From Methylicorpusculum oleiharenae (GTDB taxonomy: Bacteria > Pseudomonadota > Gammaproteobacteria > Methylococcales > Methylomonadaceae): a stretch of DNA of 64,000 bases. Positions within the stretch are counted from its first letter, which is position 1. The number at the start of each line of letters is the position of its first letter. Shown piece after piece: positions 1-64,000 of this stretch. Below the pieces are notes generated by a model. The model saw only the letters and a list, made by a program, of their open reading frames with translations, was not told the origin of the DNA and ran no database searches. The translations under genes and the position numbers were made by a program. The DNA lies in NCBI RefSeq assembly GCF_009828925.2, contig NZ_WUTY02000001.1:496001-560000 (forward strand). Direction: 5' to 3'.

Positions 1-416
1 ACAAAAGCGCAGATGTCTTCGCCTCATTTGTTACAAAATCTTACAGTTAGACTAACACTTTAAACCAAATTGTCGGTTATGATAGCCTACCCTTCGAATT
101 TAACAACCTTGATTTTTAGACTTTGAGTGTGAATTCGCACAAAAAAGAGTAGTTAGAAACCAATTTACGCCAAAACTGACTGATTTATTTTTATTGGCAA
201 CTCAGTAAGTGCAGCTTGGTTTTAATCAGTGGTCAGTTTGTTATACTTTTGCTCAATAATCTAAGCCCTCATTCCAAATTGTGAACTCTGACCCATAGGC
301 TTTATCAAATGGCCCCAGGAGCTCAATTGAATAATTTTAGATTATTAAGCCAGTTCCATTGTAGTTCGAATAAAACGTACTGCACATACCTCCAGACCAT
401 AGAGAATAAATTACTT
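1..416. other. Upstream non-coding region of lpxD
   Basis: AT-rich stretch at the window edge with no convincing reading frame. The frame of lpxD stays open back to 309, but the residues before 417 do not look like an LpxD N-terminus, so I treat them as leader. I see no clear promoter or structured RNA here. Confidence 0.5.
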
Positions 417-1454
417 ATGACCATCACATTAGAAGCCCTTGCCAAGCTGTGTGACGCCGAAATAATCGGCGGCAATGCCGGAAACCCAATTACTTCAGCC
501 GCCGATATCAAATCAGCCGGTACTCATCAAGTAACCGTGTTAAATGATCCCAAGTATGCAAGGTACCTGGTTGACAGCAAGGCTTCGGCTTGCTTTATGA
601 ACACGCAATCCGCGCAACTGGAATTTCCTGAAGGCATGGCAAAGCTTGTTTCTAAAAACCCGGATATCAGTTTCATCACGGCCGTCAATGCACTGCATCC
701 CCAAACAAAGTTCGCACGAGACCTATCCAAACACGCCGCCATTGCAGACTCCGTCCAACTTGGGGCCAATATTTATGTCGGTGCTTTTGTCTCGATTGAG
801 GCCGATTCGTCTATTGGGGAAGGTACAGAAATTCATAGCGGCGCGAGAATTGGACGTCATGTCAGTATCGGAAAAAACTGCCGGATCTATCCGAATGTGG
901 TTATTTACGATCACAGTCAGATTGGAGATGACGTCTTAATTCATGCAGGAAGCATCATTGGCGCAGATGGTTTCGGCTATAAACAACAAAATGAAAAACA
1001 TATTAAAGTGCCTCACATCGGCAATATCATTATTGAAAACAGAGTGGAAATCGGTGCAAATACCTGCATCGACAGAGGCACTTTCGGCTCAACTGTGATC
1101 GGCGCCGGTACAAAAATCGATAATCTGGTTCAAATCGGCCACAATAATGCGATAGGCGAAAACGTTATTATCTGCGGCCAATCTGGCATATCAGGCTCAT
1201 GCATCATTGAAAACAACGCCATTCTCGCGGGCAGCACCGGCGTCGCGGATCATGTGCGAATCGGTCATCATGCTGTCGTCATGGCGCGCTCCGGTATTTC
1301 GGGCAATGTTGAACCGGCAACGCAAGTCTGGGGAAGCCCCGCTAAAGACAAAAAAGTCGCCTGGCGGGAATTAGCCGCACTGGCAAAACTCCCCGAATTA
1401 TTGAAGAAAGTTAAAGCGCTGGAAGAAAAGATTTCACTACTCGACAAAAAATAA
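417..1454 (+). CDS. lpxD: UDP-3-O-acylglucosamine N-acyltransferase LpxD
   Basis: LpxD adds the second (N-linked) hydroxyacyl chain to UDP-3-O-acyl-glucosamine in lipid A synthesis, in the cytoplasm. The 345-residue product has the short N-terminal uridine-binding domain (about 1-100) followed by a left-handed beta-helix of hexapeptide repeats (about 105-310). Near the centre is QIGHN, holding the general-base histidine of the family, and the end is helical and lysine-rich. The ATG at 417 gives the family's normal length and N-terminus (MTITLEALAKL); the longer open frame from 309 would add 36 unrelated residues. The gene is not next to fabZ/lpxA, so it looks like a stand-alone lpxD copy, which is common in methanotrophs. 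A NUDIX gene follows 27 bases downstream. Confidence 0.93.
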   Translation: MTITLEALAKLCDAEIIGGNAGNPITSAADIKSAGTHQVTVLNDPKYARYLVDSKASACFMNTQSAQLEFPEGMAKLVSKNPDISFITAVNALHPQTKFARDLSKHAAIADSVQLGANIYVGAFVSIEADSSIGEGTEIHSGARIGRHVSIGKNCRIYPNVVIYDHSQIGDDVLIHAGSIIGADGFGYKQQNEKHIKVPHIGNIIIENRVEIGANTCIDRGTFGSTVIGAGTKIDNLVQIGHNNAIGENVIICGQSGISGSCIIENNAILAGSTGVADHVRIGHHAVVMARSGISGNVEPATQVWGSPAKDKKVAWRELAALAKLPELLKKVKALEEKISLLDKK

Positions 1455-1481
1455 AACTCCCGGACTTAAGGACAAACGATC

Positions 1482-1919
1482 ATGGCCAAACCGATTACAC
1501 CCTTGCTGGCAGCTGATGCAATCATTGAACTGGTGGACAGGCCTGATAAGCCTTTTGTTTTGATTGAACGGGCCTACCCGCCTTTGGGGTGGGCCATACC
1601 GGGAGGATTTGTCGATATCGGCGAGACGCTGGAACACGCGGCAATTCGCGAGGCAAAAGAAGAAACGGGACTGGATATTGTGCTGACAGCCTTATTAGGC
1701 CTCTATTCGAATCCTGCGCGTGATCCTAGAAATCATACCGTTACCGCCGTTTATGTTGCTCAAGCGACCGGAACGCCGCTTGCCGCTGATGATGCAAAGA
1801 ATTTCGGCCTTTTCAGTCCGGATTCACTGCCTAATGAACTGGCTTTTGATCATGCCTTGGTCTTGGCTGATTACTTCAGCTTTAGAACATCCGGCAAAAC
1901 GGCACCGCTTAGAACTTAA
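1482..1919 (+). CDS. NUDIX hydrolase
   Basis: Protein of 145 residues with a complete Nudix box at about residues 41-63: GGFVDIGETLEHAA followed by REAKEETGLDI, matching GX5EX7REUXEEXGU. It therefore hydrolyses a nucleoside diphosphate linked to another moiety with Mg2+; the substrate cannot be read from the sequence. The N-terminus (KPITPLLAADAIIEL) resembles the ADP-ribose pyrophosphatase-like subgroup. The ATG at 1482 has an AAGGAC-type ribosome site about 10 bases upstream. It lies 27 bases after lpxD on the same strand and may be co-transcribed. Confidence 0.88.
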   Translation: MAKPITPLLAADAIIELVDRPDKPFVLIERAYPPLGWAIPGGFVDIGETLEHAAIREAKEETGLDIVLTALLGLYSNPARDPRNHTVTAVYVAQATGTPLAADDAKNFGLFSPDSLPNELAFDHALVLADYFSFRTSGKTAPLRT

Positions 1920-2194
1920 GCAAAAATTGAGTTATTTGCTATTGATATCAGCGTTTCGAATGCCCTACCATTCAGCTGACTCTAACAAAATACATGTAAT
2001 AAAAAATGGCATATTCATCATTGCCATCTATACTTTCCCGCATGCATCGTTGACTTCATAACGGTGTTTAGATCGTTGCCCAAAGGGAATAACCATGACA
2101 GACACGGATCAAAACAGTACCGTCTATGCCATAAAAACAACTGTTTAAGATTTCACAGGACGCGTAAATCTTGAATTTTATGAGGAGAATAACA

Positions 2195-2608
2195 ATGAAT
2201 AAAAAGCAAATCCTAACCGCCTGCATGATGACCGGGGTTTTACTGACCGGACCATCAGCTTTTGCAGACGAACATAAACACGGCTATTTCTCTTGTCTAA
2301 GCGATAAAATCAGTCAAGGTTTTTTCAATACCACCACTGGCTTTATTGAATTACCCAAAAACATAATCAATATCAGTCACGATCAAAACATCTTTGTTGG
2401 CCTAACCTGGGGAACGGTTCGCGGCGTTGCTCATGCTGTTGGCCGGACTGTAGTAGGTGCAGCTGAACTGGTTACCTCGCCGATTCCGACCGATGATTAT
2501 ATCTCGCCACCCTATGTATGGGATCGTTTCAGTGAAGACACGCGCTATTTCGGCCTTAATCTTCCTGGCTTTTGGACCTCCTATGGCCCATTGGATGACG
2601 GCGATTAA
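2195..2608 (+). CDS. Exosortase system-associated protein (TIGR04073-like)
   Basis: Secreted small protein of 137 residues. A signal peptide covers about residues 1-24 with cleavage after PSAFA. The mature part has the family pattern GFFNTTTGFIELPKN, then GLTWGTVRGVAHAVGRT, then ELVTSPIP. I recognise this as the TIGR04073 'exosortase system-associated' type, whose function is unknown. The start at 2195 is preceded by GAGGAG six bases away; the longer TTG frame from 2171 is rejected. The next gene is an OmpA-like lipoprotein 72 bases downstream, so both probably act at the outer membrane or periplasm. No exosortase gene is visible in this window. Confidence 0.75.
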   Translation: MNKKQILTACMMTGVLLTGPSAFADEHKHGYFSCLSDKISQGFFNTTTGFIELPKNIINISHDQNIFVGLTWGTVRGVAHAVGRTVVGAAELVTSPIPTDDYISPPYVWDRFSEDTRYFGLNLPGFWTSYGPLDDGD

Positions 2609-2680
2609 GCATCAACCCCATTGGATAAACGTTTGAATCATTGCCCCAAGGCCAATGATGCGTATCAAGAGGATAAAATT

Positions 2681-3376
2681 ATGAATAAACACTTTATTTA
2701 TTTGCCATTTGCCGTACTAGTCGCGTCGCTGTCGGCTTGTACCCCTCCAACCAAAGATATCCTTGGCCTTACATCAGAAATTGATGCAGCAATGGCGGGT
2801 CACTACGGCCAATCGATGTACCATGAGGAACTTGCAGAGGAAAGTTTGGAAGATGCCAATGAAATTCTGGATCATTGGAAAAATGATCATTACTGGAACA
2901 TTGATCTTCGTAAAAAAGCCATGACCGCTGCTGAAGAAGCCGCCCATCATCGTAAGGAATCCGAAAAGGAAATGTGCAAATGGTTAACATCCGTCCACAG
3001 TCACAACCATCATCAGGGAGAAGTTGCACAGCACGCAGCGGCCTATTTCAAAACAGGAAGCGCTGTGCCTTACCAAACCAACCATCATGAAATTGCTTCG
3101 TTGGGCAAATACCTAGAGACTCACCCCGACGCGACAGCCCAGGTGATCGCTTACACGGATACCGTAGGCAGCGTTCAAAGCAATCAAATCTTGTCAGAAA
3201 AGCGCGCTTCAGCAGTAGCCAATATGTTGATTGCCCAAGGCGCAAGAGCCTCGCAACTGAGCACCAAAGCACTGGGTGAAGCCGAAGGGCCAGACCGTAC
3301 CGCCAATCAAAAACACCGGGTTGTCATGATCAGTACTGCACACCCTACTTATATAGACTGTCCCGACCTTCAATAA
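2681..3376 (+). CDS. OmpA-family lipoprotein
   Basis: Protein of 231 residues beginning with a lipoprotein signal peptide; the lipobox LSAC puts the lipidated cysteine at about residue 20. The middle (30-105) is charged, helical and histidine-rich. The C-terminal half (about 115-220) is an OmpA C-like peptidoglycan-binding domain with the typical order YTDTVGS, N-Q-LSEKRA, MLIAQGA, and a final basic NQKHRVV segment. It probably anchors the outer membrane to peptidoglycan. The ATG at 2681 follows AAGAGG by 8 bases; the TTG at 2621 in the same frame is rejected because it would put 20 hydrophilic residues before the signal peptide. Confidence 0.85.
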   Translation: MNKHFIYLPFAVLVASLSACTPPTKDILGLTSEIDAAMAGHYGQSMYHEELAEESLEDANEILDHWKNDHYWNIDLRKKAMTAAEEAAHHRKESEKEMCKWLTSVHSHNHHQGEVAQHAAAYFKTGSAVPYQTNHHEIASLGKYLETHPDATAQVIAYTDTVGSVQSNQILSEKRASAVANMLIAQGARASQLSTKALGEAEGPDRTANQKHRVVMISTAHPTYIDCPDLQ

Positions 3377-3380
3377 CCTA

Positions 3381-3414
3381 AAAAGCTCCGCAGCGAAACA
3401 TCGTTGCGGAGCTT
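3381..3414. terminator. Hairpin terminator between convergent genes
   Basis: Two 13-base arms (3383-3395 and 3402-3414) pair almost perfectly around a 6-base loop. On the minus strand the hairpin is followed by four T. It sits between the stop of the OmpA-like gene (plus) and the stop of the YbgA-like gene (minus), so it probably serves both. Confidence 0.7.
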
Positions 3415-3448
3415 CAGACACTTCCGCTCGAAATCAATCAGAACTCAC

Positions 3449-4315
3449 TTAAGGGTAAACCTCGCCTAATGCACTTGGATAAGGGGCAAAATAATAAGAC
3501 GATTGAATGTAAGGATCGGGACACTTGCGAAAATGATGCTTCAACAATGTGATAGGTGCTATCAAAGGCACCTCACAGTTACGATACGACTCGATTAACT
3601 CGCATAATTCGGCTTTATCATCCCGGCCCAATTCTTTTTTCAGATAGCCTTGTATATGCTGCAAAACGTTCACATGATTGGCTCGCGTAGGGACTGTCAA
3701 TAAGGTGTTCATCAATTGCAAAATATATTGATTGGCGACTTCCGCCAGATTTTCTTTGGTTAAACCGGCCAGCAACTGCCCCAAATCACGGTAATCGGCA
3801 TGACTCATAATAATCAACTTGTGGCGGGCATGAAATTCAATAAGACCATGCGCCGTCAAGCCTTCTTTTTTCAGCAATTGCCAACGATAAACAACGTGAA
3901 TCCGTTTAAAAAAATTATCGCGAAAACAAGCATCTTCCAAACGAATATCTTCCTCTACCGGCAGCAGCGGAAAATTACGCATAATTTTTAGCGCCTCAAG
4001 CCCAATGCTATCTTTTCCATTGGAAGTATTGCCAAAATTCTTCGCTACCTCAGACTCTGAAGTCAGGCTTTTCTTTTTGATGATATACCCGCAGAGCTGA
4101 GTGCATTCGCCATAATCCGAACCAGGTCGGATTATGGCTTCAGAATGGGTTGTTGGAAAAACGGTTAAATCGGCTTCTTCACTGACCGCAAACGGGAAAA
4201 ATTCAAAAAAATGACAGGTCGCCTCATTGATAACCGCATCTTTTTTTGGAATTGCTCCACTGTTTGCCAACTGATCAAACAAACAACTACTTACACCTAT
4301 GGGAATTTTTTTCAT
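3449..4315 (-). CDS. YbgA-type DUF523/DUF1722 protein
   Basis: Protein of 288 residues. The C-terminal half (about 160-288) is a good DUF1722 domain: HARHKLIIMSHADYRDLG, then HVNVLQHIQGYLKK, then a PLIAPITLLKHH block and a final PYP motif. The N-terminal half starts like DUF523 (KIPIGVSSCL) but is divergent: the usual DUF523 arginine-rich stretch and SPSCG-type motif are not recognisable. Fusions of these domains are known as YbgA-like proteins of unknown biochemical role, sometimes near photolyase genes; no photolyase is present here. It stands alone, convergent with the OmpA-like gene. Confidence 0.75.
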   Translation of the reverse strand: MKKIPIGVSSCLFDQLANSGAIPKKDAVINEATCHFFEFFPFAVSEEADLTVFPTTHSEAIIRPGSDYGECTQLCGYIIKKKSLTSESEVAKNFGNTSNGKDSIGLEALKIMRNFPLLPVEEDIRLEDACFRDNFFKRIHVVYRWQLLKKEGLTAHGLIEFHARHKLIIMSHADYRDLGQLLAGLTKENLAEVANQYILQLMNTLLTVPTRANHVNVLQHIQGYLKKELGRDDKAELCELIESYRNCEVPLIAPITLLKHHFRKCPDPYIQSSYYFAPYPSALGEVYP

Positions 4316-4744
4316 AGCGTTTTCGAAGTTCCAGATTACTGATGTGCGCTGATTGTATGTCCGAAGTTTGGGAAATACAAAAAAATTCTGTACTGCAGCC
4401 CGATGAGAGCAATTTTTCCAGAATAATAAGCCAGTGTGGCCTTCCGTTCAGGCCGAGTCCTAAATCCACGATTGGGATTACGGCATTCTGGAAATCTTAA
4501 CTCCTCGCCGACCCCTCGTTTCAACGCAACATAATTGAAACAATTTATAGTTTCACTTAGCCCATTAAAGAAACACTTATTGAAACATGAGTCATGACAC
4601 AGAAAACAAAAACAAACCAAAAGTCGCTGAAAAAACAATAGCTTGAATTTAATGATATGCCATGGCATGGTTATAGCAATACAGATATTGCACCGGTCTT
4701 AAATTTAGACCGACATAAAAATAACATGCTTTAAGGGAATCAAA
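4316..4744. other. Intergenic region with no recognised gene
   Basis: 429 bases between the divergent YbgA-like and DUF1264 genes. Open frames exist on the minus strand (up to 110 codons) but have no recognisable domain or ribosome site. It must hold both promoters; I cannot place them with confidence. Confidence 0.4.
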
Positions 4745-5356
4745 ATGAAACAAAAACTATTACTCATTGGCAGCTTACTGTTGTTGATGTCCGGATGCGC
4801 AACAACTACGACCTCATCACAAGCGGAAAGCCATGAACACGGCCAGGCAAAACTGTCAGTGCCGGGACAGGCCAAGCTATATAACGAAGCACTAAATCCT
4901 CGCCAAATTGAACATCCTGATCATTTAGGCTTTAATGATTTACATATTCAGGCAATCAGGCATCTGGTGCCGGACACCCATAGCGTCCATGATCCCAAAC
5001 TGCAAGTTATCGTTCATCACCACTGTAAAGCTTACGATGACGGCACTTTCGTCTGCATGATGTTCCCTACCGGCATGAAAGACCAGGACAAACCAATTGG
5101 TTTCGAATACATCATTACCACCGAGCAATTCAACACCTTGCCGGAAACAGAGAAAAAATACTGGCATTACCATAAAGTAGAAGTAGCCAAAGCACATGCG
5201 ACATTTCCTGACCTGACACAGGAAGAAGCTGCTAAAATTCTACCTGCAGTCCATGAAACCTACGGCAAGGTCATTTATTTTCAAAAACCTGATGATAAAT
5301 ATCCATTAGGCGAACCCTATATCGTGATCGTACAGCACATGCCTGAACAAGATTAA
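4745..5356 (+). CDS. DUF1264 lipoprotein
   Basis: Protein of 203 residues. A lipoprotein signal ends in the lipobox LMSGC, so cysteine 18 is the likely lipidation site and the protein sits in the periplasm on a membrane. The mature part matches the DUF1264 (OBAP-like) family: a 'LHIQAIRH' segment, then histidine-rich IVHHHCKAYDDGTF, MFPTG, PIGFEYIIT and a conserved tail with HETYGKVIYFQ. Its many histidines and two cysteines suggest possible metal binding, but the biochemical role of the family is unknown. A clear terminator follows, so it is probably its own transcription unit. Confidence 0.8.
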   Translation: MKQKLLLIGSLLLLMSGCATTTTSSQAESHEHGQAKLSVPGQAKLYNEALNPRQIEHPDHLGFNDLHIQAIRHLVPDTHSVHDPKLQVIVHHHCKAYDDGTFVCMMFPTGMKDQDKPIGFEYIITTEQFNTLPETEKKYWHYHKVEVAKAHATFPDLTQEEAAKILPAVHETYGKVIYFQKPDDKYPLGEPYIVIVQHMPEQD

Positions 5357-5399
5357 CCGTTCAACCCCCCTTAGTGTGTAGCGATACACACCTTTATAG

Positions 5400-5442
5400 C
5401 CAGCGGAACCAGGTCTTCACAGCCTCCGCTGGTGTTTTTTTT
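5400..5442 (+). terminator. Rho-independent terminator after the DUF1264 gene
   Basis: Perfect 8-base arms (CCAGCGGA at 5400-5407, TCCGCTGG at 5425-5432) followed by GTG and eight T. The ribosome site of the next gene (GGGAGG) begins immediately after the T run. Confidence 0.85.
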
Positions 5443-5453
5443 GGGAGGCTTAT

Positions 5454-6521
5454 ATGCGATTATTGATAAAAATTTTGCTGGGATTACTGGTTACCACCCC
5501 GTGTTTTGCGGACAAGAACCTGGGCTTACCCCCATTGACGATCCCCAGCGATAATCCACAATCGGCTGAAAAAGTTAAGCTAGGCCAACTTCTTTTCAAT
5601 GATAAACGTTTAAGTGCCGACGGCTCGGTCAGTTGCGCCAGCTGTCATCGTTCAGGCACCGCTTTCACGGACGGACTGCCGGTTTCCAAAGGCATCAAGC
5701 AGCAATTGGGAACACGAAATGCGCCCACCGTCATCAATTCCGCATATTACGAAACACAGTTTCTGGACGGGAGAGAAAGCAGCCTGGAAGCCCAAGCAAA
5801 AGGCCCATTGGTCAACCCGGTAGAGCATGGTTTCACTCATCTAGGGCAGGTTGTTGACGTTGTCAATCAAGATGCCGCTTATAGAAAACAGTTTCATCAG
5901 GTGTTTAATGTTCAACCTGATAGCATCACTATCGAGCATATTGCCAAAGCCATTGCCAGCTTCGAACGGACACTGGTTGCAGGCGACTCACCTTTTGACC
6001 GTTACTATTTTGGCAAGGATCAATCGGCACTATCGGACAGTGCAGCGCGCGGGTCGCGTATTTTCCGACGCAAAGGAAACTGCATGACGTGCCATGAAAT
6101 ATCATGGAACAACGCCTTGTTTACGGACAATCGTTTTTATAATGTAGGCATCGGTTTCGAGCGCTTGAAACCGGTCTTGACTGAATTGACATCAGCCATC
6201 AATCAACAAAAAGAAGTCGACATTACCGGACTGACTGATGCCCAACGTTCTGAACTGGGCCGGTTTGCTGTCACCAGGATACCTGCGGATCTCGGCAGAT
6301 TCAAAACCCCCACGCTGCGCAACATCACAATGACCGCACCTTATATGCACGATGGCAGCCTCAAAACGCTGGAGGAAGTGATAGAACATTATGATAAAGG
6401 CGGCATCAGCAACGCTTATATCGATCCCAAAATTTTCCCTTTACATTTGACCGCTCAGGAAAAAGCCGATTTGGCTGCCTTTTTAAAATCACTGACCAGC
6501 GTTGAAAGTGAGCTGAATTAA
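5454..6521 (+). CDS. Di-heme cytochrome c peroxidase / MauG family protein
   Basis: Periplasmic protein of 355 residues with a signal peptide of about 19 residues. It has two c-heme sites, CASCH at 61-65 and CMTCH at 210-214, in the spacing of bacterial cytochrome c peroxidases and MauG. The N-terminal block PSDNPQSAEKVKLGQLLF and the C-terminal block FKTPTLRNITMTAPYMHDG are typical. Members reduce H2O2 or carry out MauG-like protein oxidation; which applies is open. The start has a GGGAGG ribosome site. A cytochrome c gene begins 38 bases later, so the two likely form an operon and may be redox partners. Confidence 0.88.
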   Translation: MRLLIKILLGLLVTTPCFADKNLGLPPLTIPSDNPQSAEKVKLGQLLFNDKRLSADGSVSCASCHRSGTAFTDGLPVSKGIKQQLGTRNAPTVINSAYYETQFLDGRESSLEAQAKGPLVNPVEHGFTHLGQVVDVVNQDAAYRKQFHQVFNVQPDSITIEHIAKAIASFERTLVAGDSPFDRYYFGKDQSALSDSAARGSRIFRRKGNCMTCHEISWNNALFTDNRFYNVGIGFERLKPVLTELTSAINQQKEVDITGLTDAQRSELGRFAVTRIPADLGRFKTPTLRNITMTAPYMHDGSLKTLEEVIEHYDKGGISNAYIDPKIFPLHLTAQEKADLAAFLKSLTSVESELN

Positions 6522-6559
6522 TTACGCATAACCCATAACCTGTTAAAAAGAGATTAGTC

Positions 6560-7432
6560 ATGAAAAAATCGAGTTTAGCTTTAGTCTTATGGCTATCGGG
6601 AACCACCCTTTCATTTGCAGAAGAAAGTGATCATCGTCAGGAATTAAAACTGACAGAAGCCCAGCGCCATCATGTTTTGAGCGAAATGCGATCTTTGCTG
6701 GAGGGTACTCAAAAAATCCTCTCTGCCTTAGCTGACGAGGACATGACTCGTGTTGCAGCGTCTGCAGAGGCTTTAGGGTTGAACATGGCGCATAAAGCTG
6801 AAGACCACCTGCATCAGATACTCCCCAAAGAATTCATGCACCTGGGCATGTCGCTGCATCAGGACTTCGATCAAATCGCCGTTGATGCCAAAAATATGGC
6901 CGCGCCAAAACAAATCTTGCACCAATTAAGTGCAGCCATGGGCAAATGCGCGGCGTGTCATAACGCTTATCAGATCCGCATCGGCAATCAAGACAACGCC
7001 CGGCTTGATGAAGTGGCGCAACGCGGCGCTCATGTCATGCCATTTGATCTGGAGCAAACCTTGCATATTTTTTCAAAAACCGAGCAAGGCGGAGTGCAGC
7101 AAGTGATAGTCAAAGATAAAACCAATACCGGACAAATCGAACTGATTCGGGCGCATCTTGCCAAAATCGCAGACGAGTTCAAGCATGGCGATTATTCCAA
7201 TCCGGCTAAAATACACGGCGATACCATGCCGGGACTGGCCGAATTACGCAATGCTCAGCCTGAGCACATTCAAATTGACTACACCGAATTAGCCGATGGC
7301 GCTCAAATTACCTATACCAGCGATCAACCCTCACTCATCCATGCGCTTCATCAATGGTTTGATGCTCAACTGAGCGATCACGCCCGCCATGCGGTTCCGG
7401 ACCATCAGCACCACTTAACGCATGACAAGTAG
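6560..7432 (+). CDS. Exported cytochrome c with an extra C-terminal domain
   Basis: Protein of 290 residues with a signal peptide (cleavage near residue 20, SFAEE). The N-terminal half is a helical cytochrome c'/c556-like bundle with a single heme site CAACH at 130-134 at the end of the last helix, as in cytochrome c'. The second half (about 155-290) is a different domain with DLEQTLHIFSKT, IELIRAHL, AKIHGDTMPGL and a HQWFDAQL-DHA tail. I have seen this segment as a separate exported protein that is often labelled 'aspartate carbamoyltransferase' by error; its function is unknown. Histidines are very frequent at the C-terminus. It follows the di-heme peroxidase by 38 bases and overlaps the possible upstream start of the carbonic anhydrase. 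Confidence 0.72.
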   Translation: MKKSSLALVLWLSGTTLSFAEESDHRQELKLTEAQRHHVLSEMRSLLEGTQKILSALADEDMTRVAASAEALGLNMAHKAEDHLHQILPKEFMHLGMSLHQDFDQIAVDAKNMAAPKQILHQLSAAMGKCAACHNAYQIRIGNQDNARLDEVAQRGAHVMPFDLEQTLHIFSKTEQGGVQQVIVKDKTNTGQIELIRAHLAKIADEFKHGDYSNPAKIHGDTMPGLAELRNAQPEHIQIDYTELADGAQITYTSDQPSLIHALHQWFDAQLSDHARHAVPDHQHHLTHDK

Positions 7433-7439
7433 AGGAGCA

Positions 7440-8228
7440 ATGCAAAAAAAATCCAAAATGAATAAGCTTTTGATACTGCTGTCCTTGCTCTGCTTACAGG
7501 CTTGCGCGCACAAGACAAGTAAAGAAATCGCTGAATCCGGCAGCCACTTGCCGCCTCAGAACTACGCCCCCCAAAAATACAGCCTGCCCAGTCTTGATCC
7601 CGGATTTCATCAATCACCCATCAATATTTTTACCAACCGGACAAAAAAGGAATTAAACCATGATCATTTTGTTGTCCATTTTCAAGACAAAGTAACGGCT
7701 GTTGAAAATCTGGGGCATACAATTCAACTTGATTTCAATGCCGGCAGCACTATTACAGTCAAAGACAAAACGTATTCCTTCAAACAAATGCACTTTCATA
7801 CGCCTTCGGAGCATTTGATTGATGGCATGACCTTTCCCATGGAATTGCATATCGTCAGTGCTACGGAAAACTCAATCACTCCTGATTATCTGGTCATCGC
7901 CGTTTTATTCAAAATGGGTGAAGAAAATCAATTCATCAACGAATTTATAAACCTGACCCCCCCGCATCCTCACAGCAAAACTGTCGTTAAAGACAATTCA
8001 GTAAAATTAAATGATCTCTTATCCTTAAGTCCGGCAGGTGATCTAGGTCATCATTATCACTACACAGGCTCCCTGACAACCGCGCCTTATACAGAGACCG
8101 TAGACTGGTTTGTTTTGAAAAAGATTTATGAAGCCTCTCCTGAACAAATCGAGACTATCAACACCATAGAAGGCAATAATGCGCGTCATATCGAACCCAA
8201 AAACGATAGACTCGTTGATGATGAGTAA
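7440..8228 (+). CDS. Alpha-type carbonic anhydrase (lipoprotein)
   Basis: Zinc enzyme converting CO2 and bicarbonate, here exported. From the ATG at 7440 the product has 262 residues. A lipoprotein-type signal ends in LQAC, followed by the family motifs QSPINI, HFHTPSEH and MELHIV. The three zinc histidines are at about 118, 120 and 137; the spacing (2 and 17) is that of short bacterial alpha enzymes. Three in-frame ATGs are possible (7422, 7440, 7458). AGAGGAG at 7431-7437 is only 2 bases from 7440 but 20 from 7458, so the exact start is open. It directly follows the cytochrome c gene and is probably in the same operon. Confidence 0.85.
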   Translation: MQKKSKMNKLLILLSLLCLQACAHKTSKEIAESGSHLPPQNYAPQKYSLPSLDPGFHQSPINIFTNRTKKELNHDHFVVHFQDKVTAVENLGHTIQLDFNAGSTITVKDKTYSFKQMHFHTPSEHLIDGMTFPMELHIVSATENSITPDYLVIAVLFKMGEENQFINEFINLTPPHPHSKTVVKDNSVKLNDLLSLSPAGDLGHHYHYTGSLTTAPYTETVDWFVLKKIYEASPEQIETINTIEGNNARHIEPKNDRLVDDE

Positions 8229-8339
8229 TCTGTTATTCATTATCAACGACAGTATATAAACCCGACTATCGCCCGGCCAACTTCATTAAATTTGTTACAA
8301 TTATTCCCTTTATAAATTACCTTTGAAGGCTTGGGCTTG

Positions 8340-9035
8340 ATGAAAAAATTCTCGGCTTTAGTTTTATCCTTTTTTTTTACGTCGGCAGCTCGCGCTGATT
8401 CGAATGATGACTGGAGCATTTGGCTCAGTAACACGTATCAAACCGATTTTGGTGGCAGTAATTATCTGGCTTTCCTGGAACTGGCACCTCGCTCCAAAAA
8501 CGATAATAGCGACTTCAGTCAATTACTCATCCGTCCAATAGTGGGTTATAAATTGACCCAAGAGCTCCAGCTTTGGCTGGGATACACTTGGCATGGTGAA
8601 TACAATGATTCATCTTCGATTAAATTCGATAACGCCACCCATGATGTAATGCAGCAATTACAATGGATACATAACTTCACTCCGGAACTGAATTTTCAGT
8701 ACCGATTACGTTTTGAAGAACGATTTTTTGTAGATGCTGATGTAGCTTACCGTACACGTCACCGCTTCCGTTTTGTATACTCCATTCCGGACTCCAAGGC
8801 CTACCTAATTGCCCTGGATGAATTGTTTGTTTATTTTAATTCGTTAAATTACAGTCCTCGCGAAACTTCCGTTCAGCCAGGCATCAATCAAAACAGATCT
8901 TATGCAGGAATTGGTTATAAATTAACGCCGCAAATCAATGTAGATACCGGCTATCAGTTGCAATATGTCAATAATTTTGGAGCGCCTGATGTTTATAACC
9001 ATGTCTGGTTTACCAATTTGAACTTCAACTTCTAA
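8340..9035 (+). CDS. DUF2490 outer-membrane beta-barrel protein
   Basis: Protein of 231 residues with a signal peptide ending in SAARA. The mature chain alternates aromatic and polar residues and ends in a phenylalanine (NLNFNF), typical of outer-membrane beta-barrels. The pattern WSIWLSNTYQ, LWLGYTWHGEY, FQYRLRFEERF matches the DUF2490 family, of unknown function. The ATG at 8340 was chosen because it gives a standard signal peptide (MKKFSALVL); the TTG at 8331 in frame is less likely. It comes 111 bases after the carbonic anhydrase. Confidence 0.8.
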   Translation: MKKFSALVLSFFFTSAARADSNDDWSIWLSNTYQTDFGGSNYLAFLELAPRSKNDNSDFSQLLIRPIVGYKLTQELQLWLGYTWHGEYNDSSSIKFDNATHDVMQQLQWIHNFTPELNFQYRLRFEERFFVDADVAYRTRHRFRFVYSIPDSKAYLIALDELFVYFNSLNYSPRETSVQPGINQNRSYAGIGYKLTPQINVDTGYQLQYVNNFGAPDVYNHVWFTNLNFNF

Positions 9036-9442
9036 CGGCACAACCGACGGCATTTGCACTAACAAGGCTTTGCAGCAAAATGCAGCCTGTCCATCACAGA
9101 TATCCTTGCTATACTGGAAATCATTTCCTTATTTCATAAAGGGTTTTAAATTAATTTTTCCCTTCAGCAAACGTCTCTCTGACATCATCAATCCCAAAAA
9201 TGCGTTTGAACCGGACAGCATTGGCGATGATCCGTTGATTTTGGCGAATTGAAGTAGGCCTGGGCAGGCCAATACGAGACCGCAAGTTTACGCATTTTGC
9301 CAGTTTTCGCTTGGGTTAAGGCCACTGCAACAGCGCAAGACAACGCCAATCAGAAGTCGATGAATTGCGAGCAAGGCTTTTAGAGCCCTGCCCCGCTATG
9401 CCAATCCCGGCACAGCCAACAACAAAGAAGTGAATAGATAAA
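9036..9442. other. Intergenic region with no recognised gene
   Basis: 407 bases between the DUF2490 gene and the histidine kinase. A 60-codon open frame (9070-9252) has no recognisable domain and no ribosome site. The GC-richer part (9250-9420) could be a decayed gene or repeat, but I cannot identify it. Confidence 0.35.
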
Positions 9443-10921
9443 ATGCAGAGTGTAGTGAGTCAGTGGTTTGATACCTCAAATCTGATGCCGCACGGTTATT
9501 GCCTGTTATGGAACCCCTTGTTGTTATGGGTATATGTCACTTCTGACTTGCTTATTGCAGCCTCTTATTATTCCATCCCTTTCGCCCTCTGGTTTTTTGC
9601 CAAACGCCGTCCTGACATTCAGAACCGCTGGCTAATTATCTTGTTCGGTTTGTTTGTGATGGCGTGTGGAACGACCCATTTTTTCGATGTTCTTAATATT
9701 TGGTATCCCAATTATGGAACGGATGCCCTGGTCCGCGTCATTACAGCCATTCTTTCCCTGACAACCGCGATTGTCCTGTGGATTATTATGCCTTCAGCAT
9801 TAAAAGCACCTTCTGTTAAGCAGCTTGAAACCGCGAATAACAAGTATAAAGGCTCGGCTCAATATGCTCGCAGCCTGATTGAAGCGAGCCTTGATCCGTT
9901 GGTCACGATCAGTACCGAAGGAAAAATCATGGATGTCAATCTTGCAACAGAAAAAATTACCGGTGTCGAGCGCTTGCAATTGATAGGCAGTGATTTTTCC
10001 GAGTATTTCACGGAACCCGATAAAGCGCGGCAAGGTTACGAGGAAGCCTATGCCAAGGGTTTTGTCATGGATTACCCGCTGGCTATTAACCATACCTCGG
10101 GCTATGTGACTGATGTTCTTTATAACGCAACGGTTTACAAAGATGAATCAGGCCAGGTCGCCGGTGTCTTTGCCGCAGCCCGAGATATAACCGAACGTAA
10201 ATCTTACGAAGAACAACTGCAAATCGCCAACCGGGAACTGGAAGCTTTTGCCTACTCCGTGTCGCATGATTTGCGTGCCCCTTTACGCGGCATTGACGGT
10301 TGGAGCCTGGCATTACTGGAAGACTGCGGTCACACTATGGATGAACAGGCTCACAGCTATCTTGAGACGGTTCGATCGGAAACACAGCGTATGGGACAGC
10401 TGATTGACGACCTTTTGCTGTTGTCTCGGGTGAGTCGCGGGGAATTAAATAATGAAAAGGTTGATTTAAGCGCAATTGCTCAAGCTGTCTCAGAACGGTT
10501 GCAACGAGCGGAACCGGAACGTAAGATTGAGTTTGTTATTCAATCGAACCTCTTTACACGAGGTGATGCCCGTTTATTGGAAGTCGTTTTAACCAACTTG
10601 CTCAGCAATGCCTGCAAGTTCACGGCACCGCGTTCCGAAGCTAAAATTGAGTTTTTCCATATCATCGAGCATGACAAGAAAAGCAATACCCGCTACCCAT
10701 TATTCGTTGTCCGCGACAATGGCGTTGGTTTTGATATGGCTCACGCACAAAATCTGTTTGGCGCCTTTCAGCGCCTGCATAAAGCCAGTGAATATCCGGG
10801 AACCGGTATCGGCCTCGCAACAGTCCAGCGCATCGTGCACCGCCATTACGGCAGGATTTGGGCTGAAGCCCATGAGGACGGCGGCGCCACGTTCTTTTTC
10901 ACTCTTGGAGACTCCGCATGA
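9443..10921 (+). CDS. Hybrid-input sensor histidine kinase with ethylene-receptor-like membrane domain and PAS
   Basis: Membrane kinase of 492 residues. The first 120 residues hold three membrane helices that resemble plant ethylene receptors: YFSIP-like 'YYSIPFALWFF' and then FVMACGTTHFFDVLNIW. Cys75 and His79 have the same CxxxH spacing as the copper/ethylene ligands Cys65/His69 of ETR1. A PAS domain follows (about 140-250), then a HisKA domain with VSHDLRAPLRG (phospho-His near 272) and a HATPase domain with N (LLSNACKF), G1 (DNGVGF) and G2 (GTGIGLA) boxes. The kinase half resembles phytochrome-type kinases. Its stop overlaps the start of the response regulator (ATGA), which is surely its partner. 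The ligand in bacteria is not known; ethylene or copper sensing is inference. Confidence 0.88.
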   Translation: MQSVVSQWFDTSNLMPHGYCLLWNPLLLWVYVTSDLLIAASYYSIPFALWFFAKRRPDIQNRWLIILFGLFVMACGTTHFFDVLNIWYPNYGTDALVRVITAILSLTTAIVLWIIMPSALKAPSVKQLETANNKYKGSAQYARSLIEASLDPLVTISTEGKIMDVNLATEKITGVERLQLIGSDFSEYFTEPDKARQGYEEAYAKGFVMDYPLAINHTSGYVTDVLYNATVYKDESGQVAGVFAAARDITERKSYEEQLQIANRELEAFAYSVSHDLRAPLRGIDGWSLALLEDCGHTMDEQAHSYLETVRSETQRMGQLIDDLLLLSRVSRGELNNEKVDLSAIAQAVSERLQRAEPERKIEFVIQSNLFTRGDARLLEVVLTNLLSNACKFTAPRSEAKIEFFHIIEHDKKSNTRYPLFVVRDNGVGFDMAHAQNLFGAFQRLHKASEYPGTGIGLATVQRIVHRHYGRIWAEAHEDGGATFFFTLGDSA

Positions 10922-11352
10922 ACACCAAGACAATTTTACTCGTTGAAGATAACCCCAGCGATGTCAGCTTAACCCGCCGGGCACTTGTGAAAAACGCCAT
11001 CAGTAATCCCCTGGTCGTTACGGAGGATGGACAGGAAGCATTAGATTATCTTTTCTGTAACGGTAAATTCAGTACCCGCAATCTCACTGATCTACCGGTA
11101 GTCATTCTGCTTGATCTGAAACTGCCTAAAATCGATGGCTTGGAAGTGTTGCGCAGGATTCGCGCTGATTCGCGCACCCGGAGAATTCCGGTAGTGATTC
11201 TAACCTCGTCAGGCCAGGAGGAAGATATTTCCACAGGCTATGACTGCGGCACCAACAGTTACATTCGCAAGCCGATTAATTTCACAGATTTTGCAGAAAC
11301 CATCAAGCAATTAAGCCTGTATTGGCTGGTTATCAATGAACCACCGCCTTAG
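10918..11352 (+). CDS. Single-domain response regulator (Rcp1/CheY-like)
   Basis: Protein of 144 residues made of one receiver domain: acidic pair in LLVEDNPSD, phospho-acceptor Asp in VILLDLKLPKIDG, Ser/Thr in VILTSSG and Lys in YIRKP. There is no output domain, as in Rcp1 of phytochrome systems. The start overlaps the kinase stop by four bases, so translation is coupled and the two work together. The output must pass to another protein not visible here. Confidence 0.9.
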   Translation: MNTKTILLVEDNPSDVSLTRRALVKNAISNPLVVTEDGQEALDYLFCNGKFSTRNLTDLPVVILLDLKLPKIDGLEVLRRIRADSRTRRIPVVILTSSGQEEDISTGYDCGTNSYIRKPINFTDFAETIKQLSLYWLVINEPPP

Positions 11353-11378
11353 ACTTAAGATTACTGAGCCTCTCTCCC

Positions 11379-11666
11379 CTACTCAGCTTCGCGACTTGAT
11401 GGCGTAAATACTGCCAGCGATTCAGTCCGGCCTATAACAAGACAGTCAGTCATAATCCTGTCAACTTCCTGTTTGGGCAGATAATCCAAATCCCAATGGC
11501 TGGTGTAGTTTTCCTTTAATCGCCTCTTGCCGGGATGAATCGACTCGGCTTCGTCCCCATGAGGAACGGCGGCTGTCGTAATTAATTGATCTTCAGGCTC
11601 AATAATTACGGCTTCCTGTTGATCCGTTTTAAGCAGACTTTGTATTTTTTCACACAGCTGACTCAT
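11379..11666 (-). CDS. Hypothetical protein
   Basis: Soluble acidic protein of 95 residues without a recognised domain. The ATG at 11666 is preceded by AAGGAG at a good distance; the longer frame to 11774 has no such support. The sequence has an N-terminal amphipathic helix (SQLCEKIQSLL) and a central stretch KENYTSHWDLDYLPKQEVDRIM that looks conserved in style. It is convergent with the response regulator gene and lies downstream of the ABC ATPase gene with a 284-base gap. Confidence 0.6.
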   Translation of the reverse strand: MSQLCEKIQSLLKTDQQEAVIIEPEDQLITTAAVPHGDEAESIHPGKRRLKENYTSHWDLDYLPKQEVDRIMTDCLVIGRTESLAVFTPSSREAE

Positions 11667-11795
11667 AGCGACTCCTTGACCTGAACGTGATAAAAATGCA
11701 GAAATTCCCGGTTTGAACTTTAAACGTGGCTTTAATGGTAGGAGTAAGACTTGCGAGAAACGCCATAGACCCATCTATTGAGGCTTGTGAGGCTT

Positions 11796-11835
11796 GTCGG
11801 CGGCATCCCTGCTGCCGACATCCCCGCAAAGCTTA
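11796..11835. repeat. Hairpin with GCAAAGCTT tail
   Basis: Arms GTCGGCGGC / GCTGCCGAC with a wobble pair, followed after six bases by GCAAAGCTTACGCC. Same build as the elements at 17211 and 20813. Lies downstream of the ABC ATPase gene. Confidence 0.65.
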
Positions 11836-11950
11836 CGCCTACCCTTTTTTTATAACCAACTGGGAATTCTGAATTGCCATGTCAGGTTACCCCGCCTTTT
11901 GATTTAATCAAGGCAACCTGAATGAAACAAAGCGCAATCCGGAAAATAAG

Positions 11951-12613
11951 CTAATTTTGAATTTGTCCGTCGACCAGACGTATCTTACGCCCCGCTCGAC
12001 TGCCCAAAGTGGGATCATGAGTAATAATCACTAAGGTCACACCTTGTTGATTAAGCTTTTCCAGCAACTCGATAATGTCCTTGCCTGATTGGCTGTCAAG
12101 ATTTCCGGTAGGTTCATCCGCCAACAAAAGCTGAGGCTTCATGCTCATGGCACGCGCAATGGCAACGCGCTGCAACTGTCCTCCGGATAACTGATCGGGC
12201 TTGTGTTCGGCCCTATCCAGTAAACTGACGGCAGCAAGCCCCTCTTTAACGCGCCCTTTTCGTTCTTTGGGTGAAATGCCTGCCAAAATCATCGGCATTT
12301 CAATATTTTGGGCAGCGGATAGACGAGGAATCAAGTGGAAAAATTGAAAAACAAAACCGATGTTTTCTCGCCGCACTTTGGCCAGCTCATCATCACTGAG
12401 CAAGGTTACGTCGCGGCCATTAAAAAAGTAGCGCCCGGATGACGGCTGGTCTAGCAGTGCGATGGTATTCAGCAGCGTTGACTTCCCTGAACCTGAAGGC
12501 CCCATGATGGAAAGATACTCACCCTGAGCGATCGTCAGGTTAATAGCGTTTAGTGCATGGACGGTTTGATCACCGACCTGAAAGCGTCTGTAAATGTTTT
12601 CCAGTTGAATCAT
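11951..12613 (-). CDS. ABC transporter ATP-binding protein (MacB/LolD type)
   Basis: Cytoplasmic ATPase of 220 residues with Walker A GPSGSGKST, Q-loop FQFFHLIP, signature LSGGQLQRVA, Walker B LLLADEPT and H-loop ITHD. The overall pattern is of the MacB/LolD/FtsE class that works with an FtsX-like permease. Its start overlaps the stop of the membrane-fusion protein gene by four bases, so they form one operon. Odd point: no FtsX/MacB-type permease gene follows; the next 284 bases contain only a repeat hairpin. The permease must be elsewhere or lost. Confidence 0.9.
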   Translation of the reverse strand: MIQLENIYRRFQVGDQTVHALNAINLTIAQGEYLSIMGPSGSGKSTLLNTIALLDQPSSGRYFFNGRDVTLLSDDELAKVRRENIGFVFQFFHLIPRLSAAQNIEMPMILAGISPKERKGRVKEGLAAVSLLDRAEHKPDQLSGGQLQRVAIARAMSMKPQLLLADEPTGNLDSQSGKDIIELLEKLNQQGVTLVIITHDPTLGSRAGRKIRLVDGQIQN

Positions 12614-13746
12614 GGCTCAAAACGGACTTTTGCACCGGCGGCAACGCCTTCTTTACCAACCGACGTAACCACTCTGTCGCCTTCCTGCAAGCCGGATTCA
12701 ATTTCGGTAAAACTCCAGTTACTCAGTCCCGGCACAAAAGTCCGTTCTTCCAGCACGTCACCCTGAGCAATCAGTAAAACTTTGCTATTTTCCATGATGG
12801 CCTCGGCAGGCAAGCGCAGGGCGCTCTGTTTTTCAGCCAGCACCACTTCAATATCCGCGCTGTATCCCGGCAGCCAGCGCTTTAAATCATCCGCATCGGT
12901 AATCTTGACTTCAACTTCAACGGTTCGTGCTTGCTTCTCTTTTTCCTGAACATAAGGCGCAATCCTTGACACTTTGCCGGTACAGCGTTTTTCCGGAAAA
13001 GCATCCAGCGAAACGCAGGCCTGCATCCCGATTCTGATACGCCCGGCATCAACTTCATCAATCGGAGCGGAGATATAAAGGCAGTTCAAATCGAGTAAAT
13101 CAATGGCGGGTAAGGTCGGAATGCCCGGTGGCGAAGGCGTAACAAATTCACCTAATTCGGCATTGATTTCTGCAACGGTGCCGTCAAACGGTGCAGTGAT
13201 AAACGTTCGCTCGACAGCTGCTTGAGCAACGGCCAGCTGTGCCTTGCTGACCTCAATGGCCTGCTCGGCGCCTTGGCACTGAGCCTTTTGTGCTGTTGCC
13301 TCAGTGACCGATTTATCAAGCTGATCTTCGGAAATAAACTGATTACGCGAGCGCAGCTTAGAGAATCGTGCGGCTTCACGTTCAGCCCCTGCTGCTCGTT
13401 GACACACCTGTTCGGCCTCTGTATAGCTGGCTTTGATCTTAGCCTTGTTAAGTTCGACCTGAGCTTTAAGATCCGCATTCCACACTTCCAGCAACAACTG
13501 GTTTTTTTTGACCACTTCGCCTTTTTCCACATGCAGGCCAGCCACTTGCCCCCCGGTTGCAGGGGCAAGATAGGCGCGCCGGCAGGCTTTGACCGTTCCA
13601 ACACGGGTATTGGAAACAGTGGCCGACACCTCGCCTGCTTTAACCGTGTAGAACTCAACCTCAATCCGTTCAGGATCTTTGTTGAAATAATACAAAACGA
13701 CAACCGAAGTCAACAGTACCGCCGCCGCTAACAGTTTTTTTAGCAT
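12610..13746 (-). CDS. Periplasmic membrane-fusion (HlyD/MacA-like) efflux adaptor
   Basis: Protein of 378 residues with an N-terminal membrane anchor (about 4-22), a first biotinyl-lipoyl half (AGEVSATVSNTRVG), a coiled-coil hairpin (about 90-165, rich in Ala, Glu, Gln and Lys), the second lipoyl half (TFITAPFDGTVAEINAELGE), then beta-barrel and membrane-proximal domains. This is the adaptor of a tripartite efflux pump, working with the ABC ATPase gene that overlaps its 3' end. Its ATG overlaps the icd stop by one base (TAATG on the minus strand), so it is translated from the icd message. Confidence 0.88.
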   Translation of the reverse strand: MLKKLLAAAVLLTSVVVLYYFNKDPERIEVEFYTVKAGEVSATVSNTRVGTVKACRRAYLAPATGGQVAGLHVEKGEVVKKNQLLLEVWNADLKAQVELNKAKIKASYTEAEQVCQRAAGAEREAARFSKLRSRNQFISEDQLDKSVTEATAQKAQCQGAEQAIEVSKAQLAVAQAAVERTFITAPFDGTVAEINAELGEFVTPSPPGIPTLPAIDLLDLNCLYISAPIDEVDAGRIRIGMQACVSLDAFPEKRCTGKVSRIAPYVQEKEKQARTVEVEVKITDADDLKRWLPGYSADIEVVLAEKQSALRLPAEAIMENSKVLLIAQGDVLEERTFVPGLSNWSFTEIESGLQEGDRVVTSVGKEGVAAGAKVRFEP

Positions 13747-14972
13747 TATCCTAAACGGTTTTCCAGATTCACTCGGAGAACCTCAAGAAAATCCTCTGTA
13801 GTCAGGTAATGGGTGTCATTCAGATCATCACCGTAAATGCACAATGCCAAATCCTTGGTCATCTGACCTGCCTCGACGGTATCGACACAGACTTTTTCCA
13901 GGGTTTCACAAAAATTGGACAAGGCCCCGTTATTGTCCAGCTTGGCTCTAAAGGCTAACCCGCGGGTCCAGGCAAAAATTGATGCAATGGGATTGGTAGA
14001 GGTTTTTTTACCTTGCTGATGCATGCGGTAGTGCCGCGTGACAGTGCCGTGGGCCGCTTCTGCTTCCATGGTTTTTCCATCCGGCGTAACCAGCGTCGAG
14101 GTCATCAAGCCCAACGAGCCAAACCCCTGTGCCACGGTATCGGACTGCACATCGCCGTCATAGTTTTTACAGGCCCAAACAAAAGCGCCATTCCATTTAA
14201 GCGCCGAAGCCACCATATCGTCGATCAGCTTATGCTCATAGACAATGCCCTTGGCTTCATAGCGCTCACGATATTCGGCTTGATAAATGGCTTCGAAAAT
14301 ATCTTTGAAACGGCCATCATATTTTTTGAGAATGGTGTTTTTGGTGGACAGATAAAGCGGCCATTCTCTGTCCAGCGCGACGTTAAAACAGCTGCGGGCA
14401 AAACCGGCTATCGATTCGTCGGTGTTGTACATCGCCATGGCCACGCCATCGCCTTCAAAATGATAGACCTCAAAGCTTTGTCCTTCACTGCCATCATCTG
14501 GAGTAAAGGTAATCTGCAACTTGCCTTTACCTTTTGTAACAAAATCAGTGGCGCGGTATTGATCGCCAAAGGCGTGACGGCCGATACAAATAGGCTTTGT
14601 CCAGTTAGGCACCAGGCGGGGAACGTTTTCGCAGATGATGGGTTCACGAAAGACGGTACCGTCCAGAATATTCCGGATCGTTCCATTTGGCGATTTCCAC
14701 ATTTTTTTCAGCTTGAACTCTTCAACCCGCGCTTCATCCGGCGTAATTGTCGCGCATTTGATTCCTACACCGTGCTTTTGGATTGCATGTGCGGCATCAA
14801 TAGTGACTTGATCCTCGGTTTCATCTCTATGTTCAATGCCCAAATCGTAATACAGGATAGGCACATCCACATAAGGCAGAATTAACTTCTGTTTAATGAA
14901 ATGCCAGATAATCCGGGTCATTTCATCTCCATCCATTTCGACAACGGGCGAGTTGACAACAATTTTTTTCAT
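13746..14972 (-). CDS. icd: NADP-dependent isocitrate dehydrogenase (eukaryotic-like dimeric type)
   Basis: TCA-cycle enzyme oxidising isocitrate to 2-oxoglutarate with NADP. The 408-residue product has the type II pattern: [14 protein letters not shown] at the start, [33 protein letters not shown], and [12 protein letters not shown] near the C-terminus. The ATG at 14972 has TTGGAG six bases upstream; the TTG at 14984 is rejected. Unusual context: its stop overlaps the ATG of an efflux adaptor, making a three-gene overlapping unit icd/MFP/ABC. Confidence 0.93.
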
Positions 14973-15058
14973 GATGGACTCCAAGAGTATTGAGGGTGAG
15001 TGTATTTTGAAAATCAGGCGTGGCGGATCAGGGCAAAGAGTTACGGTTTATAGCCATA

Positions 15059-15092
15059 ATTTGCCGGAAAAGGCAGTCTTTCCCGGCAAAAG
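15059..15092 (-). terminator. Hairpin downstream of trpC
   Basis: Arms of about 11 bases with one bulged base lie just after the trpC stop, but no clear T run follows. It is probably a weak terminator or 3'-end stabilising hairpin. Confidence 0.45.
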
Positions 15093-15095
15093 TGC

Positions 15096-15896
15096 CTATA
15101 AAGAAAACAACTCGCGCATTTTCTGGCCGGGACTGTCGGCGCGCATAAACGCCTCGCCAACCAGAAAAGTGTATATCCCGTTATCCAGCATTAATTTGAC
15201 GTCGTCAGGTGTATGAATCCCGCTTTCAGTAATGATCAAGCGGTCGTCGGGCACTTGCGCTTTTAAATCCAGCGTCGTCTGCAAACGCGTCTCGAAGGTC
15301 CGCAAATTACGATTGTTGATACCGATCAAGGGCGTGTCCAGCGTTAAGGCGCGGGTCATTTCATCGGCATCATGCACTTCAACCAGCACATCCATACCCA
15401 GTTCATTCGCTGTGTCCGCCAGTGCATGCAGGGTTTGGTCATCCAGTGCCGCCACGATCAGCAAAATACAGTCAGCCCCCAACGCTCGGGCTTCAAACAC
15501 CTGATAGGCATCAATCATGAAATCTTTACGCAACACCGGCAGCGGACAACGCTCTCTGACCATTTGCAAATACACTTCCGAGCCCTGAAAGTATTCCTTA
15601 TCGGTTAATACAGAAAGGCAAGTGGCGCCATTCATCGCATAATCCTGGCCGATCAATATCGGCTGAAAATCTTCGCGAATGACACCTTGACTGGGTGAGG
15701 CTTTTTTTATTTCGGCAATAATGGCTGGTTTTCGGGTAGCCGCCTGACGCTGTAAGGCTTTATAAAAACCTCTAGGCCTTTCAACAACGCCGGCCAGATC
15801 CTTGAGCATGTCTATCGAGGTGCTCATTTTGCGCTTGGCCACTTCTTCGACTTTGGTATCGAGAATTTTTTTCAGAATATCCGGAGTATCGCTCAT
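15096..15896 (-). CDS. trpC: Indole-3-glycerol phosphate synthase
   Basis: Catalyses ring closure to indole-3-glycerol phosphate in tryptophan synthesis. The monofunctional 266-residue product has the family's motifs: N-terminal [28 protein letters not shown] with the catalytic lysine, [34 protein letters not shown] and a C-terminal FLVGEAFMR. Its start overlaps the trpD stop by four bases. The other first-half genes, trpE and trpG, are 6 kb away on the opposite strand. Confidence 0.95.
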
Positions 15897-16924
15897 GATG
15901 ACTTGTTATTAATGTTATTGGAAAATTCAACCAGCGCATCCAGCTTGGCTTTTGCGGCGCCACTGGCAATGACCTGCAAGGCTTTTTGCACACCGAACTG
16001 TAAATTGTCGCTCAGATTGGCGGCGTAAATGGCGGCTCCGGCATTCAATGCAACAATATCGCGGGCTGCACCAGGCTGGTTATCAAGGACTTGCTTCATC
16101 AATTTTAAACTAGACGCCGCATCGTCAACGATTAAATCACTCAGCTGACCGCGCTTTAAACCAAATTGCACGGGCGTGATCGAATAGCAATTGATATTTC
16201 CGTTTTTAAGTTCCGCCACATGGGTCGAGCAGGCAATGCTGATTTCATCCAAGCCATCTTCGGCGTTGACCACCAGTACATGACGACTGCCCAATTTTTT
16301 TAACACTTCCGCCAGTGGTCGAAGCCATTCCTTGCCAAACACGCCGATCAGCTGATTGGGAGCCGATGCCGGATTGGATAAAGGCCCCAGCAAGTTGAAC
16401 AAGGTTCTGACCCCCATCTCCCTGCGGGGTCCGATGGTATGCTTCATGGCACCATGATGTTTGGGGGCAAATAAAAAGCCGATACCTATTGTATTGATGC
16501 ACTGGCTGACTTGTTCGGCGCCAAGATCAAGATTAACGCCTGCCGCCTCCAAAACGTCCGCACTTCCTGAACTGCTGGAAACCGAACGATTTCCGTGTTT
16601 GGCAACCTGAGCACCGGCCGCCGCCGCTACAAAGGCGGCTGTGGTTGATATATTAAACGTATGAGCGCCATCGCCCCCCGTTCCACAGGTATCGATCACA
16701 TGTTCACCGGTCACGCTGACATGCTCGGCCAAATCACGCATCACCTGAGCAGCGGCCGCAATTTCTTCCACCGTTTCACCTTTGCAGCGTAGCGCAACCA
16801 AAAAGGCGGCAATTTGCGCATCAGATGCCTGGCCGGACATGATTAAATGCATCATTTCGTGCATTTGCTCTCCGGTTAAAGATCGTTTTTCCAGGAGTGC
16901 CTGCAGTGCTTGTTTGATTTCCAT
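15893..16924 (-). CDS. trpD: Anthranilate phosphoribosyltransferase
   Basis: Transfers phosphoribose from PRPP to anthranilate. The product from the ATG at 16924 has 343 residues, the usual length, with [17 protein letters not shown] (PRPP site), [19 protein letters not shown], and [10 protein letters not shown]. The frame is open 20 codons further upstream, but that extension is not family-like. It overlaps trpC by four bases, giving a trpDC operon. No ribosome site of good strength is visible. Confidence 0.94.
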
Positions 16925-17350
16925 GGTGTAATTGAGTAATAAAATGCTGAATGTTGAGTTATTGCTTAGGCAAGGAATTAACAAATATCGTCCATAAGAG
17001 GATGTTCGTAATTTTACGCGGGGGTTGAATGCTTAGCGAAGAAAGATCATTGTCCCAAGTAGAATGCATGTCTGCATCGTGCCACAAAAACGATCGATTG
17101 ACCATCCTTGCCCATTGAACTTTTTAATGATCGCGAACAAGCCTCTAAACTTTTTTTGCCATCTCGGTTCACCGCTTACCAAACCGGCTTAATTTTCTCA
17201 CGCCCCTTACCTACATCCCTGTAGGCAAAGCTTCCGCTCCTGCTCACGCCCCTTACCTACATCCCTGTAGGCATTCCAGTAGAGAGATAAAAAAAGACTA
17301 TTGAATTGCAGACGTTATAAAATTGATCCTCCTAAAGTGCCGGTGCCGTT
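16925..17350. other. Intergenic region holding a 31-bp direct repeat
   Basis: 426 bases between the divergent trpD and thioredoxin/CcdA-like genes. Except for the repeat at 17197-17273 I see no gene or structured RNA. It must hold both promoters. Confidence 0.5.
17197..17273. repeat. 31-bp direct repeat, two copies, each with a small hairpin
   Basis: Identical copies at 17197-17227 and 17243-17273 (period 46). Each ends in CTACATCCCTGTAG, a 4-base-arm hairpin; the first copy is followed by GCAAAGCTT, the tail shared with hairpins at 11796 and 20813. Confidence 0.8.
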
Positions 17351-18580
17351 ATGAAATATTCAGTGTTTTTAGTTATGTTTTTAGGAGCTTGGCTCAACAT
17401 CGGTTATAGCGCTGAAAACACCTCAGAACCGGCTATTGAACTGCATTTTTTCTGGTCCCATCGATGCTCCCACTGCCTGGAGGCGAAACCGTTTATCGAG
17501 GAATTGGATGCGCGATATGACTGGCTAAGCGTTAAAAGCTATGATTTGGTGAATAATCAGGAAAATGTACAGCGTTATATCACGATGGCTAAAGCGCTCA
17601 ATGATCCGGCCAACGCAATACCCGGCTTTATTTTTTGTGACCGTATTCGGGTGGGTTTTGATAGTCCAGCCCGGATGGGCAAAGAACTGGAACGCGAGTT
17701 GATCGAATGCCATGAGGCCAAACAGAGCCCGACAGAAAATAAGCAACTGGACTTGCCCTTGCTGGGCACAGTTGATTATCAGGCTTATTCGCTGCCGTTC
17801 CTCACCGTATTTATTGCGGCACTGGACGCGTTCAACCCTTGCGCTTTTTTTGTCTTATTGTTCCTGCTAAGTCTTATGGCGCATGGCCACAGCAGGCAGC
17901 GAATGGCACTCATAGGCGGAATATTCGTGGTATTTTCCGGCGGCATGTATTTTATATTCATGGCGGCCTGGCTCAACCTTTTTTTGATGACGCAACAACT
18001 GGACCTGATCACAGCGCTGGCCGGTATCATCGCAGTGTTAATCGCCGGTTTTAATATCAAGGATTATTTTTTCTTTAAACGAGGGCTATCCCTGAGTATT
18101 CCCGAATCGGCCAAGCCCCTGCTTTTTCAACGTATGCGCTCAATCCTGCAGGCCGGAAACTGGACAGCCACGGTCGCAGCGACGGTGGTCTTGGCTATAG
18201 CAGCCAACAGCTACGAACTTTTATGCACCGCGGGCCTGCCCATGATTTACACCCGCGTTTTGACCTTACATGCCTTATCGACCCCGTCTTATTATGCTTA
18301 TCTGGCACTTTATAATACGGTCTACGTCATACCGCTACTCGTCATCGTGGTGATCTATACCCTGACCTTGGGCAGTAGAAAATTGACAGAACAACAAGGC
18401 CGCCTGTTGAAGTTATTATCCGGCTTAATGATGTTTAACCTGGGCATAATGTTGTTAGTGGCACCGGAATGGCTGAATAATATGCTGGCGTCATTAACCG
18501 TGCTGGGATCTGCACTATTCATAACCTGTTTGGCTTATCTATGGGAAAGGCTTAAAACAGGAAAATTGGACACGGACTGA
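17351..18580 (+). CDS. Thioredoxin-fold / CcdA-like membrane thiol-disulfide protein
   Basis: Protein of 409 residues in two parts. A signal peptide and a periplasmic thioredoxin-like domain (about 22-130) carry the redox motif CSHC at 39-42. Then come six or more membrane helices with DAFNPCAFFVLLFLLSL and SYELLCTAGLPMIYTR, where paired intramembrane cysteines are placed as in CcdA/DsbD. It probably moves reducing power across the inner membrane to a periplasmic substrate. The exact partner is unknown; the domain order (thioredoxin first) is opposite to DsbD, whose C-terminal domain is the thioredoxin one. A two-component system follows 46 bases downstream and may be co-transcribed. Confidence 0.8.
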   Translation: MKYSVFLVMFLGAWLNIGYSAENTSEPAIELHFFWSHRCSHCLEAKPFIEELDARYDWLSVKSYDLVNNQENVQRYITMAKALNDPANAIPGFIFCDRIRVGFDSPARMGKELERELIECHEAKQSPTENKQLDLPLLGTVDYQAYSLPFLTVFIAALDAFNPCAFFVLLFLLSLMAHGHSRQRMALIGGIFVVFSGGMYFIFMAAWLNLFLMTQQLDLITALAGIIAVLIAGFNIKDYFFFKRGLSLSIPESAKPLLFQRMRSILQAGNWTATVAATVVLAIAANSYELLCTAGLPMIYTRVLTLHALSTPSYYAYLALYNTVYVIPLLVIVVIYTLTLGSRKLTEQQGRLLKLLSGLMMFNLGIMLLVAPEWLNNMLASLTVLGSALFITCLAYLWERLKTGKLDTD

Positions 18581-18626
18581 TTTTGGCTTCGTATTCTGAA
18601 AAAATTTATAAACTCTGAGCGTAACT

Positions 18627-19289
18627 ATGCGACTTTTATTAGTAGAAGATGATGAAATTTTAGGCGATGGCATCAAGGCCGGCCTTACCATGGAAGGCTA
18701 TGCCGTGGATTGGGTCATGGATGGTAATCTTGCCAATGAGGCACTGAAAACAAACTCTTACGAACTGGTGGTATTGGATCTTAACCTGCCTGGAATGGAA
18801 GGAATGGAGGTGTTAAAAGAATTGCGCAAACGCAAGGATGAAACGCCTGTACTGGTATTGACGGCAAAAGACACGGTGGATGACCGCATTCAAGGGCTAG
18901 ACAGCGGTGCTGATGATTTTGTGGCAAAACCCTTTGAGTTATCGGAAGTCTGCGCACGGCTCAGGGCGCTGGCAAGAAGGCAGTCAGGACGTAGCGTCCC
19001 GCAAATCGAACACCAGGGCGTATTGCTGGACCCGGCATCGCATGTCGTTACAGTCAAAAACAAACGTATTGATTTGTCCCAAAAAGAATTTGGCATTTTA
19101 AATTTTCTAATGAGCAATATCGGCCGCGTGATTTCTCGCGCACGAATTGAAGAAGCCCTTTATTCCTGGGGATCTGAAATTGAAAGCAACTCGGTAGAAG
19201 TTCATATCCATCATTTACGAAAGAAACTGGGCGCCAAATTTATCCGGACTGTCCGCGGCGTCGGCTATATCATTGATGAAGCTGAATGA
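18627..19289 (+). CDS. OmpR/QseB-family response regulator
   Basis: Protein of 220 residues with a receiver domain (LLVEDDEIL, phospho-Asp in LVVLDLNLPGM, T in VLTAKD, K in FVAKPF) and a C-terminal winged-helix DNA-binding domain (about 125-220, ending VRGVGYIID). It resembles QseB/PmrA/TctD regulators. Its stop overlaps the start of the sensor kinase by four bases. Confidence 0.92.
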   Translation: MRLLLVEDDEILGDGIKAGLTMEGYAVDWVMDGNLANEALKTNSYELVVLDLNLPGMEGMEVLKELRKRKDETPVLVLTAKDTVDDRIQGLDSGADDFVAKPFELSEVCARLRALARRQSGRSVPQIEHQGVLLDPASHVVTVKNKRIDLSQKEFGILNFLMSNIGRVISRARIEEALYSWGSEIESNSVEVHIHHLRKKLGAKFIRTVRGVGYIIDEAE

Positions 19290-20722
19290 AATATTCGCTA
19301 CGGAATATTTTGCTGTTTACCCTGCTCTCGGCGTCAGCTCTGATCTGGGGCGTCACCGCCTATGTCAGTTACCGGCTTACCCGGGACGAAGTCGTTAAGC
19401 TTTTTGATGCGGAATTAGCCCAATCGGCACATGCTCTTTATTCTTTCGTCGGCCACTTGCTGTATGAGGGCTCGTTGAATGAACTGTGGGATTTGGACAG
19501 CCCTGAGAAAATATTGACGCACAGTACTTTTAATTCCAAATACACGCAAAAGATTGCTTTTCAGCTGATCTCCAAGACGGAAGGATTGATCTTGCGCTCG
19601 CGAACTGCCCCGGTCAAACCCATGTCAGATTCGCTCAACGGCTTTACCAAAATGGAAATTGACGGCTACTTATGGCATGTCTTCAGCATTTCGGATGACA
19701 AGGATGAATATATCATCCATGTCGGCCAGCGGGACGATGTCCGCCGCGAATTAAAAGATGAAATCGTCAGTCATCTGATCAAGCCGTTGTTATTCAGCTT
19801 GCCTTTTCTGGGCGTTGTCATCGGCTTGATCGTCAGGCGCGCCCTAAAACCGGTCAATCGTCTCACCCTGCAACTTGCCCGGCGTGAGGCAAATTATCTG
19901 AAACCTTTGTCAACTCGGCACTTACCGACCGAAATTGTCCCTGTTGTCGAAGAGATCAATACGCTTTTTCTGCAATTGGAAAAAGCCTTCGAAAACGAGC
20001 GGCGCTTTACTGCTGATGCCTCACATGAATTAAAAACACCGTTGGCAGGACTGCTGACCCAAGCGCAGGTAGCCATGAAAACTTCTGATGAAGGCATGCG
20101 GCAGCAAGCATTGGGGCGCATTGAACAAGCGGTCAAAAGAATGACCAACATGGTGCAGCAACTATTGACGTTTTCCCGAATAGAGTCAGACCCGTCTTAC
20201 CTGAACAAACAATATGTCGAATTAAGCCGCGAAGTGATACAAATTATTGCCGAACTGGAACCTGAAGCGCATAAAAAGCAAATCAGTATGAGTTTTGAGC
20301 ATAACAGCGTGGCCTACGTGAAAGTCAATGTTCCACTGATCGGCATTCTGATCCGAAACATCCTGGACAATGCGGTTAAATACACGCCCAGAGGTGGCAA
20401 GGTTGTGATCAGTCTGACGCAAAGAAAGGCACTGGAATTATGTGTTGAAGACTCGGGGCCGGGCATCGCCATAGAGCAATACGACGACGCTTATAAACGG
20501 TTTTACCGGTGCATAGAAACTGCGAACAAAGTACAAGGCACTGGTTTGGGACTATCAATGGTTCAACGGATCTCTTTATTGCACAATGCGGAGTTACACA
20601 TGGATAAATCAAGGTTTGGCGGCTTGAAATTGACCGTGCTGTTTCCTTTACTGCCGGAAGCCAATCCTGTAAAAAACGCCAAGAACGTTAAAAAACCGCT
20701 TTTTGGTAATGTTATAGACTGA
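19286..20722 (+). CDS. QseC-like sensor histidine kinase
   Basis: Inner-membrane kinase of 478 residues: helix 1 at about 8-28, a periplasmic sensor domain of some 130 residues, helix 2 at about 165-185, HAMP-like linker, HisKA with DASHELKTPLAG, and a HATPase domain with IRNILDNAVKYTPRGG, DSGPGI and GTGLGLSMV. The periplasmic domain resembles the 2CSK-N type. It is co-translated with the upstream response regulator. The signal is unknown; the adjacent thiol-redox protein suggests envelope redox stress, but this is inference. Confidence 0.9.
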   Translation: MKYSLRNILLFTLLSASALIWGVTAYVSYRLTRDEVVKLFDAELAQSAHALYSFVGHLLYEGSLNELWDLDSPEKILTHSTFNSKYTQKIAFQLISKTEGLILRSRTAPVKPMSDSLNGFTKMEIDGYLWHVFSISDDKDEYIIHVGQRDDVRRELKDEIVSHLIKPLLFSLPFLGVVIGLIVRRALKPVNRLTLQLARREANYLKPLSTRHLPTEIVPVVEEINTLFLQLEKAFENERRFTADASHELKTPLAGLLTQAQVAMKTSDEGMRQQALGRIEQAVKRMTNMVQQLLTFSRIESDPSYLNKQYVELSREVIQIIAELEPEAHKKQISMSFEHNSVAYVKVNVPLIGILIRNILDNAVKYTPRGGKVVISLTQRKALELCVEDSGPGIAIEQYDDAYKRFYRCIETANKVQGTGLGLSMVQRISLLHNAELHMDKSRFGGLKLTVLFPLLPEANPVKNAKNVKKPLFGNVID

Positions 20723-20812
20723 TTAAAGTTTCAAGTATACTCATCGTAGATCGAAATTTGGCACCGGGGTGCCCGTCAAAGGACGCCGTAAATACATCCA
20801 TATAGGCTCTAT

Positions 20813-20838
20813 GCCAGCATCCATGCTGGCAAAGCTTT
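20813..20838. repeat. Hairpin with CAAAGCTT tail
   Basis: Perfect 8-base arms (GCCAGCAT / ATGCTGGC) around two bases, followed by AAAGCTTTTG. Same build as the elements at 11796 and 17211. It lies between the convergent kinase and FAH-family genes. Confidence 0.65.
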
Positions 20839-20912
20839 TGCCGAACAACCCGCTGCCTCCTTAGGCACTGCCGAAATTTGAAGTGCGAAAGGTATAAAGT
20901 GGGCCTGGCTTG

Positions 20913-21788
20913 TTACTTCACAGGAAAAATGCTGTTCGGCTCAGCGATAACCGGATTTATCAGCGTACCTATTTTCTCAATGGTGATACGCACCGTTTGC
21001 CCGGGCTTCATATAACCTCGCGGTTTCATTTTTACACCCACTCCGGCGGGCGTGCCTGTTGTGATGACATCGCCGGGCTCCAGGGTCATGGCCTGGGTTA
21101 AGTAGGCAATGATCTCAAAACAGTTGAATATCATATGCCGCGTATTGGATGACTGACGCTTTTCATCGTCCAGCCAAGTTTCCAGGGATAATTGATGCGG
21201 ATCGCCTATTTCATCGGGCGTGACCAGCCAGGGACCCAATGGTCCATGGGTATCAAACGATTTTCCTAACGTCCAGGTAGCGGAACGAAATTGCCAGTCG
21301 CGCACCGACACATCATTTGCAATCGTATATCCTGCAATCACTTCATGAGCTTTATCAATGGCCACATGACGGCAGCGTTTGCCGATGATAAAAGCCAGCT
21401 CCCCTTCATAATCGAGTTTTTCGGACACTTTGGGTCTGTGAATCGCAGCGCCCGGCCCTATTACACAGGAACTTTGCTTGGTAAAAAAGGTGGGATATTC
21501 GGGTTTTTCCAGTTCCGTTTCGTCAACATGATCTGCGTAATTAAGACCAACACCCAGGAACTTGCCGGGCCTTGGCACCGGCGCTTGCAAAATCACGTCC
21601 GCTAAAGCGATACGCTGCACGTTTTTCACTATCAATTTCTGCATGGCATCGATAGAGGAAGCCCCTCCCTCAAGAAATCCAATCATATCTTCTGGTATGG
21701 CCTGTACCCCTAAACTATCCACAATCCAATCGCCCACAACCGCCCCGATACGTGTCTTGCCCTCAAAATTAAAAGTTGCCAGTTTCAT
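20913..21788 (-). CDS. Fumarylacetoacetate hydrolase (FAH) family protein
   Basis: Protein of 291 residues: a short N-terminal domain and a C-terminal FAH fold beginning at FLGVGLNYADH. Metal ligands lie in LDYEGELAFIIG and NDVSVRDWQ, with GKSFDTHGPLGPW and VITTGTPAGVG also present. The family contains hydratases, decarboxylases and C-C hydrolases (2-keto-4-pentenoate hydratase, ureidoglycolate lyase-like, oxaloacetate decarboxylase); the substrate cannot be assigned. It stands alone between the sensor kinase and trpE. Confidence 0.87.
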   Translation of the reverse strand: MKLATFNFEGKTRIGAVVGDWIVDSLGVQAIPEDMIGFLEGGASSIDAMQKLIVKNVQRIALADVILQAPVPRPGKFLGVGLNYADHVDETELEKPEYPTFFTKQSSCVIGPGAAIHRPKVSEKLDYEGELAFIIGKRCRHVAIDKAHEVIAGYTIANDVSVRDWQFRSATWTLGKSFDTHGPLGPWLVTPDEIGDPHQLSLETWLDDEKRQSSNTRHMIFNCFEIIAYLTQAMTLEPGDVITTGTPAGVGVKMKPRGYMKPGQTVRITIEKIGTLINPVIAEPNSIFPVK

Positions 21789-22011
21789 CGCTTTTAAATA
21801 CCCGGATGTTTTTGTTGATTGGCATTGTATAACGAAGAGCGAAAGACCAAAAAAAAGTTATAATGCTGAAACTAAAAGCATGTGACCAGTAAGCACAAGG
21901 AAAATTGGCCTAGCGTTATGCGCAAAGCCCCGGACCTTTTAAATTTTATTCGTGCGGACAATAAACGTCACGGTTACAAACAAGACCGAACATAAACCAT
22001 CGATATCTGCA

Positions 22012-23499
22012 ATGACACGCGAAGAGTTCAATCAATACGCCCGGCAGGGCTTCAACCGTATCCCTGTCAGTCGGGAAATTCTCGCTGATTTGGACACGCC
22101 GCTCAGCGCTTATCTTAAATTGGCTGACGGACCTTATTCCTATCTGTTCGAATCCGTTCATGGCGGAGAACAATGGGGCCGCTATTCCATTATCGGATTG
22201 CCTTGCCGCACCCTTGTTAAAATCAACGGTCATACGATCGAAGTTGAGCATAACGGTCAAATTGAGGAATTGGCTACGCACAGCAATCCTCTGGAATGGA
22301 TTGAATCCTTCAAAGAACGTTACAGAGTCCCGGACATCAAATCACTGCCTCGGTTCAATGGCGGGCTGGTAGGTTATTTCGGCTACGAAACTATTGGTTA
22401 TATCGAGCCGCGACTGGAATCATCGAATAAGCCGGACCCTTTGGGCACGCCCGATATCCTGTTAATGGTTTCGGAAGAAATACTGGTATTCGATAATTTG
22501 TCCGGAAAAATGCTGCTGCTGACTCACGCCAACCCGGAAGAGGACAACGCCTATGACAACGCATTGACCCGACTTCGTGAATTAGCCGCCAAGTTGCGGG
22601 AATTAAAAGCCAGGCCTCAATCTAACACCCCTCCCAAACATGTTGAAGAATCGCATTTTGTTTCCGGGTTCACGCAACAGGGTTTTGAAGATGCCGTACT
22701 CAAAGCCAAGGACTATATTTTTGATGGCGACATTATGCAGGTTGTCTTGTCGCAGCGTTTATCCATTCCCTATACTGCCTCACCGCTGGATCTATACCGT
22801 GCGTTGCGCTGCCTTAATCCTTCCCCCTACATGTACTTTTTAAATCTGGAGGATTTTCATATCGTCGGATCGTCTCCGGAGATTCTGGTTAGACTGGAAG
22901 AAGGAACCGTTACGGTAAGGCCGATAGCAGGTACTCGCCCACGCGGTTCGACGCATGAGCTGGATCTGGCTTTGGAACAGGAACTGCTGGCTGATCCAAA
23001 AGAATTGGCTGAACATTTAATGCTGATCGATTTGGGCCGCAATGATACAGGACGCGTAGCGGAAATAGGTTCAGTGCAACTCACTGACAAAATGATCGTG
23101 GAACGTTATTCGCATGTCATGCACATCGTCTCCAATGTCACAGGACAACTGAAGCAAGGGAAAAATGCCTTTGATGTATTGGCGGCTACATTTCCGGCAG
23201 GCACAGTCAGCGGCGCGCCAAAAATTCGGGCGATGGAAATTATTGATGAACTGGAACCCGTCAAACGAGGCGTTTATTCAGGTGCCGTGGGTTATATCGC
23301 CTGGTCCGGCAATCTGGATACCGCCATTGCAATCCGAACAGCAGTGATCAAGGATCAAACTTTACATATACAAGCCGGTGCAGGAATTGTTTACGATTCG
23401 GTGCCAAGAAACGAATGGGATGAAACGATGAATAAAGGCCGGGCTATTTTTCGAGCGGTCAGTATGGCTGAGGCGGGGCTGGAAGGAGATCCGACATGA
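22012..23499 (+). CDS. trpE: Anthranilate synthase component I
   Basis: Makes anthranilate from chorismate with ammonia from TrpG. The ATG at 22012 gives 495 residues beginning [10 protein letters not shown]; the GTG at 21952 would add 20 atypical residues. The N-terminal domain has the Leu-Leu-Glu-Ser-like feedback motif as '[10 protein letters not shown]', and the chorismate-binding domain has [47 protein letters not shown] and GAGIVYDS. The stop overlaps trpG by four bases. I looked for a leader peptide with tandem Trp codons upstream and saw none. Confidence 0.95.
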
Positions 23500-24083
23500 G
23501 CGTAAAAGTAGTGATGATCGACAATTACGACTCCTTCACTTACAACCTGGTTCAGTATTTGGGTGAACTGGATGCCGAGGTGGTCGTTGTCCGCAATGAC
23601 GAAGCGAGTGTCACCGATATCGAACGCATTGCTCCCGATAAAATCGTCATTTCTCCGGGGCCTTGCACTCCCAAGGAAGCCGGCATTTCGGTGGAAGCCA
23701 TCCTTAAATTTGCTGGACGATTGCCGATTCTAGGCGTCTGCCTGGGTCATCAAAGTATCGGCTATGCTTTCGGCGGCCATATTATCCATGCCAAAAGTAT
23801 TATGCATGGCAAAACGTCTTTGGTTTATCACAAAAATCAGGGCGTATTCAAAGATCTGAATAACCCGTTTACAGCAACGCGTTACCATTCTTTAGTGATT
23901 GAACAGTCGAGTTTACCCGAATGTCTTGAAGTCACGGCCTGGACAGAGGACGGACAGGGCAATATAGATGAAATAATGGGCGTCAGGCATAAAACAATGC
24001 CGATTGAGGGCGTTCAATTTCACCCGGAATCGATCTTGACCGAACAGGGTCATGACATGCTCAGAAATTTTTTGCAGGGATGA
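23496..24083 (+). CDS. trpG: Anthranilate synthase component II (glutamine amidotransferase)
   Basis: Class I amidotransferase of 195 residues. N-terminus [19 protein letters not shown], oxyanion motif [11 protein letters not shown], nucleophile Cys in [10 protein letters not shown], and His/Glu of the triad in VQFHPESI. It supplies ammonia to TrpE, and similar proteins also serve as PabA. Overlaps trpE by four bases. Confidence 0.95.
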
Positions 24084-24192
24084 TGACAGCACTTTTTTGC
24101 AAGATTTTAACGTCAAGCTAACCATCAAGCTATGCTTGCCAGTTTTTTTAAGGCGCGCAATTTACACTGAAATTATTGGGTATCAACAAGCC

Positions 24193-24897
24193 TTATGGTA
24201 TTTGACGAAAATACAAAGTCTGAATCTTAATCATTGCTTCATCTAAAACATCGATTGCATCTTCACAGCTTATCAATGACTTATCATTTTCCAAAATGTG
24301 ATCGGCCAACTGACTGATTGCATACCAATGATAAGGGTGATCAACAAACTTAAATGCTTCTAAAAACAGACTATTGAGCTTTTCTTGGCGTTTATCCTTG
24401 TCACCGATAAAACCCTCCAAATATTCCGTCACACGCTCAAGATCCGATGAACCACCGTAATACTTAAGGGCTTCCACATTGATCAATCTTGCATTAAAGC
24501 ATTCATCATCCAATTGAGCGACATGCTTGGCTTCAGCCAAAGGCCCCGCCAATATGTTGATAATGTCCGCCTCATAAGCGACTTGATAAGCGTGAAGCTG
24601 ATGATCGGAAAAATAACGACTGCTTTCTAAAACCGATACCGGCAAACTGCCTATTAAATGCCCGCCTTCAACCGTTGCCAGCCAGTTCGATTTTGACCGT
24701 TCCATTACGTGATGGCTTGCCCCTTCCGCTGAGCATAAATTACCCATAGTGATTTGAAAAAATACCGGTGGTAGATTTTTTAGACGATTGCTCAAATGAA
24801 TGGCAGCTGCGTGGCCTGCCTCATGATAAGCAGTGCGCGCGATCAATTCTTCCTGGACTAGAGGTATAGAATCTTCAATTTGGTAATTTCTTTTCAT
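24193..24897 (-). CDS. M41-like zinc peptidase domain protein (no AAA domain)
   Basis: Protein of 234 residues with a zinc motif YHEAGHA at about 24-30. It is followed by a segment resembling the FtsH peptidase core: LAGPLAEAKH (compare LAGRAAEE in FtsH) and GGSSDLERVTEYLEG (compare GASNDIERAT). The AAA ATPase and the membrane helices of FtsH are absent. It may be an ATP-independent protease, an anti-toxin-like regulator, or an M41 domain used for something else. It is alone, convergent with trpG, and its function is unknown. Confidence 0.7.
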   Translation of the reverse strand: MKRNYQIEDSIPLVQEELIARTAYHEAGHAAAIHLSNRLKNLPPVFFQITMGNLCSAEGASHHVMERSKSNWLATVEGGHLIGSLPVSVLESSRYFSDHQLHAYQVAYEADIINILAGPLAEAKHVAQLDDECFNARLINVEALKYYGGSSDLERVTEYLEGFIGDKDKRQEKLNSLFLEAFKFVDHPYHWYAISQLADHILENDKSLISCEDAIDVLDEAMIKIQTLYFRQIP

Positions 24898-25494
24898 GGG
24901 TACCCTCTGTCTTAAAAAAAGAATGCAGCTAAATTAATCAACCGCATGTAATGAGGAAGGCTATCAACTCTCGGATGTCTGACAAAGCGGCGTCAATCAA
25001 GAGTTTCAAATAGTGTAGTATCCGCGGCTGGTTATGCAAATGTGGCATATTGACGCGTGACGATATGCCACAGCCATTGGCACGATTATTGATGCGTTAT
25101 TATCATTTTGCCTTGATCGTTATCGGCTAAAGTCAGATAAACCAAGGGATCAGCAACATAAACCAACGATTTTCACCTCTGTTTTAGATTAAGAATGAGG
25201 CAAATCGCGCAATAAAATGAGTCACTTCACGATCATTCCTACTGACTTACGTCTTCTCCCAGCTGACTGCAGCATTGACTTTTTATAAAAAAATGATATG
25301 GATTCAAAAATTTGAATCAAAATACCCACCGCTGCATAAAAAAAGAATTATAAAAAGCCTACCGTATTCATAACTTAAGCATTCGCTCCCTCAGGACATG
25401 CATGAACGATAGAAAAGAACAGGTGTCACAAAGTGACTGATAACCCCACCCTAAATCGAAACCTTTGCCCCCCCTATTCAGCGAGGAATTACCC
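24898..25494. other. Long intergenic region with an inverted repeat
   Basis: About 600 bases between the M41-like gene and msrA without a recognised gene. It holds a perfect 10-base inverted repeat (25041-25050 and 25063-25072) and a poor sigma-54-like TGGCAC-N5-TTGAT at 25079-25094, which I do not trust. The last 150 bases are AT-rich and probably contain the msrA promoter. Confidence 0.4.
25041..25072. repeat. Perfect inverted repeat, possible operator or hairpin
   Basis: Arms TGTGGCATAT and ATATGCCACA, 10 bases each with a 12-base spacer. No T run follows. It could bind a dimeric regulator or form an RNA hairpin. Confidence 0.5.
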
Positions 25495-26127
25495 ATGTTT
25501 TCATTTTTAAACCAAAAGCTTTCAAAACCATCACCTTCTGACTCATTGCCGGGACGCGACCAAGCGCTGACCATCATCAATAAGCACTGCGTTAATGGAA
25601 ATCCGATTGCGCCGCCTTTTCCACAAAACATGCAAACCGTACTATTTGGCATGGGCTGTTTCTGGGGAGCAGAGAGAAAATTCTGGCAAACCCCTGGCGT
25701 ATTCAGCACTGCAGTGGGCTATTCCGGTGGCAATACCAAAAACCCTACTTACGAAGAAGTGTGCAGCGGTCTAACAGGGCATAGCGAGGTAGTTCTTGTG
25801 GTCTATTCTTCTGACGACATCAGCTTTGAAAGCTTGCTTAAAATCTTCTGGGAATCTCATAATCCTACTCAGGGAATGCGGCAGGGAAATGACACAGGCA
25901 CTCAGTATAGATCCTGTATTTATACTTATGCAGATACTCAGTTCAATATTGCACTAGCGTCAAAAGAACATTATCAAACCCGATTAACTCAAAGCGGATT
26001 ACCCCTTATTACCACTGAAATAGAACCTGTTGATATATTTTATTATGCTGAAACATATCACCAGCAATACCTTCATAAAAACCCGGATGGATATTGTGGT
26101 TTAAGAGGCGCAGGCGTTTGTTTTTAA
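25495..26127 (+). CDS. msrA: Peptide methionine-S-sulfoxide reductase MsrA
   Basis: Reduces methionine S-sulfoxide in proteins. The 210-residue product contains MGCFWGAER (catalytic Cys55), [37 protein letters not shown] and the C-terminal resolving cysteines in [12 protein letters not shown]. The N-terminal 45 residues precede the core, as in the longer MsrA type, and there is no signal peptide. The ATG at 25495 follows GCGAGGA; upstream in-frame codons are rejected. Confidence 0.93.
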
Positions 26128-26534
26128 TGATAAAAAGATAATCAATTGGTAAATTTCAGACAAAAAAAAGCGGTTTAAAAAAAACCGCTTATAAGGATAT
26201 TAGGAAGGATATAACGCAACTTTTAGCTGAGGGGTCAAATTGGTTCCCTTAAAAGTTAGATTAATAATAGCAACACTATTTGCAATAAAAAATGTGACAT
26301 ATTGTCGCAGTCTCAATATCAACGGATTATCCTGGCTGTTTAAACAGGCAAACTGCACCGATGTTACTTGGCATAAGAGGTTTTACAATGCTCAATTCCT
26401 CAACGCCAAAATATCCAGAGCCAGTATATAGGCCGAGAAAATATTCAAACACCATAAAATTCATTACTGATTTACCGAGTTGAAGTACGATACCTCTAAA
26501 ATATTTAACCCGTTTAAGCGTCAGGCCAAAAAAC
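26128..26534. other. Intergenic region between msrA and the RegB-like kinase
   Basis: About 400 bases. It has a strong hairpin just after msrA (26168-26190) and otherwise no supported gene; a 63-codon open frame at 26240 lacks any recognisable feature. Confidence 0.4.
26161..26192 (-). terminator. Hairpin with terminator form on the minus strand
   Basis: Nine-base arms (AAGCGGTTT / AAACCGCTT) with a 5-base A loop. On the minus strand it is followed by eight T; on the plus strand it follows msrA by 40 bases but lacks a T run. It may still end or protect msrA transcripts. Confidence 0.5.
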
Positions 26535-27977
26535 ATGTTTTCTCAAGTATTGCCTAAATCCGAAATATCAGCTCGCCAAAACCTGAAATGGCTATTCATT
26601 CTCAGAAATCTGATGATGACCGGCGAAGCTTTACTTATCATTATTTCAGTTCACGGGTTAAATATAAGATTGCCACATGAGCAGCTTTGGCTTGTGATTT
26701 TATCGATAGGGACCGTCAATTTATATACCTGGATGCGTCTCAAGACAGATGACCCTGTCACCGAACTCGAAATATTTTCACAACTTGTTATTGATGTTTT
26801 AGGCATCGCTTCGCTCCTTTATCTGACAGGCGGGGCATCAAACCCTATCATTTGGGTCTTTTTGATGCCGTTAATCATCACGGCTATCATGTTGCCTCAT
26901 AATTATGCCTGGTACATGGTCATTTTAACGACCTCAATGTATACCATCCTGATTGCTTACAACATACCACTACCCTCTATCGAGCCACATATGCCTTCGA
27001 TAGAGCCTGATATAGCCGCACTGGAAATTTACCAGGCCGATATGCAGCATTCGGCTAAAGAGCATTATCAAATACTTCGCAATGCCCATGAACTAAAAGA
27101 CCATCATTATTTTAATCTGCATATTTTTGGCATGTGGTTCGGTTTCGTATTTAGTGCCGGTCTGGTCGCTTTTTTTGTTGTTGAACTTGCAAGGACACTA
27201 AGAGCTCAAGAACGGACGCTGGCTGAAGCCCGGGAAAACGCATTACGAGATGAGCGCGTAGTATCATTGGGCACATTGGCCGCTAGCGCCGCCCATGACA
27301 TCAGTACGCCGCTGGGAACTATTGCAATAGTCGCACATGAATTAGAAAACGAATACCCTATACACCGATTTCCTGACCTCCATCAAAAGACACTGATAAT
27401 GCAGCAACAAGTTAACCGATGCAAAGAAGCACTGTCTGTGATGTCGGCAAGTGCTGGAGAAATGCGCGCAGAGTCCGGACAAATCATGCTGATTGAAGAA
27501 TACATTGACGAAGTCATAAGACAATGGCGCGCGCACAAGCCTGAAATCAAGCTCAGATTATTCGTCAATCCCTGCGTACCCTCGAATGCCAGAATTATTG
27601 CAGAACGCACGTTGACCCACTCGTTGATCAATATTCTCAATAATGCTGCAGAAGCTACCGAAACGGATCTTGGGATTGAGCTCCATGTTTCCTGGGATCT
27701 GGAACATGTCTACATCAAAATTCGAGACTTTGGCGCGGGCGTTCCTGACAACATCCTGGAACTTGCCAGAAAACAACCAGTTACCAGCAGTAAACACGGT
27801 ATGGGTGTAGGACTTTTCCTAACCTGCAGCACAATCAGCCGTATTGGCGGCAAGATTGATTTTTTAAATTTGGAAGCCGGCGGCGCCAGCGTAGAAATAG
27901 TGCTGCCATTGCTTGCTATGAGAGATGATCACTATGAATCAGGAATTGGAGAAACCGCGTCTTTTATTGGTAGATGA
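26535..27977 (+). CDS. regB: RegB/PrrB-like redox sensor histidine kinase
   Basis: Membrane kinase of 480 residues with five or six helices in the first 225. It carries YLTGGASNPIIW near 99, the RegB quinone-site signature (GGxxNP), and an H-box AASAAHDISTPLGTI (phospho-His254). QVNRCKEAL follows with Cys296, matching in place the redox-active cysteine of RegB, 42 residues after the phospho-His. The ATPase domain has LINILNNAAEA, DFGAGV and GMGVGLFL. It senses the quinone pool and redox state in relatives. It overlaps the next gene, its response regulator. One odd point is a duplicated PSIEPHMPSIEP stretch in a periplasmic loop. Confidence 0.85.
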   Translation: MFSQVLPKSEISARQNLKWLFILRNLMMTGEALLIIISVHGLNIRLPHEQLWLVILSIGTVNLYTWMRLKTDDPVTELEIFSQLVIDVLGIASLLYLTGGASNPIIWVFLMPLIITAIMLPHNYAWYMVILTTSMYTILIAYNIPLPSIEPHMPSIEPDIAALEIYQADMQHSAKEHYQILRNAHELKDHHYFNLHIFGMWFGFVFSAGLVAFFVVELARTLRAQERTLAEARENALRDERVVSLGTLAASAAHDISTPLGTIAIVAHELENEYPIHRFPDLHQKTLIMQQQVNRCKEALSVMSASAGEMRAESGQIMLIEEYIDEVIRQWRAHKPEIKLRLFVNPCVPSNARIIAERTLTHSLINILNNAAEATETDLGIELHVSWDLEHVYIKIRDFGAGVPDNILELARKQPVTSSKHGMGVGLFLTCSTISRIGGKIDFLNLEAGGASVEIVLPLLAMRDDHYESGIGETASFIGR

Positions 27978-28479
27978 TGATGAAACGTTTTGCAATGTAC
28001 TTAAAAATGCATTGGAAAAGCGTAATTACGAAGTCATCGTTGCCAATGATGTAGAAAATGGCATCAAAATGGCCGAGATCAGCGAACCCGAATATGCAGT
28101 TATTGACCTGCGTATCGGCTATCAGTCAGGCTTGGAATTGGTAAAAAAACTCATTTCGTTAGACGGCAACACACAAATCGTGATGTTGACTGGCTTTGCC
28201 AGCATAGCCACTGCGGTAGAAGCGATCAAGCTGGGAGCTATCCACTATTTGACCAAACCCGCTAATGCCGATGAAATTGTTAACGCTCTCAACAAAAATG
28301 AGGGCGATACCTCTGTCAGCATTAACGAAAATCCATTATCGGTTAAACGTTTGGAGTGGGAGCATCTGCAAAAAGTACTGATGCAACACGACGGAAACAT
28401 TTCGGCCGCCGCTCGCGCACTGAATATGCACCGTAGAACTTTGCAGAGAAAACTCGAAAAAAGGCCCGTCAGGGAATAA
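27934..28479 (+). CDS. regA: RegA/PrrA-like response regulator
   Basis: Protein of 181 residues from the ATG at 27934 (an in-frame ATG at 27925 is also possible). Receiver domain: LLVDDDETFC, phospho-Asp in AVIDLRIGYQSG, T in MLTGFAS, K in LTKPA. After a linker the C-terminus is a Fis-type helix-turn-helix, GNISAAARALNMHRRTLQRKL, nearly the PrrA/ActR consensus. The start lies 44 bases inside the kinase gene, so they are translated together. In relatives the pair controls respiration, carbon and nitrogen metabolism by redox state. Confidence 0.88.
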   Translation: MNQELEKPRLLLVDDDETFCNVLKNALEKRNYEVIVANDVENGIKMAEISEPEYAVIDLRIGYQSGLELVKKLISLDGNTQIVMLTGFASIATAVEAIKLGAIHYLTKPANADEIVNALNKNEGDTSVSINENPLSVKRLEWEHLQKVLMQHDGNISAAARALNMHRRTLQRKLEKRPVRE

Positions 28480-28565
28480 GAATATCACTGACAGAGTTAT
28501 AAGATGACGGTGCGTCCCTGCACCTTGAGAATTGAAAAACTATTTTGATTTATTAAAGGTTCTAT

Positions 28566-29477
28566 TTAGCTTTTGCCTGTCTTGGACTTAACCCAGGACC
28601 ATGCAGGATATAACAACGTACCCTTAACAAATCCGGTCACTTTTTTAACCAGATGACAAACAACTCCACTCAATTTTGTTTGCTCATCCAATTCCAGTTT
28701 TTTAACCGAAAACAACCTGAGTTTCTCTGCCTGTATGGCTAAACCTTCCACATAAACGTAATTGTAAGCCCACATTTCCGAGAGCGATACAAACCACATG
28801 AAGGCGAAAGAAGCACCCATACCGGTTCCTGCAATAATGACCAGCCACGCAAACATCGGATCCAGCTTGGTCAACCACCACGACAAAATATCGGCAATCA
28901 AAAACGCATAAGGCATTCCTATCGCGATATTTTTAATTCTATTCGGCGCTGTTTCAGAAAAGCTGAAAATCAGCCCCACAAACATAAATATAAAACTGAT
29001 ACCGAACAAATGGATATGTGACACACGAGTCAATGATGAGAAAGTCGCGCCTTCATCCTGCTCCGCCCGGGATTTCAACTGTTTGAAATCGTTATAATTT
29101 GGAACACTCCCTGAATCGGCGTTATGACACATCACGCAGCGTTCCTCGATAATTTTTTTCACACCGCTGGATTCGTACTCATCTTCCTCTGCACCATCAC
29201 GTGTCCATTGAATAATGGTGAATCGCTCTTCTTCAGAAGCATAAGGCTTCATGGAACCATTCAGTTTCGTTTCCAGCACGGTGCCCGACCGGTTGCCGTA
29301 ATAACTGTAAACAATATCGTCAATCGACAATCCGAATTTACCGTCAGCCATGCCATGCGTAAAAAGAATCTGGATCAATGCAAAAAGATAACCTATGCCA
29401 ACGGTTAGAAGATAACCGGAAAACAGAACTTTGATCGGACTGTCCAGATCTTTCAATTGCGCTTTTAATGGATTCAT
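28566..29477 (-). CDS. Membrane-bound protein with one c-type heme site
   Basis: Protein of 303 residues with about five membrane helices (one near 17-37 and the rest after 150). A periplasmic loop of about 110 residues carries one CxxCH site, CVMCH, around residue 113. After the loop, VSHIHLFGISFIFMFVGLIF supplies further histidines inside a helix. No known enzyme domain is recognised; proteins of this build exist in other proteobacteria, at times mislabelled. It is probably a membrane electron-transfer or sensor protein. It is convergent with the RegBA-like genes, which may control it. Confidence 0.65.
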   Translation of the reverse strand: MNPLKAQLKDLDSPIKVLFSGYLLTVGIGYLFALIQILFTHGMADGKFGLSIDDIVYSYYGNRSGTVLETKLNGSMKPYASEEERFTIIQWTRDGAEEDEYESSGVKKIIEERCVMCHNADSGSVPNYNDFKQLKSRAEQDEGATFSSLTRVSHIHLFGISFIFMFVGLIFSFSETAPNRIKNIAIGMPYAFLIADILSWWLTKLDPMFAWLVIIAGTGMGASFAFMWFVSLSEMWAYNYVYVEGLAIQAEKLRLFSVKKLELDEQTKLSGVVCHLVKKVTGFVKGTLLYPAWSWVKSKTGKS

Positions 29478-30164
29478 ATGTTTTTTCCAACTAATTAATA
29501 AACTATTTAAAACTCTTGATCATAAATACCCATTAACCGGCCGCAAGTTCCATGGAAGTGCATTATTTAAACTGCACCTCTGACAACCAAAGTTGCCTCA
29601 CCCAAACTACAACAGACAAGTTATTGTTTTTTATTACTAAAAGCTATTTTTATTCAAGTGACGGTGATTTAAACTCAGAATGCAATGCGGATCAGTCAAG
29701 TTTCAACAAGGCTTAATCATAGACTGTCTGCAATAATCAGGCCTTCAAACCTGAAATCCCAAGCACATAATCTTCTCAACCGCTGTAAGTCAAAACTTCA
29801 AAAATTTTCCATCCCGTTAAACCTGGCTGCTGGTTAAAACGCGCACCCAAGCAGTGCAAACCATGCACCCATGGAGCCTTAAAACTGTGCAGTCATTGGG
29901 AGCCATAATGCTGTTGCTAATCTTTTTAGCGGGTAACTACTCGCCCGCTTTGAATTGAGGGCATGAGCAGATAGATCAACTGGAAAAATGTGTCTAAATG
30001 ATGCGGCCCAAAAACATATGAAACCGTTGAAATGAAAAAGTGCTTGGATCGATTCAGTAGGATAAACAACTAACTCAAAGCCCTGCACTCGGAAATTTAC
30101 GATTTATTTCTTGCCGATATCGCTGGTCTGACTGAAGGTAACAAACACATGAGACCAACACCGA
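29478..30164. other. Intergenic region with a MITE remnant
   Basis: Nearly 690 bases between two minus-strand genes. Apart from a 41-base remnant of the dispersed repeat family at 29933-29973, no gene or structure is recognised. Confidence 0.45.
29933..29973. repeat. Short remnant of the 150-bp MITE-like family
   Basis: Begins GTAACTACTCGCCCGCTTTG and ends TGAGCAGATA, the two ends of the full family (40278, 50671, 56273), with the centre missing. It may be an internal deletion derivative. Confidence 0.6.
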
Positions 30165-30602
30165 TTACACTTTCTTTAATACAACCGGACGAGAAAAGTA
30201 AGGGAAAAAGAAAGAGGCCTGCATTTTATTGATTACCCATAGCGTCAAACCCAAACTCAGCAACGACATACCCGCCACAGTTAAATCCGCTTTGTCATAT
30301 TCGGGCGGAAGTAATTCCTGCACACTCATCCCCACCAATACCATGACCACCAGAGGCGTCAGGTACAAAAGCATGGACGCTCGAATTAAGACACTTTCCT
30401 GAATGCCGATCACCACCTCATCACCCGCTCTTAAATCAATATCGCTATCGACCTCGACAGATCTTTTACGGATCATCTTACTGAGTACCGACGTTGAACA
30501 AGACCCATTTTGCTTACAGCCGCCACACCCGGATGCAGGCTTACTCTCAACCCAGACTTGATGATTTTCGACTTTTGCAACTACAGCTATTTCTTCTATC
30601 AT
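30165..30602 (-). CDS. rseC: RseC/MucC-family (SoxR-reducing system) membrane protein
   Basis: Protein of 145 residues: an N-terminal cytoplasmic part with the cysteine motif SGCGGCKQNGSCS, then LRAGDEVVIGI, and two membrane helices (about 75-97 and 108-127). This is the RseC/MucC family, linked to SoxR reduction and envelope stress. Unusually it is not with rpoE/rseA/rseB; here it stands alone. Confidence 0.88.
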   Translation of the reverse strand: MIEEIAVVAKVENHQVWVESKPASGCGGCKQNGSCSTSVLSKMIRKRSVEVDSDIDLRAGDEVVIGIQESVLIRASMLLYLTPLVVMVLVGMSVQELLPPEYDKADLTVAGMSLLSLGLTLWVINKMQASFFFPYFSRPVVLKKV

Positions 30603-30768
30603 TGCGAATACCCAAGGCTATTATTCGTTAATGCCATATTCTACCCTCACTTTAAGAAATGCTGAAAAATTCCGTCCTGCAAGTTGACGAGAGAACCCTC
30701 AATTCAAAGCGCGCGAGTTGTTACAATGCCACCTTGTAATCAGAACGGTCATCTTTTTTGGTTTTAAG

Positions 30769-31227
30769 CTAATTCAGAAAAATGCGTAACGGGATCATGG
30801 GTGACTTTGCAAAGCCATGGCTTTGATAAAAATTATGGGCTGCAAGACAATCCTGATCTGTTAATAAAGTAATGCGCTTACATCCTTTTTGTCTTGCGGT
30901 TTCAATGACCCGCATCAACAACTGCGAACCGATACTTTGGCCACGATGATCAGGTACAACAATCATATCCTCGAGCAGTCCAACCCGATTACCCAGAGCG
31001 GTCGACACGGTAAACAGCAAACTGACCATACCCACAACCCTCTGGCGCGATCGGGCCACAAATATCAATCCGGATTCAGGATTGTCGATGATCAAGCGTA
31101 AACCTCGTTGTTGCGCATTCCGATCCGGCATGAACTCTTCCTCCTGCAAAAACAAAATCTCCAACAAGCCGCAAAGCGCAGGAACATCACTGGCTAATGC
31201 CGGTGTTATGTCAATGTTTGAACTCAT
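30769..31227 (-). CDS. GNAT-family N-acetyltransferase
   Basis: Protein of 152 residues with the GNAT core: VVGMVSLLFTV (beta strands 3-4), VVPDHRGQSIGSQLL (acetyl-CoA motif A, R/Q-x-x-G-x-G/A variant), and AAHNFYQSHGF. The substrate is unknown. It is followed by no clear operon partner; the next minus-strand gene upstream is the small DUF protein at 31285. Confidence 0.87.
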   Translation of the reverse strand: MSSNIDITPALASDVPALCGLLEILFLQEEEFMPDRNAQQRGLRLIIDNPESGLIFVARSRQRVVGMVSLLFTVSTALGNRVGLLEDMIVVPDHRGQSIGSQLLMRVIETARQKGCKRITLLTDQDCLAAHNFYQSHGFAKSPMIPLRIFLN

Positions 31228-31284
31228 TATTTCGCCTTTAAGTTAAACGCTTGGGGTCAGTCTTCACATTTCGCTAAAATCAGG

Positions 31285-31587
31285 TCAGCCACTTACCGAA
31301 AGGCCTTGTTGATCAAAAACCAGCACCGTCATTTCCTCATCCAAACCGCTAATTTTGGCCTCTTGTAGTTCGCCATTCTCGTGATATCGGTAGCAATGCA
31401 ATAATTCGACTTCGCCATAAACCACTTTCTCACAGCGGATCAGCCGTTCTTTTGCATCGAAATACCCTCGAAAAAAGGTATTACGGTTATCAAGATCGCG
31501 ACCAGATAGCTCATTGACCAATTTCAAAGGTAATTTCATGCCGCTGTAGCTGACAAAGTAACGGCAATCGCTTGTTTCAATAGTCAT
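31285..31587 (-). CDS. Small conserved protein (DUF6156-like)
   Basis: Protein of 100 residues, soluble, with CRYFVSYSGMKLPLKLV, NTFFRGYFD and EKVVYGEVELLH; I believe it matches DUF6156, a family without known function. It sits 57 bases upstream of the GNAT gene on the same strand, so they may be co-transcribed. Confidence 0.6.
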   Translation of the reverse strand: MTIETSDCRYFVSYSGMKLPLKLVNELSGRDLDNRNTFFRGYFDAKERLIRCEKVVYGEVELLHCYRYHENGELQEAKISGLDEEMTVLVFDQQGLSVSG

Positions 31588-31839
31588 GTTATCCCGGTTG
31601 TATTAATTAAATACCGGTAGTTCAGCAAGGTTTGTGCCTAGAAGAATAAACGCTTGAGGCTCTATGTTGGACGCAGACTGATCGTTTCACTATGTCACAA
31701 TTCGCTCTTTTGCTTCGCTCACTTGTTGGCTTTGCAACAATTCACCTTAAGCAGGTCCCCGCATTACCTGAATAGATCAAGGCTCGGCTCATGGCGCCGA
31801 TTTTGCTCGGTATTGGGAATTTAAACTTCTCAAGCATTT

Positions 31840-33125
31840 ATGAAACTGCAGATAGAAAAACATCATCTTGAATTGCTGCTAGCCATCCATCCCCGATTAG
31901 CAAACTTGAACGAACAGTTACGCTTCGGTAACAAGGTACAGGTGTTATTCGATCAACTCAGCGCTGCTGAATTATCCAGTTTGGCTGAGATTTATCACCA
32001 AGCTGGCGGGGCTTTTCATCAACAGGCTGCACTCCTGTCTACGTTACAAAAAGTCTTGATGAATAACAGCCCACGCTATCACGCGGATCAGTTGGAAATG
32101 CTGCTACCGGATATCGCCCGTTATTTGCTGGACGATGCAATTCGAGGCTGGATGTTTCAGGTCCTGAGGTCTGGCAGAACCTTGGCTTATTTGATAACCC
32201 GCATTGATTACACCCCGCCGGGAGAGGAAGAAGCCGGACGTATCCTGATAGAACTGAAAGCCAACAGCAAGGGAAAAATAAGCATTGAATCACTGATCAT
32301 CCGCAGCAAGGACCTGACTGAAAAAACCATCGCCGAAATTTTCATCAGCAAAGGTTACCTCAAAGAGACGTCGGAATTGATGGCCAGTTATGACGAAGCG
32401 GCCGAACGCTATTTTGACTGGCGCGCACGTTACGGCGAGCAATTTTCCGGCTGGGGAACCGGGCTTTATGCGGACGACCCTTCCGCCAGCCACCGCAATA
32501 ACGATTGGACCCGCAAAAATACCGTGGTTTTATCCTCTGCGGGCGGCGCTTGCAGATTGGTCAATGATGAAAACATCCTCAACGAACGCGCCTTGAGCCT
32601 GGATGCATCAGGCGACATACTCGGCAAATACCTGCGCAAAGCCGGTAAAAGCATGCGTTATGACAGCAAAGCAGAACAAGCTGTGGAAGCTTTCAAGGAT
32701 GAAATCCCTGCTGGACAGTTTACTGAATTGCCGATTCACGGCTATATCCTGATGTTTCATCTGGAACTACATCATCATGTTTGGGTGCATGTCGACGATA
32801 TCCAGCCTTATCTCTATCAGCCGGAACTGAAGCAGAAACTGATTCTGCCCCAGGAACAAACGGACTTGATCGATATTTTGACCGCCGAAATGGACATGCT
32901 GATGGACGATATCGTTGCCGGAAAATCCGGAGGCACCACTGTATTGTGCGCAGGACCAGCTGGTGTTGGAAAAACCCTGACTGCGGAGGTGTACTCGGAG
33001 ATAATCAAACGCCCCCTGTACCGGGTCCATTCCGGACAATTGGGGTTGAACGTTGCTGAGATGGAGAAAACGCTGAAGGATATTCTGATCCGTGCCCAGC
33101 GCTGGGGTGCAGTCATGCTGATCGA
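31840..33125 (+). pseudogene. AAA ATPase gene, 5' part (interrupted by IS)
   Basis: First 428 or so codons of an ATPase gene. The N-terminal 300 residues form an unrecognised helical region. A AAA core follows with Walker A GPAGVGKT at about residue 372 and the beginning of Walker B, VMLID. Here the IS3-family element enters: the next bases belong to the IS, and the frame runs on for 10 codons to a stop at 33156. Joining 33125 to 34776 through one copy of the duplicated tcga restores VMLIDEADVYI exactly. The intact protein would be about 573 residues. No active ATPase can be made from either part. Confidence 0.9.
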
Positions 33126-33150
33126 CCCTCTGTGTCAGGATAGTTGTCGC
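33126..33150 (+). repeat. Left terminal inverted repeat of the IS
   Basis: Ends in TAGTTGTCGC and pairs with 34747-34771 at 17 of 25 positions. Confidence 0.8.
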
Positions 33151-33175
33151 CTCTAAAATTTTATAGAGGTACAAA

Positions 33176-33670
33176 ATGCAAACCCGTTATAGTGAAGAAT
33201 TTAAACAGCAAGCCCTGAGTAAAGTATTGCAACGCGGTGATAAAAGCATTCAATCGATTGCCGATGAATTGACTATCAGTGTGTTTACTCTGAAAGGCTG
33301 GCTTAAACAGACACGATCCAAATCAACAACAAACACTATGAAACAACAACGTCCTAAAGACTGGACTCGGAAACAACGGTTTGAAGCCTTGCTAGTCAGC
33401 GCGAGCTTGGAAGGTGAAGCACTCAACGCCTTCTGCCGTGAACGAGGTTTGTTTACCCATCACCTGCAAACGTGGCAACAAGACTTTATTAAACCTCTTG
33501 AGGTCACCGAACCCAGCCAAGTCTCAAGGAAAGCCTTGAAACCCTTGGAGAACGAGATTGCACAACTGAAGAAAGACCTGCAACGCAAGGAGAAAGCCTT
33601 GGCAGAAGCCGCCGCTTTGTTGATCCTTCAAAAAAAGTGCCACGCGTTCTGGGAGGAAAAGGCGCCATGA
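33176..33670 (+). CDS. IS3-family transposase OrfA
   Basis: Protein of 164 residues with an N-terminal helix-turn-helix (YSEEFKQQALSKVLQRG, then SIQSIADELTISVFTLKGWL), as in IS3-type OrfA, a second DNA-binding-like segment (about 60-105), and a coiled coil (LENEIAQLKKDLQRKEKALAEA). It binds the IS ends. Near its 3' end lies a canonical A AAA AAG slippery heptamer (33631-33637) that would join it to OrfB by a -1 frameshift. Confidence 0.92.
   Translation: MQTRYSEEFKQQALSKVLQRGDKSIQSIADELTISVFTLKGWLKQTRSKSTTNTMKQQRPKDWTRKQRFEALLVSASLEGEALNAFCRERGLFTHHLQTWQQDFIKPLEVTEPSQVSRKALKPLENEIAQLKKDLQRKEKALAEAAALLILQKKCHAFWEEKAP
33631..33637 (+). promoter_or_regulatory. Programmed -1 frameshift heptamer (A6G)
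   Basis: In the orfA frame the codons are CAA AAA AAG, so the heptamer A-AAA-AAG is correctly phased. Slippage enters the orfB frame, which is open from 33637 onward before the orfB ATG at 33667. Confidence 0.75.
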
Positions 33671-34734
33671 TCCCTCTTGCAGAACGCACCCATTTACTCA
33701 CCTTATTTAACGAAGCGTTTGATCACGGAGCCCGTAAAGCCAAAGCTGCCGAGGTGATGGGCCTACCGCTGCGCACGTTACAACGTTGGCAACGTCCCGA
33801 AGCCGTGCCGGTTGACGGTCGCACGCGCCGTCAACACGTGCCTTGTAATCGTTTGAGTGACGAAGAACGCGCTCAGGTATTAGCCCTAGCCAACAGCGAT
33901 GAGTTCAAAGACAAAACACCGCATCAGATCGTGCCGATGTTGGCCGAACGCGGTGAATATTATGCGTCGGAGTCGACGATTTACCGCATTTTTCGCGAGG
34001 CGAAACAAGTCAAACACCGTCATGCCTGCCGTCCATCGGTCGAGCGTAGTAAGCCGAAAGCCCTCACCGCGACGGCACCGAAACAACTGGTGAGTTGGGA
34101 TATCACCTATTTGACCAGCCTCGTCAAAGGCCAGTTTTTCTATCTGTATCTGTTCATGGATATCTTCAGTCGCAAGATTGTCGGCTGGCAAGTTTATGAA
34201 CAAGAAAACAGCGAACTGGCGGCCGATCTGATCACGGATCTCTGCCAACGAGAAGGGATTCCACCGCACCAGTTGGTGTTACATTCCGACAACGGCAGCC
34301 CGATGAAAGGGGCAACGCTGTTGGCAACCTTGCAGCAGCTTGGCGTCACACCCTCGCGGAGTCGCCCGGCGGTGAGTAATGACAACCCGTATTCCGAGTC
34401 GTTGTTCAAAACCCTAAAATACGACGCCCAGTATCCGACCCAACCGTTTGCCTCGGTCACCGCCGCCAGGGACTGGGTAACCGACTTTGTCGACTGGTAC
34501 AACCATGAGCATCGGCACAGCGGCATTCAATTTGTAACGCCTGAGCAACGTCACACGGGTGAAGACCGGGCGATCCTGAGGCAACGCCAAGCTGTTTATG
34601 AGGCCGCTAAGGCCAAAAAACCGGAGCGCTGGAGTCGAAATATCCGAAACTGGGAATGGCAGGCAGAAGTCTGTTTAAATCCCGATAAACCGAGCGATAG
34701 TGCGGTAAAAAATACCGACACTACCGTTCATTAA
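33667..34734 (+). CDS. IS3-family transposase OrfB (DDE integrase core)
   Basis: Protein of 355 residues. N-terminal helix-turn-helix (KAAEVMGLPLRTLQRWQRP), then HTH_21-like ESTIYRIFREA and an rve domain with catalytic Asp in VSWDITYLTS, Asp in LHSDNGSPMKG and Glu in NDNPYSESLFKTLKY. The ATG overlaps the orfA stop (ATGA), so OrfB can also be made alone by coupling. Catalyses strand transfer of the IS. Confidence 0.93.
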   Translation: MIPLAERTHLLTLFNEAFDHGARKAKAAEVMGLPLRTLQRWQRPEAVPVDGRTRRQHVPCNRLSDEERAQVLALANSDEFKDKTPHQIVPMLAERGEYYASESTIYRIFREAKQVKHRHACRPSVERSKPKALTATAPKQLVSWDITYLTSLVKGQFFYLYLFMDIFSRKIVGWQVYEQENSELAADLITDLCQREGIPPHQLVLHSDNGSPMKGATLLATLQQLGVTPSRSRPAVSNDNPYSESLFKTLKYDAQYPTQPFASVTAARDWVTDFVDWYNHEHRHSGIQFVTPEQRHTGEDRAILRQRQAVYEAAKAKKPERWSRNIRNWEWQAEVCLNPDKPSDSAVKNTDTTVH

Positions 34735-34746
34735 TTTTCAACTCAT

Positions 34747-34771
34747 GCGACAACTACGTTGACATTTACCG
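34747..34771 (+). repeat. Right terminal inverted repeat of the IS
   Basis: Reverse complement matches the left end at 17 of 25 positions, including GCGACAACTA. The second target copy tcga follows at 34772. Confidence 0.8.
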
Positions 34772-35211
34772 TCGATGAGGCAGATGTCTACATCAAGCGG
34801 CGCAATGACAATTTAGCTTCAAACGCGGTAGTCGGCGTATTTTTGCGGGTTCTGGAATATTTCAACGGCTTGCTGTTTCTCACGACAAACCGGGTCGATG
34901 ACATCGACGAAGCCATCATTTCCCGCTGCATTGCGATGATTCGCTATCACGCCCCCAATAACGCCGATCGCAGGAAAATCTGGCGGGTCATGACTGCGCA
35001 ATTTTCTTTACCCTTAAATGATGATTTGATTGCCGAACTGTCAGATCTTTTTCCCGGCGCGACCGGACGCGATATCAAAGGATTGACTAAACTGGTCGCC
35101 AAATTCTGTCAACAGAAACAGTTAACGCCGAATTTGGAGGTATTCAAACGCTGTTCGGTGTTCCGAGGCCTGGAAATAGTGGAAATAGCAGAAAGCAACA
35201 ACTACACCTAA
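34772..35211 (+). pseudogene. AAA ATPase gene, 3' part
   Basis: The remaining 145 or so codons. They begin in Walker B (DEADVYI) and continue with GLLFLTTNRVDDIDEAIISRC (sensor 1 and arginine finger region) and FPGATGRDIKGLTKL (sensor 2), the normal order of an AAA domain. A TTG inside the IS end (34759) keeps the frame open, but a separate product would lack Walker A. Confidence 0.9.
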
Positions 35212-35577
35212 TCTTATCGAAAAAATGTCTACCTTCTGGACGGTGTGGTGTGTGTTTGACGAGAATCTCAGCCGCGTGGATAGTGCCGCCAAGCCCCCAT
35301 GATCGACACATCCCTCACCTTTGACACAGTCGAATGTTTTTTCAGTATGAAAAGAGACATCAGAGGTTTATTCAGATCCCGTCATGACATTGAAACTTCA
35401 CCCCCTAAAACACATTGTTGCAACTACAACAATATCAGCCGATTTAGAGGAAAAATGACAGTTTTCATCCTGTTGACCTTGCTTTTAATTAATTGATTTA
35501 AATAATAAAAACCACATTAAGGTGACTTGGTAACGATTTTGCTTATCTGTGTGTACTTATTAATCACGGAGTAATTC
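35212..35577. other. Intergenic region before the Nif11-like gene
   Basis: 366 bases, no recognised gene; a 65-codon frame at 35299 has no coding features. The last 80 bases are AT-rich and probably contain the promoter of the Nif11-like gene, whose ribosome site is CGGAGT. Confidence 0.45.
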
Positions 35578-35796
35578 ATGTCAACCAAGATCATTAAAGA
35601 TTTTTCTGAAAAAGCCAAAACCGAACCGGAGCTCAAAGAAAAATTAAAAGCGTGTTTAAAAATCAAGGAATTAATCACGCTAGCCAAAGAGTACGGCTAC
35701 GAAATAGATGAAGTTGGGCTTTACCCGCCTAACGAACCGCAATTCACCGAAGAGCAACTCTCTGAAAAAATGGCTAAAGCGCTACTCAGGGTTTAA
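35578..35796 (+). CDS. Nif11-like small protein
   Basis: Protein of 72 residues. Residues 8-45 fit the Nif11 domain: FSEKAKTEPELKEKLKAC, then ELITLAKEYGYEIDE. Nif11 domains occur as leader parts of RiPP precursors and as stand-alone proteins in nitrogen-fixing and other bacteria. Here the tail after the domain is only about 25 residues, without the Cys/Ser/Thr-rich core or a GG cleavage motif, and no modification enzyme is nearby. So it is more likely a stand-alone Nif11 protein of unknown role than a peptide precursor. Confidence 0.72.
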   Translation: MSTKIIKDFSEKAKTEPELKEKLKACLKIKELITLAKEYGYEIDEVGLYPPNEPQFTEEQLSEKMAKALLRV

Positions 35797-35805
35797 TTTT
35801 AGCCT

Positions 35806-35842
35806 TAAGCGGCCTCCGTCAGGTTAATGAGGGAAGCCGCTC
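35806..35842. terminator. Weak hairpin between convergent genes
   Basis: Arms AGCGGC / GCCGCT with further imperfect pairing lie between the Nif11-like stop and the AMMECR1 stop; there is no T run. Confidence 0.35.
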
Positions 35843-35863
35843 GCTACGAAGACCATTAACCGG

Positions 35864-36439
35864 CTAGCGATAAATAGCGTGAATGACTGACGTAGTGTAG
35901 CGAGAAACTTTGAGTGAATCGGACCAGTAATGAGCGGACAGCCCGGCTTTTTGTTTCAGGTGCTTTAAGAAATCGCGGGGGTTGGACAAGCTCTCCCACA
36001 CCGAAGGCAAAAAAGTTCCGCGATGATGCCTATCTTCAAGGATCAAGCCATCAATACCGGGCCGGAGCTGGCTGAGTAAATCCTGTTCGGATGAAAATAC
36101 CATCGGTTCGGGTGCGCTGAGTATTGAAATATGGAGTTCCAGATCTTCAAGTTCCATCTCAGACAACGGCGCAAAGCGATGGTCTCTGAAGGCTGCTGAA
36201 AATGCATTTTCGGCAACATCCTGAACCAAAGGCCTGACGGCTTGCAGCATACCGATACAACCGCGTAATTCATGATGACGCTCCAGGGTTACAAATGTTG
36301 CGGCCATTACCTGCAATTCAGGCGGATATTCGGACAAAATCACCGGCAGGGCACGACCGGTTTTAAGCCCATGCGCGATAGAGGCTCTGGCAACACTGAT
36401 CAATCGCTGTTGATAAGCTTCAATTAACAACATAAGCAC
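35864..36439 (-). CDS. amrA: AmmeMemoRadiSam system protein A (AMMECR1 family)
   Basis: Protein of 191 residues with the AMMECR1 core: FVTLERHHELRGCIGML, ENAFSAAFRDHRFAPLSEMEL, LELHISILS and a GLILED segment. Biochemical function is unknown. It overlaps the MEMO-like gene by 20 bases, so the two are co-translated. Together with the divergent radical SAM gene it forms the AmmeMemoRadiSam trio found across bacteria and archaea. Confidence 0.92.
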   Translation of the reverse strand: MLMLLIEAYQQRLISVARASIAHGLKTGRALPVILSEYPPELQVMAATFVTLERHHELRGCIGMLQAVRPLVQDVAENAFSAAFRDHRFAPLSEMELEDLELHISILSAPEPMVFSSEQDLLSQLRPGIDGLILEDRHHRGTFLPSVWESLSNPRDFLKHLKQKAGLSAHYWSDSLKVSRYTTSVIHAIYR

Positions 36440-37202
36440 CGTACCCTACCACACGGCGTTTATCACCGGCCGTATCACCGGAATTACGCAAATCGATGGT
36501 TTTTATCGTTAATGATTTATCCCGCAACAGTTTCAATAATCCAGCCACGGGAGCCCTGCCGCAAGCAGAATCGTAGGTCAAATGCTCGTAATCCAGACTC
36601 TCAATCAAGTGACTGGTGTTTTGATCCAGTTTCTTGGCGCTGGCGTAATCATGGTAATGACTGAGATCGGAACTGATGACAATCAGTGTTTCATCACCAC
36701 CCCATAAGGCGTCCAGCACTTGACTGACTTGCCCGGGTGAGGCCTCCCCAACGACCAGCGGCACTAGTTTAAAGACACCCAAGACGCGTTGTAAAAATGG
36801 CAAATGCACTTCCAGGCTATGTTCCAGGACATGGGCATGATCAAAGCAGGACACAAAAGGAAATTGCAACAGTGACTGAACAGCATCGCTATCGACAGGC
36901 ACACCGCCTAACGGCGTGGTGAAAGTAACCGCACTGCTCGCGGCCAGACCTTGAAACGCTACCCGGTGGGAAGGCCCCAACAAAACCACTCTATCAATAC
37001 GAGAACTTGATGATTTAATAAGGCGGTAAGCACTGGCCGCAATCGGTCCTGAATAGATATAACCGGCATGAGGCACAATGATCGCTTTGGGAACGGGCTC
37101 ATCGGCCTTCGCATTATTCAGTAAGCCGTCAACCATGGTTTGCAGTTCCTGCGAATCAGCAGGATAAAACGCGCCTGCAACAGCGGGCATTCTGTTCATC
37201 AT
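36420..37202 (-). CDS. amrB: AmmeMemoRadiSam system protein B (MEMO1 family)
   Basis: Protein of 260 residues of the MEMO1/LigB-like fold: AGAFYPADSQELQTMVD at the start, IVPHAGYIYSGPIAASAY, VLLGPSH, HSLEVHLPFLQRVL and VISSDLSHYHDY. These are the histidine/aspartate positions that form a metal site in MEMO and in extradiol dioxygenases. Enzymatic role in bacteria unknown. It is in an overlapping pair with the AMMECR1 gene. Confidence 0.92.
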   Translation of the reverse strand: MMNRMPAVAGAFYPADSQELQTMVDGLLNNAKADEPVPKAIIVPHAGYIYSGPIAASAYRLIKSSSSRIDRVVLLGPSHRVAFQGLAASSAVTFTTPLGGVPVDSDAVQSLLQFPFVSCFDHAHVLEHSLEVHLPFLQRVLGVFKLVPLVVGEASPGQVSQVLDALWGGDETLIVISSDLSHYHDYASAKKLDQNTSHLIESLDYEHLTYDSACGRAPVAGLLKLLRDKSLTIKTIDLRNSGDTAGDKRRVVGYGAYVVN

Positions 37203-37331
37203 AAGCTAAATCCTGTATAACTTTCACCGAGAAGAATTGGATGGGAAAGCCCTTCCCATCTAACATGACTGCGTTGTTCCACTTAACTTCAAAGGCTTTT
37301 ATTTTAGTTAACGGTTCCGGGAGTAAAGACA

Positions 37332-38420
37332 ATGACTACTTTTATCACACAGGACACAGTAACAACAAAATACTGGCATACCTTAGAAGATGGCCGCATT
37401 CAATGCGATCTTTGCCCCCGGTTCTGCAAATTACACGAAGGCCAACGAGGCCTGTGTTTTATCCGGCAAAACCTGAATCACCAGGTTGTCATGACCAGTT
37501 ACGGGCGATCCAGCGGATTTGCTGTTGACCCTATCGAAAAAAAACCGCTCAACCATTTCCTACCCGGCACGCCTATTTTGTCGTTCGGCACAGCTGGTTG
37601 CAACCTTGCCTGCAAATTCTGCCAAAACTGGGATATCAGCAAATCAAGGGAAATGGATGCCTTGATGAGCCTGGCTTCACCTGAGGCCATCGCCAAAGCG
37701 GCTGTTGCTCATAACTGCGCCAGCGTTGCTTATACCTACAATGATCCTGTTATCTTCCATGAGTATGCGATAGATACCGCCAAGGCTTGCCGTGAATTGG
37801 GCATTAAATCGGTCGCCGTGACGGCGGGTTATGTCTGCCCCGAACCTCGCGCGGAATTCTATCAATGGATGGATGCCGCCAACATCGACTTAAAAGCGTT
37901 TTCTGAAAGTTTTTATCACACGATCACCGGCAGTCATCTGAATGCCGTCCTGGATACGCTGAAATATCTGAAACACGAAACCTCAGTCTGGATTGAACTC
38001 ACCACCTTGCTGATTCCCGGTAAAAATGATTCCGAAGCCGAACTGGAAGCAATGACCCAATGGGTAGTTGAACATTTAGGCCCTGATGTCCCCATGCATT
38101 TTACTGCATTTCATCCTGACTGGAAAATGAGGGATACCCCGCATACGCCGAAAGAAACGTTGTTAATGGCGCGTAATATCGCGATAAAAAACGGCGTTCG
38201 TTATGCCTATGTCGGCAATGTCCACAACAAAACCGGGCAAAGCACTTATTGTCATCACTGCGGCGCCATGCTGATTGGCCGGGATGGCTATATTTTATCG
38301 GACTGGCATCTCGATGAATCTGGTCACTGCCGCACTTGTGGAACGCATTGTGCCGGAGTTTTTAATGCGCAACCCGGCCAATGGGGTGCACGGCGCCAAT
38401 CAGTTCGAATCAGCGGTTAA
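37332..38420 (+). CDS. amrS: AmmeMemoRadiSam system radical SAM enzyme
   Basis: Protein of 362 residues. N-terminal CDLCPRFCKLHEGQRGLC (four cysteines), then the radical SAM cluster motif CNLACKFC (Cys90, 94, 97), a TIM-barrel-like core with IDLKAFSESFY and TTLLIPGKND, and a C-terminal zinc-ribbon-like part with CHHCG and CRTCGTHC. It resembles pyruvate formate-lyase activases, but no glycyl-radical enzyme is nearby. It is transcribed away from amrA-amrB, with 129 bases between. Confidence 0.93.
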   Translation: MTTFITQDTVTTKYWHTLEDGRIQCDLCPRFCKLHEGQRGLCFIRQNLNHQVVMTSYGRSSGFAVDPIEKKPLNHFLPGTPILSFGTAGCNLACKFCQNWDISKSREMDALMSLASPEAIAKAAVAHNCASVAYTYNDPVIFHEYAIDTAKACRELGIKSVAVTAGYVCPEPRAEFYQWMDAANIDLKAFSESFYHTITGSHLNAVLDTLKYLKHETSVWIELTTLLIPGKNDSEAELEAMTQWVVEHLGPDVPMHFTAFHPDWKMRDTPHTPKETLLMARNIAIKNGVRYAYVGNVHNKTGQSTYCHHCGAMLIGRDGYILSDWHLDESGHCRTCGTHCAGVFNAQPGQWGARRQSVRISG

Positions 38421-38506
38421 TCTGGAAAAAAAAGCTTTTTCAACAAGATAAGTAACCGCAGACCTCAGTCAATATCACCAATACCTGTCATCGGCTCAAT
38501 TCAGAT

Positions 38507-39073
38507 TTATGCACGAGACATGAATTTCCCGGTCAGTGTATTGATTTTAATCAACTCACCGGTTTTTAAATATTCAGGTACCTGCACCTCGATGCCGGTG
38601 GCCAGCCTCGCGGGTTTGGTTCGTCCTGTTGCTGTTGCGCCTTTTATTTCCGGCGCCGTTTCGACAATCTCCAATGCCACAACAGCCGGCAACTCAATGC
38701 CTAAAATTTCGTCATCGACCAACAAGGCAGCAATATCTTCCAATCCCTCGGTTAAATAACCCATTTCCTCTTCCAAATCGTCAGCACTCAGCGTGTATTG
38801 GGTGTAATCTTCCATATTCATGAAAATGTAGTTCCCACTATCGACATAGGAAAACTGAACTTTAACTCTGACAAAATCGGCATCTTTGAAATAGTCATCC
38901 CCTTTTAAGGATTCATCCAGCTTTTGACCGGTTTTGAGATTATTGAACCGAACCTTGTATAACGTCGATGCCCCTCGTGAAGACGGACTGCGCACTTCAA
39001 CCTGCTTGACCACATGGGGGACCCCATTGATATCAACCACCATACCTTTCTTTAAATCACCTGCTTTTGCCAC
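38507..39073 (-). CDS. efpL: Elongation factor P-like protein (EfpL/YeiP type)
   Basis: Protein of 188 residues with the three EF-P beta domains: KKGMVVDINGVPHVV, the tip loop SPSSRGAST, FSYVDSGNYIFMN, and EIVETAPEIKGATATGRTKPA. The tip has Arg33, as in E. coli EfpL, in place of the modified lysine of true EF-P, so no EpmA/EarP modification is needed. It relieves ribosome stalling at proline motifs. The ATG is at 39073. Confidence 0.9.
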   Translation of the reverse strand: MAKAGDLKKGMVVDINGVPHVVKQVEVRSPSSRGASTLYKVRFNNLKTGQKLDESLKGDDYFKDADFVRVKVQFSYVDSGNYIFMNMEDYTQYTLSADDLEEEMGYLTEGLEDIAALLVDDEILGIELPAVVALEIVETAPEIKGATATGRTKPARLATGIEVQVPEYLKTGELIKINTLTGKFMSRA

Positions 39074-39401
39074 TCAAAACTCCTCGTCACAATATTAAGC
39101 CCATGAAGCGCTATTCTTAAAAAAGGCACTGTTCGCGTTATTAGTTGAAGGGACTTCACGCCGTCATTCCGGCATGGATTGCCGGAGCCGTTAGACCGCG
39201 TAATAGAATCCAGGTCGCAAGGATACACCATCCATGGCTTCTGGTCCCGAGCAATCCGTGCCGGGACGACGCCAGCTGTTAACGTGAGCAGTGCCTTAAA
39301 AAAGCTATTAAACGGGTAATCATCGCTTTTGACAATTGCAATCCTGTTCAAATATAAGTAAAGCGCTCTCGACAAACCCTCATTCACCCAACAGTCAACG
39401 C
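39074..39401. other. Intergenic region with a palindromic repeat
   Basis: 328 bases between efpL and the glutathione peroxidase gene. Most of it is the inverted-repeat element at 39163-39270; nothing else is recognised. Confidence 0.5.
39163..39270. repeat. Dispersed inverted-repeat element (CATTCCGGCATGGATTGCC type)
   Basis: The left end (39163-39187) and the reverse complement of the right end (39236-39270) align well, giving a long imperfect hairpin. A solitary left half lies at 42805-42825. Confidence 0.7.
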
Positions 39402-39938
39402 CTACTGTTCCAACAAAACCTTTATTTTAGTTTCCATAGCTTCCGGTTCAACGGACGAGGCGAAGGCTTCCACTTTAATACCCTGGCGGTCAATCAGGTA
39501 CTTATAAAAATTCCATTCCGGTGCGGCCCCTGTCAACTGGGCCAATTTCTTGAACAAAGCATTCGCTTCATTGCCTTTAACCCGGCTTTCCGTAAATACA
39601 GGAAAAGTCACACCATAATTTATGTAACAGACATTTGCAGTTTTTTCCTCGTCCTTAAACTCTTGATTAAAGTCGTTTGATGGAAAGCCTAATATCACCA
39701 GACCTTGATCCTTATATTTTTGGTACATGGTTTCCAATGATTTAAATTGAGGGGTATACCCACAATTACTGGCTGTATTGACGGCCAAAATCACCTTTCC
39801 TTGAAAAGCCTGACAGACATCCAGTGTTTCGCTGGATCTCAATTTTCGCATTGAAAATTTGAGCAAATCGGGACATTCTGCCGCCATAACCGCACCATTT
39901 AAATAACTCAACAATAGTATCAACGCTAACTTGCTCAA
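39402..39938 (-). CDS. Exported glutathione peroxidase-like protein
   Basis: Peroxidase of the glutathione/thioredoxin peroxidase family. Residues include VNTASNCGYTPQF (peroxidatic Cys, about residue 59), LGFPSNDFNQE, and a WNFYKYLIDRQG catalytic Trp/Asn region. A hydrophobic N-terminus (ALILLLSYLNGAVMAA) is a signal peptide, so it acts in the periplasm. Only TTG starts are available; the one at 39938 has GGAG 8 bases upstream and begins just after the stop of the preceding gene, while the TTG at 39968 would overlap that gene by 29 bases. Product about 178 residues. Confidence 0.85.
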   Translation of the reverse strand: MSKLALILLLSYLNGAVMAAECPDLLKFSMRKLRSSETLDVCQAFQGKVILAVNTASNCGYTPQFKSLETMYQKYKDQGLVILGFPSNDFNQEFKDEEKTANVCYINYGVTFPVFTESRVKGNEANALFKKLAQLTGAAPEWNFYKYLIDRQGIKVEAFASSVEPEAMETKIKVLLEQ

Positions 39939-39939
39939 T

Positions 39940-40206
39940 TCAGTTGCTCCAGCCCAAATGTTTATCAACCCAGCGCAGGCTCAACCAATACCAAAAAGTC
40001 ATTGGGAGCATCATGGCGACCCAGCTCCAGTCATCAATCAAAAATAATACCTTGACCCACTCGACGTCGTGGAACCACTCCACCCAGGGTACACAATACA
40101 AACTAAAAAGCAAAGAGCTCCAAACTAAAATTAAAGCGCCTTTACGGGTTTCAATACTTGAGAAGGCCAAAAACACCCAGAGTGGGGTTTTGTTGGTTTT
40201 TTGCAT
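39940..40206 (-). CDS. Small membrane protein, two or three helices
   Basis: Protein of 88 residues with hydrophobic segments at about 24-42 and 52-74, both rich in Trp. No recognised domain with certainty. The ATG at 40206 has GGAG upstream (GGAGAAATAATA). Its stop is two bases from the peroxidase start, so they form an operon; it may help in the same membrane process. Confidence 0.65.
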   Translation of the reverse strand: MQKTNKTPLWVFLAFSSIETRKGALILVWSSLLFSLYCVPWVEWFHDVEWVKVLFLIDDWSWVAMMLPMTFWYWLSLRWVDKHLGWSN

Positions 40207-40277
40207 TATTATTTCTCCGTTTGGTAATGTTCAGATACCGACTCAAGCGGCCAATGGTGAGTATTTTTTCTTTTTCC

Positions 40278-40405
40278 GTAACTACTCGCCCGCTTTGAAT
40301 TTGAGGATGCAGGTTATTGATTTCAAAGGACGCGTGAAACCATCCCTGTTGCAGAGGCCTTTTAATCAACCGCCTGCACCCCGAAAATTGGTGAGAGTGA
40401 ATAGA
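40278..40405. repeat. MITE-like repeat, copy B
   Basis: 128-bp element starting GTAACTACTCGCCCGCTTTG, with a middle related to copies C (inverted) and D. The ends are inverted repeats of each other. Lies in the promoter region between the small membrane protein gene and the PilZ gene. Confidence 0.75.
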
Positions 40406-40499
40406 TTCTTTTTTCTAAGCTACTTGCATATTTAAACAACTGCGACTATATAAGCTATTTTCGCGTTTTACTCCATAAAATTGAGAATAAGAGAGAAAC

Positions 40500-40862
40500 A
40501 TGCATTCCGAAAGACGCAGCCATAGACGCATAAAACCAAAAGGATTGAGTGCTGACATTATTCTTTCCCGGACTAACGATCAGGAACTGCCTTTAAATGG
40601 TGATATTCTGGATATCAGTTATAGCGGCATAAGAATCAAGTTAAGTAAACCATTAGCGTCCAATATTGAAGGCAAAGTAAAAATCACAATGACCTTACCG
40701 GAATCGGGCGCTCCATTTATTGTGCACGGCACGCTCAAACATCAATTTAACGACGATGAATGCGGACTTCATTACACCGGTCATTCTGAAGAGTCAATTG
40801 ATGACCTTATGTTCGAATGTATCAAATTGAATGACATGACTTTGCTGATTAAAACCGCTTAA
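40500..40862 (+). CDS. PilZ-domain protein
   Basis: Single PilZ domain of 120 residues. The c-di-GMP signature is complete: an arginine-rich RRSHRR at 5-10 and DISYSGIRIK at about 38-47 (D/NxSxxG). It should bind c-di-GMP and act in the cytoplasm; with a pilus operon 2 kb away, a link with motility or attachment is possible. Ribosome site GAGAGAAAC precedes the ATG. Confidence 0.88.
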   Translation: MHSERRSHRRIKPKGLSADIILSRTNDQELPLNGDILDISYSGIRIKLSKPLASNIEGKVKITMTLPESGAPFIVHGTLKHQFNDDECGLHYTGHSEESIDDLMFECIKLNDMTLLIKTA

Positions 40863-40969
40863 CCGTGAAAGCTATAAATCAATACCATTAAATTGATTCC
40901 TTGACGCTATCGCTCACTCTGGTAAATTCCCAAGCTTTGACACATGACTTTGCCAGGTTCAGTAACCCT

Positions 40970-41491
40970 ATGTTATTCAGGCTTTTCCCCTTTTCCATTT
41001 TTTTTGCTTTTTTCTGTTTTATCGCCGGTTATTTTTTTCAAAAACTAGAACTGAAGCAATGGGCAAATTATTTCCTTAATAGCGGTCTGTTTTTTTTAAC
41101 TTTGGTATACGCTAAGGCCGCTCTGGGTTTTTTATCCTTAATAATGCAGTCGTTGTTCCGGAGTGCCCGGCATTATATTTCAGTCCCTGCTGCATATGCT
41201 CGAGTTGAATTGAGTCACTCGTACAAGCTGCACCATCAGACACAGTTACACAAAAATCACAAAAAACAATTGCTATACAGGCATAGTCAATTGCGCAACC
41301 GGTTTATCAAGGCCAATAATAAAAATCAGGCATTACAGCTTTCAAAAGCCATACGCAGCCATTTGCAGGCCAAACGCAGAGCATTGCCTCAAACCGACTA
41401 TCAAGCCTATCGTCAAGCATTGCATAACAACCATCGGACTCAAAATATAGCCGGATTGTTGCAACTTCAATTTGAAATTAGTCTCCGGTGA
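40970..41491 (+). CDS. Unrecognised membrane protein with basic tail
   Basis: Protein of about 173 residues from the ATG at 40970 (a TTG at 40901 would give 196). Two hydrophobic helices near the N-terminus (FFAFFCFIAGYFF and FLNSGLFFLTLVYAKAALG) are followed by a very basic, histidine- and glutamine-rich, helical tail of about 120 residues. No known domain seen. The gene lies 108 bases after the PilZ gene and 11 bases before the next unrecognised gene; the two are probably one unit. Confidence 0.55.
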   Translation: MLFRLFPFSIFFAFFCFIAGYFFQKLELKQWANYFLNSGLFFLTLVYAKAALGFLSLIMQSLFRSARHYISVPAAYARVELSHSYKLHHQTQLHKNHKKQLLYRHSQLRNRFIKANNKNQALQLSKAIRSHLQAKRRALPQTDYQAYRQALHNNHRTQNIAGLLQLQFEISLR

Positions 41492-41502
41492 ACGGCTAAA
41501 CC

Positions 41503-42066
41503 ATGGCGTTTATTAAACGATGGACTCAGGGAGTAATGACTTTTGTGTACGCATTGCTGGAACAGCATCTGGATTGGCAGACACAGATACTGGAAAAACG
41601 TCTGCACTACAAAAAAAATAAACGTCTGGTTGAAAAAGATCTGGAGGCGCTGCTAAAAAAAAGGCAACTGATCCTTGATCATGAATTAAATCTGATCAAA
41701 AGCCAAAATCAGTCGGAACTGGCTTTACTCCAAATCAGGCACAAACAGGATATCAAGGATTACCGTGATTACCTGAAGGCTCTGGATCAATTAAAAAATA
41801 GAATCCGCGAGCATTATCAACAACTTCCTGAAGCAATGATTTTTACAATCCATCATCACGCCAAAAACCTACTGAATAAAATGTGGGAAACCGATGATTT
41901 GCATGAAAAAATAATCAATGAACAGCTCTTCGTATCATTTATGACCACGCTGCACAATGATCTAAATGAATTGCCCAAGAACGATGAGCGCAATGAATAT
42001 CCAGCCGATACCTTAAAACTGATCAGTGCCTCTAATAATCCGCAGGAAACGGACAATATCCGTTAA
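41503..42066 (+). CDS. Unrecognised coiled-coil protein
   Basis: Protein of 187 residues, mostly helical and charged, with long heptad-like stretches (about 25-100) rich in Lys, Glu, Leu and Gln. No signal peptide and no recognised domain. It begins 11 bases after the preceding membrane protein; the two share long helical basic segments and may form a complex. Confidence 0.6.
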   Translation: MAFIKRWTQGVMTFVYALLEQHLDWQTQILEKRLHYKKNKRLVEKDLEALLKKRQLILDHELNLIKSQNQSELALLQIRHKQDIKDYRDYLKALDQLKNRIREHYQQLPEAMIFTIHHHAKNLLNKMWETDDLHEKIINEQLFVSFMTTLHNDLNELPKNDERNEYPADTLKLISASNNPQETDNIR

Positions 42067-42118
42067 TTCAGGCATTTTTGTAACTATTAAGCAGAACAAC
42101 AAAACAAGGGTTTGCTCC

Positions 42119-42204
42119 GCGTAGGTTGCGGTTGGCGATAGCCAACCCAAAATTTCAAGGACATAACGTTAATTGTTGGGTTGCGAAAAGCATGCAACCC
42201 AACC
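42119..42204. repeat. REP-like repeat, forward copy
   Basis: About 86 bases made of two palindromic halves (GGTTGGCGATAGCCAACC and GTTGGGTTGC-GCAACCCAAC). The same unit occurs inverted at 52172-52265. Confidence 0.75.
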
Positions 42205-42225
42205 AAAATAATTACGAATCTTGCT

Positions 42226-42624
42226 TCAAAAAGCAAACATTACCAATACCGCACTGCCCATGCTGACGCCTGATATCAATTGCGTTTTTTTCAGAATTGA
42301 TGACGTTTCCCAAATCCATGCTATTTGACGTTTTTGTTCCCTGCACCAATCCGTAAATGCAGCACACCATTTAGCTATCCGGTGAAACAGCCAAATCGCT
42401 GTCAAGCCCCCCAAGATTACCATCAAATAAAAGACTGCAATCTGGGTAGTACGCCTGCTTGCATCAAAAAAATGCCCAATCAGCTCATCCAAAATAAATT
42501 CAAAAAGCATGTAGACGTGCTGAACTGTCCAAACTACCGCATGCAGCAACTCCATTGGCATCTTGACCATCAGAATCAAGCCGATTCCCACCGATAACAA
42601 GCTTTTTGGAAAATTAGTCGACAT
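42226..42624 (-). CDS. Unrecognised membrane protein
   Basis: Protein of 132 residues from the ATG at 42624, which is preceded by AGAGGTGG. Three hydrophobic segments (about 7-25, 57-80 and 114-132); the region between has TTQIAVFYLMVILGG. No known domain. Convergent with the coiled-coil gene. Confidence 0.55.
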   Translation of the reverse strand: MSTNFPKSLLSVGIGLILMVKMPMELLHAVVWTVQHVYMLFEFILDELIGHFFDASRRTTQIAVFYLMVILGGLTAIWLFHRIAKWCAAFTDWCREQKRQIAWIWETSSILKKTQLISGVSMGSAVLVMFAF

Positions 42625-43121
42625 ATCCACCTCTCTGTTTGATTCGAAGAATACAATAACTGCTATTTGCATCATGTTCCCACTTTGAAACAGAGCGTAT
42701 CGAATGATGCTTTCTGTAACCTTTCAATCCAAAAAAAGCGGCCAAGAGACCCAAATAGAATTACACCTTAAAAAAACAAATTAATTCATATTTGAAACGT
42801 TACTGTCATTCCGGCATGGATTGCCAAAACCAGGAAGCCATAGAGGGCGACTATCAATGACATGTGTATCGGTTTAACTTAACGGCAGGGCTCGGCAGTA
42901 TGCCAATACAATTAATTCTGGGCTTGATTTCACAGACGCACCGCAGCAACTATACTAGTCTTCATGACAGCGCCGATTAACTGCCCATATCAATTTATTT
43001 CGGAATATCAAGTGAAAAACTCATTTTCGGCTGTAAGGCCGGACCAAGCCATTAGATGGCTCAATACACGAACTCGATACGCACATCAGAAAGAGCCTCG
43101 CTACGAACGGACCAATACTGT
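42625..43121. other. Long intergenic region with a solitary repeat half
   Basis: Nearly 500 bases between the membrane-protein gene and fimT. It holds one solitary half (42805-42825) of the element at 39163. The promoter of the pilus operon must lie here but I cannot place it with certainty. Confidence 0.45.
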
Positions 43122-43715
43122 ATGAGCCATTCATTACTATTCAGTAAAGGTTTTACCTTAATTGAACTAATGATAACCATTGCCATAGCCGGCATCATAG
43201 CCACAATGGCGATACCCAGCTTTAATGACACCATCCGCAGTAACCGTTTGACGACGCAGGCAAATGAATTGATTACGGCTTTTAATTTTGCGCGTAGCGA
43301 AGCTATCAAACGAGGACATCCGGTCGTTGTCAGAAAAACCGGCACTAATTGGGAAAATGGATGGCAAGTATTCGTAGACATCAAACGGGACGGTAGTTTT
43401 GCAAACACTTACAACTCATCGGACGATATTCTTCTCCGGGTTTATCAAGCGCTACCAGACAACTACACATTAAGAGGCAATAATAATTTTGTTAATTTTA
43501 TCCGTTACGAACCTAACGGTATCAGCAATAACATGGGTAGTTTTGCACTGTGCGATAACAGGGACGGCAGCAATATACCACGTCCTAACGCATCCAGACT
43601 CATTATCGTCAATGCGGTAGGCCGAGTGCGCATAGGAACCGATACCAATGATGACGGTATTCCTGAAAAAGATGGCAACATAGATATTGTGTCTTGTACG
43701 GTATCCCCTTTTTAG
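43122..43715 (+). CDS. fimT: GspH/FimT-family minor pseudopilin
   Basis: Type IV pilus minor pilin of 197 residues. After a short leader ending in G, the prepilin peptidase site [19 protein letters not shown] gives F+1 and E+5. The hydrophobic helix is followed by a GspH-like globular part (LTTQANELITAFNFARSEAIKRG). The ATG at 43122 is chosen because upstream codons lead to an atypically long leader. First gene of the operon fimT-pilV-pilW-pilX-pilY1; two bases from pilV. Confidence 0.9.
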   Translation: MSHSLLFSKGFTLIELMITIAIAGIIATMAIPSFNDTIRSNRLTTQANELITAFNFARSEAIKRGHPVVVRKTGTNWENGWQVFVDIKRDGSFANTYNSSDDILLRVYQALPDNYTLRGNNNFVNFIRYEPNGISNNMGSFALCDNRDGSNIPRPNASRLIIVNAVGRVRIGTDTNDDGIPEKDGNIDIVSCTVSPF

Positions 43716-43717
43716 CT

Positions 43718-44164
43718 ATGAAAAAACACGTTGGATTTACCTTGATCGAAGTCCTGATCGCCGTCATCGTACTGGCAACCGGCCTGCTGGGCTTTGCCGG
43801 ACTGCAAGCAACCAGCCTCAAAAACAACCAAAGCGCCTTCAACCGCAGTCAGGCCACACAACTCGCTTATGACCTGGCCGACAGAATCCGGGCCAATAGC
43901 GCGGCCATTGCCACCTATACATCCATTGATCCCGAGGATGCAACGGAACAAGCCGACTGCCTGACCACAACCGGTTGCAGCAAAGAAGAGATGGCCGAAC
44001 ACGATCTTTTTGAATGGAACCAGGTCATCACCAACACCTTACCTGGCGGCGCGGGCACACTAACAGTTACCAGCGGAGTCTACACCATTAGCCTCACCTG
44101 GGATGACGACCATGATGGGGATAACAACAACAATCCCAATTTTCAGACGAGCTTTCAGTTATGA
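43718..44164 (+). CDS. pilV: Type IV pilus minor pilin PilV
   Basis: Protein of 148 residues starting MKKHVGFTLIEVLIAVIV, a prepilin cleavage site directly after the short leader. It continues with the PilV signature GLLGFAGLQATSLKNNQ and SQATQLAYDLADRIRAN. Part of the pilus-initiation complex at the inner membrane. Confidence 0.92.
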   Translation: MKKHVGFTLIEVLIAVIVLATGLLGFAGLQATSLKNNQSAFNRSQATQLAYDLADRIRANSAAIATYTSIDPEDATEQADCLTTTGCSKEEMAEHDLFEWNQVITNTLPGGAGTLTVTSGVYTISLTWDDDHDGDNNNNPNFQTSFQL

Positions 44165-44264
44165 GTGATAAGCGCTTTAAGCAATGGGAGATACTGAACG
44201 GCGCTCAATATGCCGGGTTCAGGCAAAGCTTTGTTAATTCACCTCAAAAAATTAATTTTTCGTC

Positions 44265-45038
44265 ATGAACGTTACTAAACACATGCCCACCCGAAGACTC
44301 AGATCCCGCCAAGCTGGTATGACACTGATAGAAATCATGATCGCTCTGCTGATTGGCGCATTTTTGCTGGGGGGAATTTTACAGATCTTCATCAATACCA
44401 AACAAACCTACCGCATGCAGGAAGGCCTGTCCCGATTGCAGGAAAACGGACGTTTTGCGATGGATTTCCTGGCCCGTGACATCCGCATGGCAGGCTATTG
44501 GGGCTGCCTCAGCCCGATCAGTCCTAACGTTGACATAGCCGGGACTAATGACAACACCGCCAGCGGTGACAGTATCGATGACGGTACCGACACCATAACC
44601 TTGAAAGGTGCGTTCGTTCAAATACCTACCGGGGCATGCGGAGGTTCGGTTGACACGACCGCCACCTATTACACCCATGCCTCATCGTCTATAACCTATA
44701 AAATTAATAATGGCACGTTGCAACAGGATACCAATGGCGAAAACAATGAATTGATCGAGGGCATTGAAAACATGCAAATCTTATACGGCGAGGATACCGA
44801 CGCCGATGGGGTGCCCAACTATTATGTGGACGCCGCCACCATCGCGAATATGAGCCAGGTCATCAGCATCAGGATCAGCTTGCTGGCCCGGACCATAGAA
44901 GACAACCTAGCCGCCCAACCGGTGCCTTATTCCTTTAATGGTACAGACGTCGAGCCTGGAGACGGAACACATCCTGACGACCGCAGATTAAGACGGGTTT
45001 TTACCAGTACCATTGCCTTGCGTAACCGATTACCTTAA
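44265..45038 (+). CDS. pilW: Type IV pilus minor pilin PilW
   Basis: Protein of 257 residues. The leader is unusually long and basic (about 18 residues before G/MTLIEIMIALLIGAF); a later start is possible. After the N-terminal helix come LQENGRFAMDFLARDIRMAGYWGC, typical of PilW, and a longer variable region. Cooperates with PilV, PilX and PilY1 in pilus priming. Confidence 0.9.
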   Translation: MNVTKHMPTRRLRSRQAGMTLIEIMIALLIGAFLLGGILQIFINTKQTYRMQEGLSRLQENGRFAMDFLARDIRMAGYWGCLSPISPNVDIAGTNDNTASGDSIDDGTDTITLKGAFVQIPTGACGGSVDTTATYYTHASSSITYKINNGTLQQDTNGENNELIEGIENMQILYGEDTDADGVPNYYVDAATIANMSQVISIRISLLARTIEDNLAAQPVPYSFNGTDVEPGDGTHPDDRRLRRVFTSTIALRNRLP

Positions 45039-45050
45039 AGGACGACAACC

Positions 45051-45560
45051 ATGAATGTCCAAATAGAAACCTTAAAACAACAATCCGGTGTTGTATTAGT
45101 CGTCAGTTTGATCATGTTGTTGCTGCTTACCTTGGTTGGCGTTACCGGCATGCAGACTACCGGCCTGGAAGAAAAAATGGCCGGCAACATGCGTGATAAA
45201 AACCTGGCCTTCCAAGCAGCCGAATCGGCACTTAAAGTCGCCGAATATAGCCTGGCTTTAACCCTGCCAACGTTCAGCGCGGCAGGTACCGGCGGCTTTT
45301 ATTCGGATCCCTCAACCCCTGACATCAGTGACGCTGAACTGAAAAAAGACAGCTTTTGGACCACCAACCCCAACACGGTGGCAACGTCCACGGTTACCGA
45401 ATTGGGTAACGGTATCGCGGCGCCTCGTTATATCATCCAAGACCTGGGCTGCGTTCCGGGCGGGCCTTGTCCGGGCCCGCATCTGTACCGACTGACGGTC
45501 CGGGCAACCGGCGGCTCCACCAACACCGTTGTCATCCTTCAGTCCATTTTTCAAATTTGA
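45051..45560 (+). CDS. pilX: Type IV pilus assembly protein PilX
   Basis: Protein of 169 residues with the PilX pattern QQSGVVLVVSLIMLLLLTLVGVTGMQTTGLEEKMAGN. The cleavage region has G-V rather than G-F, and the +5 Glu of pilins is absent, as is usual for PilX. AAGGA precedes the ATG. It is 12 bases after pilW. Confidence 0.9.
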   Translation: MNVQIETLKQQSGVVLVVSLIMLLLLTLVGVTGMQTTGLEEKMAGNMRDKNLAFQAAESALKVAEYSLALTLPTFSAAGTGGFYSDPSTPDISDAELKKDSFWTTNPNTVATSTVTELGNGIAAPRYIIQDLGCVPGGPCPGPHLYRLTVRATGGSTNTVVILQSIFQI

Positions 45561-45604
45561 ACTGAAGTCTAGCGTTATATTTTCGATAGAAAGACACCGA
45601 GGCC

Positions 45605-48600
45605 ATGATCATGAAAACTCACACATTCCCCAAAAAAACCGGCTTTTTACTGATCTTGTCTCAACTCTTTTATCCGGCTTTTACCGCTCGGGCAGAGATT
45701 GCCCAGCAACCGCTGTTTTTAACTAACAGCGTGCCTCCCTTGGTGATGCTGACCATGGGACGCGATCACAAACTGTATTATGAAGCGTATAACGATGCAT
45801 CAGACCTCGATGGTGACGGTCTGATCGATGTGGGCTATAAACCCGGCATAGAATACTATGGTTATTTTGATTCATACCGTTGCTATGATTACAACAGTGC
45901 GTCTGGCGGCTACTTTGAACCCAAGGACATTAGCGTCAATAAAAAATGTTCTTCCGTAGCCGGGGCCTGGAGCGGTGATTTTCTCAATTACATCACGACC
46001 GCTCGTATCGATGCCTTGCGCAAAGTACTTTACGGCGGTTTCCGAAGTGAAGACACTACCTCATCCACGGTTTTAAAGCGCTCATTCATTCCTCAGGATG
46101 CCCACTCTTGGGGCAAGGAATACGACCCCGCCGCCAACCCCGGTTACTTGATTTCCGACTATACGCCGCTTAGCCAGCCCTCGCTTGGCACCCGGCACCT
46201 CTTTGCCAATGTCTCGTTGAGTTATACCGGTCAACCGCTGATGCGCGTACTTAATGACAGCCCGCACCGCATCTGGCAATGGGTGTCCATTGAACGGCCC
46301 GTGGCGGGGACGCAATGCAACAATGATAACAATTCCAGAACCGATTGTGTCAAAGCGGGCGGCACGACTTGGCCCGTTGTCCCGAGTACCGTTTTGAGCA
46401 ACTTGGAACGCAAAACTTACAACATTGCCGGCACAGGAGACGGACATCCTGCCAACCACATTGACTTCAACTTCTGGGTAACCAACTACGCAGTTTCGGA
46501 CAGGTTGCTGGGCACCGATACCCTGACGACACTGCAAGCCAATGGCAACCCCTTTGCAACGGATAATTATTTGACCGTAGTCAAAGGCACGCTTACTGTG
46601 CCGGTCTCCGGCAATTATACATTCTCCGTGGATGGCGACGATGCGGTAGAGGTCATGATCGACGGCAGCGTCGTTGCCGGTTGGTACGGCGGCCATGGCG
46701 TTTGTAATTGCAATACTTATAACGGTACGATTGCCTTGACAGCAGGTACCGCTTACCCGATTGAATATCGCCATGAAGAGAGAGGAGGACAGGATAGCTT
46801 TGTGCTTCGCTGGGAGAGAACGCTGACGGCCTCCACGATGACGGACTACAGCGTCAACGTTAAAGTCTGCGAAACCGGCAAACTGGAAGCCAATTGCAAA
46901 GCCTACAGTGACGGCTCGACGACCACCAACAAACCCACCGGCTTGTTGCATACCTATGGCGATAATGACGCAATGGCCTTCGGCTTGATCACCGGATCCT
47001 ACCGGAAAAATACTTCAGGTGGTGTGCTCAGAAAAAATATCGAATCCTTTAAAAATGAGGTGGATCCGGATACCGGCATTTTTACAAGCACCAATGGCAT
47101 CGTCAATACCATCAATAAATTACGAATCACTACATTTAGCTATTCTGGTCATGAATATGCTTCAGGCTGGATTACCACGCGAGCCATTAATGAGGGGGAA
47201 GCCGCCGAATGGGGCAATCCTATAGCCGAAATGATGTATGAAGGTTTACGTTATTTTGCCGGCAAAGCGGCCCCCACTTCGGCATTTTCAATTTCCTCAG
47301 CCGATACACCGGATGCCACTCTAGGCCTGCCCGTTGCTACCTGGCGGGACCCTTATCAAGATACCGCAAGCGGTGGCGGCGGCTATCTGAGCTGCGCCAA
47401 ACCGATGCAGTTGGTCATCAGCGATGTCAATGCGTCTTACGATACCGACCAATTGCCCGGTAGTTATTTCAATACTTTTTCCGGTGACTTGAGCGGACTC
47501 AATGTGTCATCACTGGCGGATACGATTTGGGCCGGGGAATCCGAAGCCAGCACGGTCTTCATCGGTCAATCAGGCTCGACCATCGATGGCGCGCCTACCG
47601 CTAAATCGGTAAGTAGTTTCAAGGACATTCGCGGCCTGGCCCCGGAAGAACCCACCAAACTGGGCGGATTTTATGCCGGTAGCGTGGCTCTCTTCGGCGC
47701 TCGTAACGATTTAAATCCGGTAACGGGTGATCAAAAAGCCGACACACTGGCAGTTGCATTGGCTTCTCCTCTTCCTCGCATTGAGATTCCGGTCAATGGA
47801 CAAACCGTTACGCTGGTGCCTTTTGCCAAATCGGTGGGCGGCTCAGGTATCAGCGCGACGGGTAGCTTTCAACCGACCAATCAGATCGTTGACTTTTATG
47901 TTGAACAAATTGTCAATACCTCAATTGGCAACACTGACAGCTCTATCAACGACGGCCGCCCTTACGGCAAATTCCGTATCAATTATGAAGACGTGGAACA
48001 AGCGGCCGACCATGACATGGACGCGATCGTCGAATATACCTTTACCGTCAACGCCGACGATCAGATAGTGGTTAACCTGGCCTCAACCTATGCAGCCGGC
48101 GGCATCATTCACCACATCGGTTATGTCATTTCCGGCACCACCCAAGACGGGGTTTACCTGGAAGTAAGGGATTTGGACACTGCCGAGGGCAGTGATCCCG
48201 ATTATTTTCTGGATACACCGCCCGGGCAGCCACCGGGTGGCGTTTGGGCAGATGGTGTGCATTTAGAGCTTACCGCCTCGAGAACTTTCTCAGTTGGCAC
48301 GACGACATCCGCCAGCTTCATCAATCACGATCCACTCTGGTATGCCGCAAAATGGGGTGTGGCCGATAAAAATAATGACGGCTTGCTTGACACCAATGAA
48401 TGGGACGACGATACCAACGACGTTCCCGATGGCTATTTTCTAGTGACCAACGCAGGCAAGCTGTCCGAACAACTGGCCAAGGCCTTCGCCAAGCTACTCG
48501 AGACTGCCAGTTCGGCTTCAGCGGTTGCCGCCAATACGACCCGACTGGATACCGGCACGTTAGTCTATCAGGCCAAATTTGATCCCCGAGACTGGAGCGG

Positions 48601-50611
48601 CCAATTGCTGGCTTTGTCGGTGGATGACAAAACGGGGGCGGTTGATACTGCCACGCCCAATTGGGAAGCAGCTAGCGTCTTGCCAACCGCTTCCAGCCGA
48701 ACCATTTTTACTTTTGATCAGACAGCGGCAGCGGGTGTGCGCGGCATCAATTTTCTCTGGTCCGATATTACCTCGACACAACGGGATTTTTTAAACCAGT
48801 TGGAAGGGATCACTGACACGCTAGGCGAAGACCGGCTGAACTGGTTACGCGGCGGTAATAACGGGGAGAAGCGCCTGGGCGGCAGCTTCAGAGACCGAAT
48901 CAAACTGTTCAATGACTCGTTTATCACCACCCAAGCCGATCTTGCCGATGCCAGCATCAATACCAATAAGCTGGGCGACATTGTCAATTCCGACCCCATC
49001 TATGTTGGAACTGAAGATTACGGATATAGCTCACTACCTGGCTCAGAGGGAACGAGCTATACCAGCTTTAGAGCAACGAGCACTTATCTGAATCGCCGGC
49101 CCATGCTGTATGTTGGCTCCAATGACGGGATGTTGCATGGCTTTGACGGCAGAAAAAATACCGGAACGATAACAACAGGTGGCACGGAAGTCTTTGCCTA
49201 CATACCCAATGCGTTATTCCCTGAACTGAGTAAATTGACATCACCTGTATACAACCATCGATACTTCGTTGACGGCATATCCAGTGTCGGCGATGCTTAT
49301 TTTAATTCGACCTGGCATTCGTTGCTTGTCGGTGTAACAGGGGCGGGCGGTAAAGCGGTATTTGCTTTGGATGTTACTGACCCTGATTCATTTGGCCCGG
49401 CAAGTGCCTTATGGGAGTTTACCAGCAACGAGAATCCGGACTTGGGTTATACGATTGGCCAGCCCACCATAGCCAGAATGCAAAATGGCAGTTGGGCGGT
49501 GATTGTTGCCAACGGTTACCAAAGCACTAACGGTAGTGCTGTGTTATTTATTCTTGACGCAGCAACAGGAAGTGTTATCAAGAAAATCGACACAGGTGCA
49601 ATCGGTGCAAATGGACTTTCATCACCTGTAGCAGCCGATATAGACGGAGACCATATCATTGACACCATATATGCAGGCGATTTACAAGGCAATTTATGGA
49701 AGTTTGATGTAAGTTCAAATGATTCTGCGAATTGGGTAGTTGCGAACAATGGTGCTCCCTTATTTGTTGCCTGCACAACTACTGGCACAACCTGTTCCAG
49801 CGCCAATCGTCAACCCATTACCGGCAAACCTACTGTTGGTAAAGTCGGTGCCGATCAGGCTGCAGCCGGGGTTATGATTTACTTTGGCACCGGCAAGTAT
49901 TTTGAATCAACCGATAATATGGTAGGGACCGATCCGCAAGTTCAGACATTTTACGGCTTGTGGGATAACAATAGCACTCCTATTGCAGATCGTTTAGACC
50001 TTCAAGAACAAAGTATTATTTTTGAAGGCTTCCCCACCAATGAGGATGGCGATGTAGGAACCCGATTAGTTAGAGTCACTACAAGAAAAACGGTTTGTTA
50101 TTCAATAACGACAATAGCCTCAAATGATGACCTCCCGGCAATCACATGTAGCTCATCAAACCTGAAAAGGGGCTGGGCTATGGATTTGCTCAAACCTGTC
50201 GATATTGCTCAAGGCGAACGGGTAGTCAGCCCTCCGGTTTTATTTAGGGATCTGGTGATATTCTCCACCCTCATTCCAAGCGCAGACCCTTGTGCATCCG
50301 GCGGGGAAAGCCGTGTAATGATAGTTGAGGCATTAACCGGTAAACGGCCAACTTCCAGCTCTTTTGACTTATTTGGCGGCAACTCCCCTTCCCCCGATGG
50401 CGAGGTCAATAGTGATGATCTAGTTAAGTTATCTGATGGTTCATTGGTTGCTGCATCCGGGCTTAGTTTGGACATAGGTATTCATAAGAATATCAGTGTC
50501 ATTGGCAAACATGGTTATGCATCCGGCTCCACTGGTGAATTAGGTCAATTAACCTTAGTGGGTGGTGCTGGAACTGCTGGAGAAAGAAAATCATGGCGAC
50601 AATTGCTATGA
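45605..50611 (+). CDS. pilY1: Type IV pilus tip adhesin/assembly factor PilY1 with PA14-like insert
   Basis: Large exported protein of 1668 residues with an N-terminal signal peptide (cleavage near residue 30). The N-terminal third has LMTMGRDHKLYYEAYNDASD-type PilY1 sequences and a PA14-like beta domain at about 310-400 (LTVPVSGNYTFSVDGDDAVEV). The C-terminal third (about 1050-1650) is the PilY1 beta-propeller with QNGSWAVIVANGY and Asp-rich calcium loops such as DIDGDHIID. EF-hand-like DKNNDGLLD sits at about 921-929. It sits at the pilus tip and controls extension/adhesion in relatives. The ATG at 45611 is also possible. Confidence 0.92.
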   Translation: MIMKTHTFPKKTGFLLILSQLFYPAFTARAEIAQQPLFLTNSVPPLVMLTMGRDHKLYYEAYNDASDLDGDGLIDVGYKPGIEYYGYFDSYRCYDYNSASGGYFEPKDISVNKKCSSVAGAWSGDFLNYITTARIDALRKVLYGGFRSEDTTSSTVLKRSFIPQDAHSWGKEYDPAANPGYLISDYTPLSQPSLGTRHLFANVSLSYTGQPLMRVLNDSPHRIWQWVSIERPVAGTQCNNDNNSRTDCVKAGGTTWPVVPSTVLSNLERKTYNIAGTGDGHPANHIDFNFWVTNYAVSDRLLGTDTLTTLQANGNPFATDNYLTVVKGTLTVPVSGNYTFSVDGDDAVEVMIDGSVVAGWYGGHGVCNCNTYNGTIALTAGTAYPIEYRHEERGGQDSFVLRWERTLTASTMTDYSVNVKVCETGKLEANCKAYSDGSTTTNKPTGLLHTYGDNDAMAFGLITGSYRKNTSGGVLRKNIESFKNEVDPDTGIFTSTNGIVNTINKLRITTFSYSGHEYASGWITTRAINEGEAAEWGNPIAEMMYEGLRYFAGKAAPTSAFSISSADTPDATLGLPVATWRDPYQDTASGGGGYLSCAKPMQLVISDVNASYDTDQLPGSYFNTFSGDLSGLNVSSLADTIWAGESEASTVFIGQSGSTIDGAPTAKSVSSFKDIRGLAPEEPTKLGGFYAGSVALFGARNDLNPVTGDQKADTLAVALASPLPRIEIPVNGQTVTLVPFAKSVGGSGISATGSFQPTNQIVDFYVEQIVNTSIGNTDSSINDGRPYGKFRINYEDVEQAADHDMDAIVEYTFTVNADDQIVVNLASTYAAGGIIHHIGYVISGTTQDGVYLEVRDLDTAEGSDPDYFLDTPPGQPPGGVWADGVHLELTASRTFSVGTTTSASFINHDPLWYAAKWGVADKNNDGLLDTNEWDDDTNDVPDGYFLVTNAGKLSEQLAKAFAKLLETASSASAVAANTTRLDTGTLVYQAKFDPRDWSGQLLALSVDDKTGAVDTATPNWEAASVLPTASSRTIFTFDQTAAAGVRGINFLWSDITSTQRDFLNQLEGITDTLGEDRLNWLRGGNNGEKRLGGSFRDRIKLFNDSFITTQADLADASINTNKLGDIVNSDPIYVGTEDYGYSSLPGSEGTSYTSFRATSTYLNRRPMLYVGSNDGMLHGFDGRKNTGTITTGGTEVFAYIPNALFPELSKLTSPVYNHRYFVDGISSVGDAYFNSTWHSLLVGVTGAGGKAVFALDVTDPDSFGPASALWEFTSNENPDLGYTIGQPTIARMQNGSWAVIVANGYQSTNGSAVLFILDAATGSVIKKIDTGAIGANGLSSPVAADIDGDHIIDTIYAGDLQGNLWKFDVSSNDSANWVVANNGAPLFVACTTTGTTCSSANRQPITGKPTVGKVGADQAAAGVMIYFGTGKYFESTDNMVGTDPQVQTFYGLWDNNSTPIADRLDLQEQSIIFEGFPTNEDGDVGTRLVRVTTRKTVCYSITTIASNDDLPAITCSSSNLKRGWAMDLLKPVDIAQGERVVSPPVLFRDLVIFSTLIPSADPCASGGESRVMIVEALTGKRPTSSSFDLFGGNSPSPDGEVNSDDLVKLSDGSLVAASGLSLDIGIHKNISVIGKHGYASGSTGELGQLTLVGGAGTAGERKSWRQLL

Positions 50612-50670
50612 ATATGTGCTTCTTTGATTCCGAATCTGAGACTGATTTTCTAAATTTCTCTTAATTGCAT

Positions 50671-50818
50671 GTAACTACTCGCCTGCCAGGAATAAAGGGT
50701 GTAGGTGATTGAAAAGGCTTCTTCAACAGGGATGTTGCAGAGAGTTATAGGGACGTATTCATGCGTCCTTTGAAATCAAACACCTGCACCCAATAAAATG
50801 GGAGGGGGTGAGCAGATA
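50671..50818. repeat. MITE-like repeat, copy C
   Basis: 148-bp element with ends GTAACTACTCGCC and GGTGAGCAGATA that are inverted repeats of about 45 bases. Its interior matches copies B and D in the opposite orientation. It lies directly upstream of pilE. Confidence 0.8.
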
Positions 50819-50846
50819 CAATTGCATTAATAAAACAGGACAGAAT

Positions 50847-51296
50847 ATGAAACAAACACAACTAGGTTTTACATTAATTGAATTAATGATAACGGTCGCC
50901 ATAGTGGGCATTCTTGCTGGCATTGCTATACCTAGTTATCAGGATAGCGTAAACAAATCCAGGCGTGCCGATGCGAAAGCCTCATTATTAGGTTTAGCCA
51001 ATGCGATGGAAAGGCATTTTACAGAAACTAACAGTTATGAGGGAGCTGCTGGTACAAAGGCTTCACCTTCAGATACCGGCAATCCCCACATTTATTCTGC
51101 GACGAGTCCTGTCGATGGAGAGGTTGTCTTCTATAACTTAACGATCAATGCCGCCACTGCTACCACTTATATGTTATATGCTGCCCCTACAAATGCTCAA
51201 GCGAACGATAAATGTGGAACATTGACACTGACACAAACAGGAAATAAGGAAATTACCGGAGCCGAATCTGGGGTTGTTAAAGCAGATTGTTGGTAA
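50847..51296 (+). CDS. pilE: Type IV pilin (PilE/PilA-like)
   Basis: Protein of 149 residues starting [20 protein letters not shown], a typical leader with cleavage G|F and Glu+5. [21 protein letters not shown] follows, and the globular part holds a C-terminal pair of cysteines (CGTL and the final CW). It is typical of PilE minor/major pilins. ATG at 50847 has AGGACAG upstream. It is separated from pilY1 by the repeat element. Confidence 0.92.
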
Positions 51297-51304
51297 ATTA
51301 AAGC

Positions 51305-51565
51305 CTAAGCAACTGGATTTGCATTCTTTGAAATGAATTCCAGAATATCTATCGAATTGAACGGCCAACAAAGCTCATTCTGACTTTCAGCATGCAACAA
51401 AACAGGGATACAAATCGCGTAAAGGGCTTGCCAGTGTTCCTCCTCCGCTATATCGATGAGCTGTACTTCCATCTGAGGATTTGACTGAATGCATTCATTT
51501 AAAATCAATTCTGCCTCTTCACACAAGTGACAGCCTGCAGTGCCCAATAACAGAAACGTGTGCAT
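51305..51565 (-). CDS. Glutaredoxin-like thiol protein (DUF836 type)
   Basis: Protein of 86 residues of glutaredoxin/thioredoxin fold: LLLGTAGCHLCEEAE with CHLC as redox pair, QLIDIAE, and IPVLLHA with cis-proline. Matches the small glutaredoxin-like family (DUF836). Its ATG shares one base with the stop of the upstream YqhA-type gene (TGATG). Confidence 0.82.
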   Translation of the reverse strand: MHTFLLLGTAGCHLCEEAELILNECIQSNPQMEVQLIDIAEEEHWQALYAICIPVLLHAESQNELCWPFNSIDILEFISKNANPVA

Positions 51566-52071
51566 CAATGTTTTGTCAGCTTATCAAGGTAACCCATAAA
51601 AAAAGCGGACAACACAAAAGTCAAATGAACAATCACGTACCACATGATTTTATCATTATCCGTTGCATGGATGTTCATAAACACTTTTAGCAAATGGATT
51701 GAAGAAATGGCGACAATTGATGATGCCACTTTCATTTTTAGCGAAGTGTAGTCATGCGTGCCTAACCAATCGAGCTTTTCGGCGGCCTCACTTAAATCCA
51801 TTCTCGAGACGAAATTTTCATAACCGCTAAACATGACAATCACAATTAGGCTGGCAACCAATGTTAAATCAATCAGGGTCAATAATTTAAGAATTAACAA
51901 CGATTCGTCCAATTCCAGGACATAGGGAATGATGTGAAACAACTCCTGGAAAAATTTTATTGCCAGCGCCAACAGAGCTACACTCATTCCCAAATAAATG
52001 GGTGCCAATATCCAACGACTGGCATACATCAGCCTTTCCATCGAACGCTCTATTTTTTCTTTTGCCGGCAT
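51565..52071 (-). CDS. YqhA/UPF0114-family membrane protein
   Basis: Inner-membrane protein of 168 residues with about four helices. The pattern [19 protein letters not shown] at the start, [18 protein letters not shown] in the middle and [12 protein letters not shown] at the end matches UPF0114 (YqhA), of unknown function. Translationally coupled to the glutaredoxin-like gene. Confidence 0.88.
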
Positions 52072-52171
52072 ACTGTTTTTTAAAAATTAAGGAATAAAGA
52101 CAAGATAAGCTCTTGACTCCCTTACCCTAAGGCCTTGGGGGTCTATTGGCACAATTCATTAGAAATTATTC

Positions 52172-52265
52172 AGCGTAGGTTGGGTTGCATGTTTTTCGCA
52201 ACCCAACAATTAACGCCATGGCCTTGGAATGTTGGGCTGGCTATCGCCAACCTCAACCTACAGGG
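52172..52265. repeat. REP-like repeat, inverted copy
   Basis: The reverse complement matches the repeat at 42119-42204 almost throughout. It sits after the metH stop, between metH and the YqhA-type gene. Confidence 0.75.
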
Positions 52266-52307
52266 TGCATCAACTTCGTATTATTCGGCTGAAAAGTTAA
52301 AAATTAA

Positions 52308-55300
52308 TCAATGATGCAAATGCGCCGAAAGCCATCGTTCGGCAATTTCAACGGCGATTCCCTTGCGGGCCGCATAATCTTCTAACTGGTCACTTTCAAT
52401 TTTTCCCACATTGAAATATTGTGATTCCGGATGGGAAAAATACCAGCCACTGACCGCCGATGCAGGATACATGGCAAAGCTTTCAGTCAGTTCAATTCCG
52501 GTCGTAGGCGTCACGTTCAGTAATTTAAACAATTTACTTTTTTCTGTGTGATCCGGGCAAGCAGGGTAACCGGGGGCCGGCCTTATACCCTGATAAGACT
52601 CACTGATAAGTGCTTGCGCATCGTAAGTTTCATTTTTGGCATAACCCCAGTAGTCTTTTCTCACCGCTTGGTGCATGTATTCTGCAAAAGCTTCGGCAAG
52701 CCTATCGGCTAATGCTTTAAGCATAATGGAACTGTAATCATCATGATCAAGCTCAAACTCTGCTAACTTTTCCTCAATGCCGATGCCTGTCGTTACGGCA
52801 AAGCCGCCAATGTAATCAGCCTTATGACTGTCTTCAGGGGCGATAAAGTCTGACAGGCAATAATTAGGATGACCCGGTGCTTTCAAACTCTGCTGGCGCA
52901 ATTGATGCAGTGTTTCCAATTTTTCCTGACGGCTATCATCTGTAAATAAAACAATGTCATCTCCCTCGCTATTTGCAGGGAAAAATCCAATCACGGCCCT
53001 GGCTTTCAGCCATTTTTCATTAATTATTTTCTTCAGCATGCTTTGCGCATCTTCAAACAATTTTCTTGCTTCAACACCGACGATTTTATCGTCGAAAATT
53101 TTCGGGTATTTTCCGGCCAGTTCCCAGGTCTGGAAAAAAGGCGTCCAATCTATATACCAAACCAGTGTATCCAACGGAAAATTGTCGAATACTTTAGTTC
53201 CTAAAAAGCTGGGCTTGCAAGGCTCAAAATCCTTCCACAAGAATTTATTATTTCTAGCATCTTCCAGCGAATGTTGTTTTGTTTTTGCTTTACGGCCTTT
53301 ATGTCGCTCCCTGACCTCTTTGTATTCCTCTCGGGTTTTCTCTACAAAGGCCGCCTTGAAATCGTCACTCAGCAAGTTACTGGCCACCCCCACACTGCGG
53401 GACGCGTCGGTTACATAGATCACCGGACCGTGGTAATTGGGTTCAATTTTCACCGCTGTATGAGCTCGTGATGTGGTTGCTCCACCTATCAATAGAGGAA
53501 TATCAAACCCTTGCCGTTCCATTTCCTTGGCCATATGCACCATTTCATCAAGTGATGGCGTGATTAATCCACTTAAGCCAATAATATCGACTTTTTCGTC
53601 TCTGGCTGTTTGCAGGATTTTTTCGGCAGGGACCATTACCCCTAAATCGATGACCTTGTAGTTATTACATTGCAAAACCACGCCGACAATATTTTTCCCG
53701 ATATCATGCACATCGCCTTTAACCGTGGCCATCAGGATTGTGCCGTTCGTTTGCATCTCACCCGACTGTTCTGCCTGCATAAACGGCATCAAAAATGCGA
53801 CCGATTTTTTCATGACGCGCGCCGACTTAACGACTTGGGGTAAAAACATTTTACCGGCACCGAATAAATCGCCAACGACATTCATGCCATCCATCAATGG
53901 ACCTTCAATAACGTGCAAGGGCTTTTCTGCTTGTTGACGCGCCTCTTCAGTGTCTTCATCAATGAAATCGGCTATGCCTTTGACTAATGCGTGTTCCAAA
54001 CGTTTACTGACAGGCCAGCTTCGCCATTCAAGATCTTCCTTTACTGCCACGCTGCCATCGCCACGGTATTTTTCAGCAATTTCTAGTAATTTTTCTGTTC
54101 CTGTTGACGTCCTGTTTAATACAACATCTTCAACGGCATCTCTCAGCTCTCTGGGTATATCTTCATAAATGGCCAGCTGTCCGGCATTGACGATCCCCAT
54201 ATCCATACCTGCTTTGATTGCGTGGTATAAAAACACGGCATGAATAGCTTCTCTAACCGGATTATTGCCACGAAATGAGAACGATACATTGGATACGCCG
54301 CCTGAGACCAGCGCGTGAGGCATGGTTCTCTTAATTTCTTGGGTGGCCTCGATAAAATCCATGCCATAGTTATTATGTTCATCAATACCCGTTGCTATAG
54401 CAAAGATATTGGGATCAAAAATAATGTCTTCAGCAGGAAAGTTGATTTTTTCAGTCAACAGCTTGTAGGCTCTTTGACAGATGTTGACTTTCCTTTCCAG
54501 CGTGTCGGCTTGACCCTCTTCATCGAAAGCCATTATCACCGCAGCCGCACCATAACGCCGAATGAGTTTTGCATGCTCAAGAAAAACCGCCTCGCCTTCT
54601 TTTAACGAGATTGAATTAACGATTCCCTTACCTTGAATACATTTTAATCCAGCTTCCAAAATATCCCATTTTGATGAGTCCAGCATAATGGGTACTTTGG
54701 AGATATCCGGCTCAGCAGCAATAAGCCGTAAGAATCTCACCATCGCATCTTGAGACTCCAGCATGCCTTCGTCCATGTTGATATCGATAATCTGTGCACC
54801 GTTTTCTACCTGTTCCTTGGCAACTTCCAGTGCAGCCTCATAATTTTCTTCAACGATCAGGCGTTTAAACTTTGCCGAACCGGTAACGTTGGTTCTTTCA
54901 CCGACATTGACGAATAATGAGGAAGGACCAATATTCATTGGCTCTAATCCGGATAAGCGGCATTGTTTTTCAATCGTTGGTATTAGCCTCGGATTAAAAT
55001 TCTGCACACTTTTGGCAATGGCACGGATATGATCGGGAGTTGTCCCGCAACATCCGCCAATGATGTTCAAATAGCCGCTTGCGGCCCATTCAGCGATATG
55101 GACGGCCATATCTTCGGGCGATTCATCATATTCACCAAATTCATTAGGTAAACCCGCGTTAGGGTGCGCAGAAACGTACACATCAGCGATACCGGATATT
55201 TCTTCAATATGCTGACGTAATTCTTTTGCACCTAATGCACAGTTGAATCCGAAAGAAATAGGATCCACATGGCGCAGTGAATTCCAGAATGCAGCAACAG

Positions 55301-55997
55301 TTTGCCCTGACAGGGTTCTTCCTGATGCATCAGTGATGGTTCCGGAAATCATCACCGGTAACTTAAAACCCAAAGTCTCAAAATATTGATCCACCGCAAA
55401 AACGGCCGCTTTCGCATTGAGCGTGTCAAATATCGTTTCAATCAGGATGATATCAGCACCACCATCAATCAAACCACGCGTCGCTTCAGTATAGGCTTCA
55501 ACCAGTTCTTCAAAGGTAACGTTGCGATACCCCGGGTCGTTCACATCCGGCGACATTGATGCTGTTCTATTGGTTGGACCTAAAACACCCGCCACAAATC
55601 TCGTTTTGTCAGGATCTTTCTGACATATTTCATCAACGGCCAGCTTGGCTAAACGTGCCGACTCATTGTTTATCTCATAGGCTAATTCCGACATTTGATA
55701 ATCCGCCATAGCAATCTTGGTGGAATTAAATGTATTCGTCTCAACAATATCGGCGCCTGCCTCAAGGTAAGCCAAGTGAATTGACTTAATGATTTCGGGC
55801 TGCGTCAATGATAAGAGATCATTATTGCCTTTTAAATCAACCGGCCAATCAGAAAATCTTTCGCCTCGATAATCTTTTTCCTCCAGACGGTAACTTTGAA
55901 TCATTGTCCCCATGGCGCCATCCAGAATTAAGATTCGCTTGGATAAAAGTTGCTTGAGGACATTTAGTTTTGTCATTGAGTTGTCAATCATATTCAT
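52308..55997 (-). CDS. metH: Cobalamin-dependent methionine synthase
   Basis: Methylates homocysteine using methyltetrahydrofolate and cobalamin. The 1229-residue product has all four modules. The homocysteine-binding module carries zinc cysteines (IIGGCCGT). The pterin-binding module has [11 protein letters not shown]. The cobalamin module has [15 protein letters not shown], with the B12-ligand His. The C-terminal AdoMet activation domain contains [12 protein letters not shown]. Several starts are possible (55997, 55991, 55976); no strong ribosome site decides. I saw no cobalamin riboswitch in the short upstream region. Confidence 0.96.
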
Positions 55998-56062
55998 AAT
56001 TAATTGTTGCCGGAATGGTCAGCAGACTTTAGTATTCGGTACTGTTCGATACAGGAGAATTC

Positions 56063-56254
56063 ATGTCTAAAACTAATATTTTATCCGTCATTAAAAGTGT
56101 CTTAGCCGCTGCAATTGGCGTCCAAACTAATCAAAACAGGAAAAAAGATTTCGAAGAGGGTTCCCTTTCAAGCTACATCATTGCTGGTTTAATATTTACA
56201 GTATTGTTCATATTAGCCCTGAGTTTTTTGGTATCCAAGATTATTGGTAGTTAA
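56063..56254 (+). CDS. DUF2970 small membrane protein
   Basis: Protein of 63 residues: a soluble N-terminus with SVLAAAIGVQTNQNRKKDFEEG, then one membrane helix (IIAGLIFTVLFILALSFLV). This is the DUF2970 pattern; function unknown. The ATG follows CAGGAGAA. Divergent from metH with 65 bases between. Confidence 0.85.
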   Translation: MSKTNILSVIKSVLAAAIGVQTNQNRKKDFEEGSLSSYIIAGLIFTVLFILALSFLVSKIIGS

Positions 56255-56272
56255 ACAATTTATTGAGAAAGG

Positions 56273-56420
56273 GTAACTACTCACCCGCTTTGAGTTGAGG
56301 GCGTAGGGCTTGATTCAAAGAACCCGTGATTACGTCCCTGTAGCTCTCTGCAACATTCCTGATGCAAAAGCCTTTTCAACCAACCACCTAAACCCAATAA
56401 AATTGGAGGGTGAGCAGATA
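56273..56420. repeat. MITE-like repeat, copy D
   Basis: 148-bp element, ends GTAACTACTCACCC and GGGTGAGCAGATA inverted to each other, same internal orientation as copy B. Begins 18 bases after the DUF2970 stop. Confidence 0.8.
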
Positions 56421-56482
56421 CAAAAAAGGAGTATTCAAAGCACCACAGCTAATCATTTAAATTTATTCCTAGCTTTAAAACA

Positions 56483-56518
56483 GCAAAAAAAACCCAAGTT
56501 AAACTTGGGTTTTTTTTG
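56483..56518. terminator. Bidirectional Rho-independent terminator
   Basis: Hairpin AACCCAAGTT / AACTTGGGTT with an A run before and a T run after. It ends transcription from the left (plus strand) and of the minus-strand gene that stops at 56538. Confidence 0.85.
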
Positions 56519-56537
56519 CTGTGCAGTCTAGTTCATT

Positions 56538-56960
56538 TTATTCAGATGTTTTAAAGCTATTTTTTATTCCAATAAATAATTCTTTCCAGCCACTAAAAAT
56601 GTTAGCCACTGTAAGTGGCGCTTTCAACATCAATTTGGTTTTGACAAGGCCCACACTGATTATGCCTGCCAAAGGAGGTAATACTTCGAAAAGCACTGAC
56701 AATAACATGCCGCCAATACTTTGCGAACCACCTGTTTTCCTGTCTCCAATGCTGGTCAGCTCTCTGTCATAATCCGGATTAATTTCAACACCTTTCATCC
56801 CGTCAATGATCCAGATGTTTAAATTGACAAAAAGAACTTGTACGGCCAAAAACAAAACCGAGCATGCAGCAACCCAAAACAAAACATTGTTTACCTTCGC
56901 CCTACTCGCTGATTGGAAAACCCAGAGGGCAACCAACACCATTATAATTCCACCTATCAT
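56538..56960 (-). CDS. Unrecognised membrane protein
   Basis: Protein of 140 residues from the ATG at 56960 (AAGGT upstream). Hydrophobic segments at about 3-16, 28-48 and 86-106; a soluble loop between contains DYDRELTSIGDRKTGG. No known domain. The gene upstream (minus strand) starts 26 bases before it, so they form a two-gene unit. Confidence 0.55.
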   Translation of the reverse strand: MIGGIIMVLVALWVFQSASRAKVNNVLFWVAACSVLFLAVQVLFVNLNIWIIDGMKGVEINPDYDRELTSIGDRKTGGSQSIGGMLLSVLFEVLPPLAGIISVGLVKTKLMLKAPLTVANIFSGWKELFIGIKNSFKTSE

Positions 56961-56986
56961 TGTTATACCTTCTTGAAATTTAATTA

Positions 56987-57382
56987 TTATATTTTTGTTA
57001 AAAAGAAATAAAGGTAAGTACACTTGATTATCATGTCAGAACCTTCTTTTTCAATAACCTTACATGACTCGTATTTTTCTCTTCCAGGAGTTGACTGCTT
57101 TTTAATCATCCCGGCTTCAACACTGTATTTTAAAGGTATTTCGAACGACTTAGTACGCCCGCCAGTGTCTATGGCCTTTGTTTGAAGGATGCCATCAGTT
57201 CTAAAATTCCACTGAACATTTAATAGTTTTTTTTCTCCATCCAGCTTTGCTGCTTCAGCAGTTACATTCCAGGCGCCAATAATCTCAGATTGATCTTTCA
57301 GCATAACATCTGCATTTGCGGCCAGCGCCACCGTAATTGCAGCCACGCCGTAACTTAATTTATAACATAATTTTTTAATCAT
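56987..57382 (-). CDS. Small exported protein, lipocalin-like style
   Basis: Protein of 131 residues from the ATG at 57382 (GAGG 8 bases upstream). A signal peptide ends near VALAANA. The mature part, with IIGAWNVTAEAAKLDG and LNVQWNFRTDGILQTKA, has the look of small lipocalin-like stress or inhibitor proteins (a beta-structure that starts with G-x-W), but I cannot assign a family. Probably co-transcribed with the membrane protein downstream. Confidence 0.55.
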   Translation of the reverse strand: MIKKLCYKLSYGVAAITVALAANADVMLKDQSEIIGAWNVTAEAAKLDGEKKLLNVQWNFRTDGILQTKAIDTGGRTKSFEIPLKYSVEAGMIKKQSTPGREKYESCKVIEKEGSDMIIKCTYLYFFLTKI

Positions 57383-57590
57383 CAACCAGTCCTCACCATA
57401 CTCTAGTTTACCCACGAGACTGGATTATACCACACGGTATAACGAGACCTAATTTAGTAAAGGATGATTACATTCAAACAGTAACGCCCTTATTTTTTCC
57501 TTGACTTTATTTTTGCCTGAAGTATCATAAATGGCTCATTTGCTATGCAAATAGTACTTTCAATCATTAATAATTACAGGTGGGACACTC

Positions 57591-57722
57591 ATGGGTGCGA
57601 TCTTAGATCTAACTGAAATGTTAAAAGAGCCAGCTGGCATGGTCGGCGCAATCGTTGTTATTGCTGCGGGTTACTTCCTAGTAAAATGGGTATTTGCCGA
57701 ACCTAAAGACGAAGACAAATAA
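57591..57722 (+). CDS. 43-residue single-helix membrane protein
   Basis: Short gene below usual length cut-offs. It encodes MGAILDLTEMLKEP, then a hydrophobic helix AGMVGAIVVIAAGYFLVKWVF (in two parts: AGMVGAIVVIAAGY and FLVKWVF) and an acidic tail AEPKDEDK. The ATG has an AGGTGGG ribosome site, and a very good terminator ends the unit. No family recognised. It stands alone, with an amphipathic start and charged C-terminus, like small subunits of membrane complexes. It precedes the HTTM-DCC gene by 123 bases. Confidence 0.7.
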   Translation: MGAILDLTEMLKEPAGMVGAIVVIAAGYFLVKWVFAEPKDEDK

Positions 57723-57755
57723 AAAAAGTCTTAAAACTGCTCTATATCAAAATCT

Positions 57756-57800
57756 AGGCCGTTGAATAAGATCTGATCTTATCACGGCCTTATTTTTTTT
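57756..57800 (+). terminator. Strong Rho-independent terminator
   Basis: AGGCCGT / ACGGCCT arms, an inner ATAAGATC / GATCTTAT stem, and then TATTTTTTTT. It closes the 43-residue gene. Confidence 0.88.
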
Positions 57801-57845
57801 CATCACCTTATACTTTATACTTTATACATTTGCTTCTAGCTTTCA

Positions 57846-59741
57846 ATGTATAAATATATTAGAAATCAAGTCACTCGCCTATATAATCAAAAATCCCCTG
57901 CAATTGGTATTGGCATTTACCGTTCGTTATACGGCTTTGTTACGCTACAAGAAATAATATTCCTACTTTACTTTGATCACTTAATATTTGACCCTATACC
58001 GTATATAGACGTCGAATATCCAATGATTCCTTTCTTTCTTTGTCTTTGGGCAATATCTTCTTTTTTTATCTTCATTGGCTATCAATGCCAAATCTCAATC
58101 ATAGTAAACTATATATTCTGGATTATTTTTGTCCAATTTACGCCTATGCAGCGCGACTTTGATGGTGGATTCGACGCGTTTATGATTTGTGCTGGTTTTT
58201 TTCTTATGTTTTTACCTACTGACAAAGCCTTCAGTATTGATCAACTAAGATCTAAATTAACCCATCCTTTTTTTCATCTGCACAAAAGCGCCATTAATGA
58301 GATTCCTGCGCTTTGTTATTATGTTCCCATTCTTTTTTGCCTTGGCTTTCTTTATTTTGACTCTGCCATTCACAAGCTTTTTGCCGAACATTGGAGAAAC
58401 GGCCTGGGCGCGTGGCTACCCTCAACACAACCTTATTACATCTCTGCCATTGATTTCTCCTGGCTTTTAAATCAGGAATATTTGCAGAAATTTATCGGTT
58501 ATTTAATTTTTGCCTTTCAATTCTCATTTGTCTTTTTATTTTTTAATCGTTATTTACAACCCATTTATTTATTCATTGGCATGGGTTTACATGCTGGTAT
58601 CGCTTTATCTTTAAATATCTATCCCTTTGGGATAGGCATGTTAATTTTTTATACTCTAATGATTCCATTTTCTTGGTGGAATTATCTTAGATTACGCATC
58701 GAATCCAACACACCCAAGTTGACTGTTTTTTATGACAAAAACTGCCCTCTTTGCAATAGGACTGTATTCATACTAAAACATTTTGATATCTTTAATAATT
58801 TATCTTTTTTAAATGCTCAAGATCATGCTCATAATCATCATCAATTATCAGATATACCCATTGACACTTTGCTAACTGATCTTTATGCATTTGACAGTAA
58901 TAATGTATATAAAGGCCTTGATACTTATATCAATATCTTATTTAAAATGCAGTATTTATCACCAATTGGCCTTATACTCAAAACCCCGGGTATTTATCAT
59001 TTTGCTAAAGTCAAATACCGCAATATTGCCGACAATCGCCTACGTAATACTTGTGACATAGAATGCCACATACCAAAACTGATTAATACTTTCAGTTTTT
59101 ACAGCTCTATTTTTGAAGCTCCCGATCCATTAACTCAAAAAAATAAACTTTCAAAATTAACCAAAGCGCTAATTTTAATAGCAATCCTTCAACTTAACAG
59201 CACTATTCATTATGGGCTTCTATACAGGCTCAATATTGATCTAAAAAACTCCGCTTTAGGCCTAACCTTCCATCAAGCCAGTAATTCACTGCTAATGCTT
59301 TCTCAGACCTTCCTTGGCATAATTCCGCACGCTCTTTATCTCCATGATCACTTTGCCGGATACAGTCAGATAATTGCGATCACCTATCTTGACAATAACG
59401 GCAAAGAACAATGGCTGCCCTTCATCAATCAAGAGGGCCGCATCTTAGCTCCTCACTGGGGCAGGGTTCACTCGATGTGGGCAAATATCGCTGTCACTCC
59501 CCATATCGACCATAAACGGTTAAACAAATTTATCATGAAAGTTACTGCTTATTGGGCTCCGAAATTAGGCTTATCTCTGGCAGACTGTACTTTTTACATT
59601 AAAACAAAACCAAACATATCGCCCAACCAGTGGATTTATGACCTCCGAAGAATTAATGCTTCTAATGAATGGTCAACCTCTGGAATTGCCACCTGGAAGG
59701 ACTTTACCTATTCTTCTAAACTTGACTTGAGCAATGACTAG
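57846..59741 (+). CDS. HTTM (gamma-carboxylase-like) and DCC-thioredoxin fusion membrane protein
   Basis: Protein of 631 residues. The first 290 form a multi-helix membrane domain of the HTTM (vitamin K-dependent gamma-carboxylase-like) type, with FTPMQRDFDGGFDAFMI and HKLFAEHWRNGLGAWLP. Then a DCC/DUF393 thiol-oxidoreductase-like domain starts LTVFYDKNCPLCNRTVFILK, with the motif CPLC at about 301-304. The last 230 residues have one more membrane segment and an unrecognised soluble part. DCC proteins and HTTM proteins are often adjacent; here they are fused. The gene is AT-rich compared with most of the window. Function is unknown. Confidence 0.78.
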   Translation: MYKYIRNQVTRLYNQKSPAIGIGIYRSLYGFVTLQEIIFLLYFDHLIFDPIPYIDVEYPMIPFFLCLWAISSFFIFIGYQCQISIIVNYIFWIIFVQFTPMQRDFDGGFDAFMICAGFFLMFLPTDKAFSIDQLRSKLTHPFFHLHKSAINEIPALCYYVPILFCLGFLYFDSAIHKLFAEHWRNGLGAWLPSTQPYYISAIDFSWLLNQEYLQKFIGYLIFAFQFSFVFLFFNRYLQPIYLFIGMGLHAGIALSLNIYPFGIGMLIFYTLMIPFSWWNYLRLRIESNTPKLTVFYDKNCPLCNRTVFILKHFDIFNNLSFLNAQDHAHNHHQLSDIPIDTLLTDLYAFDSNNVYKGLDTYINILFKMQYLSPIGLILKTPGIYHFAKVKYRNIADNRLRNTCDIECHIPKLINTFSFYSSIFEAPDPLTQKNKLSKLTKALILIAILQLNSTIHYGLLYRLNIDLKNSALGLTFHQASNSLLMLSQTFLGIIPHALYLHDHFAGYSQIIAITYLDNNGKEQWLPFINQEGRILAPHWGRVHSMWANIAVTPHIDHKRLNKFIMKVTAYWAPKLGLSLADCTFYIKTKPNISPNQWIYDLRRINASNEWSTSGIATWKDFTYSSKLDLSND

Positions 59742-59862
59742 TCGCTTTTTTTATTTAAAATACAAGTTGCATAGCTTTTTTTCCCGTGATATAAAATAGC
59801 TGTGCTATATGATTAGTACTTTATATAAATAAAATAATTCTATAGAAATTTTGGAGGATAGT

Positions 59863-59979
59863 ATGAAAAAAGTTATATCTCTTTTAGCAATGGCATTAAT
59901 GATTGTTGGTTTGTCTGGCTGCTTAGACGATCCTGATTCATCAAAACAAAAAGTAGAACAATCTACTATTAGCCTATAA
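59863..59979 (+). CDS. Small lipoprotein (38 residues)
   Basis: MKKVISLLAMALMIVGLSGC is a complete lipoprotein signal with cysteine 20; the mature peptide is only 19 residues, Ser/Gln/Asp rich. The start has TTGGAGG 6 bases upstream and a strong terminator follows 8 bases after the stop. Too short for standard gene finders. Such entericidin-like peptides are known, but I cannot assign a family. Confidence 0.7.
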   Translation: MKKVISLLAMALMIVGLSGCLDDPDSSKQKVEQSTISL

Positions 59980-59986
59980 TATATTT

Positions 59987-60023
59987 AAAACCCAACTTGT
60001 TATCTAGCAAGTTGGGTTTTTTA
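59987..60023 (+). terminator. Rho-independent terminator after the small lipoprotein
   Basis: AAAACCCAACTTG / CAAGTTGGGTTTT, 13-base perfect arms, loop of 8, T-rich end. Confidence 0.88.
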
Positions 60024-60726
60024 TTGCATGTATTAAATTAATTTTTATTGTTTCTTCATCTTCCATTTTTTAATCAAATTCCCGCTAAACATTAAGCATT
60101 TATTGCTGATTCTTTAAGAACCCAAACCCTTCACTTATCTATAAGATTTCACTATTTTATATTCTTAATTTAAAGACTTATTCTTCTTTAAAACCCAAAA
60201 CATATCTTAATCAATCTAACAAATCTCTTTTGTATTTAGAAGTTGATTTCTAATGAGTTTTTGATCTTCTATTGGATATCTTTCCTTAAAGTACACCCTT
60301 CCTTTTTACTTCGAATATTAACGAGACATTTGCATACGTAACTATTCATTACCCTCTGACATATTCGACCTGGTAAAGAATATTGATATCCTCCAAATTA
60401 TTAGTCTCTATACTAAAAAAATCATCATTAATTCATGCTATTCAACATCTTCTTTTCGATCTCAACAGAAATTTACAAGGCATCTTGGCTCATTGAATTT
60501 CATTTATAGGACTTTTGAATCTTTATTGTTTTTACGCTTACTAAACCCCCTAACTAATGCCGGCATACCCATAACCGTAGCCATTAACTTTCACTCTTAC
60601 TTACAATTCAAAACTCGTTAGAAACAACACCAATACTTTCAACTCCGGTATTAGTAACAAAACGAACTTACCTTTTTTTCCAAGTATTTCTAAATATACA
60701 TTTATCAATTTTGATTTTTTTTACTC
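60024..60726. other. Gene-free AT-rich, G-poor region
   Basis: About 700 bases with no supported open frame. On the plus strand G is strikingly rare compared with C, over the whole stretch. No repeat, tRNA or known RNA is recognised. Confidence 0.6.
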
Positions 60727-60763
60727 AAAAAAAACCCCTGGTTAAATAATTAACCAGGGGTTT
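60727..60763 (-). terminator. Terminator of the pmoCAB operon
   Basis: On the minus strand: AAACCCCTGGTTAA / TTAACCAGGGG-type arms of 13 bases followed by eight T. Begins 41 bases after the pmoB stop. Confidence 0.9.
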
Positions 60764-60804
60764 AGTTTTCTTAGTTACATTTAACCTTAACTAAGGTCCG
60801 AACA

Positions 60805-62049
60805 TTAAATAAATGTTGGGATTAATGGAGCGTCAACAGTTACTAACTGACGTGTTCCATCTTCATTGAAGAAGAACAACAATCCAGCAAAACGGCTATC
60901 TGGATCGTAAATCAAGTCAGCTAAACGGTAAACTTCCCATGCAGCATCAGATGCAGTAACTTCAACAGTTCTGGTTTCACCTGGAGCTAATGGGCTGTTA
61001 TCGCTAACAGTCAAGCCTTCTTCAGCCAACAAATCATCTGGATAACCAGTTTCATCTTCAAGAACCGCAGGGTCTAAGAATCTAACACCAGCAGTGTTGA
61101 ACTCACCTAAACGAACTGCGTCATCACCGTTGTTGGTGATTTCCAAAGTCATTTGCATTGAACGACCTGGAACACGGTAAGTAGCATCAACAACTTTAAC
61201 AGCAACAGTTGATTGTGGAACTTCCATTGACTTAATACCGCGCAACAAACCTGCTTGTAAAGGAGTTGTTACAGGATACTGTTCGTTTGTAGAACCCATT
61301 GAGAATGCAACCAAACCGATTGTACCAGCGGCAAATGCCATTGCTACTTTTTTATCAGTTGCTGAGATCAATGAATCTGCTTTACCAGCTTCTACAGCGA
61401 TGTGACGTGGAACGAAAATTGGTTTACGTACCCAATATACAACCCAAGCTAAACCTAAGGCATACCAGAAAGCGTGCCAGAAGTAGATATTGCTCAGATT
61501 ATAAGTTTCCAGATCAATAGTTTCGCCAGTCAAAGTAGTGATTGGATTTTTGAAATCACTCATTTTACCAGAGATTGTTACCCATTTACCTGGACCAATG
61601 ATTGGACCACCACCTTCTACGTTTAACATTGTGTGAATGTGCCAATCGCCTGGACGACGTGCTTTCAACAATACTTTAAACTCGTAGGTTTCACCCAGTT
61701 CCAAAGAAACTGAACGAGGAACTAATTGACCACCAATCCAAGAACCTGCACGAATAAATACAGGACCAGGAATACCGATGTTCAAGAATGCGCTTTCTGG
61801 TTTATCAACAGTTTCAGGCCAACCTGTAAACACGAAGAATTTTCCAGAAATTGTCATTGTGTCGTTTACAGTGACTTCTTCTTTTGACCAGTTCAGATCG
61901 TACCAGTGAATAGTACGCATCCGCATAAATGCGGCCTGTGACTTTTCGCCGTGAGCTGAAGCAGTTGGAGTGTAAAACATCGCTGCGGTTACAGTTACCA
62001 GCAGTGCGACAAAGGATAATTTAGCTACCTTGTCTTTAATTATATTCAT
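60805..62049 (-). CDS. pmoB: Particulate methane monooxygenase subunit B
   Basis: 414 residues; periplasmic copper-bearing subunit of pMMO, which oxidises methane to methanol in intracytoplasmic membranes. A signal peptide ends at Ala32, leaving His33 as the mature N-terminus. His33, His48, His137 and His139 (GDWHIH) are at the same numbers as in Methylococcus capsulatus, so the Cu-B and N-terminal copper sites are complete. Two cupredoxin-like domains flank a pair of membrane helices (about 185-205 and 235-255). GAGGAGG precedes the ATG. Third gene of the operon, 95 bases after pmoA. Confidence 0.98.
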   Translation of the reverse strand: MNIIKDKVAKLSFVALLVTVTAAMFYTPTASAHGEKSQAAFMRMRTIHWYDLNWSKEEVTVNDTMTISGKFFVFTGWPETVDKPESAFLNIGIPGPVFIRAGSWIGGQLVPRSVSLELGETYEFKVLLKARRPGDWHIHTMLNVEGGGPIIGPGKWVTISGKMSDFKNPITTLTGETIDLETYNLSNIYFWHAFWYALGLAWVVYWVRKPIFVPRHIAVEAGKADSLISATDKKVAMAFAAGTIGLVAFSMGSTNEQYPVTTPLQAGLLRGIKSMEVPQSTVAVKVVDATYRVPGRSMQMTLEITNNGDDAVRLGEFNTAGVRFLDPAVLEDETGYPDDLLAEEGLTVSDNSPLAPGETRTVEVTASDAAWEVYRLADLIYDPDSRFAGLLFFFNEDGTRQLVTVDAPLIPTFI

Positions 62050-62144
62050 ATATCCTCCTCTATAATAGAGAATCTATAGTTTTTATGAGTATCAAGTATA
62101 TTAATTACTTGTTCTTATGGATTTATCTAAAACAACTTCTGCAA

Positions 62145-62888
62145 TCAAGAAGATTGTACGAAGTCAGTTTTTCCAAACCATTTGCCGAAGAAGTGCCACA
62201 AGAAGTAAATCAAGATGCTCACGAAACCAGAGAAGAACGCAGATACTGGAGCAACGTCTTTACCGAATGTTCTTAAAGTACCTTTTTCAACCATTCTGAT
62301 ATATTCAGGAGTACCAGTTCTAACGTAGTGGTAACCTTGTAAGTCAGCCAGTGTCATCATCATACCGTTGTATTCAACAGGAACGTGTAATGGTGCAATT
62401 ATCGGCCAGTTGCCTGGGTAGAATAATAAACCATAAGCCAAACCGCCTAATACTGCAGTCAACGTCATGCTGTTAGATAACAACAACACGATATCAAGTA
62501 CGATAGCACCAGGCATTAAGTTTGAAGGGAACACGAAGTTTACTGGGAAATAAGTCCATCCCCAGAAGTTGAAGTATCTGTTGATCCACTCACCTAACAA
62601 TAAGCCAAGTATGCAGAAAACAGCACCGAATGGAAGACGATATCTCCACCATAATATAGCTTGAACAGCAGCTGGGAATGTAATTGAAACGATAGGAGCT
62701 ACAGTTACCCACAGACGTCTATCTTTCCAATCGGTCCAGAAATCCCAATCTCCACCAGTCAACATATAGTGAATATGATAACCACCTAAAATTACAAAGA
62801 ATAATGTGAAACAAATTAGCCAATCGAACGTGCGTGATGCTTTTACAGCTTCAGCGCGTGAACGTACAGCTGATTGAGATGCGCTCAT
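62145..62888 (-). CDS. pmoA: Particulate methane monooxygenase subunit A
   Basis: 247-residue membrane subunit, the usual phylogenetic marker for methanotrophs. It contains the well-known blocks GDWDFWTDWKDRRLW, LLLGEWINRYFNFWGWTYFP, NWPIIAPLHVPVEYNG and PEYIRMVEKGTLRTFGK, all of the true PmoA rather than AmoA type. AGGAGGT lies 7 bases before the ATG. The sequence is of type Ia methanotroph style. Confidence 0.98.
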   Translation of the reverse strand: MSASQSAVRSRAEAVKASRTFDWLICFTLFFVILGGYHIHYMLTGGDWDFWTDWKDRRLWVTVAPIVSITFPAAVQAILWWRYRLPFGAVFCILGLLLGEWINRYFNFWGWTYFPVNFVFPSNLMPGAIVLDIVLLLSNSMTLTAVLGGLAYGLLFYPGNWPIIAPLHVPVEYNGMMMTLADLQGYHYVRTGTPEYIRMVEKGTLRTFGKDVAPVSAFFSGFVSILIYFLWHFFGKWFGKTDFVQSS

Positions 62889-62943
62889 TAGCTTACCTCC
62901 TAAAGGATTTAAATTATATTTTTTATTTTATCTCTTAATCTGA

Positions 62944-62971
62944 GCCGCTTTGTATGTTATTACAAAGCGGC
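62944..62971 (-). promoter_or_regulatory. Hairpin in the pmoC-pmoA spacer
   Basis: Perfect 11-base arms, GCCGCTTTGTA / TACAAAGCGGC, with a 6-base loop, 33 bases after the pmoC stop. No T run follows directly, so it is more likely an mRNA processing or stabilising element than a full terminator; partial attenuation is possible. Confidence 0.7.
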
Positions 62972-63003
62972 CAGGAGATAGTTTTACTTTCTTTGACCGG
63001 TTA

Positions 63004-63756
63004 TTATGCCAAGTCTTTTTTCAGAAGCTTTGCAATTGATGCAATTTCTGTATTTACCACACCTAATACACCAAGAGCAGCCCATCCGAAGAATACGAAG
63101 CCGTAGTGTAATGGAGCAACAAACAACTCTTCCATAAACCAGAAAGTGTGACCCCACTCATTCAGACCTACGTTTGGTAAGATCATGAATGGACCAACGA
63201 TAGCTACCATATATTGCATATGGAGACCTTGTTGGTAAGTAGGAAGTCTAGTTTTGGCATATAAGAAGCATGCGCCACCAGTGATGATGTAGATTGGGTA
63301 GCTCAAATAGAACTCGATAATATGACTTGGTGTGAAGTCAGTATCGCGAACGATTGTTTGATGCCATGTTCCATCTTGCTCAGTGAAGTAGCTAGCGCCG
63401 AAATAAATGGCGATACCGTACATAACTAACCAAGTCCAGTGTGTGAAATGTCTTCTTAACTCTTCTCTTGGAGTAATTGACATTACTTTCCGATCACGAG
63501 TTTTCCAGATGTAACCCCACAGGATAGATGCGGTCATTACTTCCAAAACCATTTCGATATAAAGAAAGTTCATCCAATATGTTTCGAACTCTGGAGCAAA
63601 TGAGTCTAAACCAGCTGACCAGCCGTAAACTCCTTCATACCAGCGAACCCAAGCGTAAAACACACAGTAAAGTGCAGCGCCTGCAAACATATTCTTTTTA
63701 TTTAAAAGCGGTGCTTCCGCAGCATCAGCCTTAACTGACTCAGTTGTAGCAGCCAT
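63004..63756 (-). CDS. pmoC: Particulate methane monooxygenase subunit C
   Basis: 250-residue membrane subunit. Metal ligands are complete: Asp128, His132 and His145 (equal to Asp156, His160, His173 of M. capsulatus, offset 28) for the Cu-C site, and Asn199, His203 and His217 (Asn227, His231, His245) for the Cu-D site. Six membrane helices follow a soluble N-terminus. AGGAGGT lies at the ideal distance from the ATG. First gene of the operon. Confidence 0.98.
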   Translation of the reverse strand: MAATTESVKADAAEAPLLNKKNMFAGAALYCVFYAWVRWYEGVYGWSAGLDSFAPEFETYWMNFLYIEMVLEVMTASILWGYIWKTRDRKVMSITPREELRRHFTHWTWLVMYGIAIYFGASYFTEQDGTWHQTIVRDTDFTPSHIIEFYLSYPIYIITGGACFLYAKTRLPTYQQGLHMQYMVAIVGPFMILPNVGLNEWGHTFWFMEELFVAPLHYGFVFFGWAALGVLGVVNTEIASIAKLLKKDLA

Positions 63757-63878
63757 TTCTACCTCCTAAAAATTATTGAATCCCCAACGTTAGCTGGGAG
63801 TTTTTTAACTTATGTCCATATCTTGCTTTGTTAATTTGACTTAATTAAAGCATCTACCAATCCAATTTGGTGCTGAGC

Positions 63879-63906
63879 AGTTTATCAGCTCAACGCACCT
63901 TGTCAA
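63879..63906 (-). promoter_or_regulatory. Sigma-70-like promoter of pmoCAB
   Basis: On the minus strand, TTGACA (63906-63901) and TAAACT (63884-63879) are separated by 16 bases. This would start transcription near 63872 and give a leader of about 115 bases. A short inverted repeat (GCTGA/TCAGC) covers the -10 region. Confidence 0.7.
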
Positions 63907-64000
63907 GACAAAAATCACTTCAATAATTTAATTACTGAGAGCACATTCTTACGGGTGCGATAGAACTCTTCTCCCATATATCGGACTAATTCATTTGTTC

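Follow-up and report, generated by a model that had tools for sequence, protein, structure and literature searches.

In the window analyzed here, a 64,000-nucleotide stretch of Methylicorpusculum oleiharenae DNA, we have characterized a group of three genes encoding the membrane peptide PEP, the membrane protein HTTM-DCC and the lipoprotein LIP (Table 1). The set, present in most of the members sampled from a key metabolic guild, pairs an enzyme predicted to have the GGCX fold with two mini-proteins below the usual gene-finder size, in bacteria running on membrane quinols and copper. We tentatively propose, as a distinctly possible reading that draws on the modeled fold and on analogy, that the three form one functional system, in which HTTM-DCC, as a quinol-linked GGCX-like enzyme, would act on LIP, PEP or both, modifying or maturing them for the envelope of methanotrophs. 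The proposal builds on conservation, selection on the mini-genes, their own promoters and terminators, coinheritance with re-pairing and the GGCX fold, all computed here. No description of the group was found in the open-access literature, where HTTM combined with methanotroph matched nothing (a weak test, covering open-licence text and the top results of long lists), and the set is therefore worth a look.

Table 1. Positions of the gene group, its signals and its neighbors in the window
Feature	Position	Strand	Basis
PEP promoter, TTGACT-N16-TATCAT	57501..57528	+	promoter scan and alignment of 24 loci
PEP, single-pass membrane peptide, 43 aa	57591..57722	+	homologues, pN/pS
Intrinsic terminator 3' of PEP, 35-nt hairpin and T-run	57756..57799	+	sequence; related loci
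HTTM-DCC, GGCX-like membrane protein, 631 aa	57846..59741	+	profile matches, predicted fold
LIP promoter, TTGCAT-N17-TATAAA, TGA ahead of -10	59767..59795	+	alignment of 24 loci
Inverted repeat GTGCTA..TAGTAC, presumed 5' UTR of LIP	59802..59819	+	alignment of 24 loci
LIP, predicted lipoprotein, 38 aa from ATG, lipobox LSGC	59863..59979	+	homologues, pN/pS, gene order
Intrinsic terminator 3' of LIP	59989..60023	+	sequence; related loci
c131, exported lipocalin-like protein	56990..57382	-	neighbor kept in 56/80 named loci (best 80 of 231)
c142, small membrane protein	56541..56966	-	neighbor kept in 65/80 named loci (best 80 of 231)
pmoBAC operon (pMMO), convergent with LIP	60805..63756	-	

The group is real, and the coordinates and sizes given for its genes in the original prediction are borne out, as is its placement 0.8 kb from the pMMO operon (826 nt from the LIP stop to the pmoB stop). 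The description of all three genes as AT-rich fits HTTM-DCC (36% GC) and LIP (32%) but not PEP, which at 43% resembles pmoCAB (41 to 42%) and the window (45%). The mechanical open reading frame of LIP begins at a TTG, 12 nt before the ATG.

Both mini-genes are under protein-level selection and are not chance open reading frames, since their median pN/pS values are 0.25 (PEP, 74 sequences) and 0.24 (LIP, 66), against 0.79 to 1.48 when the same DNA is read in other frames or on the opposite strand. PEP is mostly single-copy, and its residues M1, G2, I4, L5, P14, G16, K32 and W33 are identical in 48/48 distinct sequences. LIP is predicted to be a bacterial lipoprotein, with a signal peptide, lipobox Cys20 and a mature form of 19 residues; C20, D22 and D25 occur in all 51 distinct sequences of family f1, and the lipobox cysteine is found in every f2, f3, f4 and f6 sequence inspected. 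Apart from this cysteine, no residue is common to all families, and no modification site stands out. D25 (P-D-G) was considered as an invariant modification site and rejected; it is present in the f1, f2 and f4 sequences inspected and missing in f3 and in part of f6.

Each mini-gene has its own conserved promoter and mostly its own terminator, and there is almost no terminator after HTTM-DCC. Upstream of PEP, a promoter scoring at least 10 was found in 86% of 73 loci, versus 7.5% of mononucleotide shuffles, with the consensus CTTGACxTTAA..CCTAAAGTATCAT in 24 aligned loci. The LIP promoter is visible in the alignment of 24 loci; it was missed by the scan (4% of loci versus 6% of shuffles) because the filter required a T at the last -10 position. 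An inverted repeat similar to that 5' of LIP also stands 5' of PEP in the same alignment. With a terminator defined as a hairpin of -8 kcal/mol or lower plus a T-run within 130 nt 3' of the gene, one follows PEP in 55/74 and LIP in 57/65 related loci, and HTTM-DCC in 1/80 (best 80 of 231). The strong terminators that had been ascribed to each small gene are thus kept in relatives; in the window, they are absent from the list of a simple scan, though hairpins and T-runs stand in the sequence.

Distribution was counted on samples of 151 genomes of the family, 301 + 76 of the order and 369 of the class; we take f1 to be Methylomonadaceae, from matching named contigs and GTDB usage, and f4 is, at a guess, Methylococcaceae-like. 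PEP was found in 144 of the 151 family genomes (E<1e-7) and in 261 of the 301 order genomes, and HTTM-DCC, in some cases as fragments, in 146 of the 151. The original prediction had staked itself on homologues of the short genes in relatives, and these are present in most related genomes. A PEP match in G127 (E 0.39), which would make 145/151, is not real, with no match in the order-wide PEP search; HTTM-DCC in this genome starts at a contig end. Among the 129 family genomes with pmoA, five are without PEP (G086, G104, G111, G127 and G145), some of them fragmented assemblies; G086 and G145, both 99% complete, are without PEP, HTTM-DCC and a convincing LIP. A profile built from f1 sequences only did not find PEP in f3 and f5 genomes, though HTTM-DCC is present there, and LIP was not found in f5 genomes. 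As for methanotrophic symbionts, one from a sponge (L337) keeps all three genes, and another (L342, from the 2.9-Mb genome G016) has HTTM-DCC with LIP, its PEP gene lying at a different place in that genome.

As for wider spread, the original prediction had named an HTTM-DCC gene equally common in nonmethanotrophs, with no link to pmo, as an outcome that would count against it; full-length HTTM-DCC occurs in 4/369 gammaproteobacterial genomes, and all four carry a pMMO/AMO-type gene. The probability of this by chance is ~4e-7, or 2e-6 if a fragment in G463 is taken as a fifth hit. Seven further carriers of a pMMO/AMO-type gene among the 369 are without full-length HTTM-DCC. The HTTM-DCC gene of G473 may be a transfer or a binning error, because it groups inside f4 and because G328, a member of the same family with a PmoA 70% identical to that of G473, is without HTTM-DCC.

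When the predicted model of HTTM-DCC was compared with known structures (Foldseek, VIA), the top 16 matches were all GGCX (Z 16.2 to 24.4; PDB 9wfc, 9bur, 9l6q and others), and the next unrelated chain reached 7.8. The best superposition (Z 24.4, 325 residues, 3.9 Å) spans the core of helices and portions of the C-terminal region, with model residues 1..593 aligned to GGCX chain residues 44..475. By this model, HTTM-DCC has the fold of human GGCX, the vitamin K-dependent carboxylase, at 12 to 18% identity and with a DCC thiol domain (~294-402), which GGCX does not carry, inserted before the last helices and the C-terminal domain. The protein had been described as a gamma-carboxylase-like membrane domain joined to a DCC thiol domain (CPLC). 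The DCC part stands firmly (PF04134, 66 bits versus a cutoff of 27.8; E<=0.1 in 45/45 family members), while the HTTM assignment of the membrane part draws on relatives and the fold: Pfam HTTM (PF05090) gives no match to the window protein at E<=1, although 13 of the 45 are matched at E<=0.1, with 2e-9 as the best value. The CPLC motif, present in the window protein, is lost in L062, L063, L194 and L195 (genus g21 and family f2, with two genomes each). No NCBIfam family matched PEP or HTTM-DCC, and those matching LIP stayed far below cutoff; PDB searches with PEP and with PEP, LIP and HTTM-DCC profiles gave nothing useful.

Across 21 diverse HTTM-DCC sequences there is no variation at H176, K177, W183, H249, P494-H495 and D501-H502-F503. 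K177 can be paired with K218, the base of GGCX, from its chain offset and from the tryptophan that follows, W183 standing six residues after K177, one more than the five between K218 and W223 in GGCX (numbering of PMC12589487). This residue-level analogy is weak because model positions 103-106 and 496-502, beside conserved motifs, have a pLDDT below 50. The Glu-binding pocket of GGCX is N159/H160, and its presumed matching place in HTTM-DCC is set by an alignment with the Virgibacillus protein discussed below. There, the pocket seems to be replaced by an invariant GGFD (G107 G108 F109 D110), which makes Glu carboxylation itself doubtful. The candidate substrates also differ from those of GGCX, being 19 to 43 residues long and not Glu-rich.

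The original suggestion of a role in membrane protein modification thus gains structural support from a predicted fold that is that of gamma-glutamyl carboxylase, whereas the quinol chemistry, the identity of the substrate, the place of action and any pMMO role of the system are what we infer. HTTM-DCC would be an inner-membrane enzyme that uses membrane quinol, probably ubiquinol, with Lys177 as the base by analogy with GGCX, and would power a step, on the periplasmic face of the membrane, that modifies or matures its substrate. Likely targets would be LIP, a lipopeptide, and/or PEP, a peptide with one helix; both are very short and separately transcribed, and the finished products could serve the methane-oxidizing membrane in pMMO assembly, pMMO arrays or intracytoplasmic membranes.

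The link to pMMO suggested by the original prediction finds partial support in close pmo genes at some loci, although loci with pmoCAB as a close neighbor are in the minority. Gene neighborhoods were read at 80 named loci, the best 80 of 231 relatives in a scan of contigs, whose titles are those of Methylococcales genera or relatives, with one methane-oxidizing endosymbiont and four given merely as Gammaproteobacteria or proteobacterium. Within a 7-kb flank, beyond which pmo was not counted, pmoB lies 0.6 to 3.2 kb beyond LIP in 7 of these best 80; pmo is also close in four further loci, L080, L081, L085 and L194, and is convergent with LIP in all 11 close-linked loci read. Across 12 genera represented by near-complete genomes, the distance between PEP and pmoA is at most 10 kb in 3 and at most 100 kb in 5; the binomial tails of 1e-4 to 7e-6 overstate this linkage, as the linked genera may be one clade, with one draw per genus, and they rest on the best-scoring pmoA alone and on several approximate contig sizes. 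That the set always stands beside pmo is ruled out by these same counts.

Most named relatives keep the gene order: among the best 80 of 231 loci, 74 have PEP upstream of the HTTM-DCC gene and 71 have LIP on its downstream side. Since the conserved synteny includes metH (62/80 of these loci), together with DUF2970 (64/80), c142 and c131, the neighborhood alone is weak evidence, and the pattern might instead be frozen synteny around metH, with HTTM-DCC acting on quinone, lipid or cytochrome maturation unrelated to PEP and LIP. The lipocalin-like c131 hints at a part in handling lipids or quinones, PEP and HTTM-DCC stand apart in f4 and f6, and in the stretches read f6 keeps none of the three pairs. 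On the other hand, in f4 the starts of LIP and PEP are 0.4 to 1.3 kb apart in 18/18 loci, with no HTTM-DCC in the 11- to 12-kb stretches read and metH not among the shared neighbors, and in G016, G027 and G028 HTTM-DCC is away from PEP and still with LIP. All three pairings therefore occur somewhere, and because the genes re-pair separately, frozen synteny is hard to uphold; we consider it unlikely. In the stretches read from f6, f2 and f3, neither PEP nor HTTM-DCC lies beside LIP. The c131 neighbor is also found in f2.

A reading that is somewhat less improbable, but in our view still rather unlikely, has PEP and LIP serve a membrane complex (pMMO, its contact with methanol dehydrogenase or a respiratory complex) as small supernumerary subunits or as factors in its assembly, with HTTM-DCC as a nonmodifying partner or chaperone. 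PEP is subunit-like in its one helix, high conservation and own promoter and terminator, and PMC8098663 describes an unidentified helix in the pMMO structure of Methylocystis (Rockwell). That helix, however, comes from an alphaproteobacterium, and neither PEP nor LIP has a convincing counterpart among PDB chains of known sequence (best E for PEP, 0.5 and 0.7). A PF02461 enzyme does not in itself require the set, as 14 of the 20 genomes of families f7 and f8 carry a PF02461 gene, with no full-length HTTM-DCC in any of the 20 and none of them among the 261 PEP matches in the 301 order genomes. HTTM-DCC could also mature a secreted killing peptide, in the manner of the SDP system of Bacillus, in which SdpB is an HTTM protein, and an HTTM-DCC with related motifs adjoins DUF5819 in Virgibacillus. 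Toxins usually vary, and come and go, whereas PEP, mostly single-copy, and LIP occur almost throughout the family, are strongly conserved and persist in symbionts, and none of six window proteins scanned matched DUF5819, so that we regard toxin maturation as very improbable.

The modification system that we favor would have its widest consequences if a quinol-driven peptide modification by a GGCX-fold enzyme made the 19-residue lipopeptide and/or the 43-residue peptide required parts of the pMMO membrane, whether of the array, the intracytoplasmic membrane or as a small subunit. Recombinant pMMO is largely inactive, and this extended version, which we judge improbable as a whole, could, if true, help explain the difficulty of making active pMMO in other hosts. 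The biogenesis of intracytoplasmic membranes is stated to be unknown in PMC9445010. In strains that are tractable, Methylotuvimicrobium buryatense among them, the three genes are concrete targets through which questions of membrane biogenesis and pMMO become testable.

Partial likenesses exist elsewhere. LptM (YifL), the chaperone of the LPS translocon, is likewise a very small lipoprotein, but its match to LIP is weak (E 0.06 to 0.35) and confined to residues 1-20, the signal peptide and lipobox. The original view, that no role is known for HTTM combined with DCC, is nearly right, although the combination is not unique: a Virgibacillus plasmid protein (WP_121606025.1; hhalign E 5e-23) shares the HTTM motifs DGG and S-x-x-H-K...W-x-N-G and the DCC domain, but ends after DCC without the C-terminal domain and has an adjoining DUF5819 gene, of which there is no counterpart among the six window proteins scanned. 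Conversely, the Hymenobacter volaticus protein WP_245126651.1 (hhalign E 1e-60, 30% identity) has the HTTM core and the C-terminal domain without DCC; the one small adjoining CDS read is unlike PEP and LIP, the remaining neighborhood being known by annotation only.

The original prediction placed three plus-strand genes near the pMMO operon, encoding a 43-residue membrane peptide (PEP), a membrane protein resembling gamma-carboxylase (GGCX, the vitamin K-dependent enzyme) with a DCC thiol domain (HTTM-DCC; its product has 631 residues), and a 38-residue lipoprotein (LIP), and their coordinates held when checked on the window sequence (positions 496001-560000 of contig 1; genome of 5.85 Mb). 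Both short genes are genuine and have homologues in relatives: PEP was detected at E<1e-7 in 144 of 151 genomes of the family (a tally of 145 takes in a match of E 0.39 in G127), and HTTM-DCC, fragments included, in 146 of 151. Among the named loci (the best 80 of 231 relatives), median pN/pS was 0.25 for PEP (74 sequences) and 0.24 for LIP (66 sequences), compared with 0.79-1.48 when the DNA was read in another frame or on the opposite strand. The gene order is likewise kept in most of these 80 loci: PEP precedes HTTM-DCC in 74, separated from it by 125-244 nt, and LIP follows HTTM-DCC in 71, after 112-2449 nt; two of the six loci without PEP (L277 and L296) have less than 260 nt of upstream sequence, and four of the nine without LIP have less than 400 nt downstream. 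The closest of the 80 loci belong to a Methylicorpusculum MAG (L264) and a Methylomicrobium MAG (L265).

Genes of the locus and its neighbourhood (window positions)
Feature	Position	Strand	Remarks
c142	56541-56966	-	small membrane protein; kept in 65 of the best 80 of 231 loci
c131	56990-57382	-	exported; eight-stranded lipocalin-like barrel predicted
PEP	57591-57722	+
HTTM-DCC	57846-59741	+
LIP	59863-59979	+
pmoBAC	60805-63756	-	after LIP, convergent with it

Within the same 80 loci, the conserved neighbours include metH (62 loci), DUF2970 (64) and c131 (56) (c131 also in family f2), and metH synteny shows that a neighbourhood alone can persist without function. Since a lipocalin-like barrel is predicted for c131 (Z 12.5 to 4qrl), the model hints at a lipid or quinone ligand; c142 matched no Pfam or NCBIfam family above cut-off. 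Two or three tandem, diverged LIP copies follow HTTM-DCC in L087, L092, L099 and L337, some with tails that differ past the conserved start.

Judging from sequence signals, each mini-gene also looks like its own transcription unit. A TTGACA-N15-19-TATAAT match scoring at least 10 lies upstream of PEP in 86% of 73 loci, versus 7.5% of mononucleotide shuffles; the corresponding values are 8% of 79 versus 2.8% for HTTM-DCC and 4% of 71 versus 5.9% for LIP, to which the scan filter is unsuited. In alignments of 24 upstream regions each, nearly all carry TTGACx..TATCAT ahead of PEP and TTGCAT..TGATATAAA ahead of LIP, both putative promoters having an inverted repeat and then a good ribosome site. 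That each small gene is closed by its own terminator stood for most of the best 80 of 231 loci, namely, 55/74 after PEP and 57/65 after LIP. Terminators are rare 3' of HTTM-DCC (1/80), and therefore its transcripts can extend into LIP. The layout fits one presumably low-dose enzyme with two presumably high-dose small products.

Among close structural matches, the AlphaFold2 model of HTTM-DCC, built from 45 sequences (mean pLDDT 82, pTM 0.83; below 50 at 50-56, 103-106, 144-148, 496-502, and 546-552), resembles the GGCX fold only, with 16 GGCX rows at Z 16.2-24.4, the next match at 7.8 and no other close one; Foldseek of the model against GGCX gave E ~4e-6. The DCC domain (about 294-402) is inserted ahead of the last helices and the C-terminal domain. 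A partial homologue from Hymenobacter (31% identity) shares the core and C-terminal domain but lacks DCC. That of Virgibacillus plasmids (25%), with a DUF5819 neighbour, has both HTTM and DCC and is missing the C-terminal domain. Invariant in 21 diverse HTTM-DCC sequences are H176, K177, W183 and H249, together with the motifs GGFD (107-110), P494-H495 and D501-H502-F503. In GGCX, according to PMC12589487, K218 is the base, K217, D220, D222 and W223 are nearby, and N159 and H160 lie in the Glu pocket. H176-K177-x5-W183 is a close candidate counterpart of GGCX K217/K218-W223; it is one residue longer, and its offset along the chain fits. GGFD seems to replace N159/H160, a tentative placement based on the motif and on the Virgibacillus alignment; because GGFD seems to occupy the Glu-pocket place, the enzyme may catalyse something other than the carboxylation of Glu. 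The CPLC motif is lost in two sequences of genus g21 and two of f2, and therefore some members can do without thiol chemistry by DCC. In L062 (5302-7146) and L194 (4408-6237), DCC lacks CPLC, and HTTM and the C-terminal domain are still conserved.

Beyond the fold, we infer the following steps: (i) by analogy with GGCX, HTTM-DCC would hold a quinol in the membrane, with K177 as the base; (ii) it would act on a short peptide presented on the periplasmic side; (iii) DCC, where intact, would donate or take away electrons; (iv) the substrates would be LIP, which after lipidation at Cys20 would become a 19-residue lipopeptide, PEP, or both; and (v) these products may be used in pMMO membranes, as co-inheritance and old linkage suggest. 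In PEP, one helix bears a conserved K-W at one of its ends, and the tail is acidic; no clear modification site emerged from the sequences compared across families.

Across families (f1, the window's own, probably Methylomonadaceae), HTTM-DCC was detected in f1-f6, PEP in f1, f2, f4 and f6 (not in f3 or f5 by an f1-based profile search), and LIP-like genes at E<1e-3 in f1, f2, f3, f4 and f6; no LIP-like gene was found in the f5 genome, in seven f7/f8 genomes tested (best E 0.014), or in G178 and G164. The 20 genomes of f7 and f8 gave short DCC-type matches only, and 14 carry a PF02461 gene. Two symbionts, one of a sponge (L337) and one of Gigantopelta (L342/G016), retain all three genes. HTTM-DCC lies apart from PEP and still adjoins LIP in G016, G027 and G028. 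In f4 (possibly Methylococcaceae-like), PEP and LIP keep a start-to-start spacing of 0.4-1.3 kb on the same strand in 18/18 loci, HTTM-DCC being absent from the stretches read around them. In f2, c131, c142, PEP and HTTM-DCC are codirectional in L194, with metH adjoining and pmoB convergent, and L195 is arranged alike, without pmo on the stretch read; in the f2 genomes searched, the LIP-like gene was on another contig or not found. None of the three gene pairs is kept in the f6 stretches read.

HTTM-DCC was not equally common away from methane oxidation. AMO/pMMO-type genes occur in 11 of 369 gammaproteobacterial genomes and full-length HTTM-DCC in 4, all among those 11 (chance ~4e-7, or 2e-6 counting G463, where a contig ends within the gene, leaving a fragment of 107 residues, and which has no AMO/pMMO-type gene), the four being nonindependent because three share an order. 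Seven of the 11 carriers lack HTTM-DCC, including G328, from the same family as G473. G473 does not belong to the order; its PmoA and that of the window share 69% identity, but its HTTM-DCC falls within f4 in the tree (support 87/78), which may reflect transfer or misbinning. PEP is missing from five of the 129 family genomes that carry pmoA (G086, G104, G111, G127, and G145). Two of these five, G086 and G145, both 99% complete, are without HTTM-DCC as well and lack the whole set.

The proposed proximity to pmo applies to a minority of relatives: LIP is followed by pmoB at a distance of 0.6-3.2 kb in 7 of the best 80 of 231 loci (one cut within pmoB), and pmo is also near in L080, L081, L085 and, beyond HTTM-DCC, the f2 locus L194, convergent in all 11; elsewhere it is further away. 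Among 12 genera represented by near-complete genomes, the distance is at most 10 kb in 3, at most 25 kb in 4 and at most 100 kb in 5. We read this as an ancient pmo neighbourhood lost by most genera; alternatively, the block may have been transferred between families. Directly past pmoB in the window, a 14-bp hairpin (60732-60763), terminator-like on both strands in a simple scan, could be the end point for pmoCAB transcription; an AT-rich stretch separates it from LIP.
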